Assembly (NCBI RefSeq): GCF_004366815.1
Contig: NZ_SORI01000008.1
Span: 1 to 64,000 of the forward strand
DNA: 64,000 nucleotides
Reading direction: 5' to 3'
Source of the DNA: Aminivibrio pyruvatiphilus
GTDB lineage: Bacteria; Synergistota; Synergistia; Synergistales; Aminobacteriaceae
Shown: in pieces, positions 1 to 64,000 of the stretch
Numbering within the stretch: position 1 is the first letter of the stretch
How the letters are laid out: each line of letters opens with the position of its first letter
The notes under the pieces: generated by a model
What the model was told of the DNA's origin: nothing
Database searches by the model: none
What the model saw: the letters and a program-made list of their open reading frames with translations, nothing else
Made by a program: the position numbers and the translations under genes

Positions 1-95
1 TGCTTCGCTATCGCCTTCGGTCCTCCGCCTCCCTGCGCTTCCTCGTGCTTCCTTACCAGCTCTTCGCACAGCTCGTCAATTGTTCGGTGTGACAT
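1..95 (-). CDS. Acyl-CoA carboxylase / methylmalonyl-CoA decarboxylase carboxyltransferase subunit (N-terminal fragment)
   Basis: Only the first ~31 codons are inside the window. The predicted N-terminus starts MSHRTIDELCEELVRKHEEA and continues GGGGPKAIAK, which resembles the start of carboxyltransferase subunits of propionyl-CoA carboxylase and methylmalonyl-CoA decarboxylase. The ATG (93-95) is preceded by a strong Shine-Dalgarno (AAAGGAGG) at 11 nt. The start lies inside the last codons of meaB, so the two genes overlap by 20 nt and are probably translationally coupled. Placement after meaB and the mutase makes methylmalonyl-CoA the likely substrate. The exact enzyme, biotin-dependent carboxylase or sodium-pumping decarboxylase, cannot be decided from this fragment. 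Confidence 0.6.
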   Translation of the reverse strand, partial: MSHRTIDELCEELVRKHEEAQGGGGPKAIAK

Positions 96-1071
96 CTGAT
101 GTGTTTGCCTCCTTTGTCCCCTGGTTGTCTTCCGTCCGCGGGAACAGTTTCCTGAGTATGTCCGCTGAGACCGTGTAGGGGTTTATTTTTCGTGCAGCCA
201 GGTCCTCCATAAGTTCCCGGCTTTTGTGAGCCTGCCAGACTTTTTCAGCTTTCCTCGTCAGATTCTTCAGAAGGATATCTTCCACCTCGGATGAAAGGCG
301 CCTGAACTCGAACCGCGTGCCCTCAGGACTGTTTTTGACGAATTCATGATGCTTCATGATGCTCTCGGCGAACTCCTCCACACCGGTGCCGTTTTCCGCG
401 ACGGTAAGGTGTACGGGAGGTGTCCAGGCCTTGTCCCTGACAAGCTCGAGCATGAGCCTCACTTCGGCGGCTACCCTGTCGACTCCCGGCTTGTCGGCCT
501 TGTTGATGGCAAAGACATTGGCGATTTCCATGATGCCCGCCTTCATTATCTGGATATCGTCGCCCATGCCGGGAACCAGGACGACGCACACCGTATCGGC
601 AATCTTGATGATGTCCACTTCCGACTGGCCGACACCGACGGTTTCGATGATAATGACATCCTTGCCGCAGGCGTCAAGAAGCAGCACCGCCTCCCGGGTT
701 CCCCTGCTCAGGCCGCCGAGGGATCCCCTGGTTCCCATGCTCCGGATGTACACGCCCTGATCTCCTGTATGGCGCTGCATCCTGATACGGTCGGCAAGGA
801 TGGCTCCACCGGAGAAGGGGCTCGAGGGATCAACGGCGATAATCCCCACACTCTTCCCCTTTTTCCGGAAAGATTCGATCAGCTTGTCGGTCAGCGTGCT
901 TTTCCCTGCCCCGGGACTGCCCGTGATGCCGATGACCATGGCTTTGCCGGTGAGGGGGTAAATCCGGCGCAAAATCCCATCGGCTACCGGATCATCATTT
1001 TCAATCAGGCTGATTATCCGGGCGATGGCCCGGGTATCCCCTGCCAGCGCCTTGTTAATGAGAATATCCAC
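76..1071 (-). CDS. meaB: Methylmalonyl-CoA mutase-associated GTPase MeaB
   Basis: This 331-residue protein belongs to the MeaB/ArgK G3E GTPase family, which gates adenosylcobalamin loading and protects methylmalonyl-CoA mutase from inactivation. A P-loop GSPGAGKS is at residues 51-58, and a base-recognition motif NKAD lies near residue 190. Length is normal for the family. The start sits 5 nt after the stop of the small mutase subunit, so mutase large subunit, small subunit and meaB form one operon. The old name ArgK (arginine transport kinase) is a misassignment for this family; the mutase context supports MeaB. Confidence 0.95.
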   Translation of the reverse strand: MDILINKALAGDTRAIARIISLIENDDPVADGILRRIYPLTGKAMVIGITGSPGAGKSTLTDKLIESFRKKGKSVGIIAVDPSSPFSGGAILADRIRMQRHTGDQGVYIRSMGTRGSLGGLSRGTREAVLLLDACGKDVIIIETVGVGQSEVDIIKIADTVCVVLVPGMGDDIQIMKAGIMEIANVFAINKADKPGVDRVAAEVRLMLELVRDKAWTPPVHLTVAENGTGVEEFAESIMKHHEFVKNSPEGTRFEFRRLSSEVEDILLKNLTRKAEKVWQAHKSRELMEDLAARKINPYTVSADILRKLFPRTEDNQGTKEANTSDVTPNN

Positions 1072-1076
1072 AGCGG

Positions 1077-1493
1077 CTACTGTTCTTTGGCCCTTTTTTC
1101 CGCCACAGCCTTTTCAAGCCATTCAACACAGACGGACGTCGGGGTTCCCGGTCCGAAGACCGCTCCTGCGCCGGCCTCGAGAAGCCCCGGAATATCCTTG
1201 TCGGGAATGACTCCTCCGCCGAAAACGATGACGTCCCCGGCCTCCTTTTCTTTCAGCATGTCGATGATCTTCGTGAAATAAAACGTGTGGGCTCCGGAAA
1301 GAATACTGATGCCTACCGCATCTGCGTCCTCCTGAAGAACGGTTTCAACGATCTGTTCCGGTGTCTGCCTCAGGCCGGTGTACACCACTTCCATTCCGGC
1401 GTCCCGCAGAGCTCTCGCCACGACTTTCGCTCCCCTGTCGTGTCCGTCGAGTCCCGGTTTTGCCACAACCACCCTGATTTTTCTTTCGTCCAC
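1077..1493 (-). CDS. Methylmalonyl-CoA mutase, small cobalamin-binding subunit
   Basis: This 138-residue protein is the free-standing B12-binding domain of methylmalonyl-CoA mutase. The cobalamin lower-ligand motif DGHDRG (DxHxxG type) is near the N-terminus, followed by the SILSG and GGG elements of the Rossmann-like B12 fold. I chose the GTG at 1491-1493 because GGAGGG lies 7 nt upstream and the protein then begins [14 protein letters not shown], as in homologues. The longer open frame upstream overlaps the large-subunit gene and is not likely to be translated. It pairs with the large subunit encoded immediately upstream to isomerise methylmalonyl-CoA and succinyl-CoA. Confidence 0.93.
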
Positions 1494-1540
1494 GGAATAT
1501 CCCTCCAGTGTGTTATAAGACTTTCTAAACGGACGTGCCG

Positions 1541-3208
1541 CTACAGAACGATATTTTCGGTATACTCTCCGAATACGTTCCGGAGTACGCCGCAAATTTC
1601 TCCCTCGGTTGCATAGGAGCGGACGGCATTGATGATGAGGGGCATGAGATTCGTGGAGTCGTCGGCCGCCGCCCTGCGGATGTCATCGAGGGCGTTCTTT
1701 ACGGCAAGGTTGTCCCTGGATTCCTTCAGCTTGTGAAGCTTGGCGATCTGCCGCTCTCCCACGGAAGCATCCACGGTAAGGAGGTTCATCTCCCCGTTGT
1801 CTTCCCTGACCTGGAACTTGTTCACACCGACAACGATGGCTTCCTTCGCCTCAACCGATCTCTGGTAGTCGTAGGCCGCATCCTGGATATGCTTCTGCAC
1901 GTATCCCTTTTCGATGGCGGTCAGCATGCCGCCCATGTCGTCTATTTGGCCGATGTACTCGAAGGCTTTCTTTTCGATCTCGTTCGTGAGGCTTTCAACC
2001 ACGTAGGATCCTGCCAGGGGATCGACCGTATTGGTCACGCCCGATTCGTAGGCGATGATCTGCTGGGTTTTAAGGGCTATACCGACACTCTTTTCGCTCG
2101 GAAGGGCCAGCGCCTCGTCCATGCTGTTCGTATGGAGCGACTGGGTTCCTCCCAGGACGGCGGCAAGGGCCTGCATGGTAACGCGGACGATGTTGTTTTC
2201 CGGCTGCTGGGCCGTGAGGGTGCTTCCCCCCGTCTGGGTGTGGAACCGAAGCATCTGGGCCTTCGGGTTGGTGACGCTGAAGCGGTCCTTCATGATTCGC
2301 GCCCACATGCGCCGGGCTGCGCGGAATTTCGCCACTTCCTCGAGGAAATCGTTATGGGCGTTGAAGAAGAAGGAAAGACGCTCTCCGAAAACGTTGGGAT
2401 CAAGACCTTTCCTGGCGGCGGCTTCCACGTAGGCGATACCGTCGGCTAGGGTGAACGCTACTTCCTGTGCAGCGGTGCTTCCGGCTTCGCGGATGTGGTA
2501 TCCGGAGATGGAAATGGTGTTCCACTTCGGCACGTTCTCGCTGCAGAACGCGAAAATATCGGTAATAAGCCGCATGGAAGGCTTCGGGGGGAAGATGTAC
2601 GTCCCCCGGGCGATGTATTCCTTGAGAATGTCGTTCTGGATGGTTCCCGAAAGGACGTCCATGGGCACACCCTGTTTCTCGCCCACGCAGATATACATGG
2701 CAAGGAGGACGCTCGCGGGAGCGTTGATCGTCATGGAGGTGGAGACCTTGTCCAGGGGGATCTGGTCGAAAAGGATTTCCATGTCCTGGAGACTGTCAAT
2801 GGCAACTCCCACTTTTCCGCACTCCCCCTGGGCCATGGGGTCGTCGGAATCGTAGCCTATCTGGGTGGGAAGGTCAAAGGCTACGGAAAGGCCGGTCGTC
2901 CCCTGGGAGAGCAGGTAGCGGTAGCGCTCGTTGGACTCTTCCGCAGAGGCAAATCCCGCATACTGCCGCATGGTCCAGAATCTGCCCCGGTACATGGTGG
3001 GCTGGACGCCTCTCGTAAAGGGGTACTCTCCGGGAAACCCGATATCCTTCATATAGTCCACGGACTCGGTGTCGTCCGGACCGTAGAGTCTCCCTAGGGG
3101 GAGCCCTCCTCCGGTAGTAAAGTTTTCCTTTCTCTCTTTGTTCTTTTGAAGCGACTTCGCCACGCCTGCCTCGAATTTCGCCCTGGCGTCTTTGTATTCC
3201 GTATTCAT
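1541..3208 (-). CDS. Methylmalonyl-CoA mutase, large catalytic subunit
   Basis: This 555-residue protein is the TIM-barrel catalytic chain of a split adenosylcobalamin-dependent mutase (methylmalonyl-CoA to succinyl-CoA). The substrate-binding segment [15 protein letters not shown] and the following FWTMRQYAG are present near residues 60-90, and the [14 protein letters not shown] stretch of acyl-CoA mutases is near residue 330. The B12 domain is absent because it is encoded separately just downstream. The ATG is preceded by GGAGGGG at 8 nt. Gene order large subunit, small subunit, meaB, carboxyltransferase is a propionate/methylmalonyl-CoA module. Isobutyryl-CoA mutase is a possible alternative, but length and context favour methylmalonyl-CoA. 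Confidence 0.93.
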
Positions 3209-3247
3209 GCGTGCATCCCCTCCTCGAAAATTTGTTCTGTCAATAGC

Positions 3248-3260
3248 CTGTAATTTACAG
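3248..3260. promoter_or_regulatory. 13-bp perfect palindrome upstream of the mutase operon
   Basis: The sequence CTGTAATTTACAG is a perfect inverted repeat around a central T. It covers the stop codon of the upstream exported-protein gene and lies about 40 bp before the mutase start. A TTGACA follows it on the minus strand, but no matching -10 box is placed correctly. It could be a repressor operator; it could also be chance in an AT-rich junction. Confidence 0.3.
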
Positions 3261-5108
3261 AAGATCGGGCCATAGGGGCATCCAGTCCCTTGAGGATGCC
3301 GAACCTACGTCCATGTAGACGGAAAGGACGGACCGGCTGGGAAAGCCGGACGACGTTTCGTCGGAAGGCAGGGAAATCCTGACTTCTCCGCGGTAAGACG
3401 AGGAATACCCCGGCAGATCCCCTTGCGGGGAAAAGAGGGTTGTTCCTCCCGTGAGTCCCGATGCCCGGACGAGGGGCATCGGCGAAACGGTGTCGCAGAA
3501 TGCGAAAAGGCGAATTCCGTTTTGAAGGCAAAAGCCTGCAAGCTGCTTCAGTTCTCCGGGAGAAAAGGGAATGGAGGATGCAGCAGCAACATCGGTGAGC
3601 CTGTTCCTTTTATCTGTCCAGAGCTGCCCAAGAATCTGCAGAACCTCTTTTCCCGTGGCCGCTTCATGAAAACGGCCTCCCGCCCGGCTGCCCGGGGGCA
3701 CGAAGAACACGGCGGGATCCGCCGCCTTTTCCGGCAGGAACCGGAAGTCCGCCGTCAGCATCCTTTCATTCCAGACCGACGTGACAACCGGCCTGTTCCT
3801 CGACATATACGTGCGGTACGGCCCTGAAATCGACGCCCCGAGCAGAAAGCTCTCCCTGTCTTCCTCCCTGAGGACTGAGGGAGTATCAAGGGAGAGAAAC
3901 GCTGGGGAGGATTCTTCAGGAAACAAATACATCTCCCAGAGTGAAAACCCCGCCACATCGAGGCAGTATACCCTGTCCTCGAGGGAAAAAAGGCTCCAGG
4001 CTCCGGGTGCTTCACGAATCACGGTCTCCGACCTTACTGCCTCCATGGTCTCAAAGGAAATGGTTGTTTTGCTCACCTCTCCCTTTTCATGGACAACAAA
4101 GAGATCGCCGAAAGGCGACCAGGCCAAGTCCCGGGGCGAATCCGCCCCGAAGGAGAACTCCGTGCGCCTTTCCCGGAGGGACACAATGAAAACCAGGCTG
4201 TTGTTGCGGTCGGCCACTGCAAGCCATTCTCCGAATGTCGCCGCTGCCGCGGGCTCAAAGGGGTGCTCCGTTTCAGGAAAGGTCAGTTCGGAAACAAGAG
4301 ACAGGTCAGGAAGGGAAAATATCCCCGCTCTTCTGTAGGAAGCACTCACTGCTGCGAAGGCGCCTTCCGAGATCAGGGCGCCGTCAGAGGGAGGAAAGGG
4401 AAGTTCCCCGAGTTCCGTCAGTTCTTTCCCGCCGTCGCCGAAGGAGAGGACCTTCCCGCTTTCAAGAAGGACAATCCCGCTGGTCTGCCCTGAAAAAAGA
4501 GCTGTCACAGGGGATTCCAAATCGATACCGGAAAAGGACCGTTCTCCCCGGTTGCGCATCCACAGCCGGCCGCCGAGCGTATCTGCGACAGCCAGTCCTC
4601 CCGAGGGAGAGGATTCAGCCTTGCCGAGCCCTTTAATCCCCAGGTTCTGTAGAACGGGAAGGCCGAGGGCAGTCCTCAGGTCCCTCATGGAAGAAGCAGT
4701 CCGGGAAAAGACAGGCCTGCCCGCAAGAACATCGCCGAGGAACCTTCCCTCTTCTTCAAACCGTGAAAGTATACGGGGAACCGCCGTATCTCTCGGCCGG
4801 ACTTCCAGAAAATACTTCAGCGACTTCAATGCGTCGTCAGCTCTTCCGGTTCTGTGAAGCGCAAGGCCGCGCATGAGATAGAAGTCAACGAGAAAAGTGT
4901 TCAGCTTCAGCGCCCTGTCAAGGTCTTCAAGAGCCCCGTAGTAATCCCGGGTGCAATACTTGCCGTAGGCGCTGCCGAAAAACTTCTCAGCCTCTTCCCT
5001 GTTCGCCGGGGGGAGGACCGCAGGCTCAAGGGGCACCGCCTGAAAGAAAAAAAAGAGGCACAGAGGAAGCAACAGCACGGTCCGAAGCCATTTGCAATCA
5101 CGATCCAT
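3255..5108 (-). CDS. Exported TPR and beta-propeller-like protein of unknown function
   Basis: This is a ~617-residue protein that I do not recognise beyond its domains. It begins [20 protein letters not shown], a basic start and hydrophobic core typical of a signal peptide, so it is probably periplasmic or outer-membrane attached. Residues ~35-105 form two TPR-like helical pairs ([12 protein letters not shown]..., [20 protein letters not shown]). The rest is beta-rich, with repeated short segments ([29 protein letters not shown]) suggesting a WD/NHL-type propeller, then a mixed alpha/beta C-terminal domain containing cysteines. The ATG at 5106-5108 was chosen because it starts the signal peptide and follows GGGGGAG; the open frame upstream overlaps the small membrane gene. 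It follows that gene by 35 nt. Confidence 0.75.
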
Positions 5109-5143
5109 CGGCGGCACTCCCCCTCTCAACTCCCGGAATATCC

Positions 5144-5362
5144 TCAGAAATGTTTCGAAATGACATCGATGCCCGCAAAGGAATAAAAAGCGAGCGTAAC
5201 CGCCCCTGCCAGAAGAAAGCCCAGCAGCATTCTCAGGTACAGCACCCACATCTCCCCGCCGGGCAGGGAGCCGCTCCGTATACGCACCACGATACGGGCG
5301 ATGAACAATGAGGCAAGAAACATTCCGAGGGCTATAAGCGCTTGAACATTGACTATAGGCAT
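5144..5362 (-). CDS. Small two-helix membrane protein
   Basis: This is a 72-residue hydrophobic protein with two predicted membrane helices: residues ~8-25 (ALIALGMFLASLFIARIVV) and ~43-66 (LYLRMLLGFLLAGAVTLAFY), joined by a short basic, glycine-containing loop. No family was recognised. It is the first gene after the terminator at 5490-5519, so it likely opens a transcription unit that continues into the exported TPR protein. The ribosome-binding site is weak (GTGAAGA before the ATG). Composition and position make it more likely than the overlapping upstream extension of the TPR protein frame. Confidence 0.6.
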   Translation of the reverse strand: MPIVNVQALIALGMFLASLFIARIVVRIRSGSLPGGEMWVLYLRMLLGFLLAGAVTLAFYSFAGIDVISKHF

Positions 5363-5489
5363 TCTTCACTCAACTTTCAGCTTCTGATAATGGCAATTAG
5401 GATAACTCATAAAAAAAGGGAACGCCACTTAAAAAATCCTTTTTTTCGGCAATGCCCGGAGAGAAAAAAGAAAAAAATGTTCCTTCCAC

Positions 5490-5519
5490 AAAAAGATACC
5501 CTGGATTTCGCACCCAGGG
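5490..5519 (-). terminator. Intrinsic terminator after the Gfo/Idh/MocA gene
   Basis: On the minus strand CCCTGG pairs with CCAGGG (5499-5504 with 5514-5519) across a 9-nt loop and is followed by TATCTTTTTG. It lies about 57 bp after the stop of the oxidoreductase gene. The rest of the 5363-5575 gap is A/T-rich homopolymer runs with no convincing promoter. Confidence 0.65.
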
Positions 5520-5575
5520 CATCTACTATACCATTTTTTCGGGATGTTTCGGTCATTGGAACGGGAGAAAGAAAA

Positions 5576-6553
5576 TCAGCACACTCCTGCCTCTTCCCTG
5601 CCGGCGGCACTTTCATCGTTGAGATGAATCTGTTTCAGCACCGATACGGCGACCTCCAGAGCCCGCTTGCCGTCAGTGATCCCGACAAGGGGTTGTTTTC
5701 CTTCCCGGACGCAGGTTACGAAATGCTGCAGCTCCAGCTTCAGTGGTTCGCTCTTGGGGAAGACCGGGTGTTCGATAACCTCCACGAGACTGCTGTTGTT
5801 TTGCCGTACGCACCGGTTGATGGATACGTCCTGAGTTTCATAGTCGATGGTTACGTATCGCTCAGGCTCCATGATCTCGAGCTGTCTCAGCCGTCTCTCC
5901 GAAACCCGGCTTACGAGGATGTGGGCCATGGATCCGTTTTCAAACGAGATCTGGGCGGAGGCGATGTCCTCGTGATCTGACCGGATGCATCTTCCGGTGG
6001 CGGAAATGGCCGTAATTTCGGAACGGACAAGGGAGAGTATGATGTCGATATCGTGGATCATCAGGTCAAGTACGACCCCGACGTCGCTGATACGGGGAGA
6101 GAAGGGGCCGAGTCTCCGGGACTGGAGGAAGAGAGGTTCGTGAACAATCTTCGAAATGTACTGGACAGCGCTGTTGAACCTCTCGATATGCCCCACCTGA
6201 AGGACGAGATCAGAGTCGGCCGCTATTCGAAGCAAACTCTCCGCTTCGCTCACCGTGGTTGTCACCGGTTTTTCGATGAGGACATGAATCCCGTTGCTCA
6301 GCGCCTTCTTCGCTATTTCGAAGTGCAGGCTCGTGGGGACCACAACACTGACGGCATCAGGCCTTGCCCTGGCGATAAACTCATCCATATCCGTAAACCA
6401 GGGAACGCCCAGGTTGTCTCCTATGGCGGCGGCCCTGCTTTCGTTCTGGTCGACGACGCCTACGAGCTGCGTCCCGAGGAGTTCTGTGTATACCCTAGCA
6501 TGGTGCTGTCCGAGATGTCCGACCCCGATGACACCCAGCCGTTTCAGGTCCAT
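5576..6553 (-). CDS. Gfo/Idh/MocA family NAD(P)-dependent sugar dehydrogenase
   Basis: This ~325-residue oxidoreductase has an N-terminal Rossmann domain (GVIGVGHLGQHHARVY, residues ~5-20), the family EKP motif (VLIEKPVTTT, near residue 95) and a C-terminal domain with a HDID active-site segment (LMIHDIDIIL). The ATG at 6551-6553 follows AAAGGAG at 11 nt; the 50-codon upstream extension looks non-coding. Members in some Gram-negative bacteria oxidise UDP-GlcNAc at C3 for lipid A or O-antigen synthesis and sit in lpx operons. No lpx gene is present here, so the substrate is open. It ends the tig-to-pgeF run and is followed by a terminator. Confidence 0.88.
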   Translation of the reverse strand: MDLKRLGVIGVGHLGQHHARVYTELLGTQLVGVVDQNESRAAAIGDNLGVPWFTDMDEFIARARPDAVSVVVPTSLHFEIAKKALSNGIHVLIEKPVTTTVSEAESLLRIAADSDLVLQVGHIERFNSAVQYISKIVHEPLFLQSRRLGPFSPRISDVGVVLDLMIHDIDIILSLVRSEITAISATGRCIRSDHEDIASAQISFENGSMAHILVSRVSERRLRQLEIMEPERYVTIDYETQDVSINRCVRQNNSSLVEVIEHPVFPKSEPLKLELQHFVTCVREGKQPLVGITDGKRALEVAVSVLKQIHLNDESAAGREEAGVC

Positions 6554-6642
6554 GAACGGATCAACTCCTTTAGATGCTTGAAAAGTGCTTTCCCCGTACA
6601 GTATTCTCACGGAGGGAGCATCAAAAGTGGCATGAGAGTAAA

Positions 6643-7404
6643 TTATTCCATCCAGGCAAGAAGAAAAAGCCTGTTTTCCCTGTCGCCCCTTCTGTATGAA
6701 TAGCATACATCATTATCCCTGAAAGTGCACAGGGGGACGGAACAGATCATTTCTTCCCCGATGCCCGCATCCCTGAGCTGTTTCCTGATCTCGCCGCCAA
6801 GGTCGAAAAAAACGTCATCCCCGTCTTCCGCTATGTTGTGCCGGGAAAAAGTCTCTATACCCCTCTGCGTCCAGGGCTCGTCCTTTTTCCGAAAGTAGTG
6901 CTCTCTTCCGATTCCCGGACCGATCCAGGCCCAGGTTTTCGACGGGTCGGCTCCCTTCTCATCCAGAAGGGAACGGACGGCCCTGCCCGTGATATTGAGC
7001 ACGGTGCCTTTATAGCCTGAATGAAGGAGGACGATCCGGGGAGAAGGAGAAAGGGAAGCTATCACCACGGGGAAACAGTCGGCAAACCGGAGTGAGGCCT
7101 CTATGCCGCACCGGTCGATAAGAACTCCGTCGGCCATGGGCCGGGCCGGAAGGGCCGCGCCGCCGGAAGCCGCAATGACATCAGTTCCGTGAACCTGTTG
7201 AGGGGCTACAAGGGAACCTCTCCTGGGGAACGGGTCCAGCAGAAGATTCCTGGAACGGCCGGGAACGCCCGACGACCGGTCCATGGCAGCTCCCTTCAGG
7301 AACAGCCGCATGAAAAACCGTTTTTCCCCCTCCGGCGGCAGAAAAACTATGGAATCGTTCACTGGGGAATCTTCGATTTCGTATGCCGGGCCGTTCCCTT
7401 TCAA
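6643..7404 (-). CDS. pgeF: PgeF/YfiH family peptidoglycan-editing factor (multicopper polyphenol oxidase fold)
   Basis: This ~253-residue protein belongs to the YfiH/YlmD/PgeF family, known to remove mis-incorporated L-Ser from muropeptide stems and described earlier as a laccase or purine nucleoside phosphorylase-like enzyme. The zinc-site triad is visible: His in QQVHGTDV, Cys in RFADCFPVV and His in LLHSGYKGT. The best start is a TTG at 7402-7404 that overlaps the folC stop (TTTTGA) and has GAGGAG 7 nt upstream; with it the length matches the family. The in-frame extension to 7557 runs through folC and is unlikely. Confidence 0.88.
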   Translation of the reverse strand: MKGNGPAYEIEDSPVNDSIVFLPPEGEKRFFMRLFLKGAAMDRSSGVPGRSRNLLLDPFPRRGSLVAPQQVHGTDVIAASGGAALPARPMADGVLIDRCGIEASLRFADCFPVVIASLSPSPRIVLLHSGYKGTVLNITGRAVRSLLDEKGADPSKTWAWIGPGIGREHYFRKKDEPWTQRGIETFSRHNIAEDGDDVFFDLGGEIRKQLRDAGIGEEMICSVPLCTFRDNDVCYSYRRGDRENRLFLLAWME

Positions 7405-8729
7405 AAAAGCAGCTCCTCTCTTCGTGAAAGGATCAGGGTGCGCATCCAGCCGATGAAGTAGAGGCTGCCGCAGCATACGGTGCCCTGCCCCTTTCGCTCT
7501 GAAGCCTTCAGGGCATCCAGGGGGTCCGGGAAGACCTCCACCGCGTCCTCTTTCCACCCGCTGCGCCTAGCCGCCTCCGCGAGCACAAACGGATCGGCCG
7601 ATCTCGGGTTGCCGGGAACGGACGTGCAGATAAGTCTCCCGGCTCCTTTCAGCAGCAGGGAGAGCCCTGCGGGAAAATCCTTGTCCTTCATGCAGGCGAA
7701 AACGACTGTCGGTTTTTTCCCGCCGTAGATTCCCCGGATACTCTCCACAAGCCTTCTTATACCGTCAGGGTTATGCCCTCCGTCAAGGACCAGGGGCGGA
7801 TCGGCTCTGAGTATTTCAAACCGCCCGGGCCAGCGGGCATTCTCCGCTCCCTGAAGAAGGGCTTCCCCCGTGATGCGGGGAAACCGGCCGGAGAGGCACA
7901 ACATCCCGGCGGCGGCAAGGGAGCAGTTTTCAACCTGGAAAGAACCGTGCAGCGGTGTCCGTATGGGAAAGCGTCCGCCTCCGCAGAAGAATGAAAAAGC
8001 CGTTCCCTCAGCCGTAACGGATATGTTCTCTGTCCGGACTTCTTCGGGGAGAACATGGGGAAGGGCGCCTGCGGCACGGGCTCTTTCCCGGAAAAGAGGA
8101 ACAAGACCGGCGGGACTGCCCGAGAAAAAAGCGGGAATCCCTTCCCGCATGACCGCGAATTTTTCCCCCGCGATCTTTTCAAGGGTGTCGCCGAGAAAGT
8201 CCATGTGGTCCATGGAAATGGACGTCACGAGGGTGAGGACCACGTTTCCCAGGAGATTCGTCGCGTCGAGCCTTCCGCCGAGTCCGGCCTCTACCACGGC
8301 AAGCTCCACCCGGTTCCGTGAGCAGAGAAGAAACGCCGCCGCCGTGATGAGCTCGAAAAAGGTGGGAGGGTCGGACCGGAGGAAATCATCCTCCTCCAGG
8401 GCCTTCTGAATGGCCTCCGCCGCCCCGGTCCATTCCCCGAGGGAAAGGGGAAAACCGTCGATGAGAAGTCGTTCATCAGGTGATTCGAGATGGGGGCTGG
8501 TGTAGAGAGCAGTCCTGTACCCCGCCTCCCTGAGGATGGAATCGGAGAAGGAGGCTGTGGATCCCTTGCCGTTGGTGCCCACGATGTGGACTGCCGGGAA
8601 GTCCATCTGGGGATTTCCAAGCTTCTCCATCAGGCGGGAAATACGGTCGAGCCCCGGGCGGATTCCCGCACTGGCGAGGGAAGCAAAAACATTCTCCAGT
8701 TCTTCGAAGGACCGGGGCTTCGTGTTCAT
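7401..8729 (-). CDS. folC: Bifunctional folylpolyglutamate synthase / dihydrofolate synthase
   Basis: This 442-residue Mur-ligase-family enzyme adds glutamate to dihydropteroate and tetrahydrofolate. The P-loop GTNGKGSTAS is near residue 50, and the C-terminal ligase domain contains LDGGHNPDGIRRL, typical of FolC. The start lies 7 nt after the valS stop and the end overlaps pgeF, so it is in the valS operon. Length is usual for the family. Whether it has both synthase activities cannot be told from sequence alone. Confidence 0.95.
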   Translation of the reverse strand: MNTKPRSFEELENVFASLASAGIRPGLDRISRLMEKLGNPQMDFPAVHIVGTNGKGSTASFSDSILREAGYRTALYTSPHLESPDERLLIDGFPLSLGEWTGAAEAIQKALEEDDFLRSDPPTFFELITAAAFLLCSRNRVELAVVEAGLGGRLDATNLLGNVVLTLVTSISMDHMDFLGDTLEKIAGEKFAVMREGIPAFFSGSPAGLVPLFRERARAAGALPHVLPEEVRTENISVTAEGTAFSFFCGGGRFPIRTPLHGSFQVENCSLAAAGMLCLSGRFPRITGEALLQGAENARWPGRFEILRADPPLVLDGGHNPDGIRRLVESIRGIYGGKKPTVVFACMKDKDFPAGLSLLLKGAGRLICTSVPGNPRSADPFVLAEAARRSGWKEDAVEVFPDPLDALKASERKGQGTVCCGSLYFIGWMRTLILSRREELLF

Positions 8730-8736
8730 GGCCGTA

Positions 8737-11406
8737 TCAGGAACGTTTCAGGCTTGAGAGGTTTTCTTCAATCCTGGAGAGACGGGCTTCATTTTCCGCG
8801 AGCCTGTCCTTTTCCTTCTCCACGACCTCCGCCGGCGCCCTGCTGACAAAATCTTCGTTGGCCAGTTTTCTCCTCCCGGCCTCGATGTTTTTCCTCATTC
8901 CGGCCATTTCCTGGCTCAGTCGTTCTATTTCCGCAGCGATGTCCAGGATATCCCCCACCACGAGGCTGACCTCTCCGCTCTCCATCTGGGATGAGAGAGA
9001 ACCGGCCGGTTTTTCTTCCTCCGGTGAAAGAAGGGTGATCTTCCGTATTTTTGTGAGGGTTTCCATGATCATTCCATTCTCCCTGAGCACTTCGGCAAGG
9101 AGGGAATTTTCTTCCGTCTGCACAAATGCCTGGTTCGCAAATGCCTGGGGTGCGATTCTGGATTCCGCCCTGAGGTTTCTCAGGATGCGGACCGTTTCCT
9201 GGAAAAGCCCCATTTTTTCAGCGGCTCCCGGATAGTCGGGCCTGTCTTCCCATCGGGGCCAGGCATTCTCTTCGATGAATCCGCCGCCGAAACCGAAGGT
9301 CTCCCAGAGTTCTTCGGTCACGAAGGGAATGAAGGGGTGAAGAAGCAGAAGGACATCCCGGAAAACTCCGAAAATCACGGTCCGGGCGGCCAGTTTTCTT
9401 TCGGGACCTTCGTCTCCCCTGAGGGCCGGCTTGGAAAGCTCGAGATACCAGTCGCACAGGTCCCCCCACACGAAATCGTACAGGAGGCGCGCCGCTTCCC
9501 CCGTCCCGAAGCTGTCAAGCAGCCGGGACACTTCGCCGCAGACAGTCTTCGTCCTGGCGAGTATCCACCGGTCATGTAGGGCCAGGGGAGAATCGGCCGA
9601 AAGCTCCGAAAGAGGCACGCCGTCTTCCAGGTTCATGAGGGCGAACCGGGACGCGTTCCAGATCTTGTTCATGAACAGCCGGTACGTCTCGATCTTGCCG
9701 GTGCTCAGAAGGATGTCCCGCCCCTGCACCGTGAGGGCCGCCAGGGTCATCCGGAGGGCGTCGGCGCCGTATTTGTCGATCATGTCGAGAGGATCGATGA
9801 CGTTGCCGCTCGACTTGCTCATCTTCTGGCCTTTTTCGTCACGGATAAGGGCGTGGATGTACACATCCCTGAAGGGAACCTCGTCCATGAACTCGAGGCC
9901 CATCATGATCATCCGGGCCACCCAGAAGAAGATGATGTCAAACCCCGTGACCATGAGGGACGTGGGGTAATAGAACCCAAGGTCTTCCGTCTCGTCGGGC
10001 CACCCGAGGGTGGAAAAAGGCCAGAGGGCGCTGCTGAACCAGGTATCGAGGACATCCTCGTCCTGGACTATCTTCGTGGAACCGCACTTTTCACAGGCAG
10101 CCGGGTCGTTCTCAGACACCGTGATATGGCCGCAGTCTTCGCAGGTCCACGCGGGAATGCGGTGCCCCCACCAGAGCTGCCTGGAAATGCACCAATCGCG
10201 GATATTCTCCATCCACTGGAAATACACTTTTTCCCACTGCTGCGGGGCCCAGCGTATCCTGCCTTCCTCCACGGCCCTGACCCCGGCCTCGGCCAGGGGC
10301 TTGGCTTTTACGAACCACTGCTCGGAGAGATAGGGCTCCACCACGGTGCGGCACCTGTAGCAGTGCCCCACGGAATGGACCATCTCTTCCGTCTTTTCCA
10401 GAAGTCCCGAGTTCCGGAGGTCTTCTTCGGCCTTCTTTCTCGCCTCTTCGATGGAAAGGCCTTCGTACCCCGGCGCCAGCTCATTCATGAAGCCGTGTTC
10501 GTCGATCACCTGCACCTGCTCGAGGCTGTGGCGCTGACCGACGAGGAAGTCGTTGGGGTCGTGGGCAGGCGTTATCTTGACGCAGCCGGTGCCGAACTCC
10601 GGATCCACCATGATATCTTCAATCACGGGGATTTCCCGCCCGCCGAGGGGCACCCGGACTTTTCTTCCGGCAAGGGCCGCCTTTTCAGACCTCGGGTGAA
10701 CGGCTATAGCCACGTCCCCCCAGATGGTCTCCGGACGGGTGGTGGCGACGATGAGCCAGCCTTCGCCGTCGACGAAGGGATACCGGACATGGTAAAACTT
10801 CCCTCCGTGCTCCTCGTGCTCCACCTCGATGTCGGAGAGGGCGGTATGGCACCGGGAGCACCAGTTGATGATATATTTCCCCTTGTAGATGAGCCCTTTT
10901 TCGTACAGGCGGACAAAGACTGTCCTGACAGCCCGGGAGAGCCCCTCGTCAAGGGTAAACCGTTCCCGGTCCCAGTCGCAGGAGTTGCCGAGCTTCTTCA
11001 TCTGGTTGATGATGCGGCTGCCGAACTCTTCCTTCCACTCCCAGACCCTCCGGACGAATTCGTCCCGTCCGAGGTCGTGCCGGGATTTCCCCTCCCCCGC
11101 TATCCTCCGCTCCACCACGTTCTGGGTGGCGATTCCGGCGTGGTCGGTGCCGGGAAGCCAGAGAACGTTGTACCCCCTCATTCTCTTGTACCTGCAGAGA
11201 ATATCCTGGAAAGTGTGGTTGAAGGCGTGTCCCATGTGAAGGGAACCCGTCACGTTGGGAGGCGGAATGACGATGGAAAAGGCACTGGATTTGTCGCCGC
11301 CGGGGCGGGCCTTGAAAAGTCCTTTTTCCGTCCACGAGGCATACCATTTGTCCTCAATGGGTTTGGGGTCGTACGCTTTGGCCATTTTTTCCAGGATATC
11401 AGACAT
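8737..11406 (-). CDS. valS: Valyl-tRNA synthetase
   Basis: This 889-residue class I synthetase charges tRNA-Val in the cytoplasm. The HIGH-type signature appears as PPPNVTGSLHMGHAFN near residue 50 and KMSKS as GQKMSKSSGNVIDP near residue 530; the editing domain lies between. The last ~60 residues (ERLSQEMAGMRKNIEAGRRK and onward) form the tRNA-binding coiled coil that separates ValS from LeuS and IleS. It follows engB by 26 nt. No T-box leader is present before it, so transcription probably comes from upstream in the tig-clp-lon operon. Confidence 0.97.
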   Translation of the reverse strand: MSDILEKMAKAYDPKPIEDKWYASWTEKGLFKARPGGDKSSAFSIVIPPPNVTGSLHMGHAFNHTFQDILCRYKRMRGYNVLWLPGTDHAGIATQNVVERRIAGEGKSRHDLGRDEFVRRVWEWKEEFGSRIINQMKKLGNSCDWDRERFTLDEGLSRAVRTVFVRLYEKGLIYKGKYIINWCSRCHTALSDIEVEHEEHGGKFYHVRYPFVDGEGWLIVATTRPETIWGDVAIAVHPRSEKAALAGRKVRVPLGGREIPVIEDIMVDPEFGTGCVKITPAHDPNDFLVGQRHSLEQVQVIDEHGFMNELAPGYEGLSIEEARKKAEEDLRNSGLLEKTEEMVHSVGHCYRCRTVVEPYLSEQWFVKAKPLAEAGVRAVEEGRIRWAPQQWEKVYFQWMENIRDWCISRQLWWGHRIPAWTCEDCGHITVSENDPAACEKCGSTKIVQDEDVLDTWFSSALWPFSTLGWPDETEDLGFYYPTSLMVTGFDIIFFWVARMIMMGLEFMDEVPFRDVYIHALIRDEKGQKMSKSSGNVIDPLDMIDKYGADALRMTLAALTVQGRDILLSTGKIETYRLFMNKIWNASRFALMNLEDGVPLSELSADSPLALHDRWILARTKTVCGEVSRLLDSFGTGEAARLLYDFVWGDLCDWYLELSKPALRGDEGPERKLAARTVIFGVFRDVLLLLHPFIPFVTEELWETFGFGGGFIEENAWPRWEDRPDYPGAAEKMGLFQETVRILRNLRAESRIAPQAFANQAFVQTEENSLLAEVLRENGMIMETLTKIRKITLLSPEEEKPAGSLSSQMESGEVSLVVGDILDIAAEIERLSQEMAGMRKNIEAGRRKLANEDFVSRAPAEVVEKEKDRLAENEARLSRIEENLSSLKRS

Positions 11407-11432
11407 GACGAAACTCCCTCCGTTGCGTAAAT

Positions 11433-12062
11433 TTACTCTTCCGGTGATCCCCCGGGAGACGTATGGTCCCCGGAAGCGAGATACTTCTCGAGAAAGAGCC
11501 TCAGGTCCTGAATGCCGTCTCCCTTTTCCGCCGACGTGATGATCGGCACATCCACCGATTTCAGGCCGTTCCGGATATATTTCTGGAGCGTGCCTCTTCT
11601 GGCGCCCTTTGAAATTTTATCCCCTTTGGTGAAAACTACAAGCAGGGGAAGGTCCAGGTGGGAAAGCCAGTCCTGGAGAGCTGTATCGTTGGCGAGCAGA
11701 CCGTGCCTGAAATCGGCGAGATGAAGCACGAGCTCCAGCGACGCCCTGTTCGAAACGTAGCTGTCAATGAGAGCAGACCACTGATTCCGCTCTCCCTTGC
11801 TCCTGGAAGCGTATCCGTATCCGGGAAGGTCCACCAGCCTGAAGGGGCAGGCGGGACTTTCCACGGCGAAAAAGTTGATGCTCCTGGTCTTTCCGGGCGT
11901 TGCGCCCACATGGGCAAGGCGGCTTCCGAGAAGCTTGTTCACGAGGCTTGACTTGCCCACGTTCGACCTTCCCGCCACGGCTATTTCGGGAACGTCCTGA
12001 AGAGGGAACTGGTCCGCCCGAAATGCCGTGGCTTCGAGGCGGACCTTCCAGAGTCCCGTCAT
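11433..12062 (-). CDS. engB: Ribosome biogenesis GTP-binding protein EngB/YsxC
   Basis: This 209-residue GTPase acts in late 50S subunit assembly. The P-loop AVAGRSNVGKSSLVNK is near residues 28-43, the switch and G3 region is DLPGYGYA, and the G4 motif is FTKGDK. The ATG at 12060-12062 overlaps the lon stop as ATGA. The open frame continues upstream through lon in another phase but is a shadow there. Pairing of lon with engB is common in bacteria. Confidence 0.95.
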   Translation of the reverse strand: MTGLWKVRLEATAFRADQFPLQDVPEIAVAGRSNVGKSSLVNKLLGSRLAHVGATPGKTRSINFFAVESPACPFRLVDLPGYGYASRSKGERNQWSALIDSYVSNRASLELVLHLADFRHGLLANDTALQDWLSHLDLPLLVVFTKGDKISKGARRGTLQKYIRNGLKSVDVPIITSAEKGDGIQDLRLFLEKYLASGDHTSPGGSPEE

Positions 12063-14389
12063 TTCAATTTCGCTCTCTCGAGGGCGAAGTCGAACACTTC
12101 CGCCGCCCGTTCCACGTACCTGAAGGAAAGTCCGTCCCTGGACCATTCCGGGATCTCCTCCACGTCGGGCCTGTTGGCAGCCGGAAGGATGATGTTCTTT
12201 ATCCCCTGGCGTTTCGCCGCCAGGATCTTGTCCCGAATCCCGCCCACAGGAAGGACCTTTCCCTGAAGGGAAATTTCCCCCGTCATGGCGATTTCCGGCA
12301 AAACGGGGCTCTTCCGGACGGCGGAGAGCATGGCAAGGGCCATGGTGATGCCTGCCGAAGGCCCGTCCTTGGGTATGGCTCCCTCGGGGACATGAAGGTG
12401 AACGTCGATAGTTTTCCAGTCCACGTCGCCGATGCCGAACCCATCCGCGTTCGCCCGGAGGAAACCGAGGGCCGTCTGGGCAGATTCCTGCATCACCGAG
12501 CCCAGGTTGCCCGTGAGGGTGACGTCCCCCTTTCCTTTCATGGTGACCGCCTCGATGACGAGCACGTCTCCCCCCGTCTCGGTCCATGCAAGGCCCACAG
12601 CCGTGCCGGTCTCCTTTTTCTTCGGCAGCCGGAGATCATACAGCCTGGGCGGACCCAGGTACTCTTTCAGCTCCCTGGGACCCACAGTCACGGCACCTTC
12701 GAAGTCCTCCCCTTTTTCAACCAGTTTCCTTGCGATTTTCCTGCAGATGGTGGAGAGTTCTCTTTCCAGCCCCCTGACTCCCGCTTCCCTGGTGTATTCG
12801 CTTATCAGCTGTTCCAGACCCTTCGGGGTCACTTTCACCTGCTTCGGCGACAGGCCGTGCTCCGTGAGAATGCGGGGGAACAGATGTCTCTTCGCGATCC
12901 TGATCTTCTCCTGCCACACGTATCCCGGTATTTTTATCACTTCCATCCTGTCCAGCAGGGGACGGGGAATGGAATGGGTCACGTTGGCGGTGGTGATGAA
13001 GATCACGTCGCTGAGGTCCACCGGCACCTCCATGAAATGATCGGTGAAGGCACCGTTCTGTTCCGGGTCCAGCACCTCGAGCAGGGCGGCGGAGGGGTCT
13101 CCCCTGAAGTCCTGCCCCATCTTGTCGATCTCGTCCATGAGCAGGACCGGATTTCTTACCCCGGCCTGCCGTATTTTCTGAATGATCCGCCCCGGCATGG
13201 CGCCGACGTAGGTTCTGCGGTGCCCCCGTATCTCGGCCTCGTCCCGCATGCCGCCGAGGGACATGCTGACGAACTTTCGTTCAAGAGCCCGGGCGATGGA
13301 TTTCCCGAGGGAGGTTTTTCCCACCCCCGGAGGGCCGACGAAACAGAGCACCTGCCCTTTCATCCTGCCGGAGGCGAGCTTGCGCACCGCCAGAAATTCG
13401 AGAATCCGCTCCTTGACCTTTTCCAGGCCGTAATGGTCTTCTTCCAGCACTTTTTCAGCCCTGACGATGTCGAGGTTGTCAGGGGAAAACCTGTTCCACG
13501 GAAGAGCCACCAGCCAGTCAATGTAGGTTCTGACCACCGTGGCTTCCGCTGACATGACCGGCATTTTCGAGAGCCGGTCGAGCTCGTGGAGCGCCTTGTT
13601 TCTGGGCAGCTCCGGCATGTCCGCCTCTTCGATCTTCCCCCGGAGCTCCTCGATCTCCGACGGCGTCTCGTTCTGGCCGAGCTCGTCCTGGATAATCTTC
13701 AGCTGCTCCCTGAGGTAGTATTCCTTGTGTCCCCGCTCCACTTCCTGGCGGACCTTGTCCTGGATGTCATGCTCCAGCTGGAGGATGTCGATTTCCTCGA
13801 GAAGGAGCTTCAGGATGAACTTGAGGCTTTTCTCGGGGTCAACCATTTCCAGCAGGCGCTGTTTCCGTTCCACCTTGATGGACAGGTGCGAGCTCACCAG
13901 GTCCGAAATCTGCCTGGGGTCGTCGACATTCATCACCGTGACGAGGACCTCCGCCGGAATTCTCGGATGGAGGGTCACATACTTGTCAAACTGCTCGAGG
14001 ACGCTCCGCTTCAGGGCCTCGAGGTTCGGAGAAACGCTCTCGTCCCATGGAAGGGGCACCACGTCGGCCTCGAGAGCCTCTTTCCCCCTGCTGAAGGATT
14101 CGACCCTGACCCTCTCGACCCCCTCGATGAGCACCTTCGTCGTTCCGTCGGGAATTCGCACCATCTGCAGAATGGTGCAGAGGGTGCCCACGGCGTAGAG
14201 ATCTTCCACCCTGGGGTCGTCGATCTGCATATCCTTCTGGGCGACCACGAGGATGTTTCTGTCCTGGAGCATGGCCATTTCTATGGCTTTCAGGGATCTC
14301 GGGCGTCCCACAAAAAGTGGGGCTATGATCCCCGGAAAGACCACGATGTCCCGTATGGGGAGGACGTAGCAGCGGCGCGGACTCTCCAT
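12059..14389 (-). CDS. lon: ATP-dependent protease Lon
   Basis: This 776-residue AAA+ protease has an N-terminal substrate-binding LON domain (residues ~1-200), a Walker A motif [13 protein letters not shown] near residue 350, a Walker B region [11 protein letters not shown], and a C-terminal protease domain with the serine in [11 protein letters not shown] and the partner lysine near [14 protein letters not shown]. It begins 3 nt after the clpX stop and overlaps engB at its end. Order tig-clpP-clpX-lon is a widespread proteostasis operon. Confidence 0.97.
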
Positions 14390-14392
14390 TGG

Positions 14393-15679
14393 TCAGGCGA
14401 CCTCCTTGGAGCTCTTTCCCTCAAGAACGGGGTCCTGCAGCCCTTCCACGGCATCTTTCGTGATGATGACTTTCCGGACTTCCCTGCTCCTGGAGGGAAT
14501 ATCGTACATCAGCTCCATCATGATGTTCTCGAGAATAGAGCGAAGTCCCCTGGCCCCCGTATTTTTTTCGTTCGCCTTCATGGCTATGCTCCGGACCGCC
14601 TCGTCGGTGAACTCCAGTGAGACCCCCTCCATGGAGAAGGTCTTCTGGTACTGCCGGATAAGGGCATTCTTCGGCTCTGAAAGAATCCGGACCAGCGCGT
14701 CGGCGTCCAGCTCTTCAAGGGGAACGAGCACCGGAAGACGGCCGACGAGCTCGGGAATGAACCCGTAGGTCATGAGATCCTCCGGCTGTATCTGCTTCAT
14801 GATCTCGTATCTCCGGGCGTCATGCTTTCCCATGATGTCGCCGCCGAAACCGATGAGTTTTTTGTTCACCCTGCGCCCGATGATCTCCTCCACGCCGTCG
14901 AAGGCTCCCCCGCAGATAAAGAGGATGTTGGACGTGTCGATCTGTATGAAATCCTGGTACGGGTGCTTCCGTCCTCCCTTGGGCGGAACGTTGGACACGG
15001 TTCCCTCGAGAATCTTCAGCAGCGCCTGCTGGACACCTTCCCCGGAAACATCCCGGGTGATGGATGCAGACTCGGATTTTCTCGACAGCTTGTCGATCTC
15101 GTCAATATAGATGATTCCCCGCTGGGCTGCCTTCACATCGTAGTCTGCAGCCTGGAGGAGCTTCACGAGGATGTTTTCCACGTCCTCGCCCACATATCCC
15201 GCCTCGGTGAGGGTGGTGGCGTCGGCGATGGCAAAGGGAACGTTGAGTTTTTTCGCCAGCGTCTGGGCGATAAGGGTTTTGCCGCACCCCGTGGGCCCGA
15301 GAAGAAGCACGTTGCTTTTCTGGAGCTCCACGTCGGCATCCTTTCCAAGATTGTTGCTGATGCGCTTGAAATGGTTGTAGACCGCCACGGAGACGCTCTT
15401 TTTTGCCCACTCCTGGCCGATGACATACTGATCGAGGAAGGCCTTTATCTCCCGCGGCTTCGGGGCTTCGGACATGGGGATGAAGTGATCCGCCCCTCCG
15501 CCCGCCTCTTCCGCTTCCTCATTGAGAATGAGATTGCAGAGGTGGACGCATTCATCGCAAATATAGACCCCGGGTCCGGCTATAAGCTTCTGGACTTCGT
15601 CCTGCCCCTTCCCGCAGAAAGAGCACCTGGAATTTCCGCCCTTTCCTCTTCCGCTTCCTTTATCATCAAATTTGAACAC
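14393..15679 (-). CDS. clpX: ATP-dependent Clp protease ATP-binding subunit ClpX
   Basis: This ~428-residue AAA+ unfoldase feeds substrates to ClpP. The N-terminal zinc-binding domain has CSFCGK followed by CDECVHLC. The Walker A motif is [12 protein letters not shown] and the Walker B region [14 protein letters not shown] at 15677-15679 is the best start because GGAGG lies 9 nt upstream and the zinc domain follows at the usual distance; the 14 residues further upstream are probably not translated. It lies 104 nt after clpP, with a hairpin in between. Confidence 0.96.
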
Positions 15680-15719
15680 GAAACTCTCCCTCCCTGGAGC
15701 CTTCCGAAGATACAGCAAC

Positions 15720-15744
15720 AAGGGAGCACCTCGCGGGCTCCCTT
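15720..15744 (-). other. Hairpin between clpP and clpX
   Basis: AAGGGAGC (15720-15727) pairs perfectly with GCTCCCTT (15737-15744) across a 9-nt loop in the 104-nt clpP-clpX gap. No T-run follows, so it is not an intrinsic terminator. It may be an mRNA processing or stability element that sets the clpP:clpX ratio. Confidence 0.45.
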
Positions 15745-15783
15745 GAAGTCTTATCGGAAAGGCTTCGTTGCGAGGAGCAATGG

Positions 15784-16362
15784 CTACCTCGAATGGATGA
15801 CTTTATCTATGATCCCGTATTTCTGGGCCTCATCGGGAGACATGAAGAAGTCTCTCTCCGTGTCGGCCGCGATTTTTTTCTTTGTCTGCCCTGTATGCTG
15901 GACAAGTATATCATTCAGGCGGTCGCGCAGCTTCAGTATTTCCCGTGCGTGGATCTCCACTTCCGTAGCCTGTCCCTGGGCGCCTCCAAGGGGCTGGTGG
16001 ATCATGACCCTCGCATTGGGGAGAGCGAGACGCTTCCCGGGGGCGCCTCCTGCAAGGAGCACGGCGCCCATGCTGGAAGCCTGGCCGATGCAGATCGTGG
16101 ATACGGGGCACTTGATGTACTGCATGGTATCGTAAATCGCCAGTCCCGCGGTGACGTATCCCCCGGGGCTGTTGATGTAGAGGTGGATGTCCTTCTCCGG
16201 ATCTTCGCTTTCGAGAAACAGGAGCTGGGCAACCACGATGTTGCCCGTGTGTTCGTCTATTCCTTCACCGAGAAAGATAATTCTGTCCTTGAGGAGCCGG
16301 CTGTAAATGTCATAGGTTCGTTCTCCACGGCCGGTCTGCTCGACCACGTACGGAATCAGCAT
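15784..16362 (-). CDS. clpP: ATP-dependent Clp protease proteolytic subunit ClpP
   Basis: This 192-residue serine peptidase forms the ClpXP barrel. The catalytic serine is in [14 protein letters not shown] (near residue 97), the histidine in [11 protein letters not shown] (near 122) and the aspartate near residue 170. The ATG at 16360-16362 follows GGAAGGAGGG. It lies 22 nt downstream of tig and is co-transcribed with it. Length is normal for a single ClpP. Confidence 0.97.
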
Positions 16363-16384
16363 GCTGGGTGCCCTCCTTCCGGAA

Positions 16385-17731
16385 TCAGCCGTTCTGCTGC
16401 TCTTCAGTCACCGGAGCTGCCGCATCGGAAACCCGGACCGCCTCCATGATGGCTTTCACGGTCTTTCTGTATTTGATCCTGTTCGCCACTTCCATGAGAC
16501 GTTTCTCGTCCTTGAAGAGGCTGTTGACCAGACGGTCGGCGTCTATTTTATAGGTTGAGGCCAGGGTGGCCATCTCAGCCTCGAAATCTTCCTTTTCCAC
16601 AGAAACCTTCAGGTCTTCGGCAATCCTGTCGAGAACGAGGGATCGGCGGACGATGGTCTCCGCCTGCTTTCTGATGCCTTCCTCGTACTGCTCTTTCGTG
16701 GTGCCGGTCTCCTGAAGGTATTCGTCCATGGAGATATTCCGGCTGCGCTGGATTTTCTCCTCGTCTTCCTTCTTCATCGCTTCGACCTGCCTGGTGATCA
16801 GGGTTTCGGGAACGTCGAGGTCAGCTTTTCCGGAAATCAGCTCCACCGCGTCGTATTCTGCCCTGGACTGGTTTTCAGCCTGCATTCTCTCGTGAATCCT
16901 CTTTTTGACTTCTTCGCGGAACTCCTCTTCCGAAGCGCATTCCTGATGGAGAATCTTTTGGAATAACTCCGGGGTGAGCTCGGGGAGCACCCTCTCCTTC
17001 ACTTCCGTGACGGTCATGTCATAGCGGAGGGTTTTGCCCACGAGATTTTTCTCGGGATAGTCCTCCTCGACCATCACTTCCGCTTCTGCCTGCCCGCCCG
17101 GCTCCTTGCCGAGAAGGGCATCCCTGATCTCGGTCCTCACGGAGGACTGGGAGAGATCGAGGGTGGTCGTGTCCGGTCCGTGCCGTTCCTCTTCCCCGTT
17201 TTCTCCGGAGAGGATGGTGAAGTATTCAATGGCGACCGTGTCGGTCCCGGAAATGGGACGTCCCTCCACCGGGACCAGGGTGGAGTTCTGTTTCAGAATC
17301 TCCTGGACGGTCCCTTCCAGCGTCTCGTCGGAAACATCGGCAACCGCTCTTTCCACCGAAATATCCTCAAGCTGGGGAAGGGTTATCTCCGGGGACACCT
17401 CGAAGGTAAGCACCACCTCCACGGGGCTGCCCTCCTCCATCTTCTCGATCTTTACGGACGGCTCGTCGATAAGGTCCAGTTCATACTCTTTCACGATTTC
17501 CTCTATAGCGTCGGGGAGCATTGTCTCCAGCGCCTCGGCGAATATGGCCTGCTTACCGAACCGCATCTCAAGAATTTTTCTGGGGGCATGCCCTTTCCTG
17601 AATCCAGGAATGTTCACCTTGGACGCAAGCTCTTTGACTGCCTTGTCTACGTTCCTGGCAAATTCCCCCGGTTCAAACTCCACCTTGATGGAGAGAACAT
17701 TTTTTTCCTGGGAAAGCATCTCGGATCTCAT
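16385..17731 (-). CDS. tig: Trigger factor (ribosome-associated chaperone)
   Basis: This 448-residue protein has the ribosome-binding signature [10 protein letters not shown] near residue 45, a central PPIase (FKBP-like) domain around residues 150-240 and a helical C-terminal chaperone region. It binds L23 at the ribosome exit tunnel. The ATG follows AAAGGGG at 10 nt. It is the first gene of the tig-clpP-clpX-lon-engB-valS-folC-pgeF operon and has a near-consensus promoter about 110 bp upstream. Confidence 0.95.
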
Positions 17732-17839
17732 ACTGTCGCAACCCCTTTCAGTACTGATTCGTACTGTTGTGATATCAGCTCGAACTGCATTTATGGTCCA
17801 TCTCTTTCCGAAGAAAGAGAAAAAAAATATGCGGAAGGT

Positions 17840-17868
17840 ATTTTACACGGAAAAGGGACCGAATGCAA
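17840..17868 (-). promoter_or_regulatory. Sigma70-type promoter of the tig-clpP-clpX-lon operon
   Basis: On the minus strand TTGCAT (17863-17868) and TAAAAT (17840-17845) are separated by exactly 17 bp. It lies between the csp terminator and tig, giving a leader of roughly 100 nt. No other promoter of comparable quality was seen before tig. Confidence 0.7.
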
Positions 17869-17912
17869 AAAAAAGGAGATTTTCCGGCAAAAAAACGTCA
17901 ATGAACAAAAAA

Positions 17913-17945
17913 ACAAGAAAAAGGCAGCGGAATTAACCGCTGCCT
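17913..17945 (-). terminator. Intrinsic terminator of the cold-shock gene
   Basis: A 9-bp perfect stem, AGGCAGCGG with CCGCTGCCT (17922-17930 and 17937-17945), has a 6-nt loop and is followed on the minus strand by TTTTCTTGTTTTTTTG. It lies just after the csp stop codon. Confidence 0.9.
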
Positions 17946-17971
17946 CAAGGGTCTGCTCTTTTTGGAAAGGG

Positions 17972-18175
17972 CTAGAGCTTTACAACGTCAGCAGCCTGAT
18001 CTCCCTTGGATCCCTGGGTGATCTGAAAAGACACCCGCTGACCTTCGTCAAGAGTCTTGAATCCGTCACCCTGAATGGCGCTGAAGTGGACGAAAACGTC
18101 CCTTCCATCGTCGCTGGTGAGAAATCCGTAGCCCTTTGTCGCGTTGAACCACTTAACTGTTCCCTGGGTTGTCAA
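17972..18175 (-). CDS. Cold-shock domain protein (CspA family)
   Basis: This 67-residue single OB-fold RNA chaperone has RNP1 as [10 protein letters not shown] and RNP2 as DVFVHFSAI. The start is a TTG at 18173-18175: AGGAGG is 7 nt upstream and the protein then begins (M)[10 protein letters not shown] as in homologues. It is monocistronic, with its own consensus promoter and terminator, so it is probably expressed strongly and independently. Which Csp paralogue it is cannot be said. Confidence 0.95.
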
Positions 18176-18230
18176 ATTTGTTCCTCCTAGATGTGTTCAC
18201 TTTTTGCTGACGGCGCCTGTCAACCCGATG

Positions 18231-18259
18231 ATAATAAATGGAATTCCTCCTTCTGTCAA
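18231..18259 (-). promoter_or_regulatory. Consensus sigma70 promoter of the cold-shock gene
   Basis: On the minus strand TTGACA (18254-18259) and TATTAT (18231-18236) are 17 bp apart. The predicted leader of about 50 nt contains a near-palindrome, TGACAGGCGCCGTCA (18207-18221), that could fold or act as an operator. Confidence 0.8.
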
Positions 18260-18260
18260 G

Positions 18261-18284
18261 TCGGATTTTTCCACCCAAATCCGA
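18261..18284 (-). other. Hairpin between the molybdenum-hydroxylase operon and csp
   Basis: TCGGATTT and AAATCCGA form an 8-bp stem with an 8-nt loop immediately after the last gene of the molybdenum-hydroxylase cluster and before the csp promoter. There is no T-run on the minus strand after it, so it is at best a weak terminator. Confidence 0.35.
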
Positions 18285-18295
18285 AGAAAGGATAA

Positions 18296-19672
18296 TTATC
18301 TGCCGTTCAGCTCCTCCTTGGGAGAGAGGGAAAGGAGAAATTTCCTCACAAGATTTCCCGTTACCGTTTTCCTGAATTCTCCCGACGTCCGGGGATTGAT
18401 CTCCCGGGAGGCCCTGTCCGCAGCTTCATTTGCCAGGACGCAGGACAGCTTTTTTCCCGAGAGATACCCCTCGGTCTCCGGAAGGCGGACCGGAAAGGCG
18501 GACATGCTTCCCGCTGCTATGCGGACATCCTTCAGAGTGCCTTCCTCAAGAACGGCGGAACAGGCGACCGATATCCTGGAAAGAGTCAGGGCGGCCCTGG
18601 AACCCCGCTTGAAAAACGCCTGGCGCAGCGACCCCCTGGGAAGGGGGAGAGACACTCCCCTCAGAATTTCATCCTGTTTCATAACCGTCTTCCTGTAGCC
18701 GGCAAAGAATTCCTCCATGGGGACCCGCCGTTCTCCCCGGACACTCCTCAGGATGACCGACGCCCCGAGAACCAGCAGGGGGACGGGAAGGTCCGCGGCT
18801 CCCGAAGCGGAGGCCAGGTTGCCGCCCAGGGTAGCCCTGTTCTGCACCGCCCGGGCCCCGCTCAGCTCCGCCGCCCGGGCAAGGGCGGGAAAAAGAGAGA
18901 GAACTTCGGGATGTTCCATGATCATGCTGTCACTGGCGCAGGCCCCGACGAACAGCTCTCCGTCCTTCCGGGTGATCGCCCTGAGCTCCTCCACCCGGGA
19001 GAGGTCGAGCACCTTCTTCACCTCAACCTTATCGTTTTTCAGGTCGGGATAGAAATCTGTCGTTCCGGCGAGGAAAGTTATTTCATCACCGTATTCGGCC
19101 CGTATTTCAATGGCTTCAGCGATAGAGGAAGGCTGGAAGAAGGATTTCCTTTCCTCTTCGGAAAACTCCGGCGGATAATCGCACACCGGTCCGGCGAAAG
19201 GCGGTATTCCTTCCCCGTACCCCATGCCGGCTGCCTTTTCTACGGCCCTGATGATTTTCTCGTAGCCGGTGCAGCGGCACAGGTTTCCGGCAAGGCCCGT
19301 TCTGATCACAGTTCGGTCCGGGTGAGGATCCCGGGCGAGAAGAGCCCTGGAGGCCATCACCATTCCGGGAATGCAGAAACCGCACTGAACGGCTCCCTCT
19401 TCGGCATACGCTCTCTGCAGCAGGTCCGGGTTCTCCGGCGAACCCAGCCCTTCAGCCGTGAGCACAGTCCGTCCGTGGACCTGCATGGCGGGGATCATGC
19501 ATGAATTGACAAGCTCTCCGTCAAGAAGGACGGCACATGCGCCGCACTCCCCCTCCCCGCACCCTTCCTTCGCCCCTGAAAGCCCCATGCTCCGCAAAAT
19601 ATCGAGGAGACGGTCCAGCGGACGGGCATCCAGCACCCGGAACGTCCCGTTGATGACACAGGTTATTTTCAT
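18296..19672 (-). CDS. Xanthine dehydrogenase-family [2Fe-2S]/FAD subunit (fused)
   Basis: This 458-residue protein fuses the two electron-transfer parts of a molybdenum hydroxylase. Residues ~1-155 carry two [2Fe-2S] clusters (GCGEGECGACAV with NSC, then QCGFCIPGM and CRCTGY). Residues ~170-455 form the FAD-binding domain (FLAGTTDFYP, NRATLGGNLASASGAADLP). It would pass electrons from the molybdenum site in the partner subunit to NAD or ferredoxin. The ATG overlaps the stop of the molybdenum subunit upstream (ATGA). The fusion contrasts with the second enzyme of this cluster, where iron-sulfur and FAD parts are separate genes. Confidence 0.9.
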   Translation of the reverse strand: MKITCVINGTFRVLDARPLDRLLDILRSMGLSGAKEGCGEGECGACAVLLDGELVNSCMIPAMQVHGRTVLTAEGLGSPENPDLLQRAYAEEGAVQCGFCIPGMVMASRALLARDPHPDRTVIRTGLAGNLCRCTGYEKIIRAVEKAAGMGYGEGIPPFAGPVCDYPPEFSEEERKSFFQPSSIAEAIEIRAEYGDEITFLAGTTDFYPDLKNDKVEVKKVLDLSRVEELRAITRKDGELFVGACASDSMIMEHPEVLSLFPALARAAELSGARAVQNRATLGGNLASASGAADLPVPLLVLGASVILRSVRGERRVPMEEFFAGYRKTVMKQDEILRGVSLPLPRGSLRQAFFKRGSRAALTLSRISVACSAVLEEGTLKDVRIAAGSMSAFPVRLPETEGYLSGKKLSCVLANEAADRASREINPRTSGEFRKTVTGNLVRKFLLSLSPKEELNGR

Positions 19673-21978
19673 TGTTCTCCTGCCTTCCGTTCCTTCTTAT
19701 TTTTCCGGAGAAGGGAATGCAGATATTCTCCTGTCACCGGTATCCCTTCGGGAAAGACTCCCGCGGCGTGTCCGACGGCGGCGACAAGGGCAGGAGCGCC
19801 TGAGTCCATGGGCAGCTCGCCCAGCCCCTTCGCTCCGTAGGGGCCCCCCGAAAAGGGAACTTCCTGGAGGTCCACGGAGAAATCCGGCGTGTCGAGGGTC
19901 GTGGGGATCAGGTACTGGTTGAGGTGCGCCGTGGTATAGCTCCCGTTTTTCATCCCCACGTCCTCGAGGTAGGCGTAGCCGAAAGCCTGGAGGGATCCTC
20001 CTTCGATCTGACCGGAGGCAAGGACGGGAGAAACGGCCTTTCCGATCTCGGCTGAAACATAGGCCTTCCGGGGCGAAATTTCGAAGGTGTCCATGTCCAC
20101 CTCGACCTCCACCACGTTGGCGATCCAGGCGTAGGCCTTGTACGCATCCCCGGTGTAGGTTGATTCATCCCACGAGAAGCCGGGGATCGGCCGGTATCGC
20201 GCAGTGGCCGAAAGAATTCCGGGGAAGGAGGCGAGCCGCTTCGCCATCTCGAAGAAAGGAATCCGGTCCTTTTCTCCTGCCGCAAAAACTCCCTTTTCAT
20301 AGGAAAAACGCTTCCCGGCAAACTCTTCAAGTTCGGCGGCTTTTTCCGCCATTTGCTCCACAAGGGATATGCAGGCATCCTGGACCGTTTTGCCCACGTA
20401 CATGGTCGTCCTGGATGCCACCGTGGGGCCGCTGTTCGGAACCACCGACGTATCGGGAACATGGTGGACCACGCTCATGAGGTCCAGCCCGAGGGTCTCC
20501 GCCGCGATCATTGCCAGGACCGTGGATGCACCCTGGCCCATTTCAACGCTGCTCACCAGCACCTCCACCCTCTCGCCCCCAGAAACCCTGACGGATGAGG
20601 AGCCGCTGATATATTCCTCCCCGCTCCCGGTAAAGCCGCCGCCGTGAAGTCCGAGGGAGAGGCCTATTCCCTTCCTGAGAAAGGGATTCTTTCTGTTTTC
20701 TTCTGCGAACAGGCGCCGTTTTTCCCGGTAGCCGGACATTTCGAGCACCCTGTCCAGAACAAGCTCCGCCGACATCCCTTCCCCGAGAACCTGTCCATAG
20801 GGAAAGGAGGAACCGTTTTTCAGAATGTTCTTCTTTCTGAGGTCCAGGGGATCCATTCCGAGAATCTCCGCGATCCTGTCCATGTGCCGTTCGATGGCAA
20901 AATTGCTCTGGGGAACCCCGAATCCCCTGAAGGCGCCGTTGGGAGGCGTGTTTGTGGCCACCGCCCGTGCCCTGACGGAGACATGGGGAATAAAATAGCA
21001 CCCGGTGGCGTGAAGGATGGAGCGGGAGAGCACCACCTTGCTCATGGTAGTAAATGCGCCACCGTCAAGGATGATGTCGATTTCCGCCGCCACCAGCGTT
21101 CCGTCCTTTTTGACCCCTGTCCGGTGCCTGATGACCGATGGGTGACGCTTCGTGGTGCACAGAAGGTCTTCCTTCCTGTCGTAGACCATTTTCACCGGCC
21201 GTCCGCTCTTCAGGGCAAGAAGGGCTGCGTGGAGTCCGAGGATGGACGGATAGTCCTCTTTCCCTCCGAAACCGCCTCCAGTCTCAGTCTGACGAACCAT
21301 GACCTTTTCGGGAGAGAACCCCAGCCCCTTGACCAGGGCGGAGTGAACGTAATAGGGGCACTGCATGGAACCGATGACCTCCAGGGATCCGTCCTCCCGG
21401 GGAATGGCCGCCATGCCCTGGGGTTCGAGATAGACGTGCTCCTGGTGCTTTGTCCTGTAAATTCCTTCAACTATAAGGTCTGCGGAGGCAAATGCCCCTT
21501 CGGCATTTCCCGAGACAACCGAATATTCGTCCATGACGTTGCTGTCCCCCCAGATGACCTGGGTGCAGGCGATGGAGTCCTCCACGGTGAGGACGGGGGG
21601 CAGTTCCTCCACGTCCATCGAAACTGCCGCGAGGGCCTCCCTGAGCGTTTCCGGATCCGGTGCCGCAATCAGGGCAACCGCCTGGGTCGGGAAAGAAACA
21701 AGAGGATCGGCCAGGGCGGGGTAATCGTCCCGGATCATGGAAACCACATTGAGTCCGGGGATGTCCCGGGCCGTGACCAGCACGGCCCGGCTCCAGTCAA
21801 AAGAGAGATCCTGCCGGATTTCCCGTATTCTTCCCCGGGGCACCCGGGCGCGCACCGTCCCGCCCACCCAGCATCCCTCTATGGTCAGGTCATCCAGGTA
21901 TTGTGTGGTCCCGCACGCTTTTGCCAGGCCATCGGTTCTCGGAAGCCGAGAACCCACTACGACCGTTTTCTGGTCCAA
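19669..21978 (-). CDS. Xanthine dehydrogenase-family molybdopterin-binding subunit (enzyme 1)
   Basis: This ~769-residue catalytic subunit binds molybdopterin and hydroxylates a heterocyclic or aldehyde substrate. The cofactor-binding segment ETGGGFGGKED lies near residue 235, and the presumed catalytic glutamate is in GAKGLGELP near the C-terminus. The start is a TTG at 21976-21978 with AAGGGGGAG just upstream. Its partner is the fused [2Fe-2S]/FAD subunit directly downstream. The substrate is not determined; neighbours SsnA and the DHOD-like protein suggest purines or related N-heterocycles. Confidence 0.9.
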   Translation of the reverse strand: MDQKTVVVGSRLPRTDGLAKACGTTQYLDDLTIEGCWVGGTVRARVPRGRIREIRQDLSFDWSRAVLVTARDIPGLNVVSMIRDDYPALADPLVSFPTQAVALIAAPDPETLREALAAVSMDVEELPPVLTVEDSIACTQVIWGDSNVMDEYSVVSGNAEGAFASADLIVEGIYRTKHQEHVYLEPQGMAAIPREDGSLEVIGSMQCPYYVHSALVKGLGFSPEKVMVRQTETGGGFGGKEDYPSILGLHAALLALKSGRPVKMVYDRKEDLLCTTKRHPSVIRHRTGVKKDGTLVAAEIDIILDGGAFTTMSKVVLSRSILHATGCYFIPHVSVRARAVATNTPPNGAFRGFGVPQSNFAIERHMDRIAEILGMDPLDLRKKNILKNGSSFPYGQVLGEGMSAELVLDRVLEMSGYREKRRLFAEENRKNPFLRKGIGLSLGLHGGGFTGSGEEYISGSSSVRVSGGERVEVLVSSVEMGQGASTVLAMIAAETLGLDLMSVVHHVPDTSVVPNSGPTVASRTTMYVGKTVQDACISLVEQMAEKAAELEEFAGKRFSYEKGVFAAGEKDRIPFFEMAKRLASFPGILSATARYRPIPGFSWDESTYTGDAYKAYAWIANVVEVEVDMDTFEISPRKAYVSAEIGKAVSPVLASGQIEGGSLQAFGYAYLEDVGMKNGSYTTAHLNQYLIPTTLDTPDFSVDLQEVPFSGGPYGAKGLGELPMDSGAPALVAAVGHAAGVFPEGIPVTGEYLHSLLRKNKKERKAGEQ

Positions 21979-21994
21979 CCGGCGCTCCCCCTTT

Positions 21995-22918
21995 CTACTT
22001 CAGGCCCGATCGGGCGTTCCTGGCCATCACGTTTCTCATGTACTGGCCGCGGACGTCATCAAGGGAGGCATACCCCGAGGAATCCATCCACTCCCCAATT
22101 TCCCCGGCCACCTTTCCGTATATGTCCGGCCCGTGCTGAATGGCTGCGGAACAGATCTGCACCAGGGAGGCTCCGGCCATGAGAAACTGAAGGGCGTCCC
22201 TGCCTGTGTAAATCCCTCCCACGCCGATTACGGGCTTCGGCTGGACCGATGCTATCTGGTAGACAATGCGGAGGGCGATGGGGCGGATCGGGGGTCCCGA
22301 AAGCCACCCCTGGCCGTAGGTCGAGCCCAGTGGAGGCTTCGCCGTGTCAACGTCGAAATCCAGGGCCGGTCCGAAGGAGTTGATAGCCACAAAACCGTCC
22401 ACAATTTCCGACGCTCTCACCGCCAGCTCCTCGATATCCGGCGTGTTGGGAGAAACTTTCATCCAGACGGGAACGGATACGGCCTCCCGGAGGGCTTTGG
22501 CCACGTCGAGGAGGGGGTCGAGGGATTTACCCGTATAGTGGGTGGAAAACTCGATGATATCGGGCCCCACTTCTTTTTCCAGCAGCCTCCCCAGGGTCCT
22601 CACATCGTCAGGGGTGTAGCCGATGGAGGCAATGAGGGGAACCCCTGCCCGCTTGACTTCCCGGTAGGCTTCCAGGTATTCCTCCACCGGAGTCTCGGCC
22701 CAGGTTTCGCAGTTGAGAAGGCCGCCGCACGAGGCTTTCCGTATGGTGGGCCTCGGGTCCTTCGCGGGAACCACTGAAACCGTTTTCGTCACGATCCCCC
22801 CGGCTCCGCCTGCCACAGCCTCCCGCAGCCTTGCCGCCGTTCCCACATTCGGCCCTGCGGCTGTCAGTACCGGATTGGAAAAATAGACATTATGCACCCG
22901 TGAAGAAAGATCCGCCAT
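21995..22918 (-). CDS. Dihydroorotate dehydrogenase / PreA-like FMN TIM-barrel protein
   Basis: This 307-residue flavoprotein has the N-terminal FSNPVLTAAGPN strand, the MKVSPN lysine segment and the C-terminal phosphate-binding GVGGIYTGRDA of the DHOD/dihydropyrimidine dehydrogenase class. The active-site loop that normally reads like NxSCPN is IEFSTHYTGKS here, so the catalytic cysteine or serine base is not evident. It is probably not a pyrimidine-biosynthesis enzyme. It lies between the two molybdenum hydroxylases and next to ssnA, so a role in reductive purine or pyrimidine catabolism is inferred. Confidence 0.8.
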   Translation of the reverse strand: MADLSSRVHNVYFSNPVLTAAGPNVGTAARLREAVAGGAGGIVTKTVSVVPAKDPRPTIRKASCGGLLNCETWAETPVEEYLEAYREVKRAGVPLIASIGYTPDDVRTLGRLLEKEVGPDIIEFSTHYTGKSLDPLLDVAKALREAVSVPVWMKVSPNTPDIEELAVRASEIVDGFVAINSFGPALDFDVDTAKPPLGSTYGQGWLSGPPIRPIALRIVYQIASVQPKPVIGVGGIYTGRDALQFLMAGASLVQICSAAIQHGPDIYGKVAGEIGEWMDSSGYASLDDVRGQYMRNVMARNARSGLK

Positions 22919-22943
22919 GATTTCGCCTCCCTGAACTCACACA

Positions 22944-24257
22944 TCACAAATTTCGAAAACGGAGCGACAGCGCCGAAGCGGCCCTTTTGGCCCGGAACCG
23001 GAGAGAGTCCATGTCATGACCGGGAAACGCTCCCTTCCGCCAGAGAATTTTTCCGTTGACCGCCGTGAGATGGGCTTTACCGCCCTTTGCCCCGAACAGG
23101 AGATGCCCGAGAAGGTTTACCTCCGAGACAGGAGAAAGAGGAATATAATCCAGGACCGCGATATCCGCCGCAGCTCCCGGCCGGAATCCCGTCCGGACAG
23201 GGAGATGTCTCTGAAGAACCTTTTCAGGCAAACGGAACATCATGTCCGCCATTCTGGAATAGGGCTCCCCGCCCCCGGCTCCGAGAAGCAGGTATGATCG
23301 GAGGGCGGCCACCATGTCTCCCGACATTCCGTCCGTCCCCAGGAGATGGCCGGGAAGCCTGTCCCTGTCCGGCGTTCCGACCCGGTTGTTGGCGTTCGAT
23401 TCAGGATTCAGCACGACCACAGGATTGATCTCCCCGAGGAGGGAATAATCCTTCTCCGAGAGATGGACACAGTGGATCATGAAGCTGTCCCCGTCCAGGA
23501 GACCAAAGGCGTTCAGGCGGTCCACCGGCCCGGCGTACCCCTGCTCCCGGCAGAAGGCGAGGTCCTCCGGGGCCTCCCCACAATGAACGTGAACGGGCAT
23601 TTCTGCAGCCTTTTCCGCCGCAATGAAACCGAGAGTCTCCTCCGAAAGGGTCAGGTTGGCATGAAGACCGAACATCCCTCCCAGGAAGGGGTCGCTGCGG
23701 TGCTTCTCCCAGAAGGCTATATTCTCCGCCACCTGGCGCTTCATGGCCTCTTTCCCCTGCCGGTCTGAGGTCTCGAGGCAGAGCACCGCCCGGATCCCGG
23801 CATGGGAAACGGCTTCCGCGGCCACATCGAGGCTTCCCCTGTCAAGGTTCATGGAGGCATGATGGTCAAAAATCGAGGTCACCCCGAAGGAAAGGGAATC
23901 AAGGGCTCCCATGAGCACTGAATAATAGAGCGACTCCTCGTCGATCATCCTGTCAAGCCGCCACCAGAGATTTTCGAGAATCTCGGGAAAAGTCTCCGTC
24001 GGACCGGCCGGGGAGATCCCCGGGGCGAAGAAGGAATACAGATGGTGGTGGAAATTTACGAGTCCCGGAAGAATCAGGCGGCCTTCCACGTCGAAGAAGG
24101 GAATGTCGTCCCTCCGGACGGTTTCCCAGGGGCCGATCTCCACGATCCGGCCCCCGGAAACGAGGAGTGCACCGTCCTCGAGAAACAGCCCCGCCCCGTC
24201 GGCCACTACACCCCTTCCAAGGACATATTCTCCGCAGTCCATGCAGTTTCCGGTCAT
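22944..24257 (-). CDS. ssnA: SsnA-type metal-dependent amidohydrolase
   Basis: This 437-residue amidohydrolase-superfamily protein has the HxH metal motif in NFHHHLYS (near residue 70), further metal-binding histidines in HVHCGE, and the aspartate in LGTDGMSGD. It resembles SsnA, a putative aminohydrolase that occurs in purine-catabolic and selenium-dependent molybdenum hydroxylase clusters. The reaction (deamination or ring opening) is not established. The ATG overlaps the upstream molybdenum-subunit stop by 4 nt, indicating coupling. Confidence 0.85.
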   Translation of the reverse strand: MTGNCMDCGEYVLGRGVVADGAGLFLEDGALLVSGGRIVEIGPWETVRRDDIPFFDVEGRLILPGLVNFHHHLYSFFAPGISPAGPTETFPEILENLWWRLDRMIDEESLYYSVLMGALDSLSFGVTSIFDHHASMNLDRGSLDVAAEAVSHAGIRAVLCLETSDRQGKEAMKRQVAENIAFWEKHRSDPFLGGMFGLHANLTLSEETLGFIAAEKAAEMPVHVHCGEAPEDLAFCREQGYAGPVDRLNAFGLLDGDSFMIHCVHLSEKDYSLLGEINPVVVLNPESNANNRVGTPDRDRLPGHLLGTDGMSGDMVAALRSYLLLGAGGGEPYSRMADMMFRLPEKVLQRHLPVRTGFRPGAAADIAVLDYIPLSPVSEVNLLGHLLFGAKGGKAHLTAVNGKILWRKGAFPGHDMDSLRFRAKRAASALSLRFRNL

Positions 24258-26575
24258 TTGACACCCTTCAGCGACGCAAGCACCTTCTCGGGAGTCAGCG
24301 GAAGGTCATAGATCCGCCTGCCCGTAGCGTCAAAAATGGCGTTGGCGATGGCCGGCGCCGGTCCGTTGATGCCTATCTCGGAAATGGATTTCGCGCCGTA
24401 GGGACCCGTGGGCTCGTCAGACTCCGCCAGAATGGTCTTCATCACCGGCAGATCCAGGGTGCCGAAGATCTTGTAGTCCCAGAAGGAGCTGTTCGTCATC
24501 TTCCCCCGCGGATCAAAGAGATACTGCTCCGTGAGGGCGTAGCTTATGCCGTTCATGGTGGCCCCTTCGATCTGTCCCTCGGTGAGGACGGGATTGATGG
24601 GCCTCCCGCAGTCTCCGGCGGAGACAAACTTCACAAGGCGGACTTTTCCTGTTTCCAGATCCACGTCAACCTCGGCGAAGTGAGCCATAAAGGGCGCCGG
24701 CGATTCACCTCCCGTATAGGAGGCGCCGGCCTGGATCTGGAACTGGTCGTGGCTGTACAGGGTGAAACAGGCGATTTTCGAAAAGGACGATTCCTCCCCG
24801 GTCTGCCTGTTCACCACGACCCCGCCGTCGCCGAGAATGAGCGATTCAGCGGGAGCGCCCATGAGGACTGAGGCCGCGGACAGGATCTGGTCCCTGATCT
24901 TCCCTGCGCAGCGAAGCACCGCCTGGCCCGAGACATAGGTGGTGGAGGAAGCATAGGCCCCGGTGTCAAAGGGGGTAAGGTCCGTGTCGGAGGAAAGGAT
25001 GAGAATCATTTCCACGGGCACCTTCAGGGTTTCCGCGGCAATCTGGCTGAGGATGGTGTCCGACCCCGTGCCGATATCGGTGGCCCCCACGTACAGGTTG
25101 AAGGAACCGTCGTCGTTCATTTTCATGGAGGCGCTTCCCATGTCCACCTTCGGGATGCCCGACCCCTGCATGGAAACGGCGGCACCCACACCCTTGACCC
25201 ACGAGCCGGAGGTGATCCTCTTTGCCCGGAGCCTGTTCCACCCGATTTCCTCCGCTCCGCGGTCCAGGCACTCGGACAGCTTGCAGGACTTGATGATCTG
25301 GCTGACTCCCTCCGTACCTTCCCCTATAGCTTTGAAAACTTCCGAGGTTTCCCCTTCGCGGATATGCCACTTCTTCACGAAGTCGACGAAATCCGTTCCG
25401 AGTTTTCTGCAGATGCCGTCCACATGCTGGTTGAAGGCGAAGTACCCCTGGGTGGCACCGTATCCACGGTAGGCTCCGCCCACCGGTAGGGTGGTGTAGA
25501 CCGCTCGTCCGGTGAAGGAGACGTTCGGGATCTTGTTGAACATGGGCAGGACTTTCGATCCCGCGTTGGAGAGCACCGTCAGCGCATGGGCGCCGTAGGC
25601 GCCGGTATTCATGATGTCGTTCATTTCCAGGGCGGTTATGGTGCCGTCCTTCTTTACGCCGGTCTTTATACGGACTCTCATGGGGTGCCTCGTCCTCGCG
25701 GTGGTGAAGACCTCGGGCCGTGTTAGCTCAGCCTTTACGCTCCTCTTGTATTTCCACGCCGCCAGGGCAACATAGGGCTCGAGGATGATCTCCTGCTTGC
25801 TGCCGAATCCTCCGCCGATCCGCGGCTTCACGACCCTGATCCTGTGGGCGGGAATGCCCGTCACCCTGCTGACCGTCCGCCGGGCGTGGAAGGGAACCTG
25901 GGTCGTGGTGTAGATGACCAGCCTGCCCTTTTCGTCGAAGGTGGCCGTTGCCGCGTGGGGTTCCATGGCACAGTGGTTCGCGTAGTGGGTCCTGTAGGTT
26001 TCCTCCTCGATGAAGTCCGCCTCGGCGAAACCCTTTTCCACGTCGCCGAAGGAAAAGAGCACTTCCCCCGCCACATTCTCTTCCGGCCGATACGGCACGG
26101 GAAGGGGCGCAAAAGCGCCGTCACCGTGGAGGCAGGGGGACCCCGGATCCATGGATTTTTCCGGATCGAAGAGGGGTTCGAGCTGACGGTACTCCACCCG
26201 AACAGCCCCTGCCGCCTCCCGGGCAGCCGCGGCCGATTCCGCCAGCACCGCACCGACGATATCGCCAACATATCTCACCCTCTTGTTGAAGAGAGCGGTA
26301 TCGTAGGGAGAGGGTTCGGGATATCCCTGCCCGGCCGTGGTGTACAGCTCCGACCGGGTGTTGCCCGAATGAAAGACATCCACCACCCCCTCCATGCCCC
26401 GTGCGGGACCATCGTCGATGGACAGTATCTCCGCATGGGCGTGGGGGGAATAAAAGAAGACGAGATGGAGAGGATTCTTCACCTCGAAGTCTGCGGTATA
26501 CCGTGCCGTCCCGCAGGCCAGGGAAAGGGAGTCCACCTTCAGGACCGGTTTTCCGACCACGGAAAAATCACTCAT
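24254..26575 (-). CDS. Xanthine dehydrogenase-family molybdopterin-binding subunit (enzyme 2)
   Basis: This 773-residue molybdenum subunit is clearly different in sequence from the one at 19669-21978. It has the cofactor segment RIGGGFGSKQE near residue 250, a GGAYRGYGATQG loop near 370 and the catalytic glutamate in GAKSISEIGING near the C-terminus. Its start overlaps the [2Fe-2S] subunit stop. With the separate iron-sulfur and FAD subunits upstream it makes a three-chain CoxLMS/XdhABC-type enzyme. No in-frame TGA suggesting selenocysteine was seen; in selenium-dependent members selenium is a cofactor, so sequence cannot rule it in or out. Confidence 0.9.
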   Translation of the reverse strand: MSDFSVVGKPVLKVDSLSLACGTARYTADFEVKNPLHLVFFYSPHAHAEILSIDDGPARGMEGVVDVFHSGNTRSELYTTAGQGYPEPSPYDTALFNKRVRYVGDIVGAVLAESAAAAREAAGAVRVEYRQLEPLFDPEKSMDPGSPCLHGDGAFAPLPVPYRPEENVAGEVLFSFGDVEKGFAEADFIEEETYRTHYANHCAMEPHAATATFDEKGRLVIYTTTQVPFHARRTVSRVTGIPAHRIRVVKPRIGGGFGSKQEIILEPYVALAAWKYKRSVKAELTRPEVFTTARTRHPMRVRIKTGVKKDGTITALEMNDIMNTGAYGAHALTVLSNAGSKVLPMFNKIPNVSFTGRAVYTTLPVGGAYRGYGATQGYFAFNQHVDGICRKLGTDFVDFVKKWHIREGETSEVFKAIGEGTEGVSQIIKSCKLSECLDRGAEEIGWNRLRAKRITSGSWVKGVGAAVSMQGSGIPKVDMGSASMKMNDDGSFNLYVGATDIGTGSDTILSQIAAETLKVPVEMILILSSDTDLTPFDTGAYASSTTYVSGQAVLRCAGKIRDQILSAASVLMGAPAESLILGDGGVVVNRQTGEESSFSKIACFTLYSHDQFQIQAGASYTGGESPAPFMAHFAEVDVDLETGKVRLVKFVSAGDCGRPINPVLTEGQIEGATMNGISYALTEQYLFDPRGKMTNSSFWDYKIFGTLDLPVMKTILAESDEPTGPYGAKSISEIGINGPAPAIANAIFDATGRRIYDLPLTPEKVLASLKGVK

Positions 26576-27035
26576 GGCTGCTCATCCTCCTTGCGGCGAG
26601 ACGGACCGCCTCGATGATCTTGACATACCCGGTGCAGCGGCAGGAATTGCCGTCAAGGGCCCTGCGGATCTCGTCATCGGTGGGGTTCGGCGTCTTTTTC
26701 AGAAGGCAGTAGGCTGCCAGGATCATGGCCGGAGTGCAGAAACCGCACTGTACCGCCCCTGTTTCGACAAAGGCGGTCTGCAGAGGATGAGGGGCGTGAA
26801 TGGAACCGATGCCGGCCACGGTGAGAATCTCCTTCTCCTGGGCCGAAGCGGCGAAGACCTGGCAGGAATTCACCAGGGAACCCTCCACGACCACGGCACA
26901 GGTACCGCAGATTCCTTCCCCGCAGCCCCTGTGGACTTCGGTGCATCCGTTCTCCCGCAGCACGTCCAGAAGGACGGCGTCCGGAGCGAAGGACCACTCC
27001 TCTTTCCGCCCGTTGATGAAAAATGTTCCCTTCAT
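26568..27035 (-). CDS. Xanthine dehydrogenase-family [2Fe-2S] subunit
   Basis: This 155-residue protein has two [2Fe-2S] sites: GCGEGICGTCAVVVEG followed by NSC in the plant-ferredoxin domain, and CGFCTPAM with CRCTGY in the helical domain. It carries electrons between the molybdenum and FAD subunits of enzyme 2. It overlaps both neighbours by 4-8 nt, consistent with translational coupling and fixed stoichiometry. Confidence 0.93.
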   Translation of the reverse strand: MKGTFFINGRKEEWSFAPDAVLLDVLRENGCTEVHRGCGEGICGTCAVVVEGSLVNSCQVFAASAQEKEILTVAGIGSIHAPHPLQTAFVETGAVQCGFCTPAMILAAYCLLKKTPNPTDDEIRRALDGNSCRCTGYVKIIEAVRLAARRMSSHE

Positions 27036-27859
27036 CGGGTTTCCTCCTCCCTGAAAAGGGCTGATTTCACACAGCGCTCCACCTGGACCGCGGCTATTTC
27101 CGAAAGGTACTCGGGGGATCCTGCAGGTTTTCTTCCGAAGGGGACAGAGCCCATCTTCCGGATGTCAAGGGACTGTACTTTCGAGATATCCGCGCCGTTC
27201 AGCGCCTTCTCAAGCTCCGTCAGCCTGAGTGCCCTGTCGGTCCCTCCGGAAAGGGCGACCCGAATTCTTTCTATCCTGGGACCGCTGGTGCGGGCAAGGA
27301 CGGATACGGTAAAGGCCGGGTAATCGAAGCCAACCCTTACCTCACGGTAATATACCGATATCCAGTCGGACGGGTCGGGGAAAATGAGGGATGTGATCAG
27401 GGTTCCTTTCTGGAGCGACCTGTCCGCAAGCCACGGGGAGAGATCATAGGTGCCGGCGTTTTTTCCCTCCGTGCGGATTTTTCCCTCCAGGACGGCCATG
27501 GGCCCTATGAGGTCAGACCACAGCGGAAAAAGGGACGCGCTGCCCCCCATGGTGATCCTGTTCCGCAGGGGCGTGGAGGCAGCCGAACCAAGGGCTTCGG
27601 CAAGAATGCAGCCGGGATAAAGGTTGGAGAGATTCTCGGCCGCAGACGCAAATGTCTGGTTCGCTCCGATTTCCAGAACGCCTCTGTCCGTTTTCAGATA
27701 GTTCAGCGGAACCTTTGTAAGATCCACCACTCCGGCAAAAGAACCTATCCCGCTTTTCACGAGGCTCGTTCCGCCTCCGTGGGGAACGGTCCTTTCCCTT
27801 CCGAGAAGCGATGCCGCTTCGTCGATCGTCTCCGGGAAATACCATTGCACCATATTCAT
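27032..27859 (-). CDS. Xanthine dehydrogenase-family FAD-binding subunit
   Basis: This 275-residue protein has the molybdopterin-dehydrogenase FAD domain. The pyrophosphate-binding region is GGGTSLVKSGIG (near residue 28) and the flavin segment is NRITMGGSASLFP (near 105). The ATG follows GGGGGAG. It is the first gene of the three-chain enzyme and lies 92 nt after the MobA-like/HD gene. It is shorter than the FAD half of the fused subunit of enzyme 1. Confidence 0.9.
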   Translation of the reverse strand: MNMVQWYFPETIDEAASLLGRERTVPHGGGTSLVKSGIGSFAGVVDLTKVPLNYLKTDRGVLEIGANQTFASAAENLSNLYPGCILAEALGSAASTPLRNRITMGGSASLFPLWSDLIGPMAVLEGKIRTEGKNAGTYDLSPWLADRSLQKGTLITSLIFPDPSDWISVYYREVRVGFDYPAFTVSVLARTSGPRIERIRVALSGGTDRALRLTELEKALNGADISKVQSLDIRKMGSVPFGRKPAGSPEYLSEIAAVQVERCVKSALFREEETR

Positions 27860-27951
27860 AGTTCTCCCCCTTTATCGAAACGCTCCAAGGTCTATTCATT
27901 CATGCCGGCGGCCTGCAGGCAGGCCCTTTGCCGTCCTTAACTTTACCTTAT

Positions 27952-29073
27952 TCAATGTGAGCCGTCCAGAGTGTGATTCCCTTCTCCCAGAATGCTCCCG
28001 ATGCTTTCCCCTGCCTCTTTTTCGACCCAGCGGGCAATCCGTCTCGCCCGGGCGAACCGTTTCGCTATGTTTGACCGTGCATTCGGGTCGTTCCCGAATT
28101 TCTCAAGAGCATGCCTTTTTCTTTCGGCAAGCGGCACAAGGGAAGTTCCCCGGACCAGCTTGTCAGCCAGGTAAAGAAGTTTCGCCTCAGGGGCTGCCCG
28201 GGGAGGAATATTCATATGGCACGAGGCAATGGCCGCCACGGCAGAAAAACCGCAGACATCGAGGAAAACCTTTCCCGCGGCGTCATGCTCGGGCAGTGCC
28301 CTGCAGATGTCGTGCAGAAGGCAGGCGCTCTCGAGCAGTTCCCTGTCCGCTCCCCTGCGCAGCGCCCGGGCCAGACGCAGAGCAACCGAAGCAACCTTCA
28401 CCGAGTGAGCCAGAACCTCTTCCGGAGTACCGGCTATGGAGAAAAGGGCCTGCCGTTCAGCGGGAGAAGGAATATGGATGCTCTCCGCCCTCCGGCACAT
28501 CCTTTCGAAATCCTCCGGCTCGTCCATGTCGAGCAGCACTCCCTCGTCGGCAACGGCAAGGTCAACGGCGCTTTTTTCCCTCATTTCAAGGAAACGTTTC
28601 AGCCCTCCCTCGCCTGAATAATTCAGGATGTGGGGAATGAACGAAGCCCCGATAAGGGGGGGATGGCCCCGCTCCCCCCGAAAAAGAGGGTAGGTAATTC
28701 CCCTGAAGGACGCATACCTTGCAAGGAGCCGCACCGTGGCCGGACGGACGGTGGGGATGTCGGCGGGGAGAAGAAAGAAGGCCCTGGAGGAAGACGAAAG
28801 GGATGCAGCTCCCGTCTGCACGGAAGAAAGCATCCCCTCGGAAAACCTCGGATTGAAAACGGGACGGGCTCCCGCCCGGGCTGCACAGATAGCCGTTTCC
28901 TCCCGGCGGAATCCCGTCACCACCACAATGTCGCCGATACCTGCCTCCGCTGCGGAGCGGACCGCCCACTCCAGGGCAGCCCGTCCGTCCAGTGCGGCAA
29001 GAGGTTTGAAGAAGCCCATCCTGCTGGAATAGCCTGCGGCAAGGATGACGGCGGAAAGTTCGGAGGGCTTCAT
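27952..29073 (-). CDS. Nucleotidyltransferase (MobA/MocA-like) fused to an HD phosphohydrolase domain
   Basis: This 373-residue two-domain protein has residues ~1-190 as a molybdenum-cofactor nucleotidyltransferase: LAAGYSSRMGFFKPL near the start and LLPADIPTVRP near 105. Residues ~215-345 form an HD domain with H-HD-type motifs (AHSVKVA, CLLHDICRALPEHD, LYLADKLVRG). The first part resembles enzymes that load cytidine or guanosine nucleotide on molybdopterin for xanthine dehydrogenase-family enzymes. The HD part could hydrolyse a nucleotide by-product or regulate. Gene position at the head of the hydroxylase cluster supports a maturation role. No strong ribosome-binding site is present; it starts 9 nt after the upstream stop. 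Confidence 0.85.
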   Translation of the reverse strand: MKPSELSAVILAAGYSSRMGFFKPLAALDGRAALEWAVRSAAEAGIGDIVVVTGFRREETAICAARAGARPVFNPRFSEGMLSSVQTGAASLSSSSRAFFLLPADIPTVRPATVRLLARYASFRGITYPLFRGERGHPPLIGASFIPHILNYSGEGGLKRFLEMREKSAVDLAVADEGVLLDMDEPEDFERMCRRAESIHIPSPAERQALFSIAGTPEEVLAHSVKVASVALRLARALRRGADRELLESACLLHDICRALPEHDAAGKVFLDVCGFSAVAAIASCHMNIPPRAAPEAKLLYLADKLVRGTSLVPLAERKRHALEKFGNDPNARSNIAKRFARARRIARWVEKEAGESIGSILGEGNHTLDGSH

Positions 29074-29082
29074 GGGAACTGC

Positions 29083-29685
29083 TTACGTTGTCGGCTGGAG
29101 CCGCCTGAATATCTGTGAGATGGCAAGATAATGACTGTGGATGGAGTTTCTGTAGGAAGCGAGGGATCTCCCCCTGTACCTGTCCAGCCCCTTGTCCACG
29201 TCTCCCTTGCATTTCCTGATGTTTGCGGCGAGTATGTGGGCTCCTATGCGGACATTGTTGGAGGGGATGATGAGATCGGCTTTTGAACGGATCGGAAAGG
29301 TCTTGATGATCCATGGCCTGTTGGCGTTCCAGTTGATCTGCATGAGACCGTAATTCCCCTTGCTGACCGCCTTTTCCTTTATGGTGGATTCCTTGACCAT
29401 GACGGAGGCCACGAGGAAGGGATCAAGATTATACTGGGCGGAATAATCCTCTATGAGCCGTGCATAATGGGAGATGTTCTTCGGGGAAACCTTGGGGTTT
29501 TTCCTCATGAAGTAGGTCTCGATGGCTTTCAGTCTGTTGCGCTGGTCCTTTTTCGAGCGAAAGCGCTGCATTGTATTAAATTCCTGGCTTGTTGAAAAGG
29601 GGGCGGAGAAAGCGTGCCTCACATCGACCGAGAAAAAAAGAAGAGCGGACAGCACAAAAATACAAGGTGCAAAACGTATCCTCAT
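29083..29685 (-). CDS. Exported lytic transglycosylase (SLT domain)
   Basis: This 200-residue protein has a signal peptide (MRIRFAPCIFVLSALLFFS) and a C-terminal lysozyme-like SLT domain with the catalytic glutamate in MVKESTIKEKAV and the GNYGLMQIN segment. It would cleave peptidoglycan in the periplasm. It has AAAGGAG 7 nt upstream and an extended -10 promoter. It is the promoter-proximal gene before the nucleotidyltransferase/HD gene, an odd partner for molybdoenzyme maturation; the two may share only a transcript. Confidence 0.9.
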   Translation of the reverse strand: MRIRFAPCIFVLSALLFFSVDVRHAFSAPFSTSQEFNTMQRFRSKKDQRNRLKAIETYFMRKNPKVSPKNISHYARLIEDYSAQYNLDPFLVASVMVKESTIKEKAVSKGNYGLMQINWNANRPWIIKTFPIRSKADLIIPSNNVRIGAHILAANIRKCKGDVDKGLDRYRGRSLASYRNSIHSHYLAISQIFRRLQPTT

Positions 29686-29744
29686 AATGGTGCTCCTTTC
29701 TGCAGACAGTTGCTCCTGCCGAAGAGGGTAGAAAAATTTAGCTC

Positions 29745-29753
29745 ATTATAGCA
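29745..29753 (-). promoter_or_regulatory. Extended -10 promoter of the lytic transglycosylase gene
   Basis: On the minus strand TGCTATAAT (29745-29753) is a perfect -10 hexamer with the TGn extension. The -35 region is poor. It gives a leader of about 50 nt. No good plus-strand promoter for the divergent nitroreductase gene was identified in the same gap. Confidence 0.6.
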
Positions 29754-29826
29754 ATTCTTCGATTTTTGGGCTATTGTTATCGGTGCCCCCATGGGGCTCA
29801 CACCACAAAGGGAGGCGAACCGCCCA

Positions 29827-30402
29827 ATGAACCCGGTAATGGAAACCATCAGAAACAGAAGAAGCGTCAGGAGGTTCCGGCCGGACCAGCTTCGCCGGGA
29901 AGACCTCGACCTCATTCTCGAGGCTGCGATCTGGGCTCCCAGCGGCCACAACGCCCAGCCCTGGCATTTCCTCGTCATCCAGGACAAGCAAAAAATCGAC
30001 GAGATGAGCGAAAAGACCATCAGCCTCATGTCCCGCTCCCCCATCGATTGGGTCAGCAAGCTGGCAGGCAGAGAGGGATACCATCTTTTCCACAGGGCCC
30101 CCACGGTGATCGTCGTCTCGGGGAAAAAACCGGGAAACGACCTTCTTTTTCCCCAGGCCGACTGTTCCGCGGCCATACAAAACATGCTCCTCGCCGCGGA
30201 ATCCCTGAATATCGGGAGCTGCTGGATAGGGCTCACCGGATTTCTCTTCGCGATCCCCGAAGAAACCGAAGCCCTCGGGATTCCGGAAGACTGCCAGCCT
30301 CTCTATTCCGTCTGTTTCGGCTACAAGGACGACGCCTTCGTTCCGCCGGCTCCCCCCAGGAAAGAAGGAAAGATCTCCTTCTACCAGGCCCGGAAGCCAT
30401 AA
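29827..30402 (+). CDS. Nitroreductase family FMN protein
   Basis: This ~191-residue flavoprotein begins METIRNRRSVRRFRPDQL and continues WAPSGHNAQPWHF, the FMN-binding segments of the nitroreductase family; a second FMN element is near IGSCWIG. It probably reduces a quinone, nitro or enone compound with NAD(P)H. The ATG at 29827 follows GGGAGG at 11 nt; the upstream extension to 29791 is less likely. It is one of only three plus-strand genes, and its stop codon directly abuts the 3' end of the convergent tRNA-Leu. Confidence 0.88.
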   Translation: MNPVMETIRNRRSVRRFRPDQLRREDLDLILEAAIWAPSGHNAQPWHFLVIQDKQKIDEMSEKTISLMSRSPIDWVSKLAGREGYHLFHRAPTVIVVSGKKPGNDLLFPQADCSAAIQNMLLAAESLNIGSCWIGLTGFLFAIPEETEALGIPEDCQPLYSVCFGYKDDAFVPPAPPRKEGKISFYQARKP

Positions 30403-30486
30403 TGGTGCGAGAGGGGGGACTCGAACCCCCACGCCCTGAGGCATCAGATCCTAAGTCTGACGTGTCTGCCGTTCCACCACTCTCGC
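30403..30486 (-). tRNA. tRNA-Leu (anticodon TAG)
   Basis: The acceptor arms GCGAGAG and CTCTCGC pair; discriminator A and CCA are encoded. The anticodon arm TCAGA-CTTAGGA-TCTGA gives anticodon TAG (CUA codons). It has the long variable arm expected for leucine. The 3' CCA touches the nitroreductase stop codon on the other strand. Confidence 0.95.
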
Positions 30487-30496
30487 GCCGGTGTTC

Positions 30497-30510
30497 CATG
30501 CCGTGGCATG
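30497..30510. promoter_or_regulatory. 14-bp inverted repeat at the tRNA-Leu / cls divergent start
   Basis: CATGCC and GGCATG flank a 2-bp spacer. The repeat overlaps the -10 element and start region of the tRNA-Leu promoter and lies upstream of the cardiolipin synthase gene, so it may be an operator for one or both. Confidence 0.3.
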
Positions 30511-30536
30511 ATAACATTATTGACCGTTTTTGGGAA
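30508..30536 (-). promoter_or_regulatory. Promoter of tRNA-Leu
   Basis: On the minus strand TTCCCA (30531-30536) and TATCAT (30508-30513) are 17 bp apart. The predicted transcript starts about 15 nt before the mature tRNA. Confidence 0.5.
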
Positions 30537-30559
30537 GGCGTTTCCTCCCTCTCCCGGAA

Positions 30560-32206
30560 ATGGAAAGGCCCGGCGCCTTTTCCCGGTGCCGCCGAACGAA
30601 AGACAGGTGCTCCGCTCTGAAAAGATCAAAAGGAACGGGATTTCTGCTGCTGTTTCTCTTCGGCTTCGCTACTGCATTTTTCCTCTTTTCCAGGTGGGAT
30701 GAGCTGACGGCGGCCGGAAGGGTCCTCTTCGGCGAAGGCGGATCCCTGGGCGGTGCCTTCCGTCATTTCCCGGGCAGCCTTCCCGACTTGATCCGTGAGT
30801 ATTCCTCCGCCTTTCTGTGGGCCTACGGGCTGTTTATCGCGGGAATCATTTTCCTTGAAGAGAAAAACCCCGACAGGACCATTGCCTGGCTTCTTGTCCT
30901 CATCCTTCTTCCGGTAGTCGGTTTCATCCTCTACCTCTTCTTCGGCCCCGACATCCGGGGACGGGGCTATTTCCGCAGGCTGAAAAGAAAGAAGCGGCGC
31001 ATCCGGCAGGAAGGAACGCCCCCGTCCGCCGGAAGCAAAGGGGATGTCATGTCAGGAGCCCCGGAACAAAAAACGTCCCTCCTGCTTTCAAAAAGCGCCA
31101 GGGCCCTTCTCACCACGGGGAATTCCGTAAAAATGCTCCTCAACGGTGAGGAAACCTTTTCCGCCATAACAGGCGCCCTCTCACAGGCTGGAGAGTACAT
31201 CCACATGGAGTATTACGCCATCGCCAACGACACCATCGGAAACACCATAAAGGACATTCTCATCAGTAAAGCCCGGGAAGGCGTACGGGTCAACGTCATC
31301 TTCGACAGCGTGGGAAGCTGGGACCTCGGGACGAGGTACGTTGTCGCCCTGAAAAATGCGGGAGTCCGGGTCCACTCCTTTCTCCCCGTGTCATTCCCGC
31401 GGCTCCGGAGAGAGCTCAACTTCAGAAATCACAGGAAAATCGTGGTGGTGGACGGCGCCGTCGGCTTCATGGGAGGGCTGAACATAGGGGACATGTACAT
31501 TTCCGGCGATCCCGGGATGGGCTTCTGGAGAGATACCCATATCGAACTGACCGGGCCTGCCGTTTCCTGCCTTGACGATATTTTCCGGGCTGACTGGGCA
31601 TTCTGCGACAAAAAACCCCTGGCGGAGCACCCCCCCGCCCCCTCGCGCGCACCCGGGGGAACTCCGGTTCAGATTGCCGCGAGCGGCCCTGACAACAACT
31701 GGAAATCAATCCTTCAGGGCTACTTCTCCCTCATCACCAACTCCAGAAAATCCATCTGGCTGTGCACTCCCTATTTCGTGCCGGGAGAGCCCCTGATGAC
31801 TGCACTCATTGTCGCGGCAATGAGCGGGGTCGATGTTCGGGTCATGATACCCCACAAAACCGACCACGCCCTCGTCTACTGGGCCTCCCTCTCGCACGTG
31901 GAGGAACTCCTCAAAGCGGGAGTGAAGGTCTACCGCTACGAAAAAGGGTTCATCCACTCGAAAATCCTCATTGCGGACGGTTCCGCCGTGTCGGTGGGGA
32001 CAGCGAATCTGGACGCCAGGAGCCTCGAGATAAATTTCGAGGTCCAGGCATTCATCTATGACGCCTCGGTGGCCGCTGATTTCATCCGCGCCTACGAAAA
32101 CGACATGGTGGAAAGCTCCCAGTACCGGCTTCACGAATGGCTCCGGCGGCCCCTCAGACAGAAGGTGCTTGAATCCGCCGGGCGTCTCTGGTCGTCCCAG
32201 CTCTGA
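30560..32206 (+). CDS. cls: Cardiolipin synthase (phospholipase D family)
   Basis: This ~548-residue membrane enzyme joins two phosphatidylglycerol molecules into cardiolipin. It has N-terminal membrane segments (GFLLLFLFGFATAFFLFS, then FLWAYGLFIAGIIF and LVLILLPVVGFILYLFFG) and the PLD N-domain. Two HKD motifs follow: NHRKIVVVDGAVGFMGG near residue 300 and HSKILIADGSAVSVGTAN near 475. The start is uncertain: the ATG at 30560 has no clear ribosome-binding site, and a TTG at 30530 is in frame. It ends 14 nt before a strong bidirectional terminator. Confidence 0.9.
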   Translation: MERPGAFSRCRRTKDRCSALKRSKGTGFLLLFLFGFATAFFLFSRWDELTAAGRVLFGEGGSLGGAFRHFPGSLPDLIREYSSAFLWAYGLFIAGIIFLEEKNPDRTIAWLLVLILLPVVGFILYLFFGPDIRGRGYFRRLKRKKRRIRQEGTPPSAGSKGDVMSGAPEQKTSLLLSKSARALLTTGNSVKMLLNGEETFSAITGALSQAGEYIHMEYYAIANDTIGNTIKDILISKAREGVRVNVIFDSVGSWDLGTRYVVALKNAGVRVHSFLPVSFPRLRRELNFRNHRKIVVVDGAVGFMGGLNIGDMYISGDPGMGFWRDTHIELTGPAVSCLDDIFRADWAFCDKKPLAEHPPAPSRAPGGTPVQIAASGPDNNWKSILQGYFSLITNSRKSIWLCTPYFVPGEPLMTALIVAAMSGVDVRVMIPHKTDHALVYWASLSHVEELLKAGVKVYRYEKGFIHSKILIADGSAVSVGTANLDARSLEINFEVQAFIYDASVAADFIRAYENDMVESSQYRLHEWLRRPLRQKVLESAGRLWSSQL

Positions 32207-32219
32207 GAAGAAAATTTAA

Positions 32220-32249
32220 GAAGGGCCCGGCATACAATCCGGGCCCTTC
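32220..32249. terminator. Bidirectional terminator between cls and the tRNA operon
   Basis: GAAGGGCCCGG and CCGGGCCCTTC form an 11-bp perfect stem with an 8-nt loop (32220-32230, 32239-32249). It is followed by CTCTCT on the plus strand and TTAAATTTTC on the minus strand, so it can end both cls and the convergent seven-tRNA transcript. Confidence 0.75.
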
Positions 32250-32280
32250 TCTCTATGAAAAACGTGTCGTTAATCTTTAA

Positions 32281-32356
<76 letters not shown>

Positions 32357-32382
32357 ATATTGTATTGTGGTGCTTTCTATAG

Positions 32383-32458
32383 TGGCGCGCCCGGCAGGAT
32401 TCGAACCCGCGACCAACAGATCCGAAGTCTGTGACTCTATCCACTGAGCTACGGGCGC
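32383..32458 (-). tRNA. tRNA-Arg (anticodon TCG)
   Basis: Acceptor GCGCCCG pairs with CGGGCGC; G and CCA are encoded. The anticodon arm ACAGA-CTTCGGA-TCTGT gives TCG. It is the sixth gene of the tRNA operon. Confidence 0.95.
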
Positions 32459-32469
32459 TCATTCGTAAA

Positions 32470-32547
32470 TGGGGTGAGCGAGGGGACTCGAACCCCCAAC
32501 ATCTGGAGCCACAGTCCAGTGCTCTAACCGATTGAACTACGCTCACC
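32470..32547 (-). tRNA. tRNA-His (anticodon GTG)
   Basis: The anticodon arm CTGGA-CTGTGGC-TCCAG gives GTG. The extra 5' G at position -1 and discriminator C, the histidine identity pair, are both encoded, as is CCA. Confidence 0.95.
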
Positions 32548-32557
32548 ATGCTAACAC

Positions 32558-32634
32558 TGGCGCGCCCGGCAGGATTCGAACCCGCGACCCACGGCTTAGA
32601 AGGCCGTTGCTCTGTCCGGCTGAGCTACAGGCGC
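32558..32634 (-). tRNA. tRNA-Arg (anticodon TCT)
   Basis: Acceptor GCGCCTG pairs with CGGGCGC (one G-T wobble); G and CCA are encoded. The anticodon arm ACGGC-CTTCTAA-GCCGT gives TCT. Its 3' half is nearly the same as that of tRNA-Arg(TCG) 100 bp away. Confidence 0.95.
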
Positions 32635-32642
32635 CTGAGTAG

Positions 32643-32719
32643 TGGAGCGGGAAACGGGATTCGAACCCGCGACCTACGGCTTGGAAGGCCATCGCTCTAG
32701 CCAACTGAGCTATTCCCGC
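32643..32719 (-). tRNA. tRNA-Gly (anticodon TCC)
   Basis: Acceptor GCGGGAA pairs with its 3' partner; discriminator T and CCA are encoded. The anticodon arm ATGGC-CTTCCAA-GCCGT gives TCC. Confidence 0.95.
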
Positions 32720-32731
32720 ACCTTTGCGTTT

Positions 32732-32809
32732 TGGTCGGGGCGAAAGGATTCGAACCTTCGACCCCCTGCTCCCAAAGCAGGTGCGCTAACCAGACTGCGC
32801 TACGCCCCG
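32732..32809 (-). tRNA. tRNA-Pro (anticodon TGG)
   Basis: Acceptor CGGGGCG pairs with CGCCCCG; A and CCA are encoded. The anticodon arm CCTGC-TTTGGGA-GCAGG gives TGG. Confidence 0.95.
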
Positions 32810-32850
32810 ATATTGTAACCAACTTTTACCGAAACCGCAACAGCGAAATC

Positions 32851-32925
32851 TGGTGGAGCTGGGGGGATTCGAACCCCCGGCCTCTTCCGTGCGAAGGAAG
32901 CGCGCTCCCTCTGCGCTACAGCCCC
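32851..32925 (-). tRNA. tRNA-Ala (anticodon CGC)
   Basis: Acceptor GGGGCTG pairs with CAGCTCC (including the G3-T70 wobble pair that identifies alanine tRNAs); A and CCA are encoded. The anticodon arm CTTCC-TTCGCAC-GGAAG gives CGC. It is the promoter-proximal gene of the operon, next to rqcH. Confidence 0.93.
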
Positions 32926-32943
32926 GGCAGACCAACGGCGATT

Positions 32944-32972
32944 ATTGTAATGAGCGGAAGCCGACTTGTCAA
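32944..32972 (-). promoter_or_regulatory. Consensus promoter of the seven-tRNA operon
   Basis: On the minus strand TTGACA (32967-32972) and TACAAT (32944-32949) are 17 bp apart, ending about 18 bp before tRNA-Ala. Its -35 box overlaps the -35 box of the plus-strand rqcH promoter. Confidence 0.8.
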
Positions 32973-32994
32973 GCGCATTAAGGTGAGATAATCT
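32966..32994 (+). promoter_or_regulatory. Promoter of rqcH, overlapping the tRNA operon promoter
   Basis: On the plus strand TTGTCA (32966-32971) and TAATCT (32989-32994) are 17 bp apart, about 40 bp before the rqcH start. The -35 hexamer uses the same bases as the divergent tRNA promoter. Confidence 0.6.
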
Positions 32995-33034
32995 AAGACT
33001 TTCAAATCGAAACAGTCGGGATAGGTGATGCACC

Positions 33035-34723
33035 GTGTCCTTCGGACCGGAACTCTTTACAGCCATGATGCGCTCCTTTGAAGAAATGGTCCTCCCGTGC
33101 CGGATCGGGAAAATTGAAACAGGGGATACCTGGGCCGCATTCCGGCTATCCTCCGGAAAGGACCGATGGCTTCTCTTCTCGTGGAATCCCGGGAGCTACG
33201 GCTGCGGAATTGTGGGAGAAGACGGAATCTCCTCCCTGAAAAAAACGAGGGTCTCCCGGTCATCCTTCGGCGAGGGGCTGAAAAGAAACTTCCAGAACGC
33301 CTCGATTCTGTCGGTGCGCCAGCTGAACAGCGACCGTGTCCTCGTTTTCGGCGCGGAACGGCTGGTGGGGGCAGGCTTCCCTGTACGGCTGAGTCTTGTG
33401 TTTGAAGGAACGGAGCGAAACAGCAACCTGGTCATCCTGGACGAAACCGGCTCCATTCTCGAACCGGCAAAACATATCCACGGGGACATGAACAGGTACA
33501 GGATGATCATTCCCGGGGTCGCCTACACCCCCCCGCCGCCCATGAAGGGGAAACACCTCGGGGAAACGGGAGGACTTGAGGGACCGGAGGATCTGAGGGA
33601 ACTCAGGGGCATCGGCAAAGGGCTCTCCGGACTCCTGACCCGCTCCTGGGACGGCCGCCCGGTAGGGTACTGGAACGACATGCTGGCACGCCTTCTGAGC
33701 GGAAAAGAGCAGGGGCTCATTCTTCAGCGGCACGGTCCTCTCCTCACCGTTTTTCCCGAACCGCTCCCTTTCTGCGAAGTGCTCGCCGGTCCCATTCTTG
33801 AGCGATGCGGGGAGGAAGTGCTCTCGTCCTATTTTCTCGGACAGCGGGAACGGATCCTCTCGGGAGTGAAAAAGGCCCTGGAAAAAGAAATCAGGAGCCG
33901 GAAGCGGCACAGGGACGGTCTGGAAAACCAGATCCGCCTCTCCGAACGGGGAAGCGAGTTCCTGAAGATGGGCAACCTGCTTCTTGCTGCAGCAGAACAG
34001 GTTCCCCCAAGGGCCCGGGAAGTTGAACTCCAGGACTGGGAAACAGGAGAGCCCGTACTGGTCCCCCTGGATGAAAATCTTTCTGCCTCCCGGAACGCCG
34101 AGCGGTATTTCAGAAAATACAAGAAGGGGAAGGTCGACAGGGAAGCCGTGAAAAAAGCCATCGGGGGCATCGACGAGGGCATCACCGAACTCCTGGAACA
34201 GCTGGAGGCGCTGGAATCCATCGATGATCCGGACCTTCTCTCCGTATCAGCCCGGGACGTGATGGAGTGGCTCGCCCCGAAAAGAACGGCGGGCGGCAGG
34301 AAGCAAAAGTCGGCTCCCCCGCCCCACATACGGCTGGAAAACGGGGGCGATCTCATTTATATCGGACTGAACGCCCGGGGAAACCGGCACGTCACCTTCA
34401 AGGTCGCCGCTCCGACCGACCTCTGGTTCCACGTCCACGAGATACCGGGAGCCCACGTCATCCTCAGGACGGCGGGAAAAGACCAGGTGCCGGCGGATTC
34501 CTCACTGGAAATAGCCGCTTCCCTGGCGGCGTGGTTCAGCAGGGCGAAAAATTCGGGAAAAATCCAGGTGGACTACACGGAAAAGAAAAACGTCCGGTCC
34601 ATTCCCGGAAGCGCTATCGCCCACGTGACCTATGTTCATCCGAGGACGATCCTGGTCAGTCCGGACAGGTGGAAAGAATTTCCCGAAGCTGCCCGGTCAA
34701 GGCAGCTGGAAGACAGGATCTGA
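33035..34723 (+). CDS. rqcH: Rqc2/RqcH homologue (NFACT family, ribosome quality control)
   Basis: This 562-residue protein has an NFACT-N domain with the conserved Asp-Arg pair (residues 100-101, QLNSDRVLVFG), a central helical/coiled-coil region (~280-400) and a C-terminal NFACT-R domain (LWFHVHEIPGAHVIL, then VTYVHPRTILVSP). In Bacillus, RqcH recruits tRNA-Ala to stalled 50S subunits and adds C-terminal alanine tails. Older annotation calls the family fibronectin-binding proteins. The GTG at 33035 has AGGTGATG upstream. Its 3' end overlaps the convergent rluD by 68 nt. Confidence 0.9.
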   Translation: MSFGPELFTAMMRSFEEMVLPCRIGKIETGDTWAAFRLSSGKDRWLLFSWNPGSYGCGIVGEDGISSLKKTRVSRSSFGEGLKRNFQNASILSVRQLNSDRVLVFGAERLVGAGFPVRLSLVFEGTERNSNLVILDETGSILEPAKHIHGDMNRYRMIIPGVAYTPPPPMKGKHLGETGGLEGPEDLRELRGIGKGLSGLLTRSWDGRPVGYWNDMLARLLSGKEQGLILQRHGPLLTVFPEPLPFCEVLAGPILERCGEEVLSSYFLGQRERILSGVKKALEKEIRSRKRHRDGLENQIRLSERGSEFLKMGNLLLAAAEQVPPRAREVELQDWETGEPVLVPLDENLSASRNAERYFRKYKKGKVDREAVKKAIGGIDEGITELLEQLEALESIDDPDLLSVSARDVMEWLAPKRTAGGRKQKSAPPPHIRLENGGDLIYIGLNARGNRHVTFKVAAPTDLWFHVHEIPGAHVILRTAGKDQVPADSSLEIAASLAAWFSRAKNSGKIQVDYTEKKNVRSIPGSAIAHVTYVHPRTILVSPDRWKEFPEAARSRQLEDRI

Positions 34724-35660
34724 AGAAAAGCCGGTTCCCTGTCTTCGGATGAAGAAAAGACAGCTTCCATGAGTGCAGGAAAACCCTGCCCGCGGAAGCT
34801 GCCTTTTTTTTGTCGGCCCCGTAGAGCACGTCCCCCACGATGGGGTGCCCCATGGAACTCAGGTGGACCCGGATCTGGTGCGTTCTGCCCGTTGCGATGG
34901 AGCACTCCAGAAAGGAATAGCCGTCGCGGACCCACAGTCTTCTGAAATCGGTGATCGCGTGCTTTCCGTCTTCAACCACGGCCATGCGGAGCCTGTTTGA
35001 GGGGCTTCGTCCGATGGGGGCCTCGATACGCCCCGAGGCGTTCTTCACCCTGCCGTGCACAAGGGCAAGATACAGTTTCCGGACTTCCCTCAGCCGGAAC
35101 TGGTTCTGGAGGTTCTCCAGTATTTCCTGCTCCCTGGCGACCACCAGCAATCCTGACGTGGATGCGTCGAGCCGGTGCACTATTCCGGGACGGAGAACGT
35201 TGTTGAAGGAACCAAAGCTGCGGAAACGGTGAAGCAGCCCGTGCACAAGAGTTCCGTGCCGGTTTCCCGGTGCGGGATGGACCACCACACCGCTCGGCTT
35301 GTCGATCACGATAAGCCAGTCGTCTTCGTAGACGACGCCGAAAGGGACCTCCTCCGGCTCGAGATCGAGAGCTTCCGGAGGAGGCACCGTTACTTCCGCC
35401 CGTATCCCGGGAACCATTTTCATTCCGGGCTTGGCCTTTTTTTCGGGAAGAAGGCGGACATTTCCTTCTTCCACGAGCTTTCTCGCGAAAGTCCTTGTAA
35501 TCCCGAGTCTGGAGGATAGAAAGACATCAAGGCGAACCCCCCGGTCTTCCTCCCCGGCGGCAAGGAATTCCATTTCGGTTCCGGAATTTTCGGGTCCTCC
35601 CCCGTCGTCCTCATCATCGAGGGAAGAGAAGCCGGCGGGGGAAGAACGGTCCTGCATCAT
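34656..35660 (-). CDS. RluD-family 23S rRNA pseudouridine synthase
   Basis: This ~334-residue pseudouridine synthase has an N-terminal S4 RNA-binding domain (VRLDVFLSSRLGITRTFARK, residues ~45-65) and the catalytic domain with the active aspartate in VHRLDASTSGLLVVA. The C-terminal RVFLHSWKLSFLHPKTG matches the family end. Start choice is uncertain: ATGs at 35660 and 35657 both lack a good ribosome-binding site and sit 22 nt after ileS. Its last 68 nt overlap rqcH on the other strand, and an rqcH terminator lies inside its coding sequence. RluA/RluC-type specificity is possible. Confidence 0.88.
   Translation of the reverse strand: MMQDRSSPAGFSSLDDEDDGGGPENSGTEMEFLAAGEEDRGVRLDVFLSSRLGITRTFARKLVEEGNVRLLPEKKAKPGMKMVPGIRAEVTVPPPEALDLEPEEVPFGVVYEDDWLIVIDKPSGVVVHPAPGNRHGTLVHGLLHRFRSFGSFNNVLRPGIVHRLDASTSGLLVVAREQEILENLQNQFRLREVRKLYLALVHGRVKNASGRIEAPIGRSPSNRLRMAVVEDGKHAITDFRRLWVRDGYSFLECSIATGRTHQIRVHLSSMGHPIVGDVLYGADKKKAASAGRVFLHSWKLSFLHPKTGNRLFFRSCLPAALTGQLREILSTCPD
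34761..34811 (+). terminator. Intrinsic terminator of rqcH, inside the antisense rluD coding region
   Basis: CAGCTTCC (34761-34768) pairs with GGAAGCTG (34794-34801), an inner stem GCAGG/CCTGC (775-779, 785-789) stacks within, and eight T residues follow (34804-34811). It starts 38 bp after the rqcH stop codon. Confidence 0.8.
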
Positions 35661-35682
35661 AAAGAAAGAACGACCGGCAGGC

Positions 35683-38466
35683 TCAGGCGGAGAGAACCGC
35701 CGAACACCTCGGGCAGAGCCCGTTTTCATCGCCTTCCTCGGTATACTGCCAGCACCTGGGGCATTTTTCACCCCCGGCCTTGTCCACTCCGATCCTGAGA
35801 CCTGTCTCCTCGTCTTCCCGGACCACGGCCATATCGCTGATCGTATCGACCCAGCGGAAGCCCGAGACGATGGAAAAGACCCGAAGATCTTCGTCGGTGA
35901 AAAGAGCGGCAGCCTCGGGGGCCCCGTTCCTCTCCACTTCTACCCTGGCGTCCAGCGAATGGCCGATGATGCCGGCGCTTCGCGCCTGCTCGAGGACCCG
36001 GCTCACCGCCGCTCGCACGGAGAGAACTTTTCCCCATTTTTCCTCAAGCTGCTTTCCTTCGGTCACCGCAAAGGTTTCCGGCCAGTCGGAGAGGAAAATG
36101 CTTTCGGGGAGCTTCGGATCAATCTTCCGCATCTCCTGCCAGACTTCCTCGGCGGTAAAGCTGAGGACCGGGGCCAGCATCCTGATGATCGCCGAAAGGA
36201 CAAGCCACATGGCTGTCTGGCCGCTTCTCCTTGACAGTGATTCGGCCCCGTCGGCGTACATCCTGTCCTTGCTGGAATCCAGATAGAAGGAGCTGAGTTC
36301 GTTCACGCAGAACTGGTGGATGGCGAAGGTCGGCACGTGGAACTCGTAATCGTCGTATGCTTCGTTCGCCCTTTCGATGACGCCGTTGAGCTTCTGCAGG
36401 ATCCACCGGTCCATCTCCGTCATTTTTTCCACGGAAACGGAGTGACGCTCCGGGTCGAATCCCTTCAGGTTGGCGAGGAGGTACCGGGCCGTATTCCGGA
36501 TTCTCCGGTAGGATTCGCTCAGATTTTTTATGATCCCCTGGGAGATACGGATGTCATTCCGGTAGTCCGTGGAAGCCACCCACAGCCTCAGGATATCCGC
36601 CCCGTATTCGTTGATGACCTCCTGGGGTGCAACCACGTTTCCCAGGGATTTCGACATCTTCTTGCCGTCGCCGTCGACGATGAATCCGTGGGTAAGCACC
36701 TGTTCGTAGGGAGGTCTGCCGTACATTCCCACGGAAGTGAGGAGGGACGTCTGGAACCAGCCGCGGTGCTGGTCGCTTCCCTCAAGGTACATGTCGGCGG
36801 GCCATTTCAGCTCCGGCCTGACCTTCAGCACGGCGGCGTGGCTCGATCCTGAATCGAACCACACGTCCATGATGTCCTTCTCCTTGGTCAGGTGCTTTCC
36901 GCCGCAGTGGGGGCAGAAACACAGATCGCCGAGGAGATCTTCGGGAGTCTTGCTCCACCAGGCGGAGCAGCCTTCTACCTCTACATGTTTCTGTACCGCA
37001 AGAATCCGGTCTTCGGTGAGGACGGGCTTTCCGCAGTCGTCACAGTAGAAGGCAGGGATGGGAACGCCCCAGATACGCTGTCTGCTGATGCACCAGTCGG
37101 ACCGGTCTCGGACCATGTTGTAGATTCTTTCCTTGCCCCATTCCGGAATCCAGCGCACGTTCTCCTCGATGCACCGGAGGGCTTCAGCGCGAAAATCCGA
37201 CACTGAGACGAACCACTGGTCCGTGGAACGGAAGATGACGGGTTTCTTGCACCGCCAGCAATGAGGGTAGGAGTGGGAAATGGAACCGTGGCCGAGAAGT
37301 CTGCCGCTTTCCGTCAGGATTTCCAGAATCCTTTTCGATCCGTCCTTGATCTGGAGGCCGTCCACCAGTCCGGTTCCCTGCTTGAAATATCCCTTGTCGT
37401 CCACGGGATTGTAGATCTCGATGCCGTATTTCACTCCGGATTCGTAGTCTTCCACGCCGTGGCCGGGAGCAGTGTGGACACATCCCGTTCCCGTATCGAG
37501 AAGAACGTAATCAGCGAGAAGAATGAGGATTTCCCGGTCGGGGTAGAAGGGATGGACCGCTTTCTTTCCTTCGAGCTCCCTGCCCCTGACCGTCAGGATT
37601 TCTTCACCGAAGCTGAGTCCGGTTTCTTTTTCCACGCTCTCCCTGAGGGCCTTTGCGAAAAGGTATACCTTTTCTCCGGAGCGGAAAAAGGAGTATTCAT
37701 GATCCCCGCCGACGGCCACCGCCATGCTCGCGGGCAGCGTCCATGGCGTGGTGGTCCACACGATGACGTTCACGTCCAGGCCCGAGAGGGCGGGGTGAAT
37801 CTCCCCGGCCCCTGGGAAGGAATAGGCGACGAATATGGACGGAGACGTCTCGTCCCAGTACTCGATTTCCGCCGCAGCGAGGGCCGTCTGGCAGTCGATG
37901 CACCAGTAGACGGGTTTCTGTCCCTTGTAGACGAGCCCCTTTTTCACCAGCTCCGCGAAGGCGCCGAGCTGGGCCGCCTCGTACTGCGGATGGAGGGTCA
38001 TGTAGGGGTTCTCCCAGTCACCGAGGACACCCAGGCGAATGAACTCCTCCCTCTGCACATCCCGGAACTGGAGAGCGTATTCCGTGCACTTCTCCCTGAG
38101 GAAAACGGGGTCCACCGTATCTTTGTTGACCTTCAGCGTCTTGAGAACGTGAAGCTCGATGGGAAGGCCGTGGGTATCCCAGCCGGGAACGTAGGGGGCA
38201 TAATACCCCTTCATGGCCTTGAACTTGGGGATGAAATCCTTCAGTATTTTGTTGAAGGCGGTGCCTATGTGAATATGGCCGTTGGCATACGGGGGGCCGT
38301 CATGAAGGACAAAGGAAGGAGCGCCTTCCCTGTTTTTCAGCATTTTTCCGAAGATGTCCCGTTCTTTCCAGAATTCGAGGAAACCGGGTTCTCTTTTCGC
38401 AAGATTCGCCCTCATGGGAAAATCAGTTTCCGGAAGGTTCAGCGTGTTTTTGTAATCCGTATTCAT
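35683..38466 (-). CDS. ileS: Isoleucyl-tRNA synthetase
   Basis: This 927-residue class I synthetase has the HIGH motif in PPYANGHIHIGTA near residue 55 and KMSKS in GKKMSKSLGNV near 600. The C-terminal zinc finger is present (CPRCWQYTEEGDENGLCPRC), which marks the bacterial IleS1 type. The ATG at 38464-38466 follows AAGGGGG at 7 nt. It has its own leader with a strong hairpin and no T-box motif. rluD follows 22 nt downstream. Confidence 0.97.
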   Translation of the reverse strand: MNTDYKNTLNLPETDFPMRANLAKREPGFLEFWKERDIFGKMLKNREGAPSFVLHDGPPYANGHIHIGTAFNKILKDFIPKFKAMKGYYAPYVPGWDTHGLPIELHVLKTLKVNKDTVDPVFLREKCTEYALQFRDVQREEFIRLGVLGDWENPYMTLHPQYEAAQLGAFAELVKKGLVYKGQKPVYWCIDCQTALAAAEIEYWDETSPSIFVAYSFPGAGEIHPALSGLDVNVIVWTTTPWTLPASMAVAVGGDHEYSFFRSGEKVYLFAKALRESVEKETGLSFGEEILTVRGRELEGKKAVHPFYPDREILILLADYVLLDTGTGCVHTAPGHGVEDYESGVKYGIEIYNPVDDKGYFKQGTGLVDGLQIKDGSKRILEILTESGRLLGHGSISHSYPHCWRCKKPVIFRSTDQWFVSVSDFRAEALRCIEENVRWIPEWGKERIYNMVRDRSDWCISRQRIWGVPIPAFYCDDCGKPVLTEDRILAVQKHVEVEGCSAWWSKTPEDLLGDLCFCPHCGGKHLTKEKDIMDVWFDSGSSHAAVLKVRPELKWPADMYLEGSDQHRGWFQTSLLTSVGMYGRPPYEQVLTHGFIVDGDGKKMSKSLGNVVAPQEVINEYGADILRLWVASTDYRNDIRISQGIIKNLSESYRRIRNTARYLLANLKGFDPERHSVSVEKMTEMDRWILQKLNGVIERANEAYDDYEFHVPTFAIHQFCVNELSSFYLDSSKDRMYADGAESLSRRSGQTAMWLVLSAIIRMLAPVLSFTAEEVWQEMRKIDPKLPESIFLSDWPETFAVTEGKQLEEKWGKVLSVRAAVSRVLEQARSAGIIGHSLDARVEVERNGAPEAAALFTDEDLRVFSIVSGFRWVDTISDMAVVREDEETGLRIGVDKAGGEKCPRCWQYTEEGDENGLCPRCSAVLSA

Positions 38467-38473
38467 GCAGCTA

Positions 38474-38520
38474 CCCCCTTGTGTAATAGGCGAAACCGTC
38501 CCCTTGTGCCAAGGGGACGG
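38474..38520 (-). promoter_or_regulatory. ileS leader: hairpin that repeats the Shine-Dalgarno sequence
   Basis: A 10-bp perfect stem, CCGTCCCCTT with AAGGGGACGG (38511-38520 and 38496-38505 on the minus strand), has a 5-nt loop. The ribosome-binding site AAGGGGG (38474-38480) lies 15 nt after the stem. CACAAGGGG occurs in both the 3' arm and the ribosome-binding site, so the 5' arm can pair with either. Confidence 0.5.
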
Positions 38521-38536
38521 CATAAAAGTCGAGGCT

Positions 38537-38545
38537 ATTTTAGCA
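38537..38545 (-). promoter_or_regulatory. Extended -10 promoter of ileS
   Basis: TGCTAAAAT on the minus strand is a TGn-extended -10 element; the -35 region is poor. The transcript would begin a few nucleotides before the leader hairpin. Confidence 0.45.
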
Positions 38546-38636
38546 TAGCGGGGAAAAAATCCCCACACGAAGCCTTCCCGGGGATAATCCTTTTCCCCGC
38601 TGGTTTCGGGAAATCCCGGTCCGGGAGCGGAAAGAC

Positions 38637-39140
38637 TCAGAAAAGGCGGGACAGAAGCCGTCCGGCGATACTCGCCGTCTCCGCCCGGAAGAGCAGCACG
38701 CTGTCCGGAAACAGCCTGTAGAGCTCAAATTCCCTGCCGTCCAGAAACAGGGAATTTCTGCCGAGAAAACTGCTTCCCACCCTATACCTGATTGAAGGGA
38801 ATACCGCTCTGCCGCCCTGCAGCGTCATCCATTCTTTTCCCGGAAGGAAGCGTCCGTTCCGGGGAGCTTCGGCGGGCAGCCCGGCGTTATGGGACCGGAT
38901 GCGCTCTTCCCATTGACGGATGAGCCCGCCCACCACCCGGTACTCCCCTTCCACGGGGGTCTGCTCCACCGAATGTATGAACCGGAGGACGAAGGGAAAT
39001 CCCGGGGGGACAGCCCTGGCGAAGACTTCTTCGCCGCTGTCCCGTGAAACTTCCAGAAAATAGGAGGGAGCCGTCAGGATGCAGAGAAGGAACAATAAAA
39101 AAAAGACCACGAGAATCCTTTTGAAAAAGGGCTTCTTCAT
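38637..39140 (-). CDS. DUF1850 family exported protein
   Basis: This 167-residue protein has an N-terminal signal or anchor (FKRILVVFFLLFLLCILTAP) and the DUF1850 hallmark FIHSVEQTPVEGEY followed by HNAGLP. DUF1850 proteins usually lie beside TAXI-type TRAP transporters; no transporter gene is present here, so this copy is an orphan. It follows tRNA-Arg(CCT) by 43 nt on the same strand and may share its promoter. Its function is unknown. Confidence 0.75.
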   Translation of the reverse strand: MKKPFFKRILVVFFLLFLLCILTAPSYFLEVSRDSGEEVFARAVPPGFPFVLRFIHSVEQTPVEGEYRVVGGLIRQWEERIRSHNAGLPAEAPRNGRFLPGKEWMTLQGGRAVFPSIRYRVGSSFLGRNSLFLDGREFELYRLFPDSVLLFRAETASIAGRLLSRLF

Positions 39141-39183
39141 GGACTTTCACTCCGTTTCCTGTTCATGATGAACGGAAAATGTA

Positions 39184-39259
39184 TGGCGAGCCTGGGCCGA
39201 TTCGAACGGCCGACCTACAGCTTAGGAGGCTGTCGCTCTATCCTCTGAGCTACAGGCCC
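39184..39259 (-). tRNA. tRNA-Arg (anticodon CCT)
   Basis: Acceptor GGGCCTG pairs with CAGGCTC (one wobble); G and CCA are encoded. The anticodon arm ACAGC-CTCCTAA-GCTGT gives CCT (AGG codons). It has its own promoter and an inverted repeat in its 5' leader. Confidence 0.95.
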
Positions 39260-39269
39260 GCTTTCATGC

Positions 39270-39313
39270 TGTTCACGAAAAAGAACCTGCCGCATACCCC
39301 TTTTCCGTGAACA
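39270..39313. repeat. 14-bp inverted repeat in the tRNA-Arg 5' leader
   Basis: TGTTCACGAAAAAG (39270-39283) and CTTTTCCGTGAACA (39300-39313) pair over 14 positions on the minus-strand RNA with one G-U pair and a 16-nt loop. It lies between the promoter and the mature tRNA. Confidence 0.6.
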
Positions 39314-39319
39314 GGGGAC

Positions 39320-39348
39320 ATAGTACCATCCCTCCGGCAAAAATTCAA
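39320..39348 (-). promoter_or_regulatory. Promoter of tRNA-Arg(CCT)
   Basis: TTGAAT (39343-39348) and TACTAT (39320-39325) are 17 bp apart on the minus strand, with a TGG extension before the -10. The transcript would start just before the inverted repeat. Confidence 0.65.
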
Positions 39349-39376
39349 GCCGCGGGGAAAAAACAGCCCGACCGGG

Positions 39377-39736
39377 TCAGCGCAGATGTTCCAGCCCGCC
39401 GAGGAACTCCATCAGCACGTTCGCATGGTTGTAGACAGGATCCTTCGCCCCGTACACGAGGGTGACCGTTCCCTGCAGTGCGTGTTCCAGGAGAATTTTC
39501 ACAGGATTTGCATTCCCCGCAAGTTCTTCCAGGTACATGCTCCTGAAGGTTTCCCACTTCGCCGGGTCGTGGCAGAAGTCCTTTCTGAGTTCCGGGCTCG
39601 GGGCAATCTCCTTCAGCCAGAGGTCGATCCGGGCGGCATCTTTCGAAATACCCCGTGGCCAGAGCCTGTCCACAAGGATCCTGGTGCCGTCTTCCGGAGC
39701 GCTGGGCTCATACACCCGCTTCAGGACAAAATTCAC
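39377..39736 (-). CDS. DUF488 family protein
   Basis: This 119-residue protein contains the DUF488 signatures YEPSAPEDGTRILVDRLWPRG near the start, WLKEIAPSPELRKDF in the middle and TLVYGAKDPVYNHA near the end. The family is widespread and its biochemical role is not settled. The start is a GTG at 39734-39736 with GGGAGG 8 nt upstream. It follows ribF by 65 nt and precedes the tRNA-Arg promoter. Confidence 0.88.
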   Translation of the reverse strand: MNFVLKRVYEPSAPEDGTRILVDRLWPRGISKDAARIDLWLKEIAPSPELRKDFCHDPAKWETFRSMYLEELAGNANPVKILLEHALQGTVTLVYGAKDPVYNHANVLMEFLGGLEHLR

Positions 39737-39801
39737 AGTCTTTTCCTCCCTCTCCGGCCCGCGGATCCCCCACCCGGCCGTGTTCGTTCCCCAGGGCCGC
39801 C

Positions 39802-40746
39802 TCAGCCCCGAAGAGCCGTTCCAAGCTGTTCGTAAAGCTCGGCCCGTCCCTGTGCAACTTCACTGAAAAGCCTTCCGGACAGACGGACATCCTCTTTCAT
39901 CCGGAAAACAAGCTGCTCCGGCGAATCAAACTTTTCCTCGTCCCGCAGAAATTCCTCGAAGAAAACAGCGATTTTGTTGCCGTACAGAGATCCGTTGTAG
40001 CCGATAATATGCGTCTCCGCCCGTATTCCCCTGTCTTCCTGCCGGAAGGTGGGGTTCACGCCCACGTTGAGGGCCCCGGGCATCCACCTGGAGTCCACAA
40101 ACACCGAAACGCAGTATACTCCTCTCCTCGGCATCACCTTTTCCGGAGGATAATGAACGTTTGCCGTGGGAAAGCCGAGCTTCGCCCCTCTCCCGTCTCC
40201 GGGCACCACCGTTCCTTCAAAGAAAAAGGGATATCCAAGAAGGCGCCTCGCCAGGGCGACGGAACCATGGGCCACATGGCTCCGTATTGAGCTGCTTCCC
40301 ACCTTCTCCCCGTCAATGGAGAGAGGTTCGGCTTCCTCGAAGAGCCATCCCTTCGTCTGGGACCACTTCCGGAGGAAGGCCGTATCGCCTTCCCTGTTTC
40401 TGCCGAAACGGAAATCCTTCCCCACCACGATGCCCGTGACAGGAAGAAGCTCTTCAAGATAGACCAGGAATTCCGGCGGGGACATCAGGGCTGTTTTCGG
40501 GGTGAAGGGTATTTTCACCGTCCCTGGGATATGGAGGAAGCGGGCAAGAATATCTCGCTCCGGTTCGGTGAAGAGGACCGGAATTTCCCTGCCCTTTATC
40601 ACGTTTCCGGGGTGGGGGGAAAAGGTGACCACTCCCCAGCCGCCGGCATTTTCCGGGGAGTGCCGCCCGGCCATGGAGGCCGCGGTCTCGAGAAGACGGC
40701 GGTGGCCGAGATGAAAGCCGTCGAAGGCACCGAGGATCAGGATCAT
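39802..40746 (-). CDS. ribF: Bifunctional riboflavin kinase / FAD synthetase
   Basis: This 314-residue enzyme makes FMN and FAD. The N-terminal adenylyltransferase has the nucleotide motif GAFDGFHLGHRRLL at residues 6-19, and the C-terminal riboflavin kinase domain has GAKLGFPTANVHYP near residue 190. The ATG overlaps the truB stop (ATGA), as is common in this operon. No FMN riboswitch precedes it. Confidence 0.95.
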   Translation of the reverse strand: MILILGAFDGFHLGHRRLLETAASMAGRHSPENAGGWGVVTFSPHPGNVIKGREIPVLFTEPERDILARFLHIPGTVKIPFTPKTALMSPPEFLVYLEELLPVTGIVVGKDFRFGRNREGDTAFLRKWSQTKGWLFEEAEPLSIDGEKVGSSSIRSHVAHGSVALARRLLGYPFFFEGTVVPGDGRGAKLGFPTANVHYPPEKVMPRRGVYCVSVFVDSRWMPGALNVGVNPTFRQEDRGIRAETHIIGYNGSLYGNKIAVFFEEFLRDEEKFDSPEQLVFRMKEDVRLSGRLFSEVAQGRAELYEQLGTALRG

Positions 40747-41660
40747 GGATTCCCCTCCAGAGGGATGTTCATCCTGGGTTCGTAGAGGCCGCCGGGGAGC
40801 AGGTTCCCGAAGCTGAACACCCTTTCTCCGAGGACGGCGGCCTTGCCCCCCGGATCCCCGTCTCCGGGAGAGAGCGTGACCAGGTCCGAAAGGGACACGG
40901 TCTTTCCAGCGAGAAGGTCGGCGTCCGTCCCGGGAGGGCAGGAGTAGGAGTAATACTGGACTGCCAGTTCGGAAAGGGGCCTGATCTCCCTTGAAAAATC
41001 CGCTTCTCCCGACTCGAGCCTGTCAAAGGCAAGGGCTTCGTCCTGCCGGAAGCGCCCGATGGATCGCCGCACAAGGGAGAGGACGTACGCCCCGCATCCC
41101 AGCGCCCTGCCTATGTCCCTGACTATGCTCCGAACGTAGGTTCCCTTCCTGCAGCGTAGGCGGAGGGCGAAGGAGCGGTCCACCCCGTCTTCCTCCGTGA
41201 GGCGGATGGATGATATGTGCACCGGTCTGGGCGAAATGGCCGGGTTTTCACCTGACCGGGCGATTCTGTGAGCCCTCTCCCCGTTCACCCGGACTGCGGA
41301 AATGTCCGGAGGCGTCTGGAGGCGGGTTCCGAGAAAGGAGGGAAGAAGGGAGGCTGTCCTTCCGGCCGCATCCGGCGGGACGGGGCCCGAGAACACCGTG
41401 TCCCCTGAAAAGTCGTCGGTGGACCGCTCTTCTCCCAGCCGGAAACGGACGTCATAAACTTTAGGAAGCCCCATGACAAGGTCGCTTGTCCGGGTCGCCC
41501 CTCCCACAAGGAGGACAAGGAGTCCTTCGGCTGTGGAATCCAGGGTTCCTCCGTGCCCGACCTTAACCCCTTTTCCGAGGCGCCTGCGCAGTGCTGCCAC
41601 GCAGGCGGTGCTGCGGATTCCCTCCGGTTTATCGAGCAGAAGCACTCCGCAGAGTGTCAT
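40743..41660 (-). CDS. truB: tRNA pseudouridine-55 synthase TruB
   Basis: This ~305-residue enzyme modifies U55 in the T-loop of tRNAs. The catalytic aspartate is in HGGTLDSTAEGLLVLLVG near residue 42. The ATG at 41658-41660 follows GGAGG at 6 nt; it lies inside the end of nrnA (32-nt overlap). The 61-codon upstream extension is a shadow of nrnA. The C-terminal PUA-like part is present. Confidence 0.95.
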   Translation of the reverse strand: MTLCGVLLLDKPEGIRSTACVAALRRRLGKGVKVGHGGTLDSTAEGLLVLLVGGATRTSDLVMGLPKVYDVRFRLGEERSTDDFSGDTVFSGPVPPDAAGRTASLLPSFLGTRLQTPPDISAVRVNGERAHRIARSGENPAISPRPVHISSIRLTEEDGVDRSFALRLRCRKGTYVRSIVRDIGRALGCGAYVLSLVRRSIGRFRQDEALAFDRLESGEADFSREIRPLSELAVQYYSYSCPPGTDADLLAGKTVSLSDLVTLSPGDGDPGGKAAVLGERVFSFGNLLPGGLYEPRMNIPLEGNP

Positions 41661-42654
41661 TTTTCTCCTCCAGAAGAGCTGTGAGTGATGCGACGGCTTC
41701 CGACACGGGCAGGGGAAGTCTGCACCCCGCCGCCTGGGGATGTCCGCCGCCGCCGAAGGCGTGGGCGATTTCCGAGGCGGAAAGGGCGCCCCTTGAACGG
41801 AGGCTCGCCCTGACGCAGTCGTCATCCTCGATAAAAAAAACGGCAAAGGAGACGGACCTGACGGTGAGAAGCTCGTTTACCAGGAATTCCGTCTCGGCAG
41901 GATTGCTGCCGGTATCCAGAAAATCGGTCTTCCCGATCCAGGTTACGGCAGCGAAAGATCCGACGGACCGTACCCTTTCGAGGGCCCTGCCGCGAAGACG
42001 GAGTCCGCCCATGGTCCGGCTGCATCGAATAAGCTGGTCGATCTTTTCAGGGGCGACGCCGAGAGACAGAAGATCTGCCGCAGCCTGGTGCGTCCTTGGC
42101 GTGGTGCAGGAGAACGCAAAGTTGCCGCAGTCGGTGACAATGGCGGTGTAAAGGGCTTCCGCGGCCTCTAAAGGAATGGGTATCCCCCAGCTCCGGAGGA
42201 GCATCCAGCACATTTCCCCCACGGAGGAAGACGTCGGGTCCACCCATACGGCAGTTCCAAACCCCTCGTTATCATGATGGTGATCCATATTGACCAGGGG
42301 CACGCCCTCCGGAATTTCGGAAAGATCCGCCACCGAACGGGCGGCGGTGGACGTGTCCAGGGCCACAACCACGGTGTCCCGGCAGAGGGACAGGGAACCG
42401 AGCGTCAGCCCGGGCAGAAAGCCGTCAGTCCCCGCAAGAAACAGGTAGCTGTCCGGCACGGGATCCGGACCTCCCCAGACAACATCCTTGCCCAGGGAGC
42501 GGCCCATGGACCACAGGGCGCTCCCGCAGCCGAGTGTATCGCCGTCGGGCTTGGTGTGGGAAAGCAGAATCCAGCGGGAGGCACCCGAAAGAAGAGAAAT
42601 AATCCTTGCGGTCTGTTCGCTCCGGAAAAGGGGAACTGTCCCTTCCATAGTCAT
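41629..42654 (-). CDS. DHH/DHHA1 phosphoesterase (NrnA-like oligoribonuclease / pAp phosphatase)
   Basis: This 341-residue protein has the DHH-family motifs: SHTKPDGDTLG near residue 32, the DHH motif in NMDHHHDNEG near 120, and the DHHA1 glycine-histidine motif FGGGGHPQAAG near 300. It probably degrades short RNA or phosphoadenosine phosphate with Mn2+. Position between rbfA and truB is typical of bacterial nrnA. The ATG overlaps the rbfA stop. Confidence 0.92.
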   Translation of the reverse strand: MTMEGTVPLFRSEQTARIISLLSGASRWILLSHTKPDGDTLGCGSALWSMGRSLGKDVVWGGPDPVPDSYLFLAGTDGFLPGLTLGSLSLCRDTVVVALDTSTAARSVADLSEIPEGVPLVNMDHHHDNEGFGTAVWVDPTSSSVGEMCWMLLRSWGIPIPLEAAEALYTAIVTDCGNFAFSCTTPRTHQAAADLLSLGVAPEKIDQLIRCSRTMGGLRLRGRALERVRSVGSFAAVTWIGKTDFLDTGSNPAETEFLVNELLTVRSVSFAVFFIEDDDCVRASLRSRGALSASEIAHAFGGGGHPQAAGCRLPLPVSEAVASLTALLEEKNDTLRSASAR

Positions 42655-43052
42655 TCCCCGCTTTCCTGATATTCCTCTTCTTCGTCGCCCGTTTCTTCCG
42701 GTTCATCGTCTTCATCGGTCTTCAGGGAGTCCAGCAGCCGATCCATCACCCTGCCGTACTCCTCACTCGTGTCCACGTGAAATGAAAGGGCCGGGGTCAG
42801 CCTCAGGCCGAGCTGCCTGCCCAGCATGGTCCGCAGTGCCCCTGCCGCGGAGTCCAGGGATTTTTTCACATCGTCCCGGATGGACGGGTCTACCGTGGTG
42901 AAATACACCCTGGCATTCTCCAGGTCACGGGAACAGTCCACTTCAGTAATAACGGCAAGTTTCGCCGTTTCATTCTTCACCCGCAGTTCCAGAAGGAGCG
43001 AAATCTCCCTCTGCATCTGCTTGTTGATTCTTTGCATCCGAAAGCTCGTCAT
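42651..43052 (-). CDS. rbfA: Ribosome-binding factor A
   Basis: This 133-residue single-KH protein acts in 30S maturation. The N-terminal QRINKQMQREISLLL and the segment ARVYFTTVD match the family. The C-terminal ~20 residues are strongly acidic (Asp/Glu-rich). The ATG has GAGGT 8 nt upstream and lies inside ylxP, overlapping it by 83 nt. Confidence 0.93.
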   Translation of the reverse strand: MTSFRMQRINKQMQREISLLLELRVKNETAKLAVITEVDCSRDLENARVYFTTVDPSIRDDVKKSLDSAAGALRTMLGRQLGLRLTPALSFHVDTSEEYGRVMDRLLDSLKTDEDDEPEETGDEEEEYQESGE

Positions 43053-43332
43053 AGCCGGTTACCTCGCGCCAGTGATGAATTATGGAAAACTCGCCGGATT
43101 CCTCCTCGCCGCAGAGAAAAGAGAAGACCGCTTCCAGCCGTTCCTGCGCCATGGAAGCGCCCGATGCAACGGCAGAAACACCGAGAAAGACGTCGGACCT
43201 GCTGCCGTCGGGCCCCAGGTCCATGGCGGAAACGTTCCAACGGCCCCGAATCCTGTCCAGAAGTGACTTCGTCACCCTCCGCCTGTCCTTGACGCTTCTG
43301 CTGCCAAGAACCACGAGAGAGACGAAGAGCAC
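42970..43332 (-). CDS. YlxP-like DUF503 protein
   Basis: This ~120-residue protein has the DUF503 core SRSVKDRRRVTKSLLDRIRGR followed by WNVSAMDLG. The family is found between infB and rbfA in many bacteria and is of unknown function. The start is uncertain. The GTG at 43330-43332 is used here; a CTG at 43342-43344, 10 nt after GGAAG, would align better with the family N-terminus. The C-terminal ~25 residues lie in the overlap with rbfA and look less conserved. Confidence 0.75.
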   Translation of the reverse strand: MLFVSLVVLGSRSVKDRRRVTKSLLDRIRGRWNVSAMDLGPDGSRSDVFLGVSAVASGASMAQERLEAVFSFLCGEEESGEFSIIHHWREVTGYDELSDAKNQQADAEGDFAPSGTAGEE

Positions 43333-43360
43333 CCCCGAGAACAGGGCCGTTTTTCTTCCG

Positions 43361-45349
43361 CTACGAGAGATGGCGCTTCTCCTCCACGATTTCGTAGGCT
43401 TCGAGAATGTCTCCTTCCTCGAAATCCTGGTAGTTGGACAGGCTGATCCCGCACTCGTAGCCGGCCGCCACTTCTTTTGCGTCGTCCTTGAACCGCCTGA
43501 GGTTTGACAGTGAGCCGTCCCAGAGGACGATGCCGCCCCGAATGAGCCGGGCCTTTGCATTCCTGCGGATAACGCCTTCCAGAACGTAGCTTCCCGCGAT
43601 CTTTCCCGCCTTGGGAACCTTGATGACCTGCCGGATTTCGGCCTGGCCGATGGTGTTCTCCTTGATGGTGGGCTTGAGCATGCCCTCGAGGGCCGCCTTC
43701 ACGTCGTCGATGGCGTCGTAGATGATAGTGTAAAGCCGCACCTGGACACCCTCGGATTCTGCAACTTTTTTCGCGTTGGCGTCGGGGCGGACGTTGAAGC
43801 CGATGATGACAGCGTTGGAAGCCGAGGCAAGCATCACGTCCGATTCGGCGATGCGGCCGACGCCCCGGTGCACGATATTGATGCCCACTTCGTTGGTGGC
43901 CATCTTCTCCAGGGATGCCGCGAGGGCTTCGCTTGACCCCTGGACGTCGCACTTGAGGAGGAGGTTGAGCTGGGGGATGTCCCCTTCCTTGAGCTGGGAA
44001 TACAGATCCTCGAGGCTGAGTTTCCTGGGACCGCCCTGCTGGGCGTTTCTCAGATCCTGCTCCCTGGAGCTCAGGGCATCCCGGGCTATCCTCTCGTTCT
44101 CCACGGAAGTGAACACCTCGCCGGGCTGAGGTACGGTCGCCAGGCCGAGAATCTCCACGGGGGTGCTCGGTCCGGCGCAGTCGATCATTTTTCCTTCCGA
44201 GTCGATCATGGCCCGGATTTTGCCGCAGGCAGAGTCAAAAAGAAGGATATCGCCCTTGCAGAGGGTTCCTTCCTGAACAAGAACGGTCGCCACGGGGCCC
44301 TTGCCCTTGTCGAGTTTGGCCTCGACGACCACTCCCCGGGGTTTCACCGTGGGGTCGGCCTTCAGCTCTTCTATCTCCGCCACGAGGAGAATCATCTCGA
44401 GGAGTTGGGGCATTCCCTGGCCGCTCTTTGCCGAAACTTCCACCATGATGGTATTTCCGCCCCACTCCTCGGGAGCGAGACCGACGTCGGAGAGCTGCTG
44501 GCGGACCCTGTCCGGCTTGGCGGCAGGCTTGTCGACCTTGTTGATGGCGACGATGATGGGAACTCCCGCCGCCTTCGCGTGGTTGATGGCCTCCCTGGTC
44601 TGGGGCATCACACCGTCGTCCGCCGCCACCACGAGGATGGCGATGTCCGTCGCCTGGGCTCCCCTGGCCCGCATGGAGGTGAAGGCTTCGTGCCCCGGAG
44701 TGTCGAGGAAGACGATCTCCTTTCCCTCGTGCATGACGGTGGAAGCTCCGATGTGCTGGGTGATGCCGCCGGCTTCCCGGGCGGTGATGTTTGTCTTCCG
44801 TATGAAGTCGAGCAGAGTTGTCTTGCCGTGGTCGACGTGCCCCATGACGGTGACGATGGGGGGCCTGGGTTCCATGTGATCCCCGTGGAACCGGGGTCTC
44901 TTGATGACGGTGCAGGTTCCGTCGGCACCTTCGTTTTCAGCGTCGTCTTCGCATGCCATGGTGAGAACCACGTTATAGGCGTCCTGAAGAACCTTCAGGC
45001 TCTTTTCGTCCACCGGGCTGTCCGCCGGGACCATCAGGCCGGCGGAGATAAGGCACTTCACCGCTTCCGCAGGGGAGATGCCGATCAGCTGGGCAACCGC
45101 CTTGACGGTAGATCCCTTTGAAACCTCGTAAGAATCTGTTTTTATCACGCTGCGCTCCTCTTCCTTTTTTCCAGGCCCTTCCGTGCCGGAAGCTCCCCGG
45201 AGGGACTCCTCCACCAGCTGGGCGATATCGTTGTCAATGGAACTCATGTGGCTCTTTACGTCGACCCCGAGGTCGATCAGGATATCAAGCAGTTCCTTAT
45301 TGCTTTTCCCGAGCAGTTTGGCCAGTTCATATACCCGGATTTTACTCAT
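43361..45349 (-). CDS. infB: Translation initiation factor IF-2
   Basis: This ~662-residue GTPase positions initiator tRNA. The N-terminal IF2N domain ([20 protein letters not shown]) is short, with no long repeat-rich linker. G1 is GHVDHGKTT near residue 172, G3 DTPGHEAF and G4 NKVDKP. The ATG at 45347-45349 follows AAGGGGGAG and overlaps the L7Ae-like gene by 8 nt. Confidence 0.97.
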
Positions 45350-45680
45350 TAACGTCTCCCCCTTCCGCAAGCAGTTGCGAAATAGAACGTGCAAAGCCGC
45401 TGCGTAACGGTAAAGCAACAACCTTCACATTTCCTGAACCGATAGCCGCAGAGAGTTCGCTTCCGGAAATATCCGGCAGAACAGTGATCGTGCTTTTTTC
45501 TGCAAACCTCCCATTCTGGAGGGATCGATAGAAAGACGATTCCCCTTCTCCTGCAAAAAGCACCAGGAGAGTTTCTCCCCGGGCCAAGGAAGATTTTACT
45601 ATATCCTGACCAATTTGCAGGACGTTTGCTCTTCGTGCCATGCCGAAAACCGAGAGCAGGGCTTCCTTGCGGGTTTTCAC
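45342..45680 (-). CDS. YlxQ-like ribosomal protein L7Ae-family RNA-binding protein
   Basis: This 112-residue protein has the L7Ae/L30e fold pattern: GMARRANVLQIGQDIVKSSL near the start and LLVLFAGEG as the second strand. The family binds kink-turn RNA and is found between ylxR and infB. The start is a GTG at 45678-45680 that overlaps the ylxR stop (GTGA). Its role is unknown. Confidence 0.85.
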   Translation of the reverse strand: MKTRKEALLSVFGMARRANVLQIGQDIVKSSLARGETLLVLFAGEGESSFYRSLQNGRFAEKSTITVLPDISGSELSAAIGSGNVKVVALPLRSGFARSISQLLAEGGDVNE

Positions 45681-45961
45681 TGTCCTTTTTCCTCCCCGCC
45701 TTCAGCTTCGGCAGCCATTCCGAGAAGGGTGTCGTACACCCCGGCGTCCACTTTCACCCTGAGGGCTTTTGAAAGGGCATCCCTTTTCCGGGCGCTGAGA
45801 ATGCATTCTTCCTTGAGGCACACATAGGCGCCCCTTCCCGGAAGCCTGCCGGAAGGGTCAACGGACACCTCTCCCGCAGCATTGCGGGCTATTCTCAGCA
45901 TCTCCCTCTTGGGTGATTCCTCCCTGCATCCGACGCAGGTCCTGGGCCGCCGCCGCATCAT
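45677..45961 (-). CDS. ylxR: YlxR family (DUF448) RNA-binding protein
   Basis: This 94-residue protein has the DUF448 signature RTCVGCREESPKREMLRI and GRLPGRGAYVCLKEEC. YlxR proteins are RNA-binding or nucleoid-associated factors encoded in nusA-infB operons. It follows nusA by 10 nt. Confidence 0.92.
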   Translation of the reverse strand: MMRRRPRTCVGCREESPKREMLRIARNAAGEVSVDPSGRLPGRGAYVCLKEECILSARKRDALSKALRVKVDAGVYDTLLGMAAEAEGGEEKGQ

Positions 45962-45971
45962 GGCCGTCCCT

Positions 45972-47075
45972 CTATTCAGCGCCGCTGTCGTCTATGATGT
46001 CCTGGAAAATATCGTGGAGTGTCGGCATTCTCTCCGGTTCCAGGGCATTGATGTCGATCTTCCATCCCGTGAGCCTCGCAGCCAGGCGCACGTTCTGCCC
46101 CGCCTTGCCGATGGCGAGGGAAAGCTGGTCAGGCCGCGAAAAGACGGTGACGGCTTTTTCCTGCTCGAGAATGGGCTCGATCCTGACTATCTTCGCAGGC
46201 GAAAGGGAGTTCCGGATATACTGGAGGGGATCGCTGTTCCAGATGATCACGTCCACCTTTTCGCCGCAGAGCTCCTTGCTTATGGACTTGATCCGGGCCC
46301 CGTTGTTCCCCACGCAGGCTCCCACCGGATCCACGTTCATGTCGAGGGTCTGGACCGCCACCTTGGCTCTCGCCCCGGACTCGCGGACGATGTTCTTGAT
46401 CTCGATGACCCCTTCCTGGATCTCGGGAACCTCGAGTTCAAGAAGCTTTCGCAGCAGGCCGGGATGGGTCCGGGAAACGACGATTCTCGGTCCCCGTGTT
46501 GTCTGACGGACGTCAAGGAGGTAAAACTTGAGCCTTTCGCCGGGAATGTACTTTTCGTTCACGATGCGCTCTTCCCTGGGGAGGATTGCTTCAGTGCGGT
46601 CGTTGAGGCGGATGAGCACCTGGTCGTTCTCCGATTTGAAGACGACGCCGGTAACGAGGTCCCCCACCCGGTCGGAGAACTCCTCGAAAATGATCTGCCG
46701 CTCGGCATCCTTCAGCCTCTGGATGATGACCTGCCTGGCCGTCTGGGCAGCAATCCTGCCGAAATTCTCGGGATTTTTCTCTATGCGGATAAAATCCCCC
46801 TCGGTGACGTCCACGAACCCCTGGGCCTGGGCATCGGCAAGGGAGATTTCCGTGTCCGGCGACACGACATCCGCCACGATGTGCTTCACTTCGCAGATGG
46901 AGATATCGCCGTTTTCCGTATCGATATGGACCTCCACATCCTGGTTCCCGCCCTGGTATTTTTTATATGCCGAGATAAGGGCCGCCTCAAGGCTGGAAGC
47001 GATAACTTCCTGGGACAGTCCCCTCTCTTTCGTGATCTGGGCCAAAGCGCGGACGAAATCACGCCCAAGCTGCAT
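45972..47075 (-). CDS. nusA: Transcription termination/antitermination factor NusA
   Basis: This 367-residue protein has the N-terminal RNA-polymerase-binding domain, an S1 domain (~130-200) and two KH domains (VGACVGNNGARIKSI near 240, LAIGKAGQNVRLAARL near 320). It lacks the C-terminal acidic repeats of the E. coli protein, as do most non-proteobacterial NusA proteins. The ATG follows the rimP stop without a gap. NusA stimulates pausing and hairpin-dependent termination, which matters for the terminator upstream of rimP. Confidence 0.96.
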   Translation of the reverse strand: MQLGRDFVRALAQITKERGLSQEVIASSLEAALISAYKKYQGGNQDVEVHIDTENGDISICEVKHIVADVVSPDTEISLADAQAQGFVDVTEGDFIRIEKNPENFGRIAAQTARQVIIQRLKDAERQIIFEEFSDRVGDLVTGVVFKSENDQVLIRLNDRTEAILPREERIVNEKYIPGERLKFYLLDVRQTTRGPRIVVSRTHPGLLRKLLELEVPEIQEGVIEIKNIVRESGARAKVAVQTLDMNVDPVGACVGNNGARIKSISKELCGEKVDVIIWNSDPLQYIRNSLSPAKIVRIEPILEQEKAVTVFSRPDQLSLAIGKAGQNVRLAARLTGWKIDINALEPERMPTLHDIFQDIIDDSGAE

Positions 47076-47591
47076 TTATGAACTCCTCCTTTTGTCCTGC
47101 TTTTCCTGTTCCTCATATACAAGGTTGCCTTTTGTAATTATTTCAAAGGGGATATGGACCGTTTCATCCTCTTCCGTACCTCTGCCGGTCTCAAGCTGCA
47201 GAAGAACCGCCCCGTCCTCCCCCACGTCCAGGAGAAGGCCCGTAAACCGTTTCTGTCCGCTTATTTCCTGCCGGGTCTTGAGCTTGATCTTCTTCCCCCT
47301 GAACTTCCGGTAATCCTCCGGCGAAAAAAGAGGCCGCTCGATCCCCGGGGAACTCACCTCAAGGTAGAACTGGCCGCGGATATACTCCCCGTTTTCGTCC
47401 AGAAAGCGGTTGAGCGACCTGGAGACCGTCTCGCAGTCCTTGACAAGAATGCCTCCGAGAGAATCGATATAGACCCTCAGGATTGCCCGCTTCTCTTCGT
47501 TTCCGAGGGTAATGCCGACACATTCGTAACCGAGACCCTCCACAATTTTCCGGAGGGCGCTGAAATTATCTTTTCCCCTGTCTTCGCCCAT
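47076..47591 (-). CDS. rimP: Ribosome maturation factor RimP
   Basis: This ~171-residue protein assists 30S assembly. The family segments GYECVGITLGNEEKR, LRVYIDSLGGI and YLEVSSPGIERPLF are present. The ATG at 47589-47591 follows GGGAGAG; an in-frame ATG at 47642 would put the terminator hairpin inside the coding region and is unlikely. It is the first gene of the rimP-nusA-ylxR-L7Ae-infB-ylxP-rbfA-nrnA-truB-ribF operon. Confidence 0.93.
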   Translation of the reverse strand: MGEDRGKDNFSALRKIVEGLGYECVGITLGNEEKRAILRVYIDSLGGILVKDCETVSRSLNRFLDENGEYIRGQFYLEVSSPGIERPLFSPEDYRKFRGKKIKLKTRQEISGQKRFTGLLLDVGEDGAVLLQLETGRGTEEDETVHIPFEIITKGNLVYEEQEKQDKRRSS

Positions 47592-47616
47592 GCTGATCTC
47601 TCCCTGCAGGCCTATT

Positions 47617-47648
47617 AAAAAACAAAGAGTGGGGGAACCCACTCTTTG
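47617..47648 (-). terminator. Intrinsic terminator in the rimP-nusA leader (candidate attenuator)
   Basis: CAAAGAGTGGG and CCCACTCTTTG form an 11-bp perfect stem with a 4-nt loop (47638-47648, 47623-47633), followed by six T residues (47617-47622) on the minus strand. It lies after the promoter at 47680-47709 and 26 nt before the rimP start. Confidence 0.88.
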
Positions 47649-47679
47649 AAAAAAACTCTCCGAAGAAACACCACATTGG

Positions 47680-47709
47680 AGTATAGCACATTATTGGGAA
47701 TAAATACAA
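47680..47709 (-). promoter_or_regulatory. Promoter of the rimP-nusA-infB operon
   Basis: On the minus strand TTGTAT (47704-47709) and TATACT (47680-47685) are 18 bp apart with a TGC extension before the -10. The predicted start is near 47673, so the leader includes the terminator hairpin. Confidence 0.7.
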
Positions 47710-47719
47710 CTTCCCTTTA

Positions 47720-47908
47720 TTACAGGCAAAAATCCGAGATGAACTCCGGCCACCACTCGTCCAGGTTCGCCTCGAAATCCATGGGGTCGTCCGCCGTAAA
47801 AGTTTCCTCCGCAATAGATTCTTCGACGAGACCCGGAAGATCAAGCACTCCCATCCACGCAAACTCGTCCTGGAAGGTGTTCCGTTCAAAAACCTTCGCT
47901 CCCTGCAC
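47720..47908 (-). CDS. Small acidic protein downstream of guaB
   Basis: This is a 62-residue protein with many Asp/Glu residues and three Trp (FAWMGVLDLPGL near residue 16, NLDEWWPEFISDFCL at the C-terminus). No family was recognised. The GTG at 47906-47908 has a strong ribosome-binding site (AAAGGAGG at 9 nt), which supports translation. It starts 30 nt after guaB and is probably on its transcript. Confidence 0.65.
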   Translation of the reverse strand: MQGAKVFERNTFQDEFAWMGVLDLPGLVEESIAEETFTADDPMDFEANLDEWWPEFISDFCL

Positions 47909-47937
47909 GGAAGGACCCCTCCTTTCCGGCCGCAGGT

Positions 47938-49512
<1,575 letters not shown>

Positions 49513-49524
49513 TCAGGCAGAAAG

Positions 49525-49557
49525 GGGCTCCGGCGCACATTTCAGCCGCCGGAGCCC
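49525..49557 (-). terminator. Terminator after ispDF
   Basis: GGGCTCCGGCG and CGCCGGAGCCC form an 11-bp perfect stem with an 11-nt loop. The minus-strand tail is CTTTCTG and the plus-strand tail TCTTTCTTT, so it may work in either direction; on the minus strand it ends the V-ATPase/recR/ispDF run. Confidence 0.7.
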
Positions 49558-49581
49558 TCTTTCTTTGCCGGGAAGGGAATG

Positions 49582-50760
49582 TCAGTCCTCGTCCTGCAAT
49601 TCATCCCGCTTCAACTCCCGGATGGAAAGAGTGGCAGCGGCATGGCATATGACGGAGCAGCAGTTTCCGGCCGCTCCCTCGCCTTCGCCCGATTTCGCCT
49701 TCAGGTGAACCCTGTTCTTCCATCCTGAAGGCAGAACGTTACCCATTGTCTTCACCATCTCCTGAAGGCGGGAGGAAAGCCGGGGCTCCTGGGCGATCAC
49801 CACGCAGTCGGCCCACTCGAGGAACCAGCCTTCCGAAGAAGCTCTCCGGGCTGAATCCTCAAGGAGCACAAGGCTCGAAATGCCCTTGTATTTCATATCC
49901 GACGCGGGGTACAGGGTTCCGATATCCCCAAGCCCTGCCCCGCCGAGGATGGCGTCGCAGAGCGCATGTACCAGGGGGTCGCCGTCGGAATGTCCCAGAA
50001 AACCCAGGGGAAAGTCCGGAAAAAAAACTCCTCCAAGAATGAACCGCCTTCCCGGAACGAGGGGGTGGATATCATATCCGATCCCCGTTCTGAAGGACTT
50101 CTGAAACCGGCTTTCTCCGAGGTCAAAATCCCCGGGCCAGGTGATTTTCATGTTCCGCCTGTCCCCCTCTACCGATCCAAGTTCATAGCCTGCCAGTATC
50201 CAGGCCTCTCCCTCATCCCTGGCCCCTTTTCCGTGGGAGCGAAGAGCCTGTTCCAGCTTCTCCCTGGGGAACCCCTGGGGGGTCTGGGTGAGGAAAAGCC
50301 CTTCCCGGGGGAAGGGCCGAAGGATTCCCTCTTCTTCTTTCTTCAGGGCGTCGGACACGGGAAGAAGGGGAACAATTCCCTTCTTCTCCGTCACCGATGC
50401 CATAACCCTCCGGCAGAGAGCCTCGTCCGCGAAAGGGCGCGCCCCGTCGTGGACGAGGACATAGTCTCCCTTCGCACACCGCAGGCCGTTCAGCACCGAG
50501 TCGTTTCTTTCCGCCCCCCCCGCAGTCACCGAAAAGGGGAAGGCGTACCCCAAAAGCCTTCCCGAAAAAAAAGACTCATCCCCCGCCGGGACGACGAAAA
50601 CAGCCTCCCTGACGGCGCCTGACGCAAAGAGTTTTTCGGCGAGAAGGGCGCTCCATTCCCACATCATCCGCCCTCCAAGCCCGCGGTACTGCTTGGGAGA
50701 GTCTCCCCCGGCCCGCTCTCCCCTGCCTGCGGCCACCACCACCATGGAAAATCCTTCCAT
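49582..50760 (-). CDS. ispDF: Bifunctional IspD/IspF (MEP isoprenoid pathway)
   Basis: This 392-residue fusion combines MEP cytidylyltransferase (IspD, residues ~1-222; VVVAAGRGERAGG, VLVHDGARPF) and MECDP synthase (IspF, ~228-392; GYDIHPLVPG with the metal ligands D and H, LGHSDGDPLVHAL). It carries out two non-consecutive steps of isoprenoid synthesis. The IspF C-terminal motif usually like TTTEKLGFTGRGEG reads KSGEGEGAAGNCC here: one glutamate is kept but the rest is changed. The ATG overlaps the yacL stop by one base. Confidence 0.93.
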   Translation of the reverse strand: MEGFSMVVVAAGRGERAGGDSPKQYRGLGGRMMWEWSALLAEKLFASGAVREAVFVVPAGDESFFSGRLLGYAFPFSVTAGGAERNDSVLNGLRCAKGDYVLVHDGARPFADEALCRRVMASVTEKKGIVPLLPVSDALKKEEEGILRPFPREGLFLTQTPQGFPREKLEQALRSHGKGARDEGEAWILAGYELGSVEGDRRNMKITWPGDFDLGESRFQKSFRTGIGYDIHPLVPGRRFILGGVFFPDFPLGFLGHSDGDPLVHALCDAILGGAGLGDIGTLYPASDMKYKGISSLVLLEDSARRASSEGWFLEWADCVVIAQEPRLSSRLQEMVKTMGNVLPSGWKNRVHLKAKSGEGEGAAGNCCSVICHAAATLSIRELKRDELQDED

Positions 50761-51947
50761 TAGGACCGGACTTCCTTCCTGACCCGGCCGAAGACCATTC
50801 TTCCGGCGGAGGTCTGGAGCATGGAGGTGACCACCACCTCCACACGTTTGCCGATGAAGTTCTCTCCGTCCTCGACGACGAACATGGTTCCGTCGTCAAG
50901 GTATCCCACGCCCTGGTGGGGTTCCTTTCCTTCCCTTATGACATCGATGATGATGGTTTCCCCCGGAAGGAGCATGGGTTTCAGCGCGTTTGCAAGATCG
51001 TTCACGTTGAGCACCCGGATGCCCTGAATCTGGGCGAGCTTGTTCAGGTTGTAGTCAGTGGTGAGAATCTGGCCTCCGAGCCTGTCCGCGAGAGCCACGA
51101 GGCCGCTGTCCACCGACTCGGCCCTGAGGGTCTTCAGGGTCGTGTCGGCTATTTCGACCTGGAGGTCGCCCAGTCTCTGGAGTTCGTTCACCACGTCAAG
51201 GCCCCTCCGGCCCCTCGTTCTTCTCGCCGGATCGGTGGAGTCGGCCACCGCCTGAAGCTCCAGGAGAACGAACTGGGGGATGATGATCACTCCCTCGAGA
51301 AAGCCAGTCCTGGCGACGTCGAGGATCCTGCCGTCAATGATGACGCTCGTGTCGAGGATCTTCCGGCCCGCACACCACTGCTGCTCTTCAGCGGAAAGAC
51401 GCATCCCGCCCTCATCGTGCCGCTCCCGCTGTCCCCTGATCATGGAGATTTTTTCCTTCAGCCCCTGTATGGGACCCAGGACATGGAGCAGGTCGCTCTG
51501 GCGTTTCAGCAGTATCCTCGCTCCGAGGTACCCCAGCACAATGTTCAGGATCAGGGCGAGATAGCTCCCGAACAGGAGGTCGGAAAAGGGCAGCGCCACA
51601 AGATTCGCGATGATGAGGCCGACAATCATGCCGACGGTGGCGGCGGTAATCTCTGACCAGCTGGTGTTCTTCAGGTGTGTTTCAAAAAATGTTCCCATAA
51701 GACCAAGCAGCCGCAAAAAAACGGGGGAAAGGATCAAGCCGAGAAAGGCGAATAAAACCACTGAAAGAACCGTAAGGAAAATTTTACCCGGAAGCCACAG
51801 GGGCAGCCATGATTTCCCCGCCATGAACCATTCTTCAGGAACAAGGGGAAACAGAAGCTGGGCCACCTGGGCACCAATCATGCCACCCAGCAGAAGTACC
51901 AGCCCGGAGAAGATCATCCTGACAATCTTCCCAAAACCCTCCGTCAT
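50760..51947 (-). CDS. PIN/TRAM domain membrane protein (YacL family)
   Basis: This ~395-residue protein has four hydrophobic segments in residues ~10-155, then a PIN nuclease-fold domain (ILDTSVIIDGRILDVA, FVLLELQAVADS, LTTDYNLNKLA) and a C-terminal TRAM domain (VGYLDDGTMFVVEDG). The acidic PIN residues are kept, so RNase activity at the membrane is possible. yacL lies next to ispD in many bacteria. The ATG at 51947 follows AGAGGTG; the ATG at 51974 is too close to its ribosome-binding site. Confidence 0.9.
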   Translation of the reverse strand: MTEGFGKIVRMIFSGLVLLLGGMIGAQVAQLLFPLVPEEWFMAGKSWLPLWLPGKIFLTVLSVVLFAFLGLILSPVFLRLLGLMGTFFETHLKNTSWSEITAATVGMIVGLIIANLVALPFSDLLFGSYLALILNIVLGYLGARILLKRQSDLLHVLGPIQGLKEKISMIRGQRERHDEGGMRLSAEEQQWCAGRKILDTSVIIDGRILDVARTGFLEGVIIIPQFVLLELQAVADSTDPARRTRGRRGLDVVNELQRLGDLQVEIADTTLKTLRAESVDSGLVALADRLGGQILTTDYNLNKLAQIQGIRVLNVNDLANALKPMLLPGETIIIDVIREGKEPHQGVGYLDDGTMFVVEDGENFIGKRVEVVVTSMLQTSAGRMVFGRVRKEVRS

Positions 51948-52038
51948 AGTTTCACCTCTCTTGCAGTCGGTCATTCTCCTTCCCGCCGGGGAAGGGACGT
52001 AAAGAAATGGAGCGCTCTTGTTGCTCAGGAGAAACGAT

Positions 52039-52647
52039 TCATTCTTTCCGCTTTACCGTTACCCTGGACTCGAGGGAGGCGAGAAGGGTCGTCCTGTCGG
52101 CAAACTCTATGCTCCCTCCCACGGGGAGGCCGTAGGCCAGCCGCGAGACGGAAACGTCGGTCTCTCCAAGCCGGTCCACTATGGCATGGAAGGTCAGGTC
52201 TCCTTCGATCCTCGGATTCGTGGCGATAATCACCTCCCTTATGCGGTCTTCGCCGATGCGGCGCACAAGCCCGGCAAGGCATTCCTCGTCGAGATCCTCA
52301 CCGTCGAGGGGAGATACCCTCCCCCCGAGAACATGGTACAGTCCGGAATAGACTCCGGCCTGTTCAATGCTGATAAGATCCTCCACCGTTTCAACGACGC
52401 AGAGGGTCGACCTGTCCCGCAGAAGGTCGCTGCAGACGGCACAGGGCTCCCTGTCGGTGATGTTGCCGCACCGTGAACAGGTGAAGATGCGGTCTTTCAG
52501 CCCTGAAAGACATGCGGCAAGCTCCTCGGCGTAGGAAACAGGCTGCTGGAGGACGAAAAAGGCCATACGCCGGGCCGTTTTCGCCCCGACGCCCGGGAGC
52601 TTGCGAAAAAGAACGGTGAGCCTTTCGAAGGAATCAGGCAGCGACAC
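52039..52647 (-). CDS. recR: Recombination mediator RecR
   Basis: This 202-residue protein has a helix-hairpin-helix (LPGVGAKTARRMAFF), a C4 zinc finger (CSRCGNITDREPCAVC) and a Toprim domain (LCVVETVEDLISIEQ). It works with RecO/RecF in gap repair. It follows ebfC by 9 nt, the usual ebfC-recR pairing. Confidence 0.97.
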   Translation of the reverse strand: MSLPDSFERLTVLFRKLPGVGAKTARRMAFFVLQQPVSYAEELAACLSGLKDRIFTCSRCGNITDREPCAVCSDLLRDRSTLCVVETVEDLISIEQAGVYSGLYHVLGGRVSPLDGEDLDEECLAGLVRRIGEDRIREVIIATNPRIEGDLTFHAIVDRLGETDVSVSRLAYGLPVGGSIEFADRTTLLASLESRVTVKRKE

Positions 52648-52656
52648 GGACCGCTC

Positions 52657-52965
52657 CTAGAACAGCCCCATGGAACCGAGGCCGCCGGTAATCCGCCCCA
52701 TTCTCTCGGCGGCAAGCTCCTTGCTGCGCCGAAGCGCTTCATTCACCGCCGCAAGCACCAGGTCCTCGAGCATTTCCACGTCGTCGCCCTTCATGACCTC
52801 CGGATCGATACGAACTCCTACCACGTCTCCCTGGCCGTTCGCCGTCACGGTGACCATTCCGCCCCCGGCGCTTCCTTCCACCTTTTCTCCCGCAAGCTCC
52901 TCCTGGACCTTTGCCATCTGGGCCTGCATCTTCTGCGCCTGTTTCATGATCTTGTCCATGTTCAA
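52657..52965 (-). CDS. YbaB/EbfC family nucleoid-associated protein
   Basis: This ~102-residue DNA-binding protein starts NMDKIMKQAQKMQAQMAKVQ and has the core VTVTANGQGDVVGVRIDPE. A TTG at 52963-52965 is preferred as start because AAGGAG is 8 nt upstream; the ATG at 52959 would leave 14 nt. It is encoded just before recR. Confidence 0.93.
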   Translation of the reverse strand: MNMDKIMKQAQKMQAQMAKVQEELAGEKVEGSAGGGMVTVTANGQGDVVGVRIDPEVMKGDDVEMLEDLVLAAVNEALRRSKELAAERMGRITGGLGSMGLF

Positions 52966-52995
52966 GCAAACCACTCCTTTTTCCGGATAAAAGTC

Positions 52996-53457
52996 TCAGT
53001 GGTGGTAGTCCACTCCTCTGAGGATTGTACATGCCCTGTATATCTGTTCCGCGAGAAATACGAGGCAGAGCTCGTGGGGCATGGTCATCTTCGAGAGCGA
53101 GAGGGAATGATCCGCCCTGTCCCTTACTTCCCCGGCCAGTCCGAATGCCCCTCCGATGACGAACACGATCCTTCCCTCCGAATCATCGAGCCTTGCCGAA
53201 AGCCACCGGGCAAAAGAGAGGCTGTCCGTTTCCCCGCCCCCCTCGTCCAGGATCACCACGTAATCCCGTTCCCGGATCTTCTTCAGTATTTCCTTTCCCT
53301 CCCGCTCCACCTTCCGGGCGGCATTGCCGTCCTTCGACTCCGGTGCGGATTCGAGGCCCACTTTAAGGAAAGGAGCGGTCCGCTGGAAATAACGATCCGC
53401 CAGGGCGGCACAATGGCCGTCCTTTGCTTTTCCGACACTAAGAATAATGATTTTCAT
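52996..53457 (-). CDS. rlmH: 23S rRNA (pseudouridine1915-N3)-methyltransferase RlmH
   Basis: This 153-residue SPOUT methyltransferase starts MKIIILSVGKAKD and has the SAM-binding knot FVIGGAFGLAGEV and the C-terminal HELCLVFLAEQIYRA. The ATG at 53455-53457 lies inside the end of the V-ATPase D gene (20-nt overlap). The 34-residue upstream extension is a shadow of that gene. Confidence 0.95.
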   Translation of the reverse strand: MKIIILSVGKAKDGHCAALADRYFQRTAPFLKVGLESAPESKDGNAARKVEREGKEILKKIRERDYVVILDEGGGETDSLSFARWLSARLDDSEGRIVFVIGGAFGLAGEVRDRADHSLSLSKMTMPHELCLVFLAEQIYRACTILRGVDYHH

Positions 53458-54130
53458 AGTGTGTGTCCAGTATATTTTCCCTATTTCCCGCCGGGGCCGA
53501 CCGTTTCTTCTTCCCCACTCTCTTTGCCACGAACTTTTCCTGCCGTTCCCTCTCGGCAAGAAGATCCTCTATCCGTTTCACCTCTTTCCCCAGGGAGGGA
53601 AGGACCACATGCTCAAGCGTATTTATCTTCAGGGTGGTCCTGGAAAGTTCCCGTTCTATGGCACTGATCTTCGTCTTGAGGTTGATGTACCTCCAGACGC
53701 AGTCTTCGCTTTCTCCCAGGGCTTTCAGGAGATCCTCCACCGAGAGGGAGGTCACGGCGGGGTCGAAGGGAAGCTTCCATGAAAGACGATCCCTGTCCTC
53801 CGGCGAAGGGGAAAAAGAGGAATACCGGCATCCCATGACGGATTTCTTTTCCACCCGGACCGGAAGGGGATCGTTTCCGGCGGAAAGATAGCGGACGGCG
53901 CCGTCGCCCTCGAAGAGCCTCACCAGGGAATACAGGAAGGTGATCCTCCCCGCGGCGAGAAAAAAGGCTTTTTCTGTCTCCCGGAAGAGCCGCCGCTCCT
54001 CGTCCACTGCCCGGACCAGGGCGTCCCGTTTCCTTTCGAGGAGCCTCTTTCCATGGCTCACGGCAATTATGCGCCGCCGGGTGGACAGAAGGTGCTCCCT
54101 CGTGGGGGGACCGGACGACCTGCCGTTCAT
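53438..54130 (-). CDS. V/A-type ATP synthase subunit D (central stalk)
   Basis: This 230-residue protein is mostly helical: an N-terminal helix (REHLLSTRRRIIAVSHGKRL) and a long C-terminal helix (LKTKISAIERELSRTTLKIN) that form the rotor coiled coil, with a ~100-residue insert between. It connects the catalytic A3B3 head to the membrane ring. It overlaps atpB by 4 nt and ends the ATPase gene set. Confidence 0.9.
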   Translation of the reverse strand: MNGRSSGPPTREHLLSTRRRIIAVSHGKRLLERKRDALVRAVDEERRLFRETEKAFFLAAGRITFLYSLVRLFEGDGAVRYLSAGNDPLPVRVEKKSVMGCRYSSFSPSPEDRDRLSWKLPFDPAVTSLSVEDLLKALGESEDCVWRYINLKTKISAIERELSRTTLKINTLEHVVLPSLGKEVKRIEDLLAERERQEKFVAKRVGKKKRSAPAGNRENILDTHYENHYS

Positions 54131-55524
54131 GGCTCCCGGGGAAGGGCCGAATAGCCCAGGTTTTCCGCCACGTAGCTCTCAGGCAGCTTGAAGAGCTCGC
54201 TCCTGGGAAGGGTTTCAAGGCATTTCCATGCGGATCGCTCAGATTCCGCCAGGGTTCTTCGTGCGCCTCCCTGACCGAGGAATGTTTTTTCGAACGCCGC
54301 GGCGAACCCGAGATACTGTTTTTCCACGGCGGTGAGCCCGTCATCGCCCACGATGAGCCGCATCCGTTCCACTTCCCTGGCCCTGGCATACGAGGCGTAG
54401 AGCTGATCCGCGAGGGCCCTGTGCTCCGGGAAGGTCTTTCCCCTTCCTATTCCCTTGTTCATCAGCCTGCTCAGGCAGGGAAGAACGTCGACGGGAGGGT
54501 AGACCCCCCGTTCCTGGATTCTCCTGTCGAGCACGATCTGCCCCTCGGTAATGTAGCCCGAGAGGTCCACCACCGGGTGGGTCATGTCATCGTCCGGCAT
54601 GGTGATGATGGGAATCTGGGTGACGCTTCCCGGCGCTCCAGCAATGCAGCCCGCCCGCTCGTACAGCTCGGCCAGATCGGAATACATGTAGCCGGGGTAG
54701 CCCCTTCTCCCCGGCACTTCCTCCCTGGCGGCCGCCACTTCCCTCAGGGCGTCGCAGTAGGCCAGCATGTCGGTCATCACCACGAGGACATTGTAGCCCC
54801 TCGAAAAGGCGAAGTATTCCGCCGCCGCAAGGGCGACCCTGGGCGTGAGCAGACGCTCCACCGTCGAGTCGCCGGCGAGGTTCAGAAAGAACACGCCGTT
54901 CCGCAGGGCGCCCGACTTCCGGAAGGAATCCATAAAAAACTGGGCTTCTCTCCGGGTAATGCCCAGAGCGGCGAAGACCACGAGGAAGGGCTCTTCCGAG
55001 CCCGGAATCCTTGCCCCGCTCACGATCTGGACGGCCAGCTCGTTGGCGGGCAGGCCCGCCCCGGAAAACACGGGCAGTTTCTGCCCCCGGACGAGGGTGT
55101 TCATGAGGTCCAGGGCGGATACCCCCGTTTCCACGAAAATATCCGGGCTGCTCCTCCGCACCGGGTTGATGGGAGAGCCTCCCACAGCGAGAAATTCATC
55201 GGCGAAGCCGGCGGACAGACCGTCCAGGGGGTTTCCCCTCCCGTCGAATACACGGCCTATCAGTCCGTCTCCGGCGGGAATCCTGAGGACGTCCCGCTCA
55301 AGCCACACGGTGACGCTCCCGGGGGCAAGCCCCATGGTCCCCTCGAACACCTGGATGACCGAAAGGTCCCCGTCGATCTGGAGGATCCGTCCCGTTCGTC
55401 TTTCCGAACCCGACTCCACTGCGACAAGTTCGCCGCAGGCGGGCCCGGCGATTCCCCTCACGAAAAGAAGGGGACCGCTTATGCCCTCAACCCTCCTGAA
55501 TCCTTCCCGGTACAGGGCCGTCAT
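54127..55524 (-). CDS. V/A-type ATP synthase subunit B (regulatory)
   Basis: This ~465-residue subunit belongs to the ATPase alpha/beta superfamily but lacks a Walker A motif: the region reads SGAGLPANELAVQI where catalytic subunits have GxxGxGKT. The segments DGRGNPLDG and DLAELYERAG are kept. The ATG at 55522-55524 overlaps the atpA stop (ATGA) and follows GAGGTG. Confidence 0.95.
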   Translation of the reverse strand: MTALYREGFRRVEGISGPLLFVRGIAGPACGELVAVESGSERRTGRILQIDGDLSVIQVFEGTMGLAPGSVTVWLERDVLRIPAGDGLIGRVFDGRGNPLDGLSAGFADEFLAVGGSPINPVRRSSPDIFVETGVSALDLMNTLVRGQKLPVFSGAGLPANELAVQIVSGARIPGSEEPFLVVFAALGITRREAQFFMDSFRKSGALRNGVFFLNLAGDSTVERLLTPRVALAAAEYFAFSRGYNVLVVMTDMLAYCDALREVAAAREEVPGRRGYPGYMYSDLAELYERAGCIAGAPGSVTQIPIITMPDDDMTHPVVDLSGYITEGQIVLDRRIQERGVYPPVDVLPCLSRLMNKGIGRGKTFPEHRALADQLYASYARAREVERMRLIVGDDGLTAVEKQYLGFAAAFEKTFLGQGGARRTLAESERSAWKCLETLPRSELFKLPESYVAENLGYSALPREP

Positions 55525-57281
55525 TGGGGCATCACCTCGATTTTTTCGAGCTCCGCCGCCAGGCGGCTCCTCCATTTCTCCCCGCGTGCCGCCATTTCTT
55601 CCTTTCCGAGAACCCTCAGCGCCAGGAGTTCCGACCGGAGAGGCAGCGCGGCCGCCTGGTCAAAGATGATCCCCCGCGAGAGGGCTGACCGGACGGTCCG
55701 GTCGCATTCCCTCAACTGGAGGAGGTAGACCTTCTGCAGTTCAGGGGCGAAAGAGGCGTCCTCAGGGGCAAAGGCGTTCTGCTGCAAGAACAGCACCCTG
55801 GCAAGTTCAGCCATGAAGAGGGTCCACTTGTCCTCCTCGGAGAGACCGTCCCTGCCCACCAGCTGGACAAGGTCGAGAAGGGACTGTTCTTTTTCCAGCA
55901 GGTCCCTGAGGTACTCCCTGAGGGTGAACCATTCCTCCCCGAGGTTCTCCCGGAACCACGGGGCGAGCATTCCCTCGTAGAGGGTATAGCTCTGGCGCCA
56001 GTTGATGGCGGGAAAATGGCGCTGCTGGGCCAGCCCTTTGTCCAGTGCCCAGAATGCGCCGGACATGCGGAGGCTCGCCTGGGTCACCGGTTCCGAGAAA
56101 TCTCCCCCGGCGGGGGAAACGGCGTTCACCACCGTGATGGAACCCTTTCTTGACGGCGATCCCAGGGCTTCCGCCCTCCCCGCCCGTTCGTAATACTGGG
56201 CGAGCCTCGAGCCGAGATAGGCGGGATATCCCTCTTCCCCGGGCATCTCCTCGAGGCGGCCGCCGATCTCCCTGAGGGCCTCCGCCCAGCGGGACGTGGA
56301 ATCGGCCATGATGGCCACGTTATAGCCCATGTCACGGAAATACTCTCCCATGGTCATTCCGAGGTAGATGCTCGCCTCCCTGGCAGCCACGGGCATATTG
56401 GAAGTGTTGGCCACGAGGATCGTCCGGTCCATGAGAGGGCCGCCGGTCACGGGATCCACAAGTCCCGGGAATTCCTCCAGGACCTCGGTCATCTCGTTTC
56501 CCCGCTCGCCGCACCCGATATAGATGATGATGTCGGCGGAACTCCACTTCGCCAGGGACTGCTGCGTTACCGTCTTGCCCGTGCCGAACCCTCCGGGCAG
56601 AACCGCCGCACCGCCCAGGGGCACGGGGAAGAGGGTGTCGAGAATCCTCTGCCCGGTCAGCAGGGGAATTTCAAAGGGAAGGCGCCGCTTCACCGGCCGG
56701 GGCACCCTGACCCGCCATTTCTGAATCATGGTGTACTCCCGCCCGTCCTCGAGCCGCGCAAGCGGTTCGTCCGGAGCGTACCCGCCCGCCGGGGCGATCC
56801 AGGCGGCCCTGCCCGGCGGCTGGTCGGAGGGAACCATCACGGAATGGAGAAAGGTCGGATTTTCCCGGGCTGTGCCCAGAAGATCCCCTGCCGAGAGGGT
56901 GTCGCCCGGGGCAGCCGCAGGTTCAAAGGCATATTTGCCGGCCGTGTTCCGCCGGCCGGGATTCGCGCCCCTGGGAAGAAAGATGCCTGCCTCTCCCAGG
57001 ACGTCAAGGGGACGGCCGATGCCGTCGAAAACGCCGCCCAGGAGCCCAGGCCCGAGATCCACCGAAAGAAGGTCGTCCTCGAACACCACGGGCGCCCCAG
57101 AGGCTATGCCGTCCGTATCCTCGTATACCTGGACGCGGACGCAGGACCGTTCAATGCGGATCACTTCCCCGAGAAGCCCCTCCGCCCCGACCCTCGCCAC
57201 TTCGAACATGGCGGCGGGCCTCTCCGGGATCACCGTCACCACGGGCCCCGAAACACCCACCACTCTTCCTCTTTTGTCCAT
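55521..57281 (-). CDS. V/A-type ATP synthase subunit A (catalytic)
   Basis: This ~586-residue catalytic subunit has the V/A-type P-loop GGFGTGKTVTQQ near residue 232, the catalytic region IIYIGCGERGNEMTEVLEEF, and the large non-homologous insert (~115-180) that separates V/A from F-type subunits. The ATG at 57279-57281 follows GAGGTGA at 8 nt and lies 8 nt after atpF; the longer open frame is a shadow of atpF. Confidence 0.96.
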   Translation of the reverse strand: MDKRGRVVGVSGPVVTVIPERPAAMFEVARVGAEGLLGEVIRIERSCVRVQVYEDTDGIASGAPVVFEDDLLSVDLGPGLLGGVFDGIGRPLDVLGEAGIFLPRGANPGRRNTAGKYAFEPAAAPGDTLSAGDLLGTARENPTFLHSVMVPSDQPPGRAAWIAPAGGYAPDEPLARLEDGREYTMIQKWRVRVPRPVKRRLPFEIPLLTGQRILDTLFPVPLGGAAVLPGGFGTGKTVTQQSLAKWSSADIIIYIGCGERGNEMTEVLEEFPGLVDPVTGGPLMDRTILVANTSNMPVAAREASIYLGMTMGEYFRDMGYNVAIMADSTSRWAEALREIGGRLEEMPGEEGYPAYLGSRLAQYYERAGRAEALGSPSRKGSITVVNAVSPAGGDFSEPVTQASLRMSGAFWALDKGLAQQRHFPAINWRQSYTLYEGMLAPWFRENLGEEWFTLREYLRDLLEKEQSLLDLVQLVGRDGLSEEDKWTLFMAELARVLFLQQNAFAPEDASFAPELQKVYLLQLRECDRTVRSALSRGIIFDQAAALPLRSELLALRVLGKEEMAARGEKWRSRLAAELEKIEVMPQ

Positions 57282-57289
57282 GTGTGCCG

Positions 57290-57556
57290 TCACCTCATCT
57301 CCCCGCTTTCGCAGGAAGGAAACTGGATCCAGACAGGATCGGCCGATTTTTCCAGCCGCCGTCTGACCGATTCCGGGAGCCCGTCGAACCACTCCTTCTC
57401 CACCGCCACGAAAGCGGCCCTCTCCGCAGAAAGAGCGGCAAAAACAGATGCCGACTCCCCCGGAGACTCACAGGGAAGGGGTACAAGTCCGAGAAGGGAC
57501 CACAGGTCCGCAAAAACCTGGCTTCCCACGGCAAATCCCCTTCCCGTTTCAGCCAT
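57290..57556 (-). CDS. V/A-type ATP synthase subunit F
   Basis: This ~88-residue protein fits subunit F by size, order between C and A, and an alpha/beta pattern (RGFAVGSQVFADLWSLLGL, AAFVAVEKEWFDGLP, DPVWIQFPS). The sequence is divergent and is assigned mainly by position. The ATG at 57554-57556 follows GGGAGG and overlaps atpC by 8 nt. Confidence 0.75.
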   Translation of the reverse strand: MAETGRGFAVGSQVFADLWSLLGLVPLPCESPGESASVFAALSAERAAFVAVEKEWFDGLPESVRRRLEKSADPVWIQFPSCESGEMR

Positions 57557-58610
57557 GGTGTCCCTCCCCGGGGAGGAAAAGATGCCGTTCCAGCTCCGCG
57601 GCCGGCATGCGCAGCGACAGGCCCACGGCGAGCAGGGAAAGGTTCTTCCATTCCTGTACCACCTGGGCCGCATACCCGAGGGACACGTCGGCGCCGAGAA
57701 GGTTCTTTCTGTAGAGGCTTGTCTGCCACTCGTAAAAATGCCGCTGGAAGGACCGGAAAAGGTCGGAACGGGTTTTCTCCCCGTGTTTTCCGGGAACAAA
57801 GGACCATCCTGAGCCGGAAAAAAGCTTATGGGGATCGTCCAGGGTCTCGAGGGCTTCCTGTGAAAAGCCCCAGCCTCCGGGAAGAAAAGCCCGTTCCCCT
57901 GCGGTCTCTTCCCCGGGGCGGAGCCAGATGCTGAAATTCCAGAGATCCGTCAGCCTGCCGAGATATTCCGCCATTCTCCTGCCGTTCTCGTTGTTCTTCC
58001 CCCTGATCCGTTCTCTCCACCGGGAGAACCAGCCGGAATAAAGAGCCCGCTCAGCCCGGAAGAGATCTCCCGTTTCATGGAGCACCCGGTAGGACTCACC
58101 CAGGATGCGGGCGAAGTCATGATTTTCCTCGTGGCAGCGGACAGCCCCGTCAGCCGGAGTGGGGCATTTTTTCCACAGGTCGTCATAAAAGGAAGGATCC
58201 GCGAGGGAATACCTGTGCCATGCGGGGGAATTCCCCGGACGGATTCCTCCCGGTGAAGCCCGGAGAAGAATCCGCCCGTTGTGGAGGTCGCCCAGTGAAA
58301 GGATCACTGAAAAAAAAAGGAGGCTTTCTCCCCGCGCAAGGGATGCGGTTTCCTGCAGAATATCCGCCGCGCCCCCGGCCAGGGCGTTTTCGATCCGGCC
58401 GAGGAGCGATCCCCCGCCGGTGGCGAGCTGCTCTCGGTATCTCTGGCCGTACCGGCTTTCGAGCAGGAAGAGCTCCATGTCCTCAAGGGAGCCGGAAGCA
58501 AGCCGGAAGAAGACTTCCCTTCCGAGAAGCCGGGTCCCCCTCGCCCTGACGACGGCGTTCAGATATTCATAATTGGGAGATTCGCCGGTGAATTTCTGTG
58601 AAGGAATCAT
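57549..58610 (-). CDS. V/A-type ATP synthase subunit C (rotor-ring adaptor)
   Basis: This 353-residue helical protein has the V-ATPase C/AC39 pattern: YEYLNAVVRARGTRLLGREV near the N-terminus and DLWNFSIWLRPGEE in the centre. It couples the central stalk to the c-ring. The start lies inside atpE with no clear ribosome-binding site, so translation is probably coupled. Confidence 0.85.
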   Translation of the reverse strand: MIPSQKFTGESPNYEYLNAVVRARGTRLLGREVFFRLASGSLEDMELFLLESRYGQRYREQLATGGGSLLGRIENALAGGAADILQETASLARGESLLFFSVILSLGDLHNGRILLRASPGGIRPGNSPAWHRYSLADPSFYDDLWKKCPTPADGAVRCHEENHDFARILGESYRVLHETGDLFRAERALYSGWFSRWRERIRGKNNENGRRMAEYLGRLTDLWNFSIWLRPGEETAGERAFLPGGWGFSQEALETLDDPHKLFSGSGWSFVPGKHGEKTRSDLFRSFQRHFYEWQTSLYRKNLLGADVSLGYAAQVVQEWKNLSLLAVGLSLRMPAAELERHLFLPGEGHHG

Positions 58611-59202
58611 GCATGAGCCGGGACAGCCTGAGGGAAAAACGGGAGGACATCCTTCCCCACCGCGTGAGGAGGGTATTGTCTAAAATTTCGTTTTCCGTCT
58701 CGGCCCGGCAGCCACCCCATCCGTTCAGATTTGCTTCCCGTATTTCCACTCCCTCGAAAAGGCTTCTGTTTTCTGCCGTTTCCCGGAGCAGTTCAGCGTC
58801 ACCCTTCTCCACAAGAAGAACGGCAGGCCTGCCGCAGGCCCCCAGAACCTCTTCGGCGAGCCGGGCAAGAATTCGGCCGTACCCTTCCCTGTCGAAAGAG
58901 CGGAACGTTTCGGCCATCTTCCGGAGTTCCTCCCCGAAGGAAGTGCCCAGGTTCGAAAACTCACCGAGAAAGAAAGCCCCCGCGGAAGCGGAAGCGCTTT
59001 TTCGCTTCTCTGCGGCCAGAAAACGGAAGCGTTCTTCCTGCTCCTTCCGAAGGGCTGACACTTTTTTCTGGACAGAAAGTCTCCTGGCGGCGATGAGATC
59101 GGCGATCTCGTCGTCCCGGTTCCTTTCCAGAAGACGGACTTTCTCAAGGTGCTCCCTTGCGAGAGCCTCCTTGAAGGACTCGAGGTCCTTCCCGCCGGTC
59201 AT
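58567..59202 (-). CDS. V/A-type ATP synthase subunit E (peripheral stalk)
   Basis: This ~211-residue protein has an N-terminal coiled coil (ESFKEALAREHLEKVRLLER through ~residue 60) and a C-terminal alpha/beta domain, as in subunit E. The ATG at 59200-59202 starts 5 nt after the K-subunit stop; the upstream 67-codon extension is a shadow of that gene. Position between K and C is standard. Confidence 0.85.
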   Translation of the reverse strand: MTGGKDLESFKEALAREHLEKVRLLERNRDDEIADLIAARRLSVQKKVSALRKEQEERFRFLAAEKRKSASASAGAFFLGEFSNLGTSFGEELRKMAETFRSFDREGYGRILARLAEEVLGACGRPAVLLVEKGDAELLRETAENRSLFEGVEIREANLNGWGGCRAETENEILDNTLLTRWGRMSSRFSLRLSRLMHDSFTEIHRRISQL

Positions 59203-59206
59203 TGTC

Positions 59207-59425
59207 TCAGGCGAACTGGAGAATGAGCATGATGGCCACCACGAAACCGAGGATGACCATGGTCTCCGGAATGGCTTCGAGAATGATGATGGTGCCTCCC
59301 GTTTCCGGTTTTTCCGCCACGGTTCCGGCGCCCGCGCTTCCGATTTTCGCCTGGGCGTAGGCTGTGGCAACGGCGGGGATTCCGACCGCAAGGGCCGCTG
59401 CAAGGGCTATGAGTGCTTTTTCCAC
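59207..59425 (-). CDS. V/A-type ATP synthase proteolipid subunit K (c-ring)
   Basis: This 72-residue single-hairpin proteolipid has two membrane helices (~4-25 and ~47-70). The ion-binding carboxylate is the glutamate in AIPETMVILGF; a helix-1 glutamine in AYAQAKIGSAG aligns with the conserved glutamine of V/A-type rings. The GTG at 59423-59425 follows AAGGAG at 9 nt and overlaps atpI by 19 nt. Na+ or H+ specificity cannot be settled by eye. Confidence 0.93.
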   Translation of the reverse strand: MEKALIALAAALAVGIPAVATAYAQAKIGSAGAGTVAEKPETGGTIIILEAIPETMVILGFVVAIMLILQFA

Positions 59426-61314
59426 GAGGATCCGCTCCTTCGCTGAAATGGTGTGTATTCTTTCCCGTTACCGGAATAAAACTTGCCGAAGAACTCCACG
59501 TAGTGCAGCCTGGCCGAATGGAGGCCCGAACCTCCTATGGCCAGCACGAAATTCAGGAGGTGAATCATGAGGGCAAGAAAGATGCCGAAGACGGACAGTC
59601 CGAAGACATCGAGAAACTTCGAGGCCACGAGGGCCAGGATGGCGGAGGAAAGGCCGATGGCCGCGATTCTGACGTAGCTGATGATATTGCCGATGCTGCC
59701 CAGGGTCTCGATGATGCCGCCGATGCCCCCGCCCCTGATGAGAAGGGCGAGACCGATGACCAGGAGGGAAAGGGGCACTGTGAAAATCCCTCCGGGCAGT
59801 TTCCCCCTCAGGGCTGTAAGCCCCGCCACAAGGGCAAGAAGTACGGCCAGGTTTCCCGCCTTTTCCATCCAGAGATGACGGTGCCTGTTCCTTATTCCCT
59901 GGTATATGCCCAGGAGAAGCCCGAAAAACACGTGGGCGGCGCCCAGGGCTATGGTAAACACCACCACCGGGAGAACGCTCACCGACCGCTCCAGCCACAG
60001 GGGTTCCAGATGGAACAGCCTGTGCCCCGCGTCGCCGAAGGATTCGCCCCAGGCCGCTCCCCAGACAATGCTCCAGAGGGAAACGGAGAGGAGAATGGAG
60101 CCTATGTCCCGGAGCAGGGGGCGGACCGCTTTCTTCAGCTTCAGGGAAAGAAGAAGAATCAGCACTCCGTATCCCATGTCGCCGATCATGCACCCGGAAA
60201 AGAAGGGGAAGAAAATGGCCACGGCGGTCGTGGGGTCCACCCCGGAATAGGAGGGCGGCCGCAGAAGCTTCAGGAACAGTTCAAAGGGAGCGCAAAGGGG
60301 TGAATTTTTCAGGGATGTGGGCACACTGCTCCAGTCCTTTTCCCCCGGGTGTCTCCACTGGAGGAGCACATCGTCGCCGAACCGCCCTTTCATGGCTGAC
60401 ACCGTGGAATCGAGGGCGTCCTCGGGAAGCCACCCGTGGAGGGGGAAGGTGTCCTCGGAGGAACCGAGTCCGGCTTCCACCGCAGCCTGCTCCGTTCTGC
60501 CGTCGATGAAAAGGAACAGGGCGGCGAGCCGGGGCCCCCACTCGCCGGACGTCCGGCGCAGATCACCGGAAAGGGTCTCGATGCGGCCGGAAAGTTCTTC
60601 CATTTTTTTCCCGATGACGGGAAGGGAATGCTCCACGCTCACGCCGGAGCAGAACGGGGGCAGGTGCCAGGGAAGGGCCTTCCAGCGGGAAAGAATCGCC
60701 GAGGCCTCCTCTTCCAGTTCCGGGGAAACCCGGAGAGCCAGCACGCCGAGGGCGTCGTTTCCGGGAACGAAATGGTGCCGCCCCTCCCACGCCTCCCCTC
60801 CGGCGGAAAACGCCCCATGAAGAGCGCCGAGAGCCTGCTGGACCGTATTCTGCGGAATCAGCCACAGCGTCGTTGTTCCCGGGGATCCGGCATCGTCCCG
60901 CCGGAAGAATGCGGAAAAACGATCGAGGATATCCCTCGCCTTTTTCGCCCGGAGAAGGAGATCTTCTGCGGCCGTTCTTTCATCGAGAAGACCGGAGAGG
61001 CGTTTTCCGAATTCCTCCAGGCTTCTCTCGATTTCAGGGGCAAGTTCTTCGGGCGGAAGGGCTGAAAGCAGCTTTTCCGCATCGTCGATGCTCCCTTCGG
61101 AAAGAGAGGTCCATCCGTCCCAGCCGAGGGATTCAATGAGACCCAGCACCTTCCCCCGAAGAAGGCGCAGCATGTTCAGCCGTGCCGACTCTGTCCCGGA
61201 ACGCCGGCCGGCCTGCTCGAGGTGAAGCACGCCCAGCCGGTGAAGCTCCTCGATGATCTCCCGGCGCCTTCCTGCAACGCCCCAGAGAGCAAGGCGGATC
61301 ATTTTCCGTATCAC
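59407..61314 (-). CDS. V/A-type ATP synthase subunit I (stator a-subunit)
   Basis: This 635-residue protein has a soluble N-terminal half (~1-340) and a membrane half with about seven to eight helices. The essential arginine is in NIISYVRIAAIGLSSAI near residue 555. The start is a GTG at 61312-61314 overlapping the H-subunit stop (GTGA) with GGGAG 10 nt upstream. It forms the ion half-channels against the c-ring. Confidence 0.93.
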   Translation of the reverse strand: MIRKMIRLALWGVAGRRREIIEELHRLGVLHLEQAGRRSGTESARLNMLRLLRGKVLGLIESLGWDGWTSLSEGSIDDAEKLLSALPPEELAPEIERSLEEFGKRLSGLLDERTAAEDLLLRAKKARDILDRFSAFFRRDDAGSPGTTTLWLIPQNTVQQALGALHGAFSAGGEAWEGRHHFVPGNDALGVLALRVSPELEEEASAILSRWKALPWHLPPFCSGVSVEHSLPVIGKKMEELSGRIETLSGDLRRTSGEWGPRLAALFLFIDGRTEQAAVEAGLGSSEDTFPLHGWLPEDALDSTVSAMKGRFGDDVLLQWRHPGEKDWSSVPTSLKNSPLCAPFELFLKLLRPPSYSGVDPTTAVAIFFPFFSGCMIGDMGYGVLILLLSLKLKKAVRPLLRDIGSILLSVSLWSIVWGAAWGESFGDAGHRLFHLEPLWLERSVSVLPVVVFTIALGAAHVFFGLLLGIYQGIRNRHRHLWMEKAGNLAVLLALVAGLTALRGKLPGGIFTVPLSLLVIGLALLIRGGGIGGIIETLGSIGNIISYVRIAAIGLSSAILALVASKFLDVFGLSVFGIFLALMIHLLNFVLAIGGSGLHSARLHYVEFFGKFYSGNGKEYTPFQRRSGSSWKKHS

Positions 61315-61646
61315 GGTTCTTTTTCTCCCAGAACCATGGCGAAGAATTCTTCCTGAAGGGCTTTCAGGGCCGGCCCTCCGCCGATCCGCCCCGAAACGTC
61401 GTCCCTGATGGATGCGATTTCCCTCTCGAGACCGGCCGCAAGGAGTTCAAGGTCCTTCTCCCGGGCAGACCATTCCGCCTCCACCTTTCTCAGGGTCTCG
61501 GCCTCCATTTCGGAAAGACGAAGGAGCGCCTGGTCTCTGTCGAGACGGCACTCCCTTCGTTTCTGTTCATATTTTTCTTCCAGTTCGCCGGAAAAGCGGC
61601 GAATCTCTTCCTCTACTTCATCAAATTCTCCGGAAGGGGCGGACAT
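61311..61646 (-). CDS. V/A-type ATP synthase subunit H/G-like peripheral stalk protein
   Basis: This ~111-residue charged coiled-coil protein (EVEEEIRRFSGELEEKYEQK, then LRKVEAEWSAREKDLELLAA) is the first gene of the ATPase set and fits subunit H/G by size, composition and order. The start is uncertain: the ATG at 61646 lies 7 nt after the CBS gene; a GTG at 61664 overlaps it. No strong ribosome-binding site is seen for either. Confidence 0.75.
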   Translation of the reverse strand: MSAPSGEFDEVEEEIRRFSGELEEKYEQKRRECRLDRDQALLRLSEMEAETLRKVEAEWSAREKDLELLAAGLEREIASIRDDVSGRIGGGPALKALQEEFFAMVLGEKEP

Positions 61647-61653
61647 ATCCGTA

Positions 61654-62121
61654 TTATTCAGCACCGCGGCTCACGCTTTCTTCCATGAGAAACTCGCAGA
61701 ACGCCTCGCGGCTGATCATTCCTGCGAGCTTTCCGCTCTCCACCACGGGAAGCCGCTTTACCGACTTCCGGATCATCAGGTCCGCCACCGCCATGAGGCT
61801 TGTCTCGGGCTCCACGAAAATGGGATTCCGGTTCATGAAATCCCCCACCTTCTTGTTCCCGAAGGACCGGAACCTGGAGAGAAGAAGATCCTCTTCGTCC
61901 TCAAGAAAGGAAGAACGGGCTAGCACCTCGAGGTAGGTGGGAACGGCGGCTTTCAGAACATCGCTTTCCGACAGGAATCCCACAAGGTTCCAGTCCTCGT
62001 CGAGGACGGGGATACCCTGCAGGTTGTGGCTGTAGAGGACGTGAATGGCGTCATGCACCAGGTCGTCCTCCAGAACCGACGTGAGGTCGAAATTCATGAT
62101 GTCTTTTGCCGCGGTCTTCAT
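61654..62121 (-). CDS. Two-CBS-domain protein
   Basis: This 155-residue protein contains two CBS motifs (DIMNFDLTSVLEDDLVHDAI, then DFMNRNPIFVEPETSLMAVA) and no other domain. CBS pairs bind adenosine nucleotides and usually regulate a partner. Here it is coupled to the glycosyltransferase gene (ATGA overlap) and lies just before the ATPase genes, so sensing energy state for one of these is plausible but not shown. Confidence 0.9.
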   Translation of the reverse strand: MKTAAKDIMNFDLTSVLEDDLVHDAIHVLYSHNLQGIPVLDEDWNLVGFLSESDVLKAAVPTYLEVLARSSFLEDEEDLLLSRFRSFGNKKVGDFMNRNPIFVEPETSLMAVADLMIRKSVKRLPVVESGKLAGMISREAFCEFLMEESVSRGAE

Positions 62122-63842
62122 TCGGTGCTCCTGTTTTCCCTGTAGGGGCGCAGGCCCAGCTTCGTGAGAAAAACCCTGCAGACGAAAAGGAAGAGATCAA
62201 GATCCCGCTTCCAGCGCCAGGGTTCCTGCAGGAGGCGGTAAAACCATTCGAGGCCGAGTTTCTGCCATGCTTCCGGAGCCCTCTTCAGCATTCCGGAGAC
62301 CACGTCGAAAGCCCCGCCTACCCCGACTGCGACCATGTCACCGAGAAGATGGGAGTTTTTCATGACCCAGACTTCCTGGCGGGGAATTCCCATGGCCACG
62401 AAGAGGACTTTCGCCCCGCTGCCGCGGATGTCCGCAGCCACGGAGGGGTCGGACGGGTTAAAATAACCGTCCCGCCATCCGGCGATGACGAGGTCGGGGT
62501 ACTGCTCCTTCAGGGCTTCCGCAGTCCCCTTCACAGCCTCCCCCTTCGCCCCCAGCAGGTATACGGGCAGGCCTTCCGCCGCAGCCGTCCGGGTCAGGCG
62601 CAGCATGAAGTCGATTCCCGCCACCCTCTCCTGGACCGGCGTTCCGAGAAAACGAAGGGCCCAGACAAGCCCGGCGCCGTCGGCAAGGGTCAGGAAGGAG
62701 CTCCGCAGGGCGGCGGCATATTCACTGTTCTTTTCCGCTTCCATCACGGCAAGGGCATTCACCGTGGACACCAGGGAAACCCCTTTGCCGGAGACTGCTG
62801 CGGCGCGGGTCTTCGCGAGGGCATAGTCCATGGAGACATTATCGACCGAGGTGCTCCAGATGGAGGGTTTCAGTGGCATTTCCGCATTCTCCTTCATTTT
62901 CCGGATGAAAGGCATGATGGCGAGGCCGGTGAAAAGGATGGTGGCGCTGACCCACAGCATCATGAACATGGAGTTTCCAAGCTGGGAGATGGCGATGACC
63001 GCACCGCCGAGGGCGCAGAGAGACGTGATGAACCGCACTGCGCTGGGGTGGTCGAGGCCCCTGCTGATGAGCTTTCTGTACAGCACCGTCGCTCCGTGGG
63101 ACCTGGAGGAAAAGGCAAGACTGGCGAAATGGAGGGACGCCTCCATGATGGGAATGGCGAAAAGGCCGAGGGGAAGAAGCATAAGGGTGCTGAAGGTAAT
63201 CCCCTTGCTCACCCCGAGCACCGACGTCCCTGCCACGAGGATTCCCCAGAGAGCGGACAGGGATTCGCCCATGCGGCGGTACATGTGGCCGTGGCGGCTC
63301 CAGAACACGCCGAGGAAGGCAAGGCCGCACAGGGACATGAAGAATGCGTCAGGAAGATCCTGGCCGGAGAAGACCGTGGCGAGAAGAAGCAGCGAGAAGC
63401 TGATGGCCAGAAGATGGCCCGCCATGCCCGGTATGTTGTCCAGCTGCTGGAGAAGGACGGGGAATATGCCCACCCAGAGGGCCGTCACGATAATGGACAC
63501 TTCAGGAGAAAAGTAATGGTACTGGCCGTCGGGAAGGCCGATGAAGCCGATCTTGGGTCCGAAGACGGCGAAGACGAAGCCCACGAAAAGATAGGCCGTC
63601 TTCCATCCCCAGTGAGGCCGGATGTGCTGGCACGTGCCGACGAGGGAGGCGAAGGCGGCCATGCCCACGATGAAACGGGACACGGAGCTGCCGGCCCAGA
63701 GGGCGGCGAGAACCCACGCCGCCACGAGCAGAAGATCCCGGAAATAGTTGTACTGGGTTGTCTCCATGCGTTTTCTGCAGCGACGCTGAAGAAAGAAGCA
63801 GAGCACCACCGCAGCGGGAACAAAAAATAAAACCTCGGACAT
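62118..63842 (-). CDS. WecG/TagA/CpsF glycosyltransferase with a degenerate WecA-like membrane domain
   Basis: This ~574-residue fusion has residues ~1-310 as a multi-helix membrane domain laid out like WecA/MraY-type phosphoglycosyl transferases. The catalytic motifs are missing: the DGxDGLA region reads LDNIPGMAGHL, the GDxGS loop reads RRMGESLSAL, and no HxHH is found before RKLISRGLDHP. Residues ~330-560 form a GT26 domain (SLVSTVNALAVM, LADGAGLVWALRFLG, FVAMGIPRQEVWV) that in WecG/TagA transfers an N-acetyl sugar to a lipid-linked GlcNAc. The ATG at 63840-63842 follows GGAAAG. It starts the operon that continues into the V-ATPase. Confidence 0.85.
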   Translation of the reverse strand: MSEVLFFVPAAVVLCFFLQRRCRKRMETTQYNYFRDLLLVAAWVLAALWAGSSVSRFIVGMAAFASLVGTCQHIRPHWGWKTAYLFVGFVFAVFGPKIGFIGLPDGQYHYFSPEVSIIVTALWVGIFPVLLQQLDNIPGMAGHLLAISFSLLLLATVFSGQDLPDAFFMSLCGLAFLGVFWSRHGHMYRRMGESLSALWGILVAGTSVLGVSKGITFSTLMLLPLGLFAIPIMEASLHFASLAFSSRSHGATVLYRKLISRGLDHPSAVRFITSLCALGGAVIAISQLGNSMFMMLWVSATILFTGLAIMPFIRKMKENAEMPLKPSIWSTSVDNVSMDYALAKTRAAAVSGKGVSLVSTVNALAVMEAEKNSEYAAALRSSFLTLADGAGLVWALRFLGTPVQERVAGIDFMLRLTRTAAAEGLPVYLLGAKGEAVKGTAEALKEQYPDLVIAGWRDGYFNPSDPSVAADIRGSGAKVLFVAMGIPRQEVWVMKNSHLLGDMVAVGVGGAFDVVSGMLKRAPEAWQKLGLEWFYRLLQEPWRWKRDLDLFLFVCRVFLTKLGLRPYRENRSTE

Positions 63843-63898
63843 GAAACTTTCCGCGAAAAGTATGATTAGCCCTCCCTGGATACAAGGCTGCAATCTTG

Positions 63899-63927
63899 AT
63901 TCTACCAGTTATTTCCCTATTTTTCCA
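63899..63927 (-). promoter_or_regulatory. Promoter of the glycosyltransferase-CBS-V-ATPase operon
   Basis: On the minus strand TGGAAA (63922-63927) and TAGAAT (63899-63904) are 17 bp apart with a TGG extension before the -10. It gives a leader of about 50 nt. Confidence 0.5.
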
Positions 63928-63934
63928 CCCCCGC

Positions 63935-64000
63935 CTAAATCCGCTGGCAGCGGGGAGCGTCACCGGTGCTCGCTTGGGCCGCCGGCCTGGGCGCTGCCCC
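63935..64000 (-). CDS. Possible C-terminal end of an upstream gene
   Basis: One minus-strand frame is open from the window edge to a TAG at 63935-63937 and encodes an Ala/Pro-rich tail ending STGDAPRCQRI. The position just before the 63.9-kb promoter fits the end of a neighbouring gene. About 21 codons are too few to assign a function or to exclude chance. Confidence 0.2.
   Translation of the reverse strand, partial: GAAPRPAAQASTGDAPRCQRI

Follow-up and report, generated by a model that had tools for sequence, protein, structure and literature searches.

NusA has been linked to the control of its own operon in B. subtilis and E. coli. Naville and Gautheret 2010 (PMC2965389) described an element that ranked first in frequency among their predicted attenuators, and named it the rimP-leader. 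It is a conserved G-rich/C-rich stem followed by a T-stretch; its general form has no visible antiterminator, and NusA was suggested as the effector. In B. subtilis, NusA is reported to autoregulate through NusA-stimulated termination in its own leader (Mondal et al. 2016, as related in a 2025 review, PMC12288461). The help of NusA is given where the hairpin or the U-tract is suboptimal, and the NusA-dependent terminators of B. subtilis often carry distal U-tract interruptions (PMC8060035). In E. coli, rimP is preceded by the terminators t1 and t2, NusA affects the expression of its own operon, and the operon is cold-induced (PMC6511841).

The DNA analysed here, referred to as the window, is a 64-kb stretch that contains a rimP-nusA-infB operon. 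By its sequence, the site just upstream of this operon is a Synergistota form of the already described rimP-leader attenuators. It shares with them the G-rich 5′ arm, the C-rich 3′ arm and the T-stretch, the conserved stem sequence, the absence of a large riboswitch-like element and NusA as the proposed effector (PMC2965389). The GGG...CCC stem and T-stretch that mark the rimP-leader take the form GAGUGGG...CCCACUC with U6 in the window. The rimP-leader is placed in the 5′ UTR of rimP-nusA-infB, 4–130 nt before the gene, and here the stem ends 31 nt, and the T-run 25 nt, before the rimP ATG. The rimP-leader stem is specific to rimP and no general terminator sequence; here the exact stem pattern, GAGTGGG-N3-8-CCCACTC, occurs once in the 3.35-Mb genome of the window, at rimP. 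Some features differ from the published description. The lower-case positions of the published motif GGGc...gCCC vary in Synergistota leaders; unlike in the general form, a long, strong stem is followed in the window by a U6 free of interruptions, and some Synergistota relatives have a weak 5′ hairpin that overlaps the terminator foot and possibly competes with it.

The B. subtilis nusA attenuator belongs to the same operon, and Bacillus leaders carry a AGAGTGGG...CCC[AG]CTCT hairpin, but their U-tracts contain interruptions, and more leader follows the hairpin than in the window. The E. coli metY-rimP-nusA-infB leader likewise has terminators before rimP and autoregulation involving NusA; in contrast to E. 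coli, no tRNA gene precedes the operon at the window locus. An Rfam scan of the window region with gathering and E-value thresholds returned no match, nor did a direct search of the genome with the RF01770 (rimP) model, whose gathering score is 47 bits and which matched E. coli alone among 14 control genomes. What is new here is the documentation of the element across a phylum, together with a lineage-specific hairpin, P1. The rimP-leader attenuator is thereby extended to the Synergistota, and NusA feedback becomes testable in a deep branch beyond Firmicutes and Proteobacteria.

Predicted promoter, terminator and operon in the window

All the genes at the locus lie on the minus strand, in the order guaB, a small ORF, the promoter-like sequence, the hairpin with its T-run, rimP, nusA, ylxR, a ylxQ-like gene and infB. 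guaB (49413–47938) is directly upstream of the rimP leader region, and the small ORF, of 62 codons (47908–47720), lies between guaB and the rimP promoter. The first gene of the operon, rimP (47076–47591, ATG at 47591, 171 aa), was identified by its Pfam RimP_N and RimP C-terminal SH3 domains. It is followed by nusA (45972–47075, 367 aa), which encodes the proposed effector and scores 389 bits against TIGR01953 NusA, exceeding the cut-off. Three ORFs, spanning 43361–45961, lie 3′ of nusA: ylxR (45677–45961), matched by Pfam YlxR, and a ylxQ/L7Ae-like gene (45342–45680) and infB (43361–45421), both assigned by position and recognisable sequence.

An initial annotation had described a TGn-extended promoter, TTGTAT-N18-TATACT, followed by an 11-bp perfect hairpin and six Ts before rimP, and both its coordinates and its description proved right. 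The predicted promoter (47680–47709, minus strand) consists of a −35 site TTGTAT at 47709–47704, an 18-nt spacer, a TGC extension at 47688–47686 and a −10 site TATACT at 47685–47680. It is backed by conservation of the −10 site, whose spacing from the hairpin is kept in relatives. Transcription is predicted to start at about 47674–47672, which would place the hairpin some 25 nt from the 5′ end of the transcript. The short untranslated stretch between the predicted start and the hairpin (47649–47674, minus strand) includes UUUCUUCGGAGA. A simple sigma-70 scan of the window did not list the rimP promoter; TTGTAT-N18-TATACT scores within one match of the cut-off or below. Because the cut-offs of the scan were thus too strict for the window promoter, promoters in the leaders of relatives were scored by a custom script.

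The terminator hairpin (47648–47623, minus strand) has the DNA sequence CAAAGAGTGGG-TTCC-CCCACTCTTTG, giving CAAAGAGUGGG-UUCC-CCCACUCUUUG in the RNA, and is followed directly by the T6 (U6) tract at 47622–47617. The hairpin, which carries the rimP-leader motif, is identified by a mechanical scan, by its sequence, and by conservation and covariation in relatives, which also keep a T-rich tract. With 11 perfect pairs, it was the longest stem found by the mechanical scan. Only three perfect stems followed by T5 reach 7 bp in the window, and the rimP-leader stem alone reaches 9 bp; in dinucleotide shuffles of the whole window the mean number of such sites was 0.13 for stems of ≥7 bp and 0 for those of ≥8 bp. 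The rimP-leader hairpin is the strongest intrinsic terminator of the 64-kb window. Over a wider region of 116 nt the folding energy was ordinary (z −0.64), the signal being the hairpin itself.

Strong intrinsic terminators are scarce in the window as a whole. Since three such stem-plus-T5 sites serve 64 kb, the genome may depend on other routes of termination.

Conservation within and beyond the Synergistota

Of 83 Synergistaceae genomes, 80 yielded a RimP match; 80 leaders, from 20 genera, were readable. In all 80, including those of five genomes of the window's own genus, rimP was preceded by the hairpin or a recognisable variant, each followed by a T-rich tract. The same arrangement was present in each of 40 leaders from 11 other Synergistota families, one of them with the variant GAGCAGG...TCTGCTC. 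Loss of the hairpin in close relatives had been named as an observation that would refute attenuation, and no such loss was seen in these 80 and 40 readable leaders. A TATAAT-like −10 site with at least 5/6 matches was found upstream of the hairpin in 77/80 family leaders, and the predicted start lay 5–57 nt before GAG in 77/80, mostly 19–32 nt. In the other families an extended TGn −10 was present in 39/40 leaders, with the start 14–44 nt before the hairpin. In L035, L074 and L081 the predicted start is far from the hairpin, and a few of the automatic promoter picks in relatives, these among them, are probably wrong.

The stem is conserved both as a structure and as a sequence. In 25 representative leaders the 11-bp stem had 95.6% standard pairs, compared with 44–66% when slid. 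Two-sided changes were found at 6 of the 11 stem pairs, in 29 cells over these 25 leaders, a number that none of 500 shuffles reached. At the foot of the stem, pairs change in a compensated manner (among others A-U to G-C and C-G to A-U), while the GAG/CTC of the upper stem is nearly constant in sequence and present in 119/120 Synergistota leaders. Leader RNA beyond the hairpin is unconserved between genera.

Six leaders of genus g10 (L021, L024, L044, L048, L053 and L062) keep GGAG[UC]GGG in the 5′ arm and often have a U opposite its middle base in the 3′ arm (CCCUCUCC). The internal mismatch recurs, with the sequence retained despite the lost pair.

Scans of genome contigs found no relatives when a single RimP protein was the query, and found named loci when a RimP alignment was used. 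Outside the Synergistota, the same hairpin lay upstream of rimP in 47 of 58 leaders, nearly all of them from Firmicutes, in the form AGAGTGGG or GGAGTGGG...CCC[AG]CTCT. Many of the 58 have a TATAAT-like hexamer that places the start about 25–30 nt upstream of the hairpin, and distal U-tract interruptions are present in the Firmicutes leaders among them. The exact pattern was found in 19 of 28 named genomes outside the Synergistota, mostly as one copy. In genomes other than that of the window, the motif, where present, occurs about once per genome, and a reversed control pattern gave almost no matches. A Neobacillus genome has a second copy of the hairpin motif (G193:C1:1842832-1842850), about 17 kb from its rimP copy.

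The 120 Synergistota leaders give dense support to a steady promoter-to-hairpin spacing and, beyond pairing, to a stem sequence that is kept across phyla. This constancy of sequence suggests that the hairpin may be specifically recognised.

A possible lineage-specific P1 pairing

In genus g10 the RNA begins with UUUCAUG, which is able to pair with CGUGAAA at the terminator foot. This P1 pairing comprised 87% standard pairs, compared with 44–52% when slid, and the observed value was reached by 2 of 5000 shuffles; when the 17 distinct arm pairs alone were counted, the result was weaker, with 109 of 5000 shuffles reaching the observed value. Pairing of the foot with upstream RNA was compared with its pairing with shuffled RNA, which gave a combined z of −2.5 for the genera of the family and −2.6 for the remaining families. 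These values were driven by g7, g9, g10, g11, g18, f5, f8 and f12. P1 is favoured in g10, f5 and f8 and is borderline in g7, g9, g11 and g18. In f10 a P1 arm CGCC pairs with GGCG, which is the terminator foot in some f10 leaders, and f10 as a whole was not significant. The arms of P1 differ by lineage (UUUCAUG/CGUGAAA, CUUCGAG/CUUGAGG, CGCC/GGCG and UUCAG/CUGGA) and pairing is kept.

The leader of the window itself (L002) showed no significant pairing with the terminator foot (p 0.20), and P1 was not significant in the window's genus, except in G003, nor in f2, f3, f6, f7 or f9. In L020, L028 and L034 the hairpin comes 5–10 nt after the predicted start, which leaves no room for P1. A universal P1 antiterminator was rejected, P1 being unsupported in the window's genus overall and in these five families. 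It is conceivable, if on balance doubtful, that the rimP-leader works as a two-state switch in several lineages of the Synergistota. P1, formed by the first 10–15 nt, would then pair with the foot of the 5′ arm and compete with full formation of the terminator, while a conserved protein would recognise the nearly invariant GAGUGGG stem. If so, the two-state leader would be an antiterminator variant of an attenuator that was described without one.

A further potential pairing was seen in the g10 leaders L049, L055, L069 and L077, between the RNA just 3′ of the U-tract (UUGUUAUG) and the 5′ terminus (CAUGACAA). This possible third helix could form only after read-through.

Probable attenuation by NusA and other readings

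The promoter-proximal terminator probably attenuates rimP-nusA-ylxR-ylxQ-infB. RNA polymerase would start about 25 nt upstream of the hairpin, and each initiation would lead either to a ~55–60 nt RNA released at the U-tract or to read-through into the operon, the fraction of read-through setting operon expression. NusA, which the operon encodes, would most likely raise termination at the hairpin, giving a negative feedback loop that requires no ligand-binding RNA domain. Negative feedback is the simplest account because NusA stimulates intrinsic termination and its gene lies downstream. We infer termination at the hairpin in vivo from the sequence, and the role of NusA as effector in the Synergistota leader by homology with the leader for which NusA-stimulated termination is reported in B. 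subtilis (PMC12288461). The attenuator reading of the initial annotation gains support from the comparison, in that the hairpin is kept (80/80 family and 40/40 other-family leaders) 3′ of promoter-like sequence whatever the upstream gene. Its NusA interpretation is also strengthened, since the element is a rimP-leader, homologous to the NusA-regulated leader of B. subtilis. A caution concerns the strength of the site. Termination here may need NusA less, and may be high even at low NusA, because the window hairpin has 11 perfect base pairs and an uninterrupted U6, unlike the suboptimal targets of B. subtilis (PMC8060035). Read-through may hinge on another factor.

Such a factor could be cold-shock proteins that melt the hairpin, feedback by RimP, or the lineage-specific P1, and control of the attenuator by one of these in place of NusA is unlikely. 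The near-invariance of GAG/CTC suggests sequence-specific recognition by some factor, and a non-NusA effector would also fit the cold induction of the E. coli operon; Bae et al. in 2000 reportedly found antitermination by the CspA family in the E. coli metY-rimP-nusA-infB operon. Control through P1 would draw on the pairing of the g10 5′ end with the terminator foot and on the signals in f5 and f8, but it is opposed by the lack of significance in the window's genus (G003 apart) and in f2, f3, f6, f7 and f9, by the weaker g10 result with distinct arm pairs, and by the leaders in which the hairpin follows the start too closely.

Two further readings would take the hairpin out of rimP control altogether or make that control secondary. 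The initial annotation had proposed that the same hairpin may also end the guaB transcript, which is possible, given the position of guaB directly upstream and the failure to find a second terminator-like site between guaB and the promoter. This cannot be its main role, because the hairpin is also kept at loci that lack an adjacent guaB: a guaB match in the fetched upstream DNA (~1.5 kb) was found in only a minority of family loci, and many loci without a match keep the hairpin. It is thus highly improbable that the hairpin is simply the end of a guaB (or guaB-small ORF) unit, insulating rimP, with its place after a promoter-like sequence incidental. Hairpin and promoter spacing persist without an upstream guaB match across the Synergistota and other phyla, and a plain insulator needs neither a constant stem sequence nor a fixed distance from the −10 site. 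A role as guaB terminator only was rejected on synteny and is largely refuted by the comparative data. It is barely credible that the terminated ~55–60 nt RNA is the main product and acts as a small regulatory RNA, rimP expression being of secondary importance. In favour, every initiation should yield either the short RNA or the operon mRNA, and the stem sequence is unusually constant, but RNA outside the hairpin is unconserved between genera and the element stays tied to rimP. We therefore retain attenuation of the operon, most likely through NusA, as the preferred reading.

The small ORF between guaB and the rimP promoter encodes a small acidic protein of 62 aa (MQGAKVFERN...DEWWPEFISDFCL). 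It had no match in Pfam, NCBIfam or the plasmid collection, and it is conserved at the same position in five or more of the family's genera (g1, g2, g6, g8 and g18).
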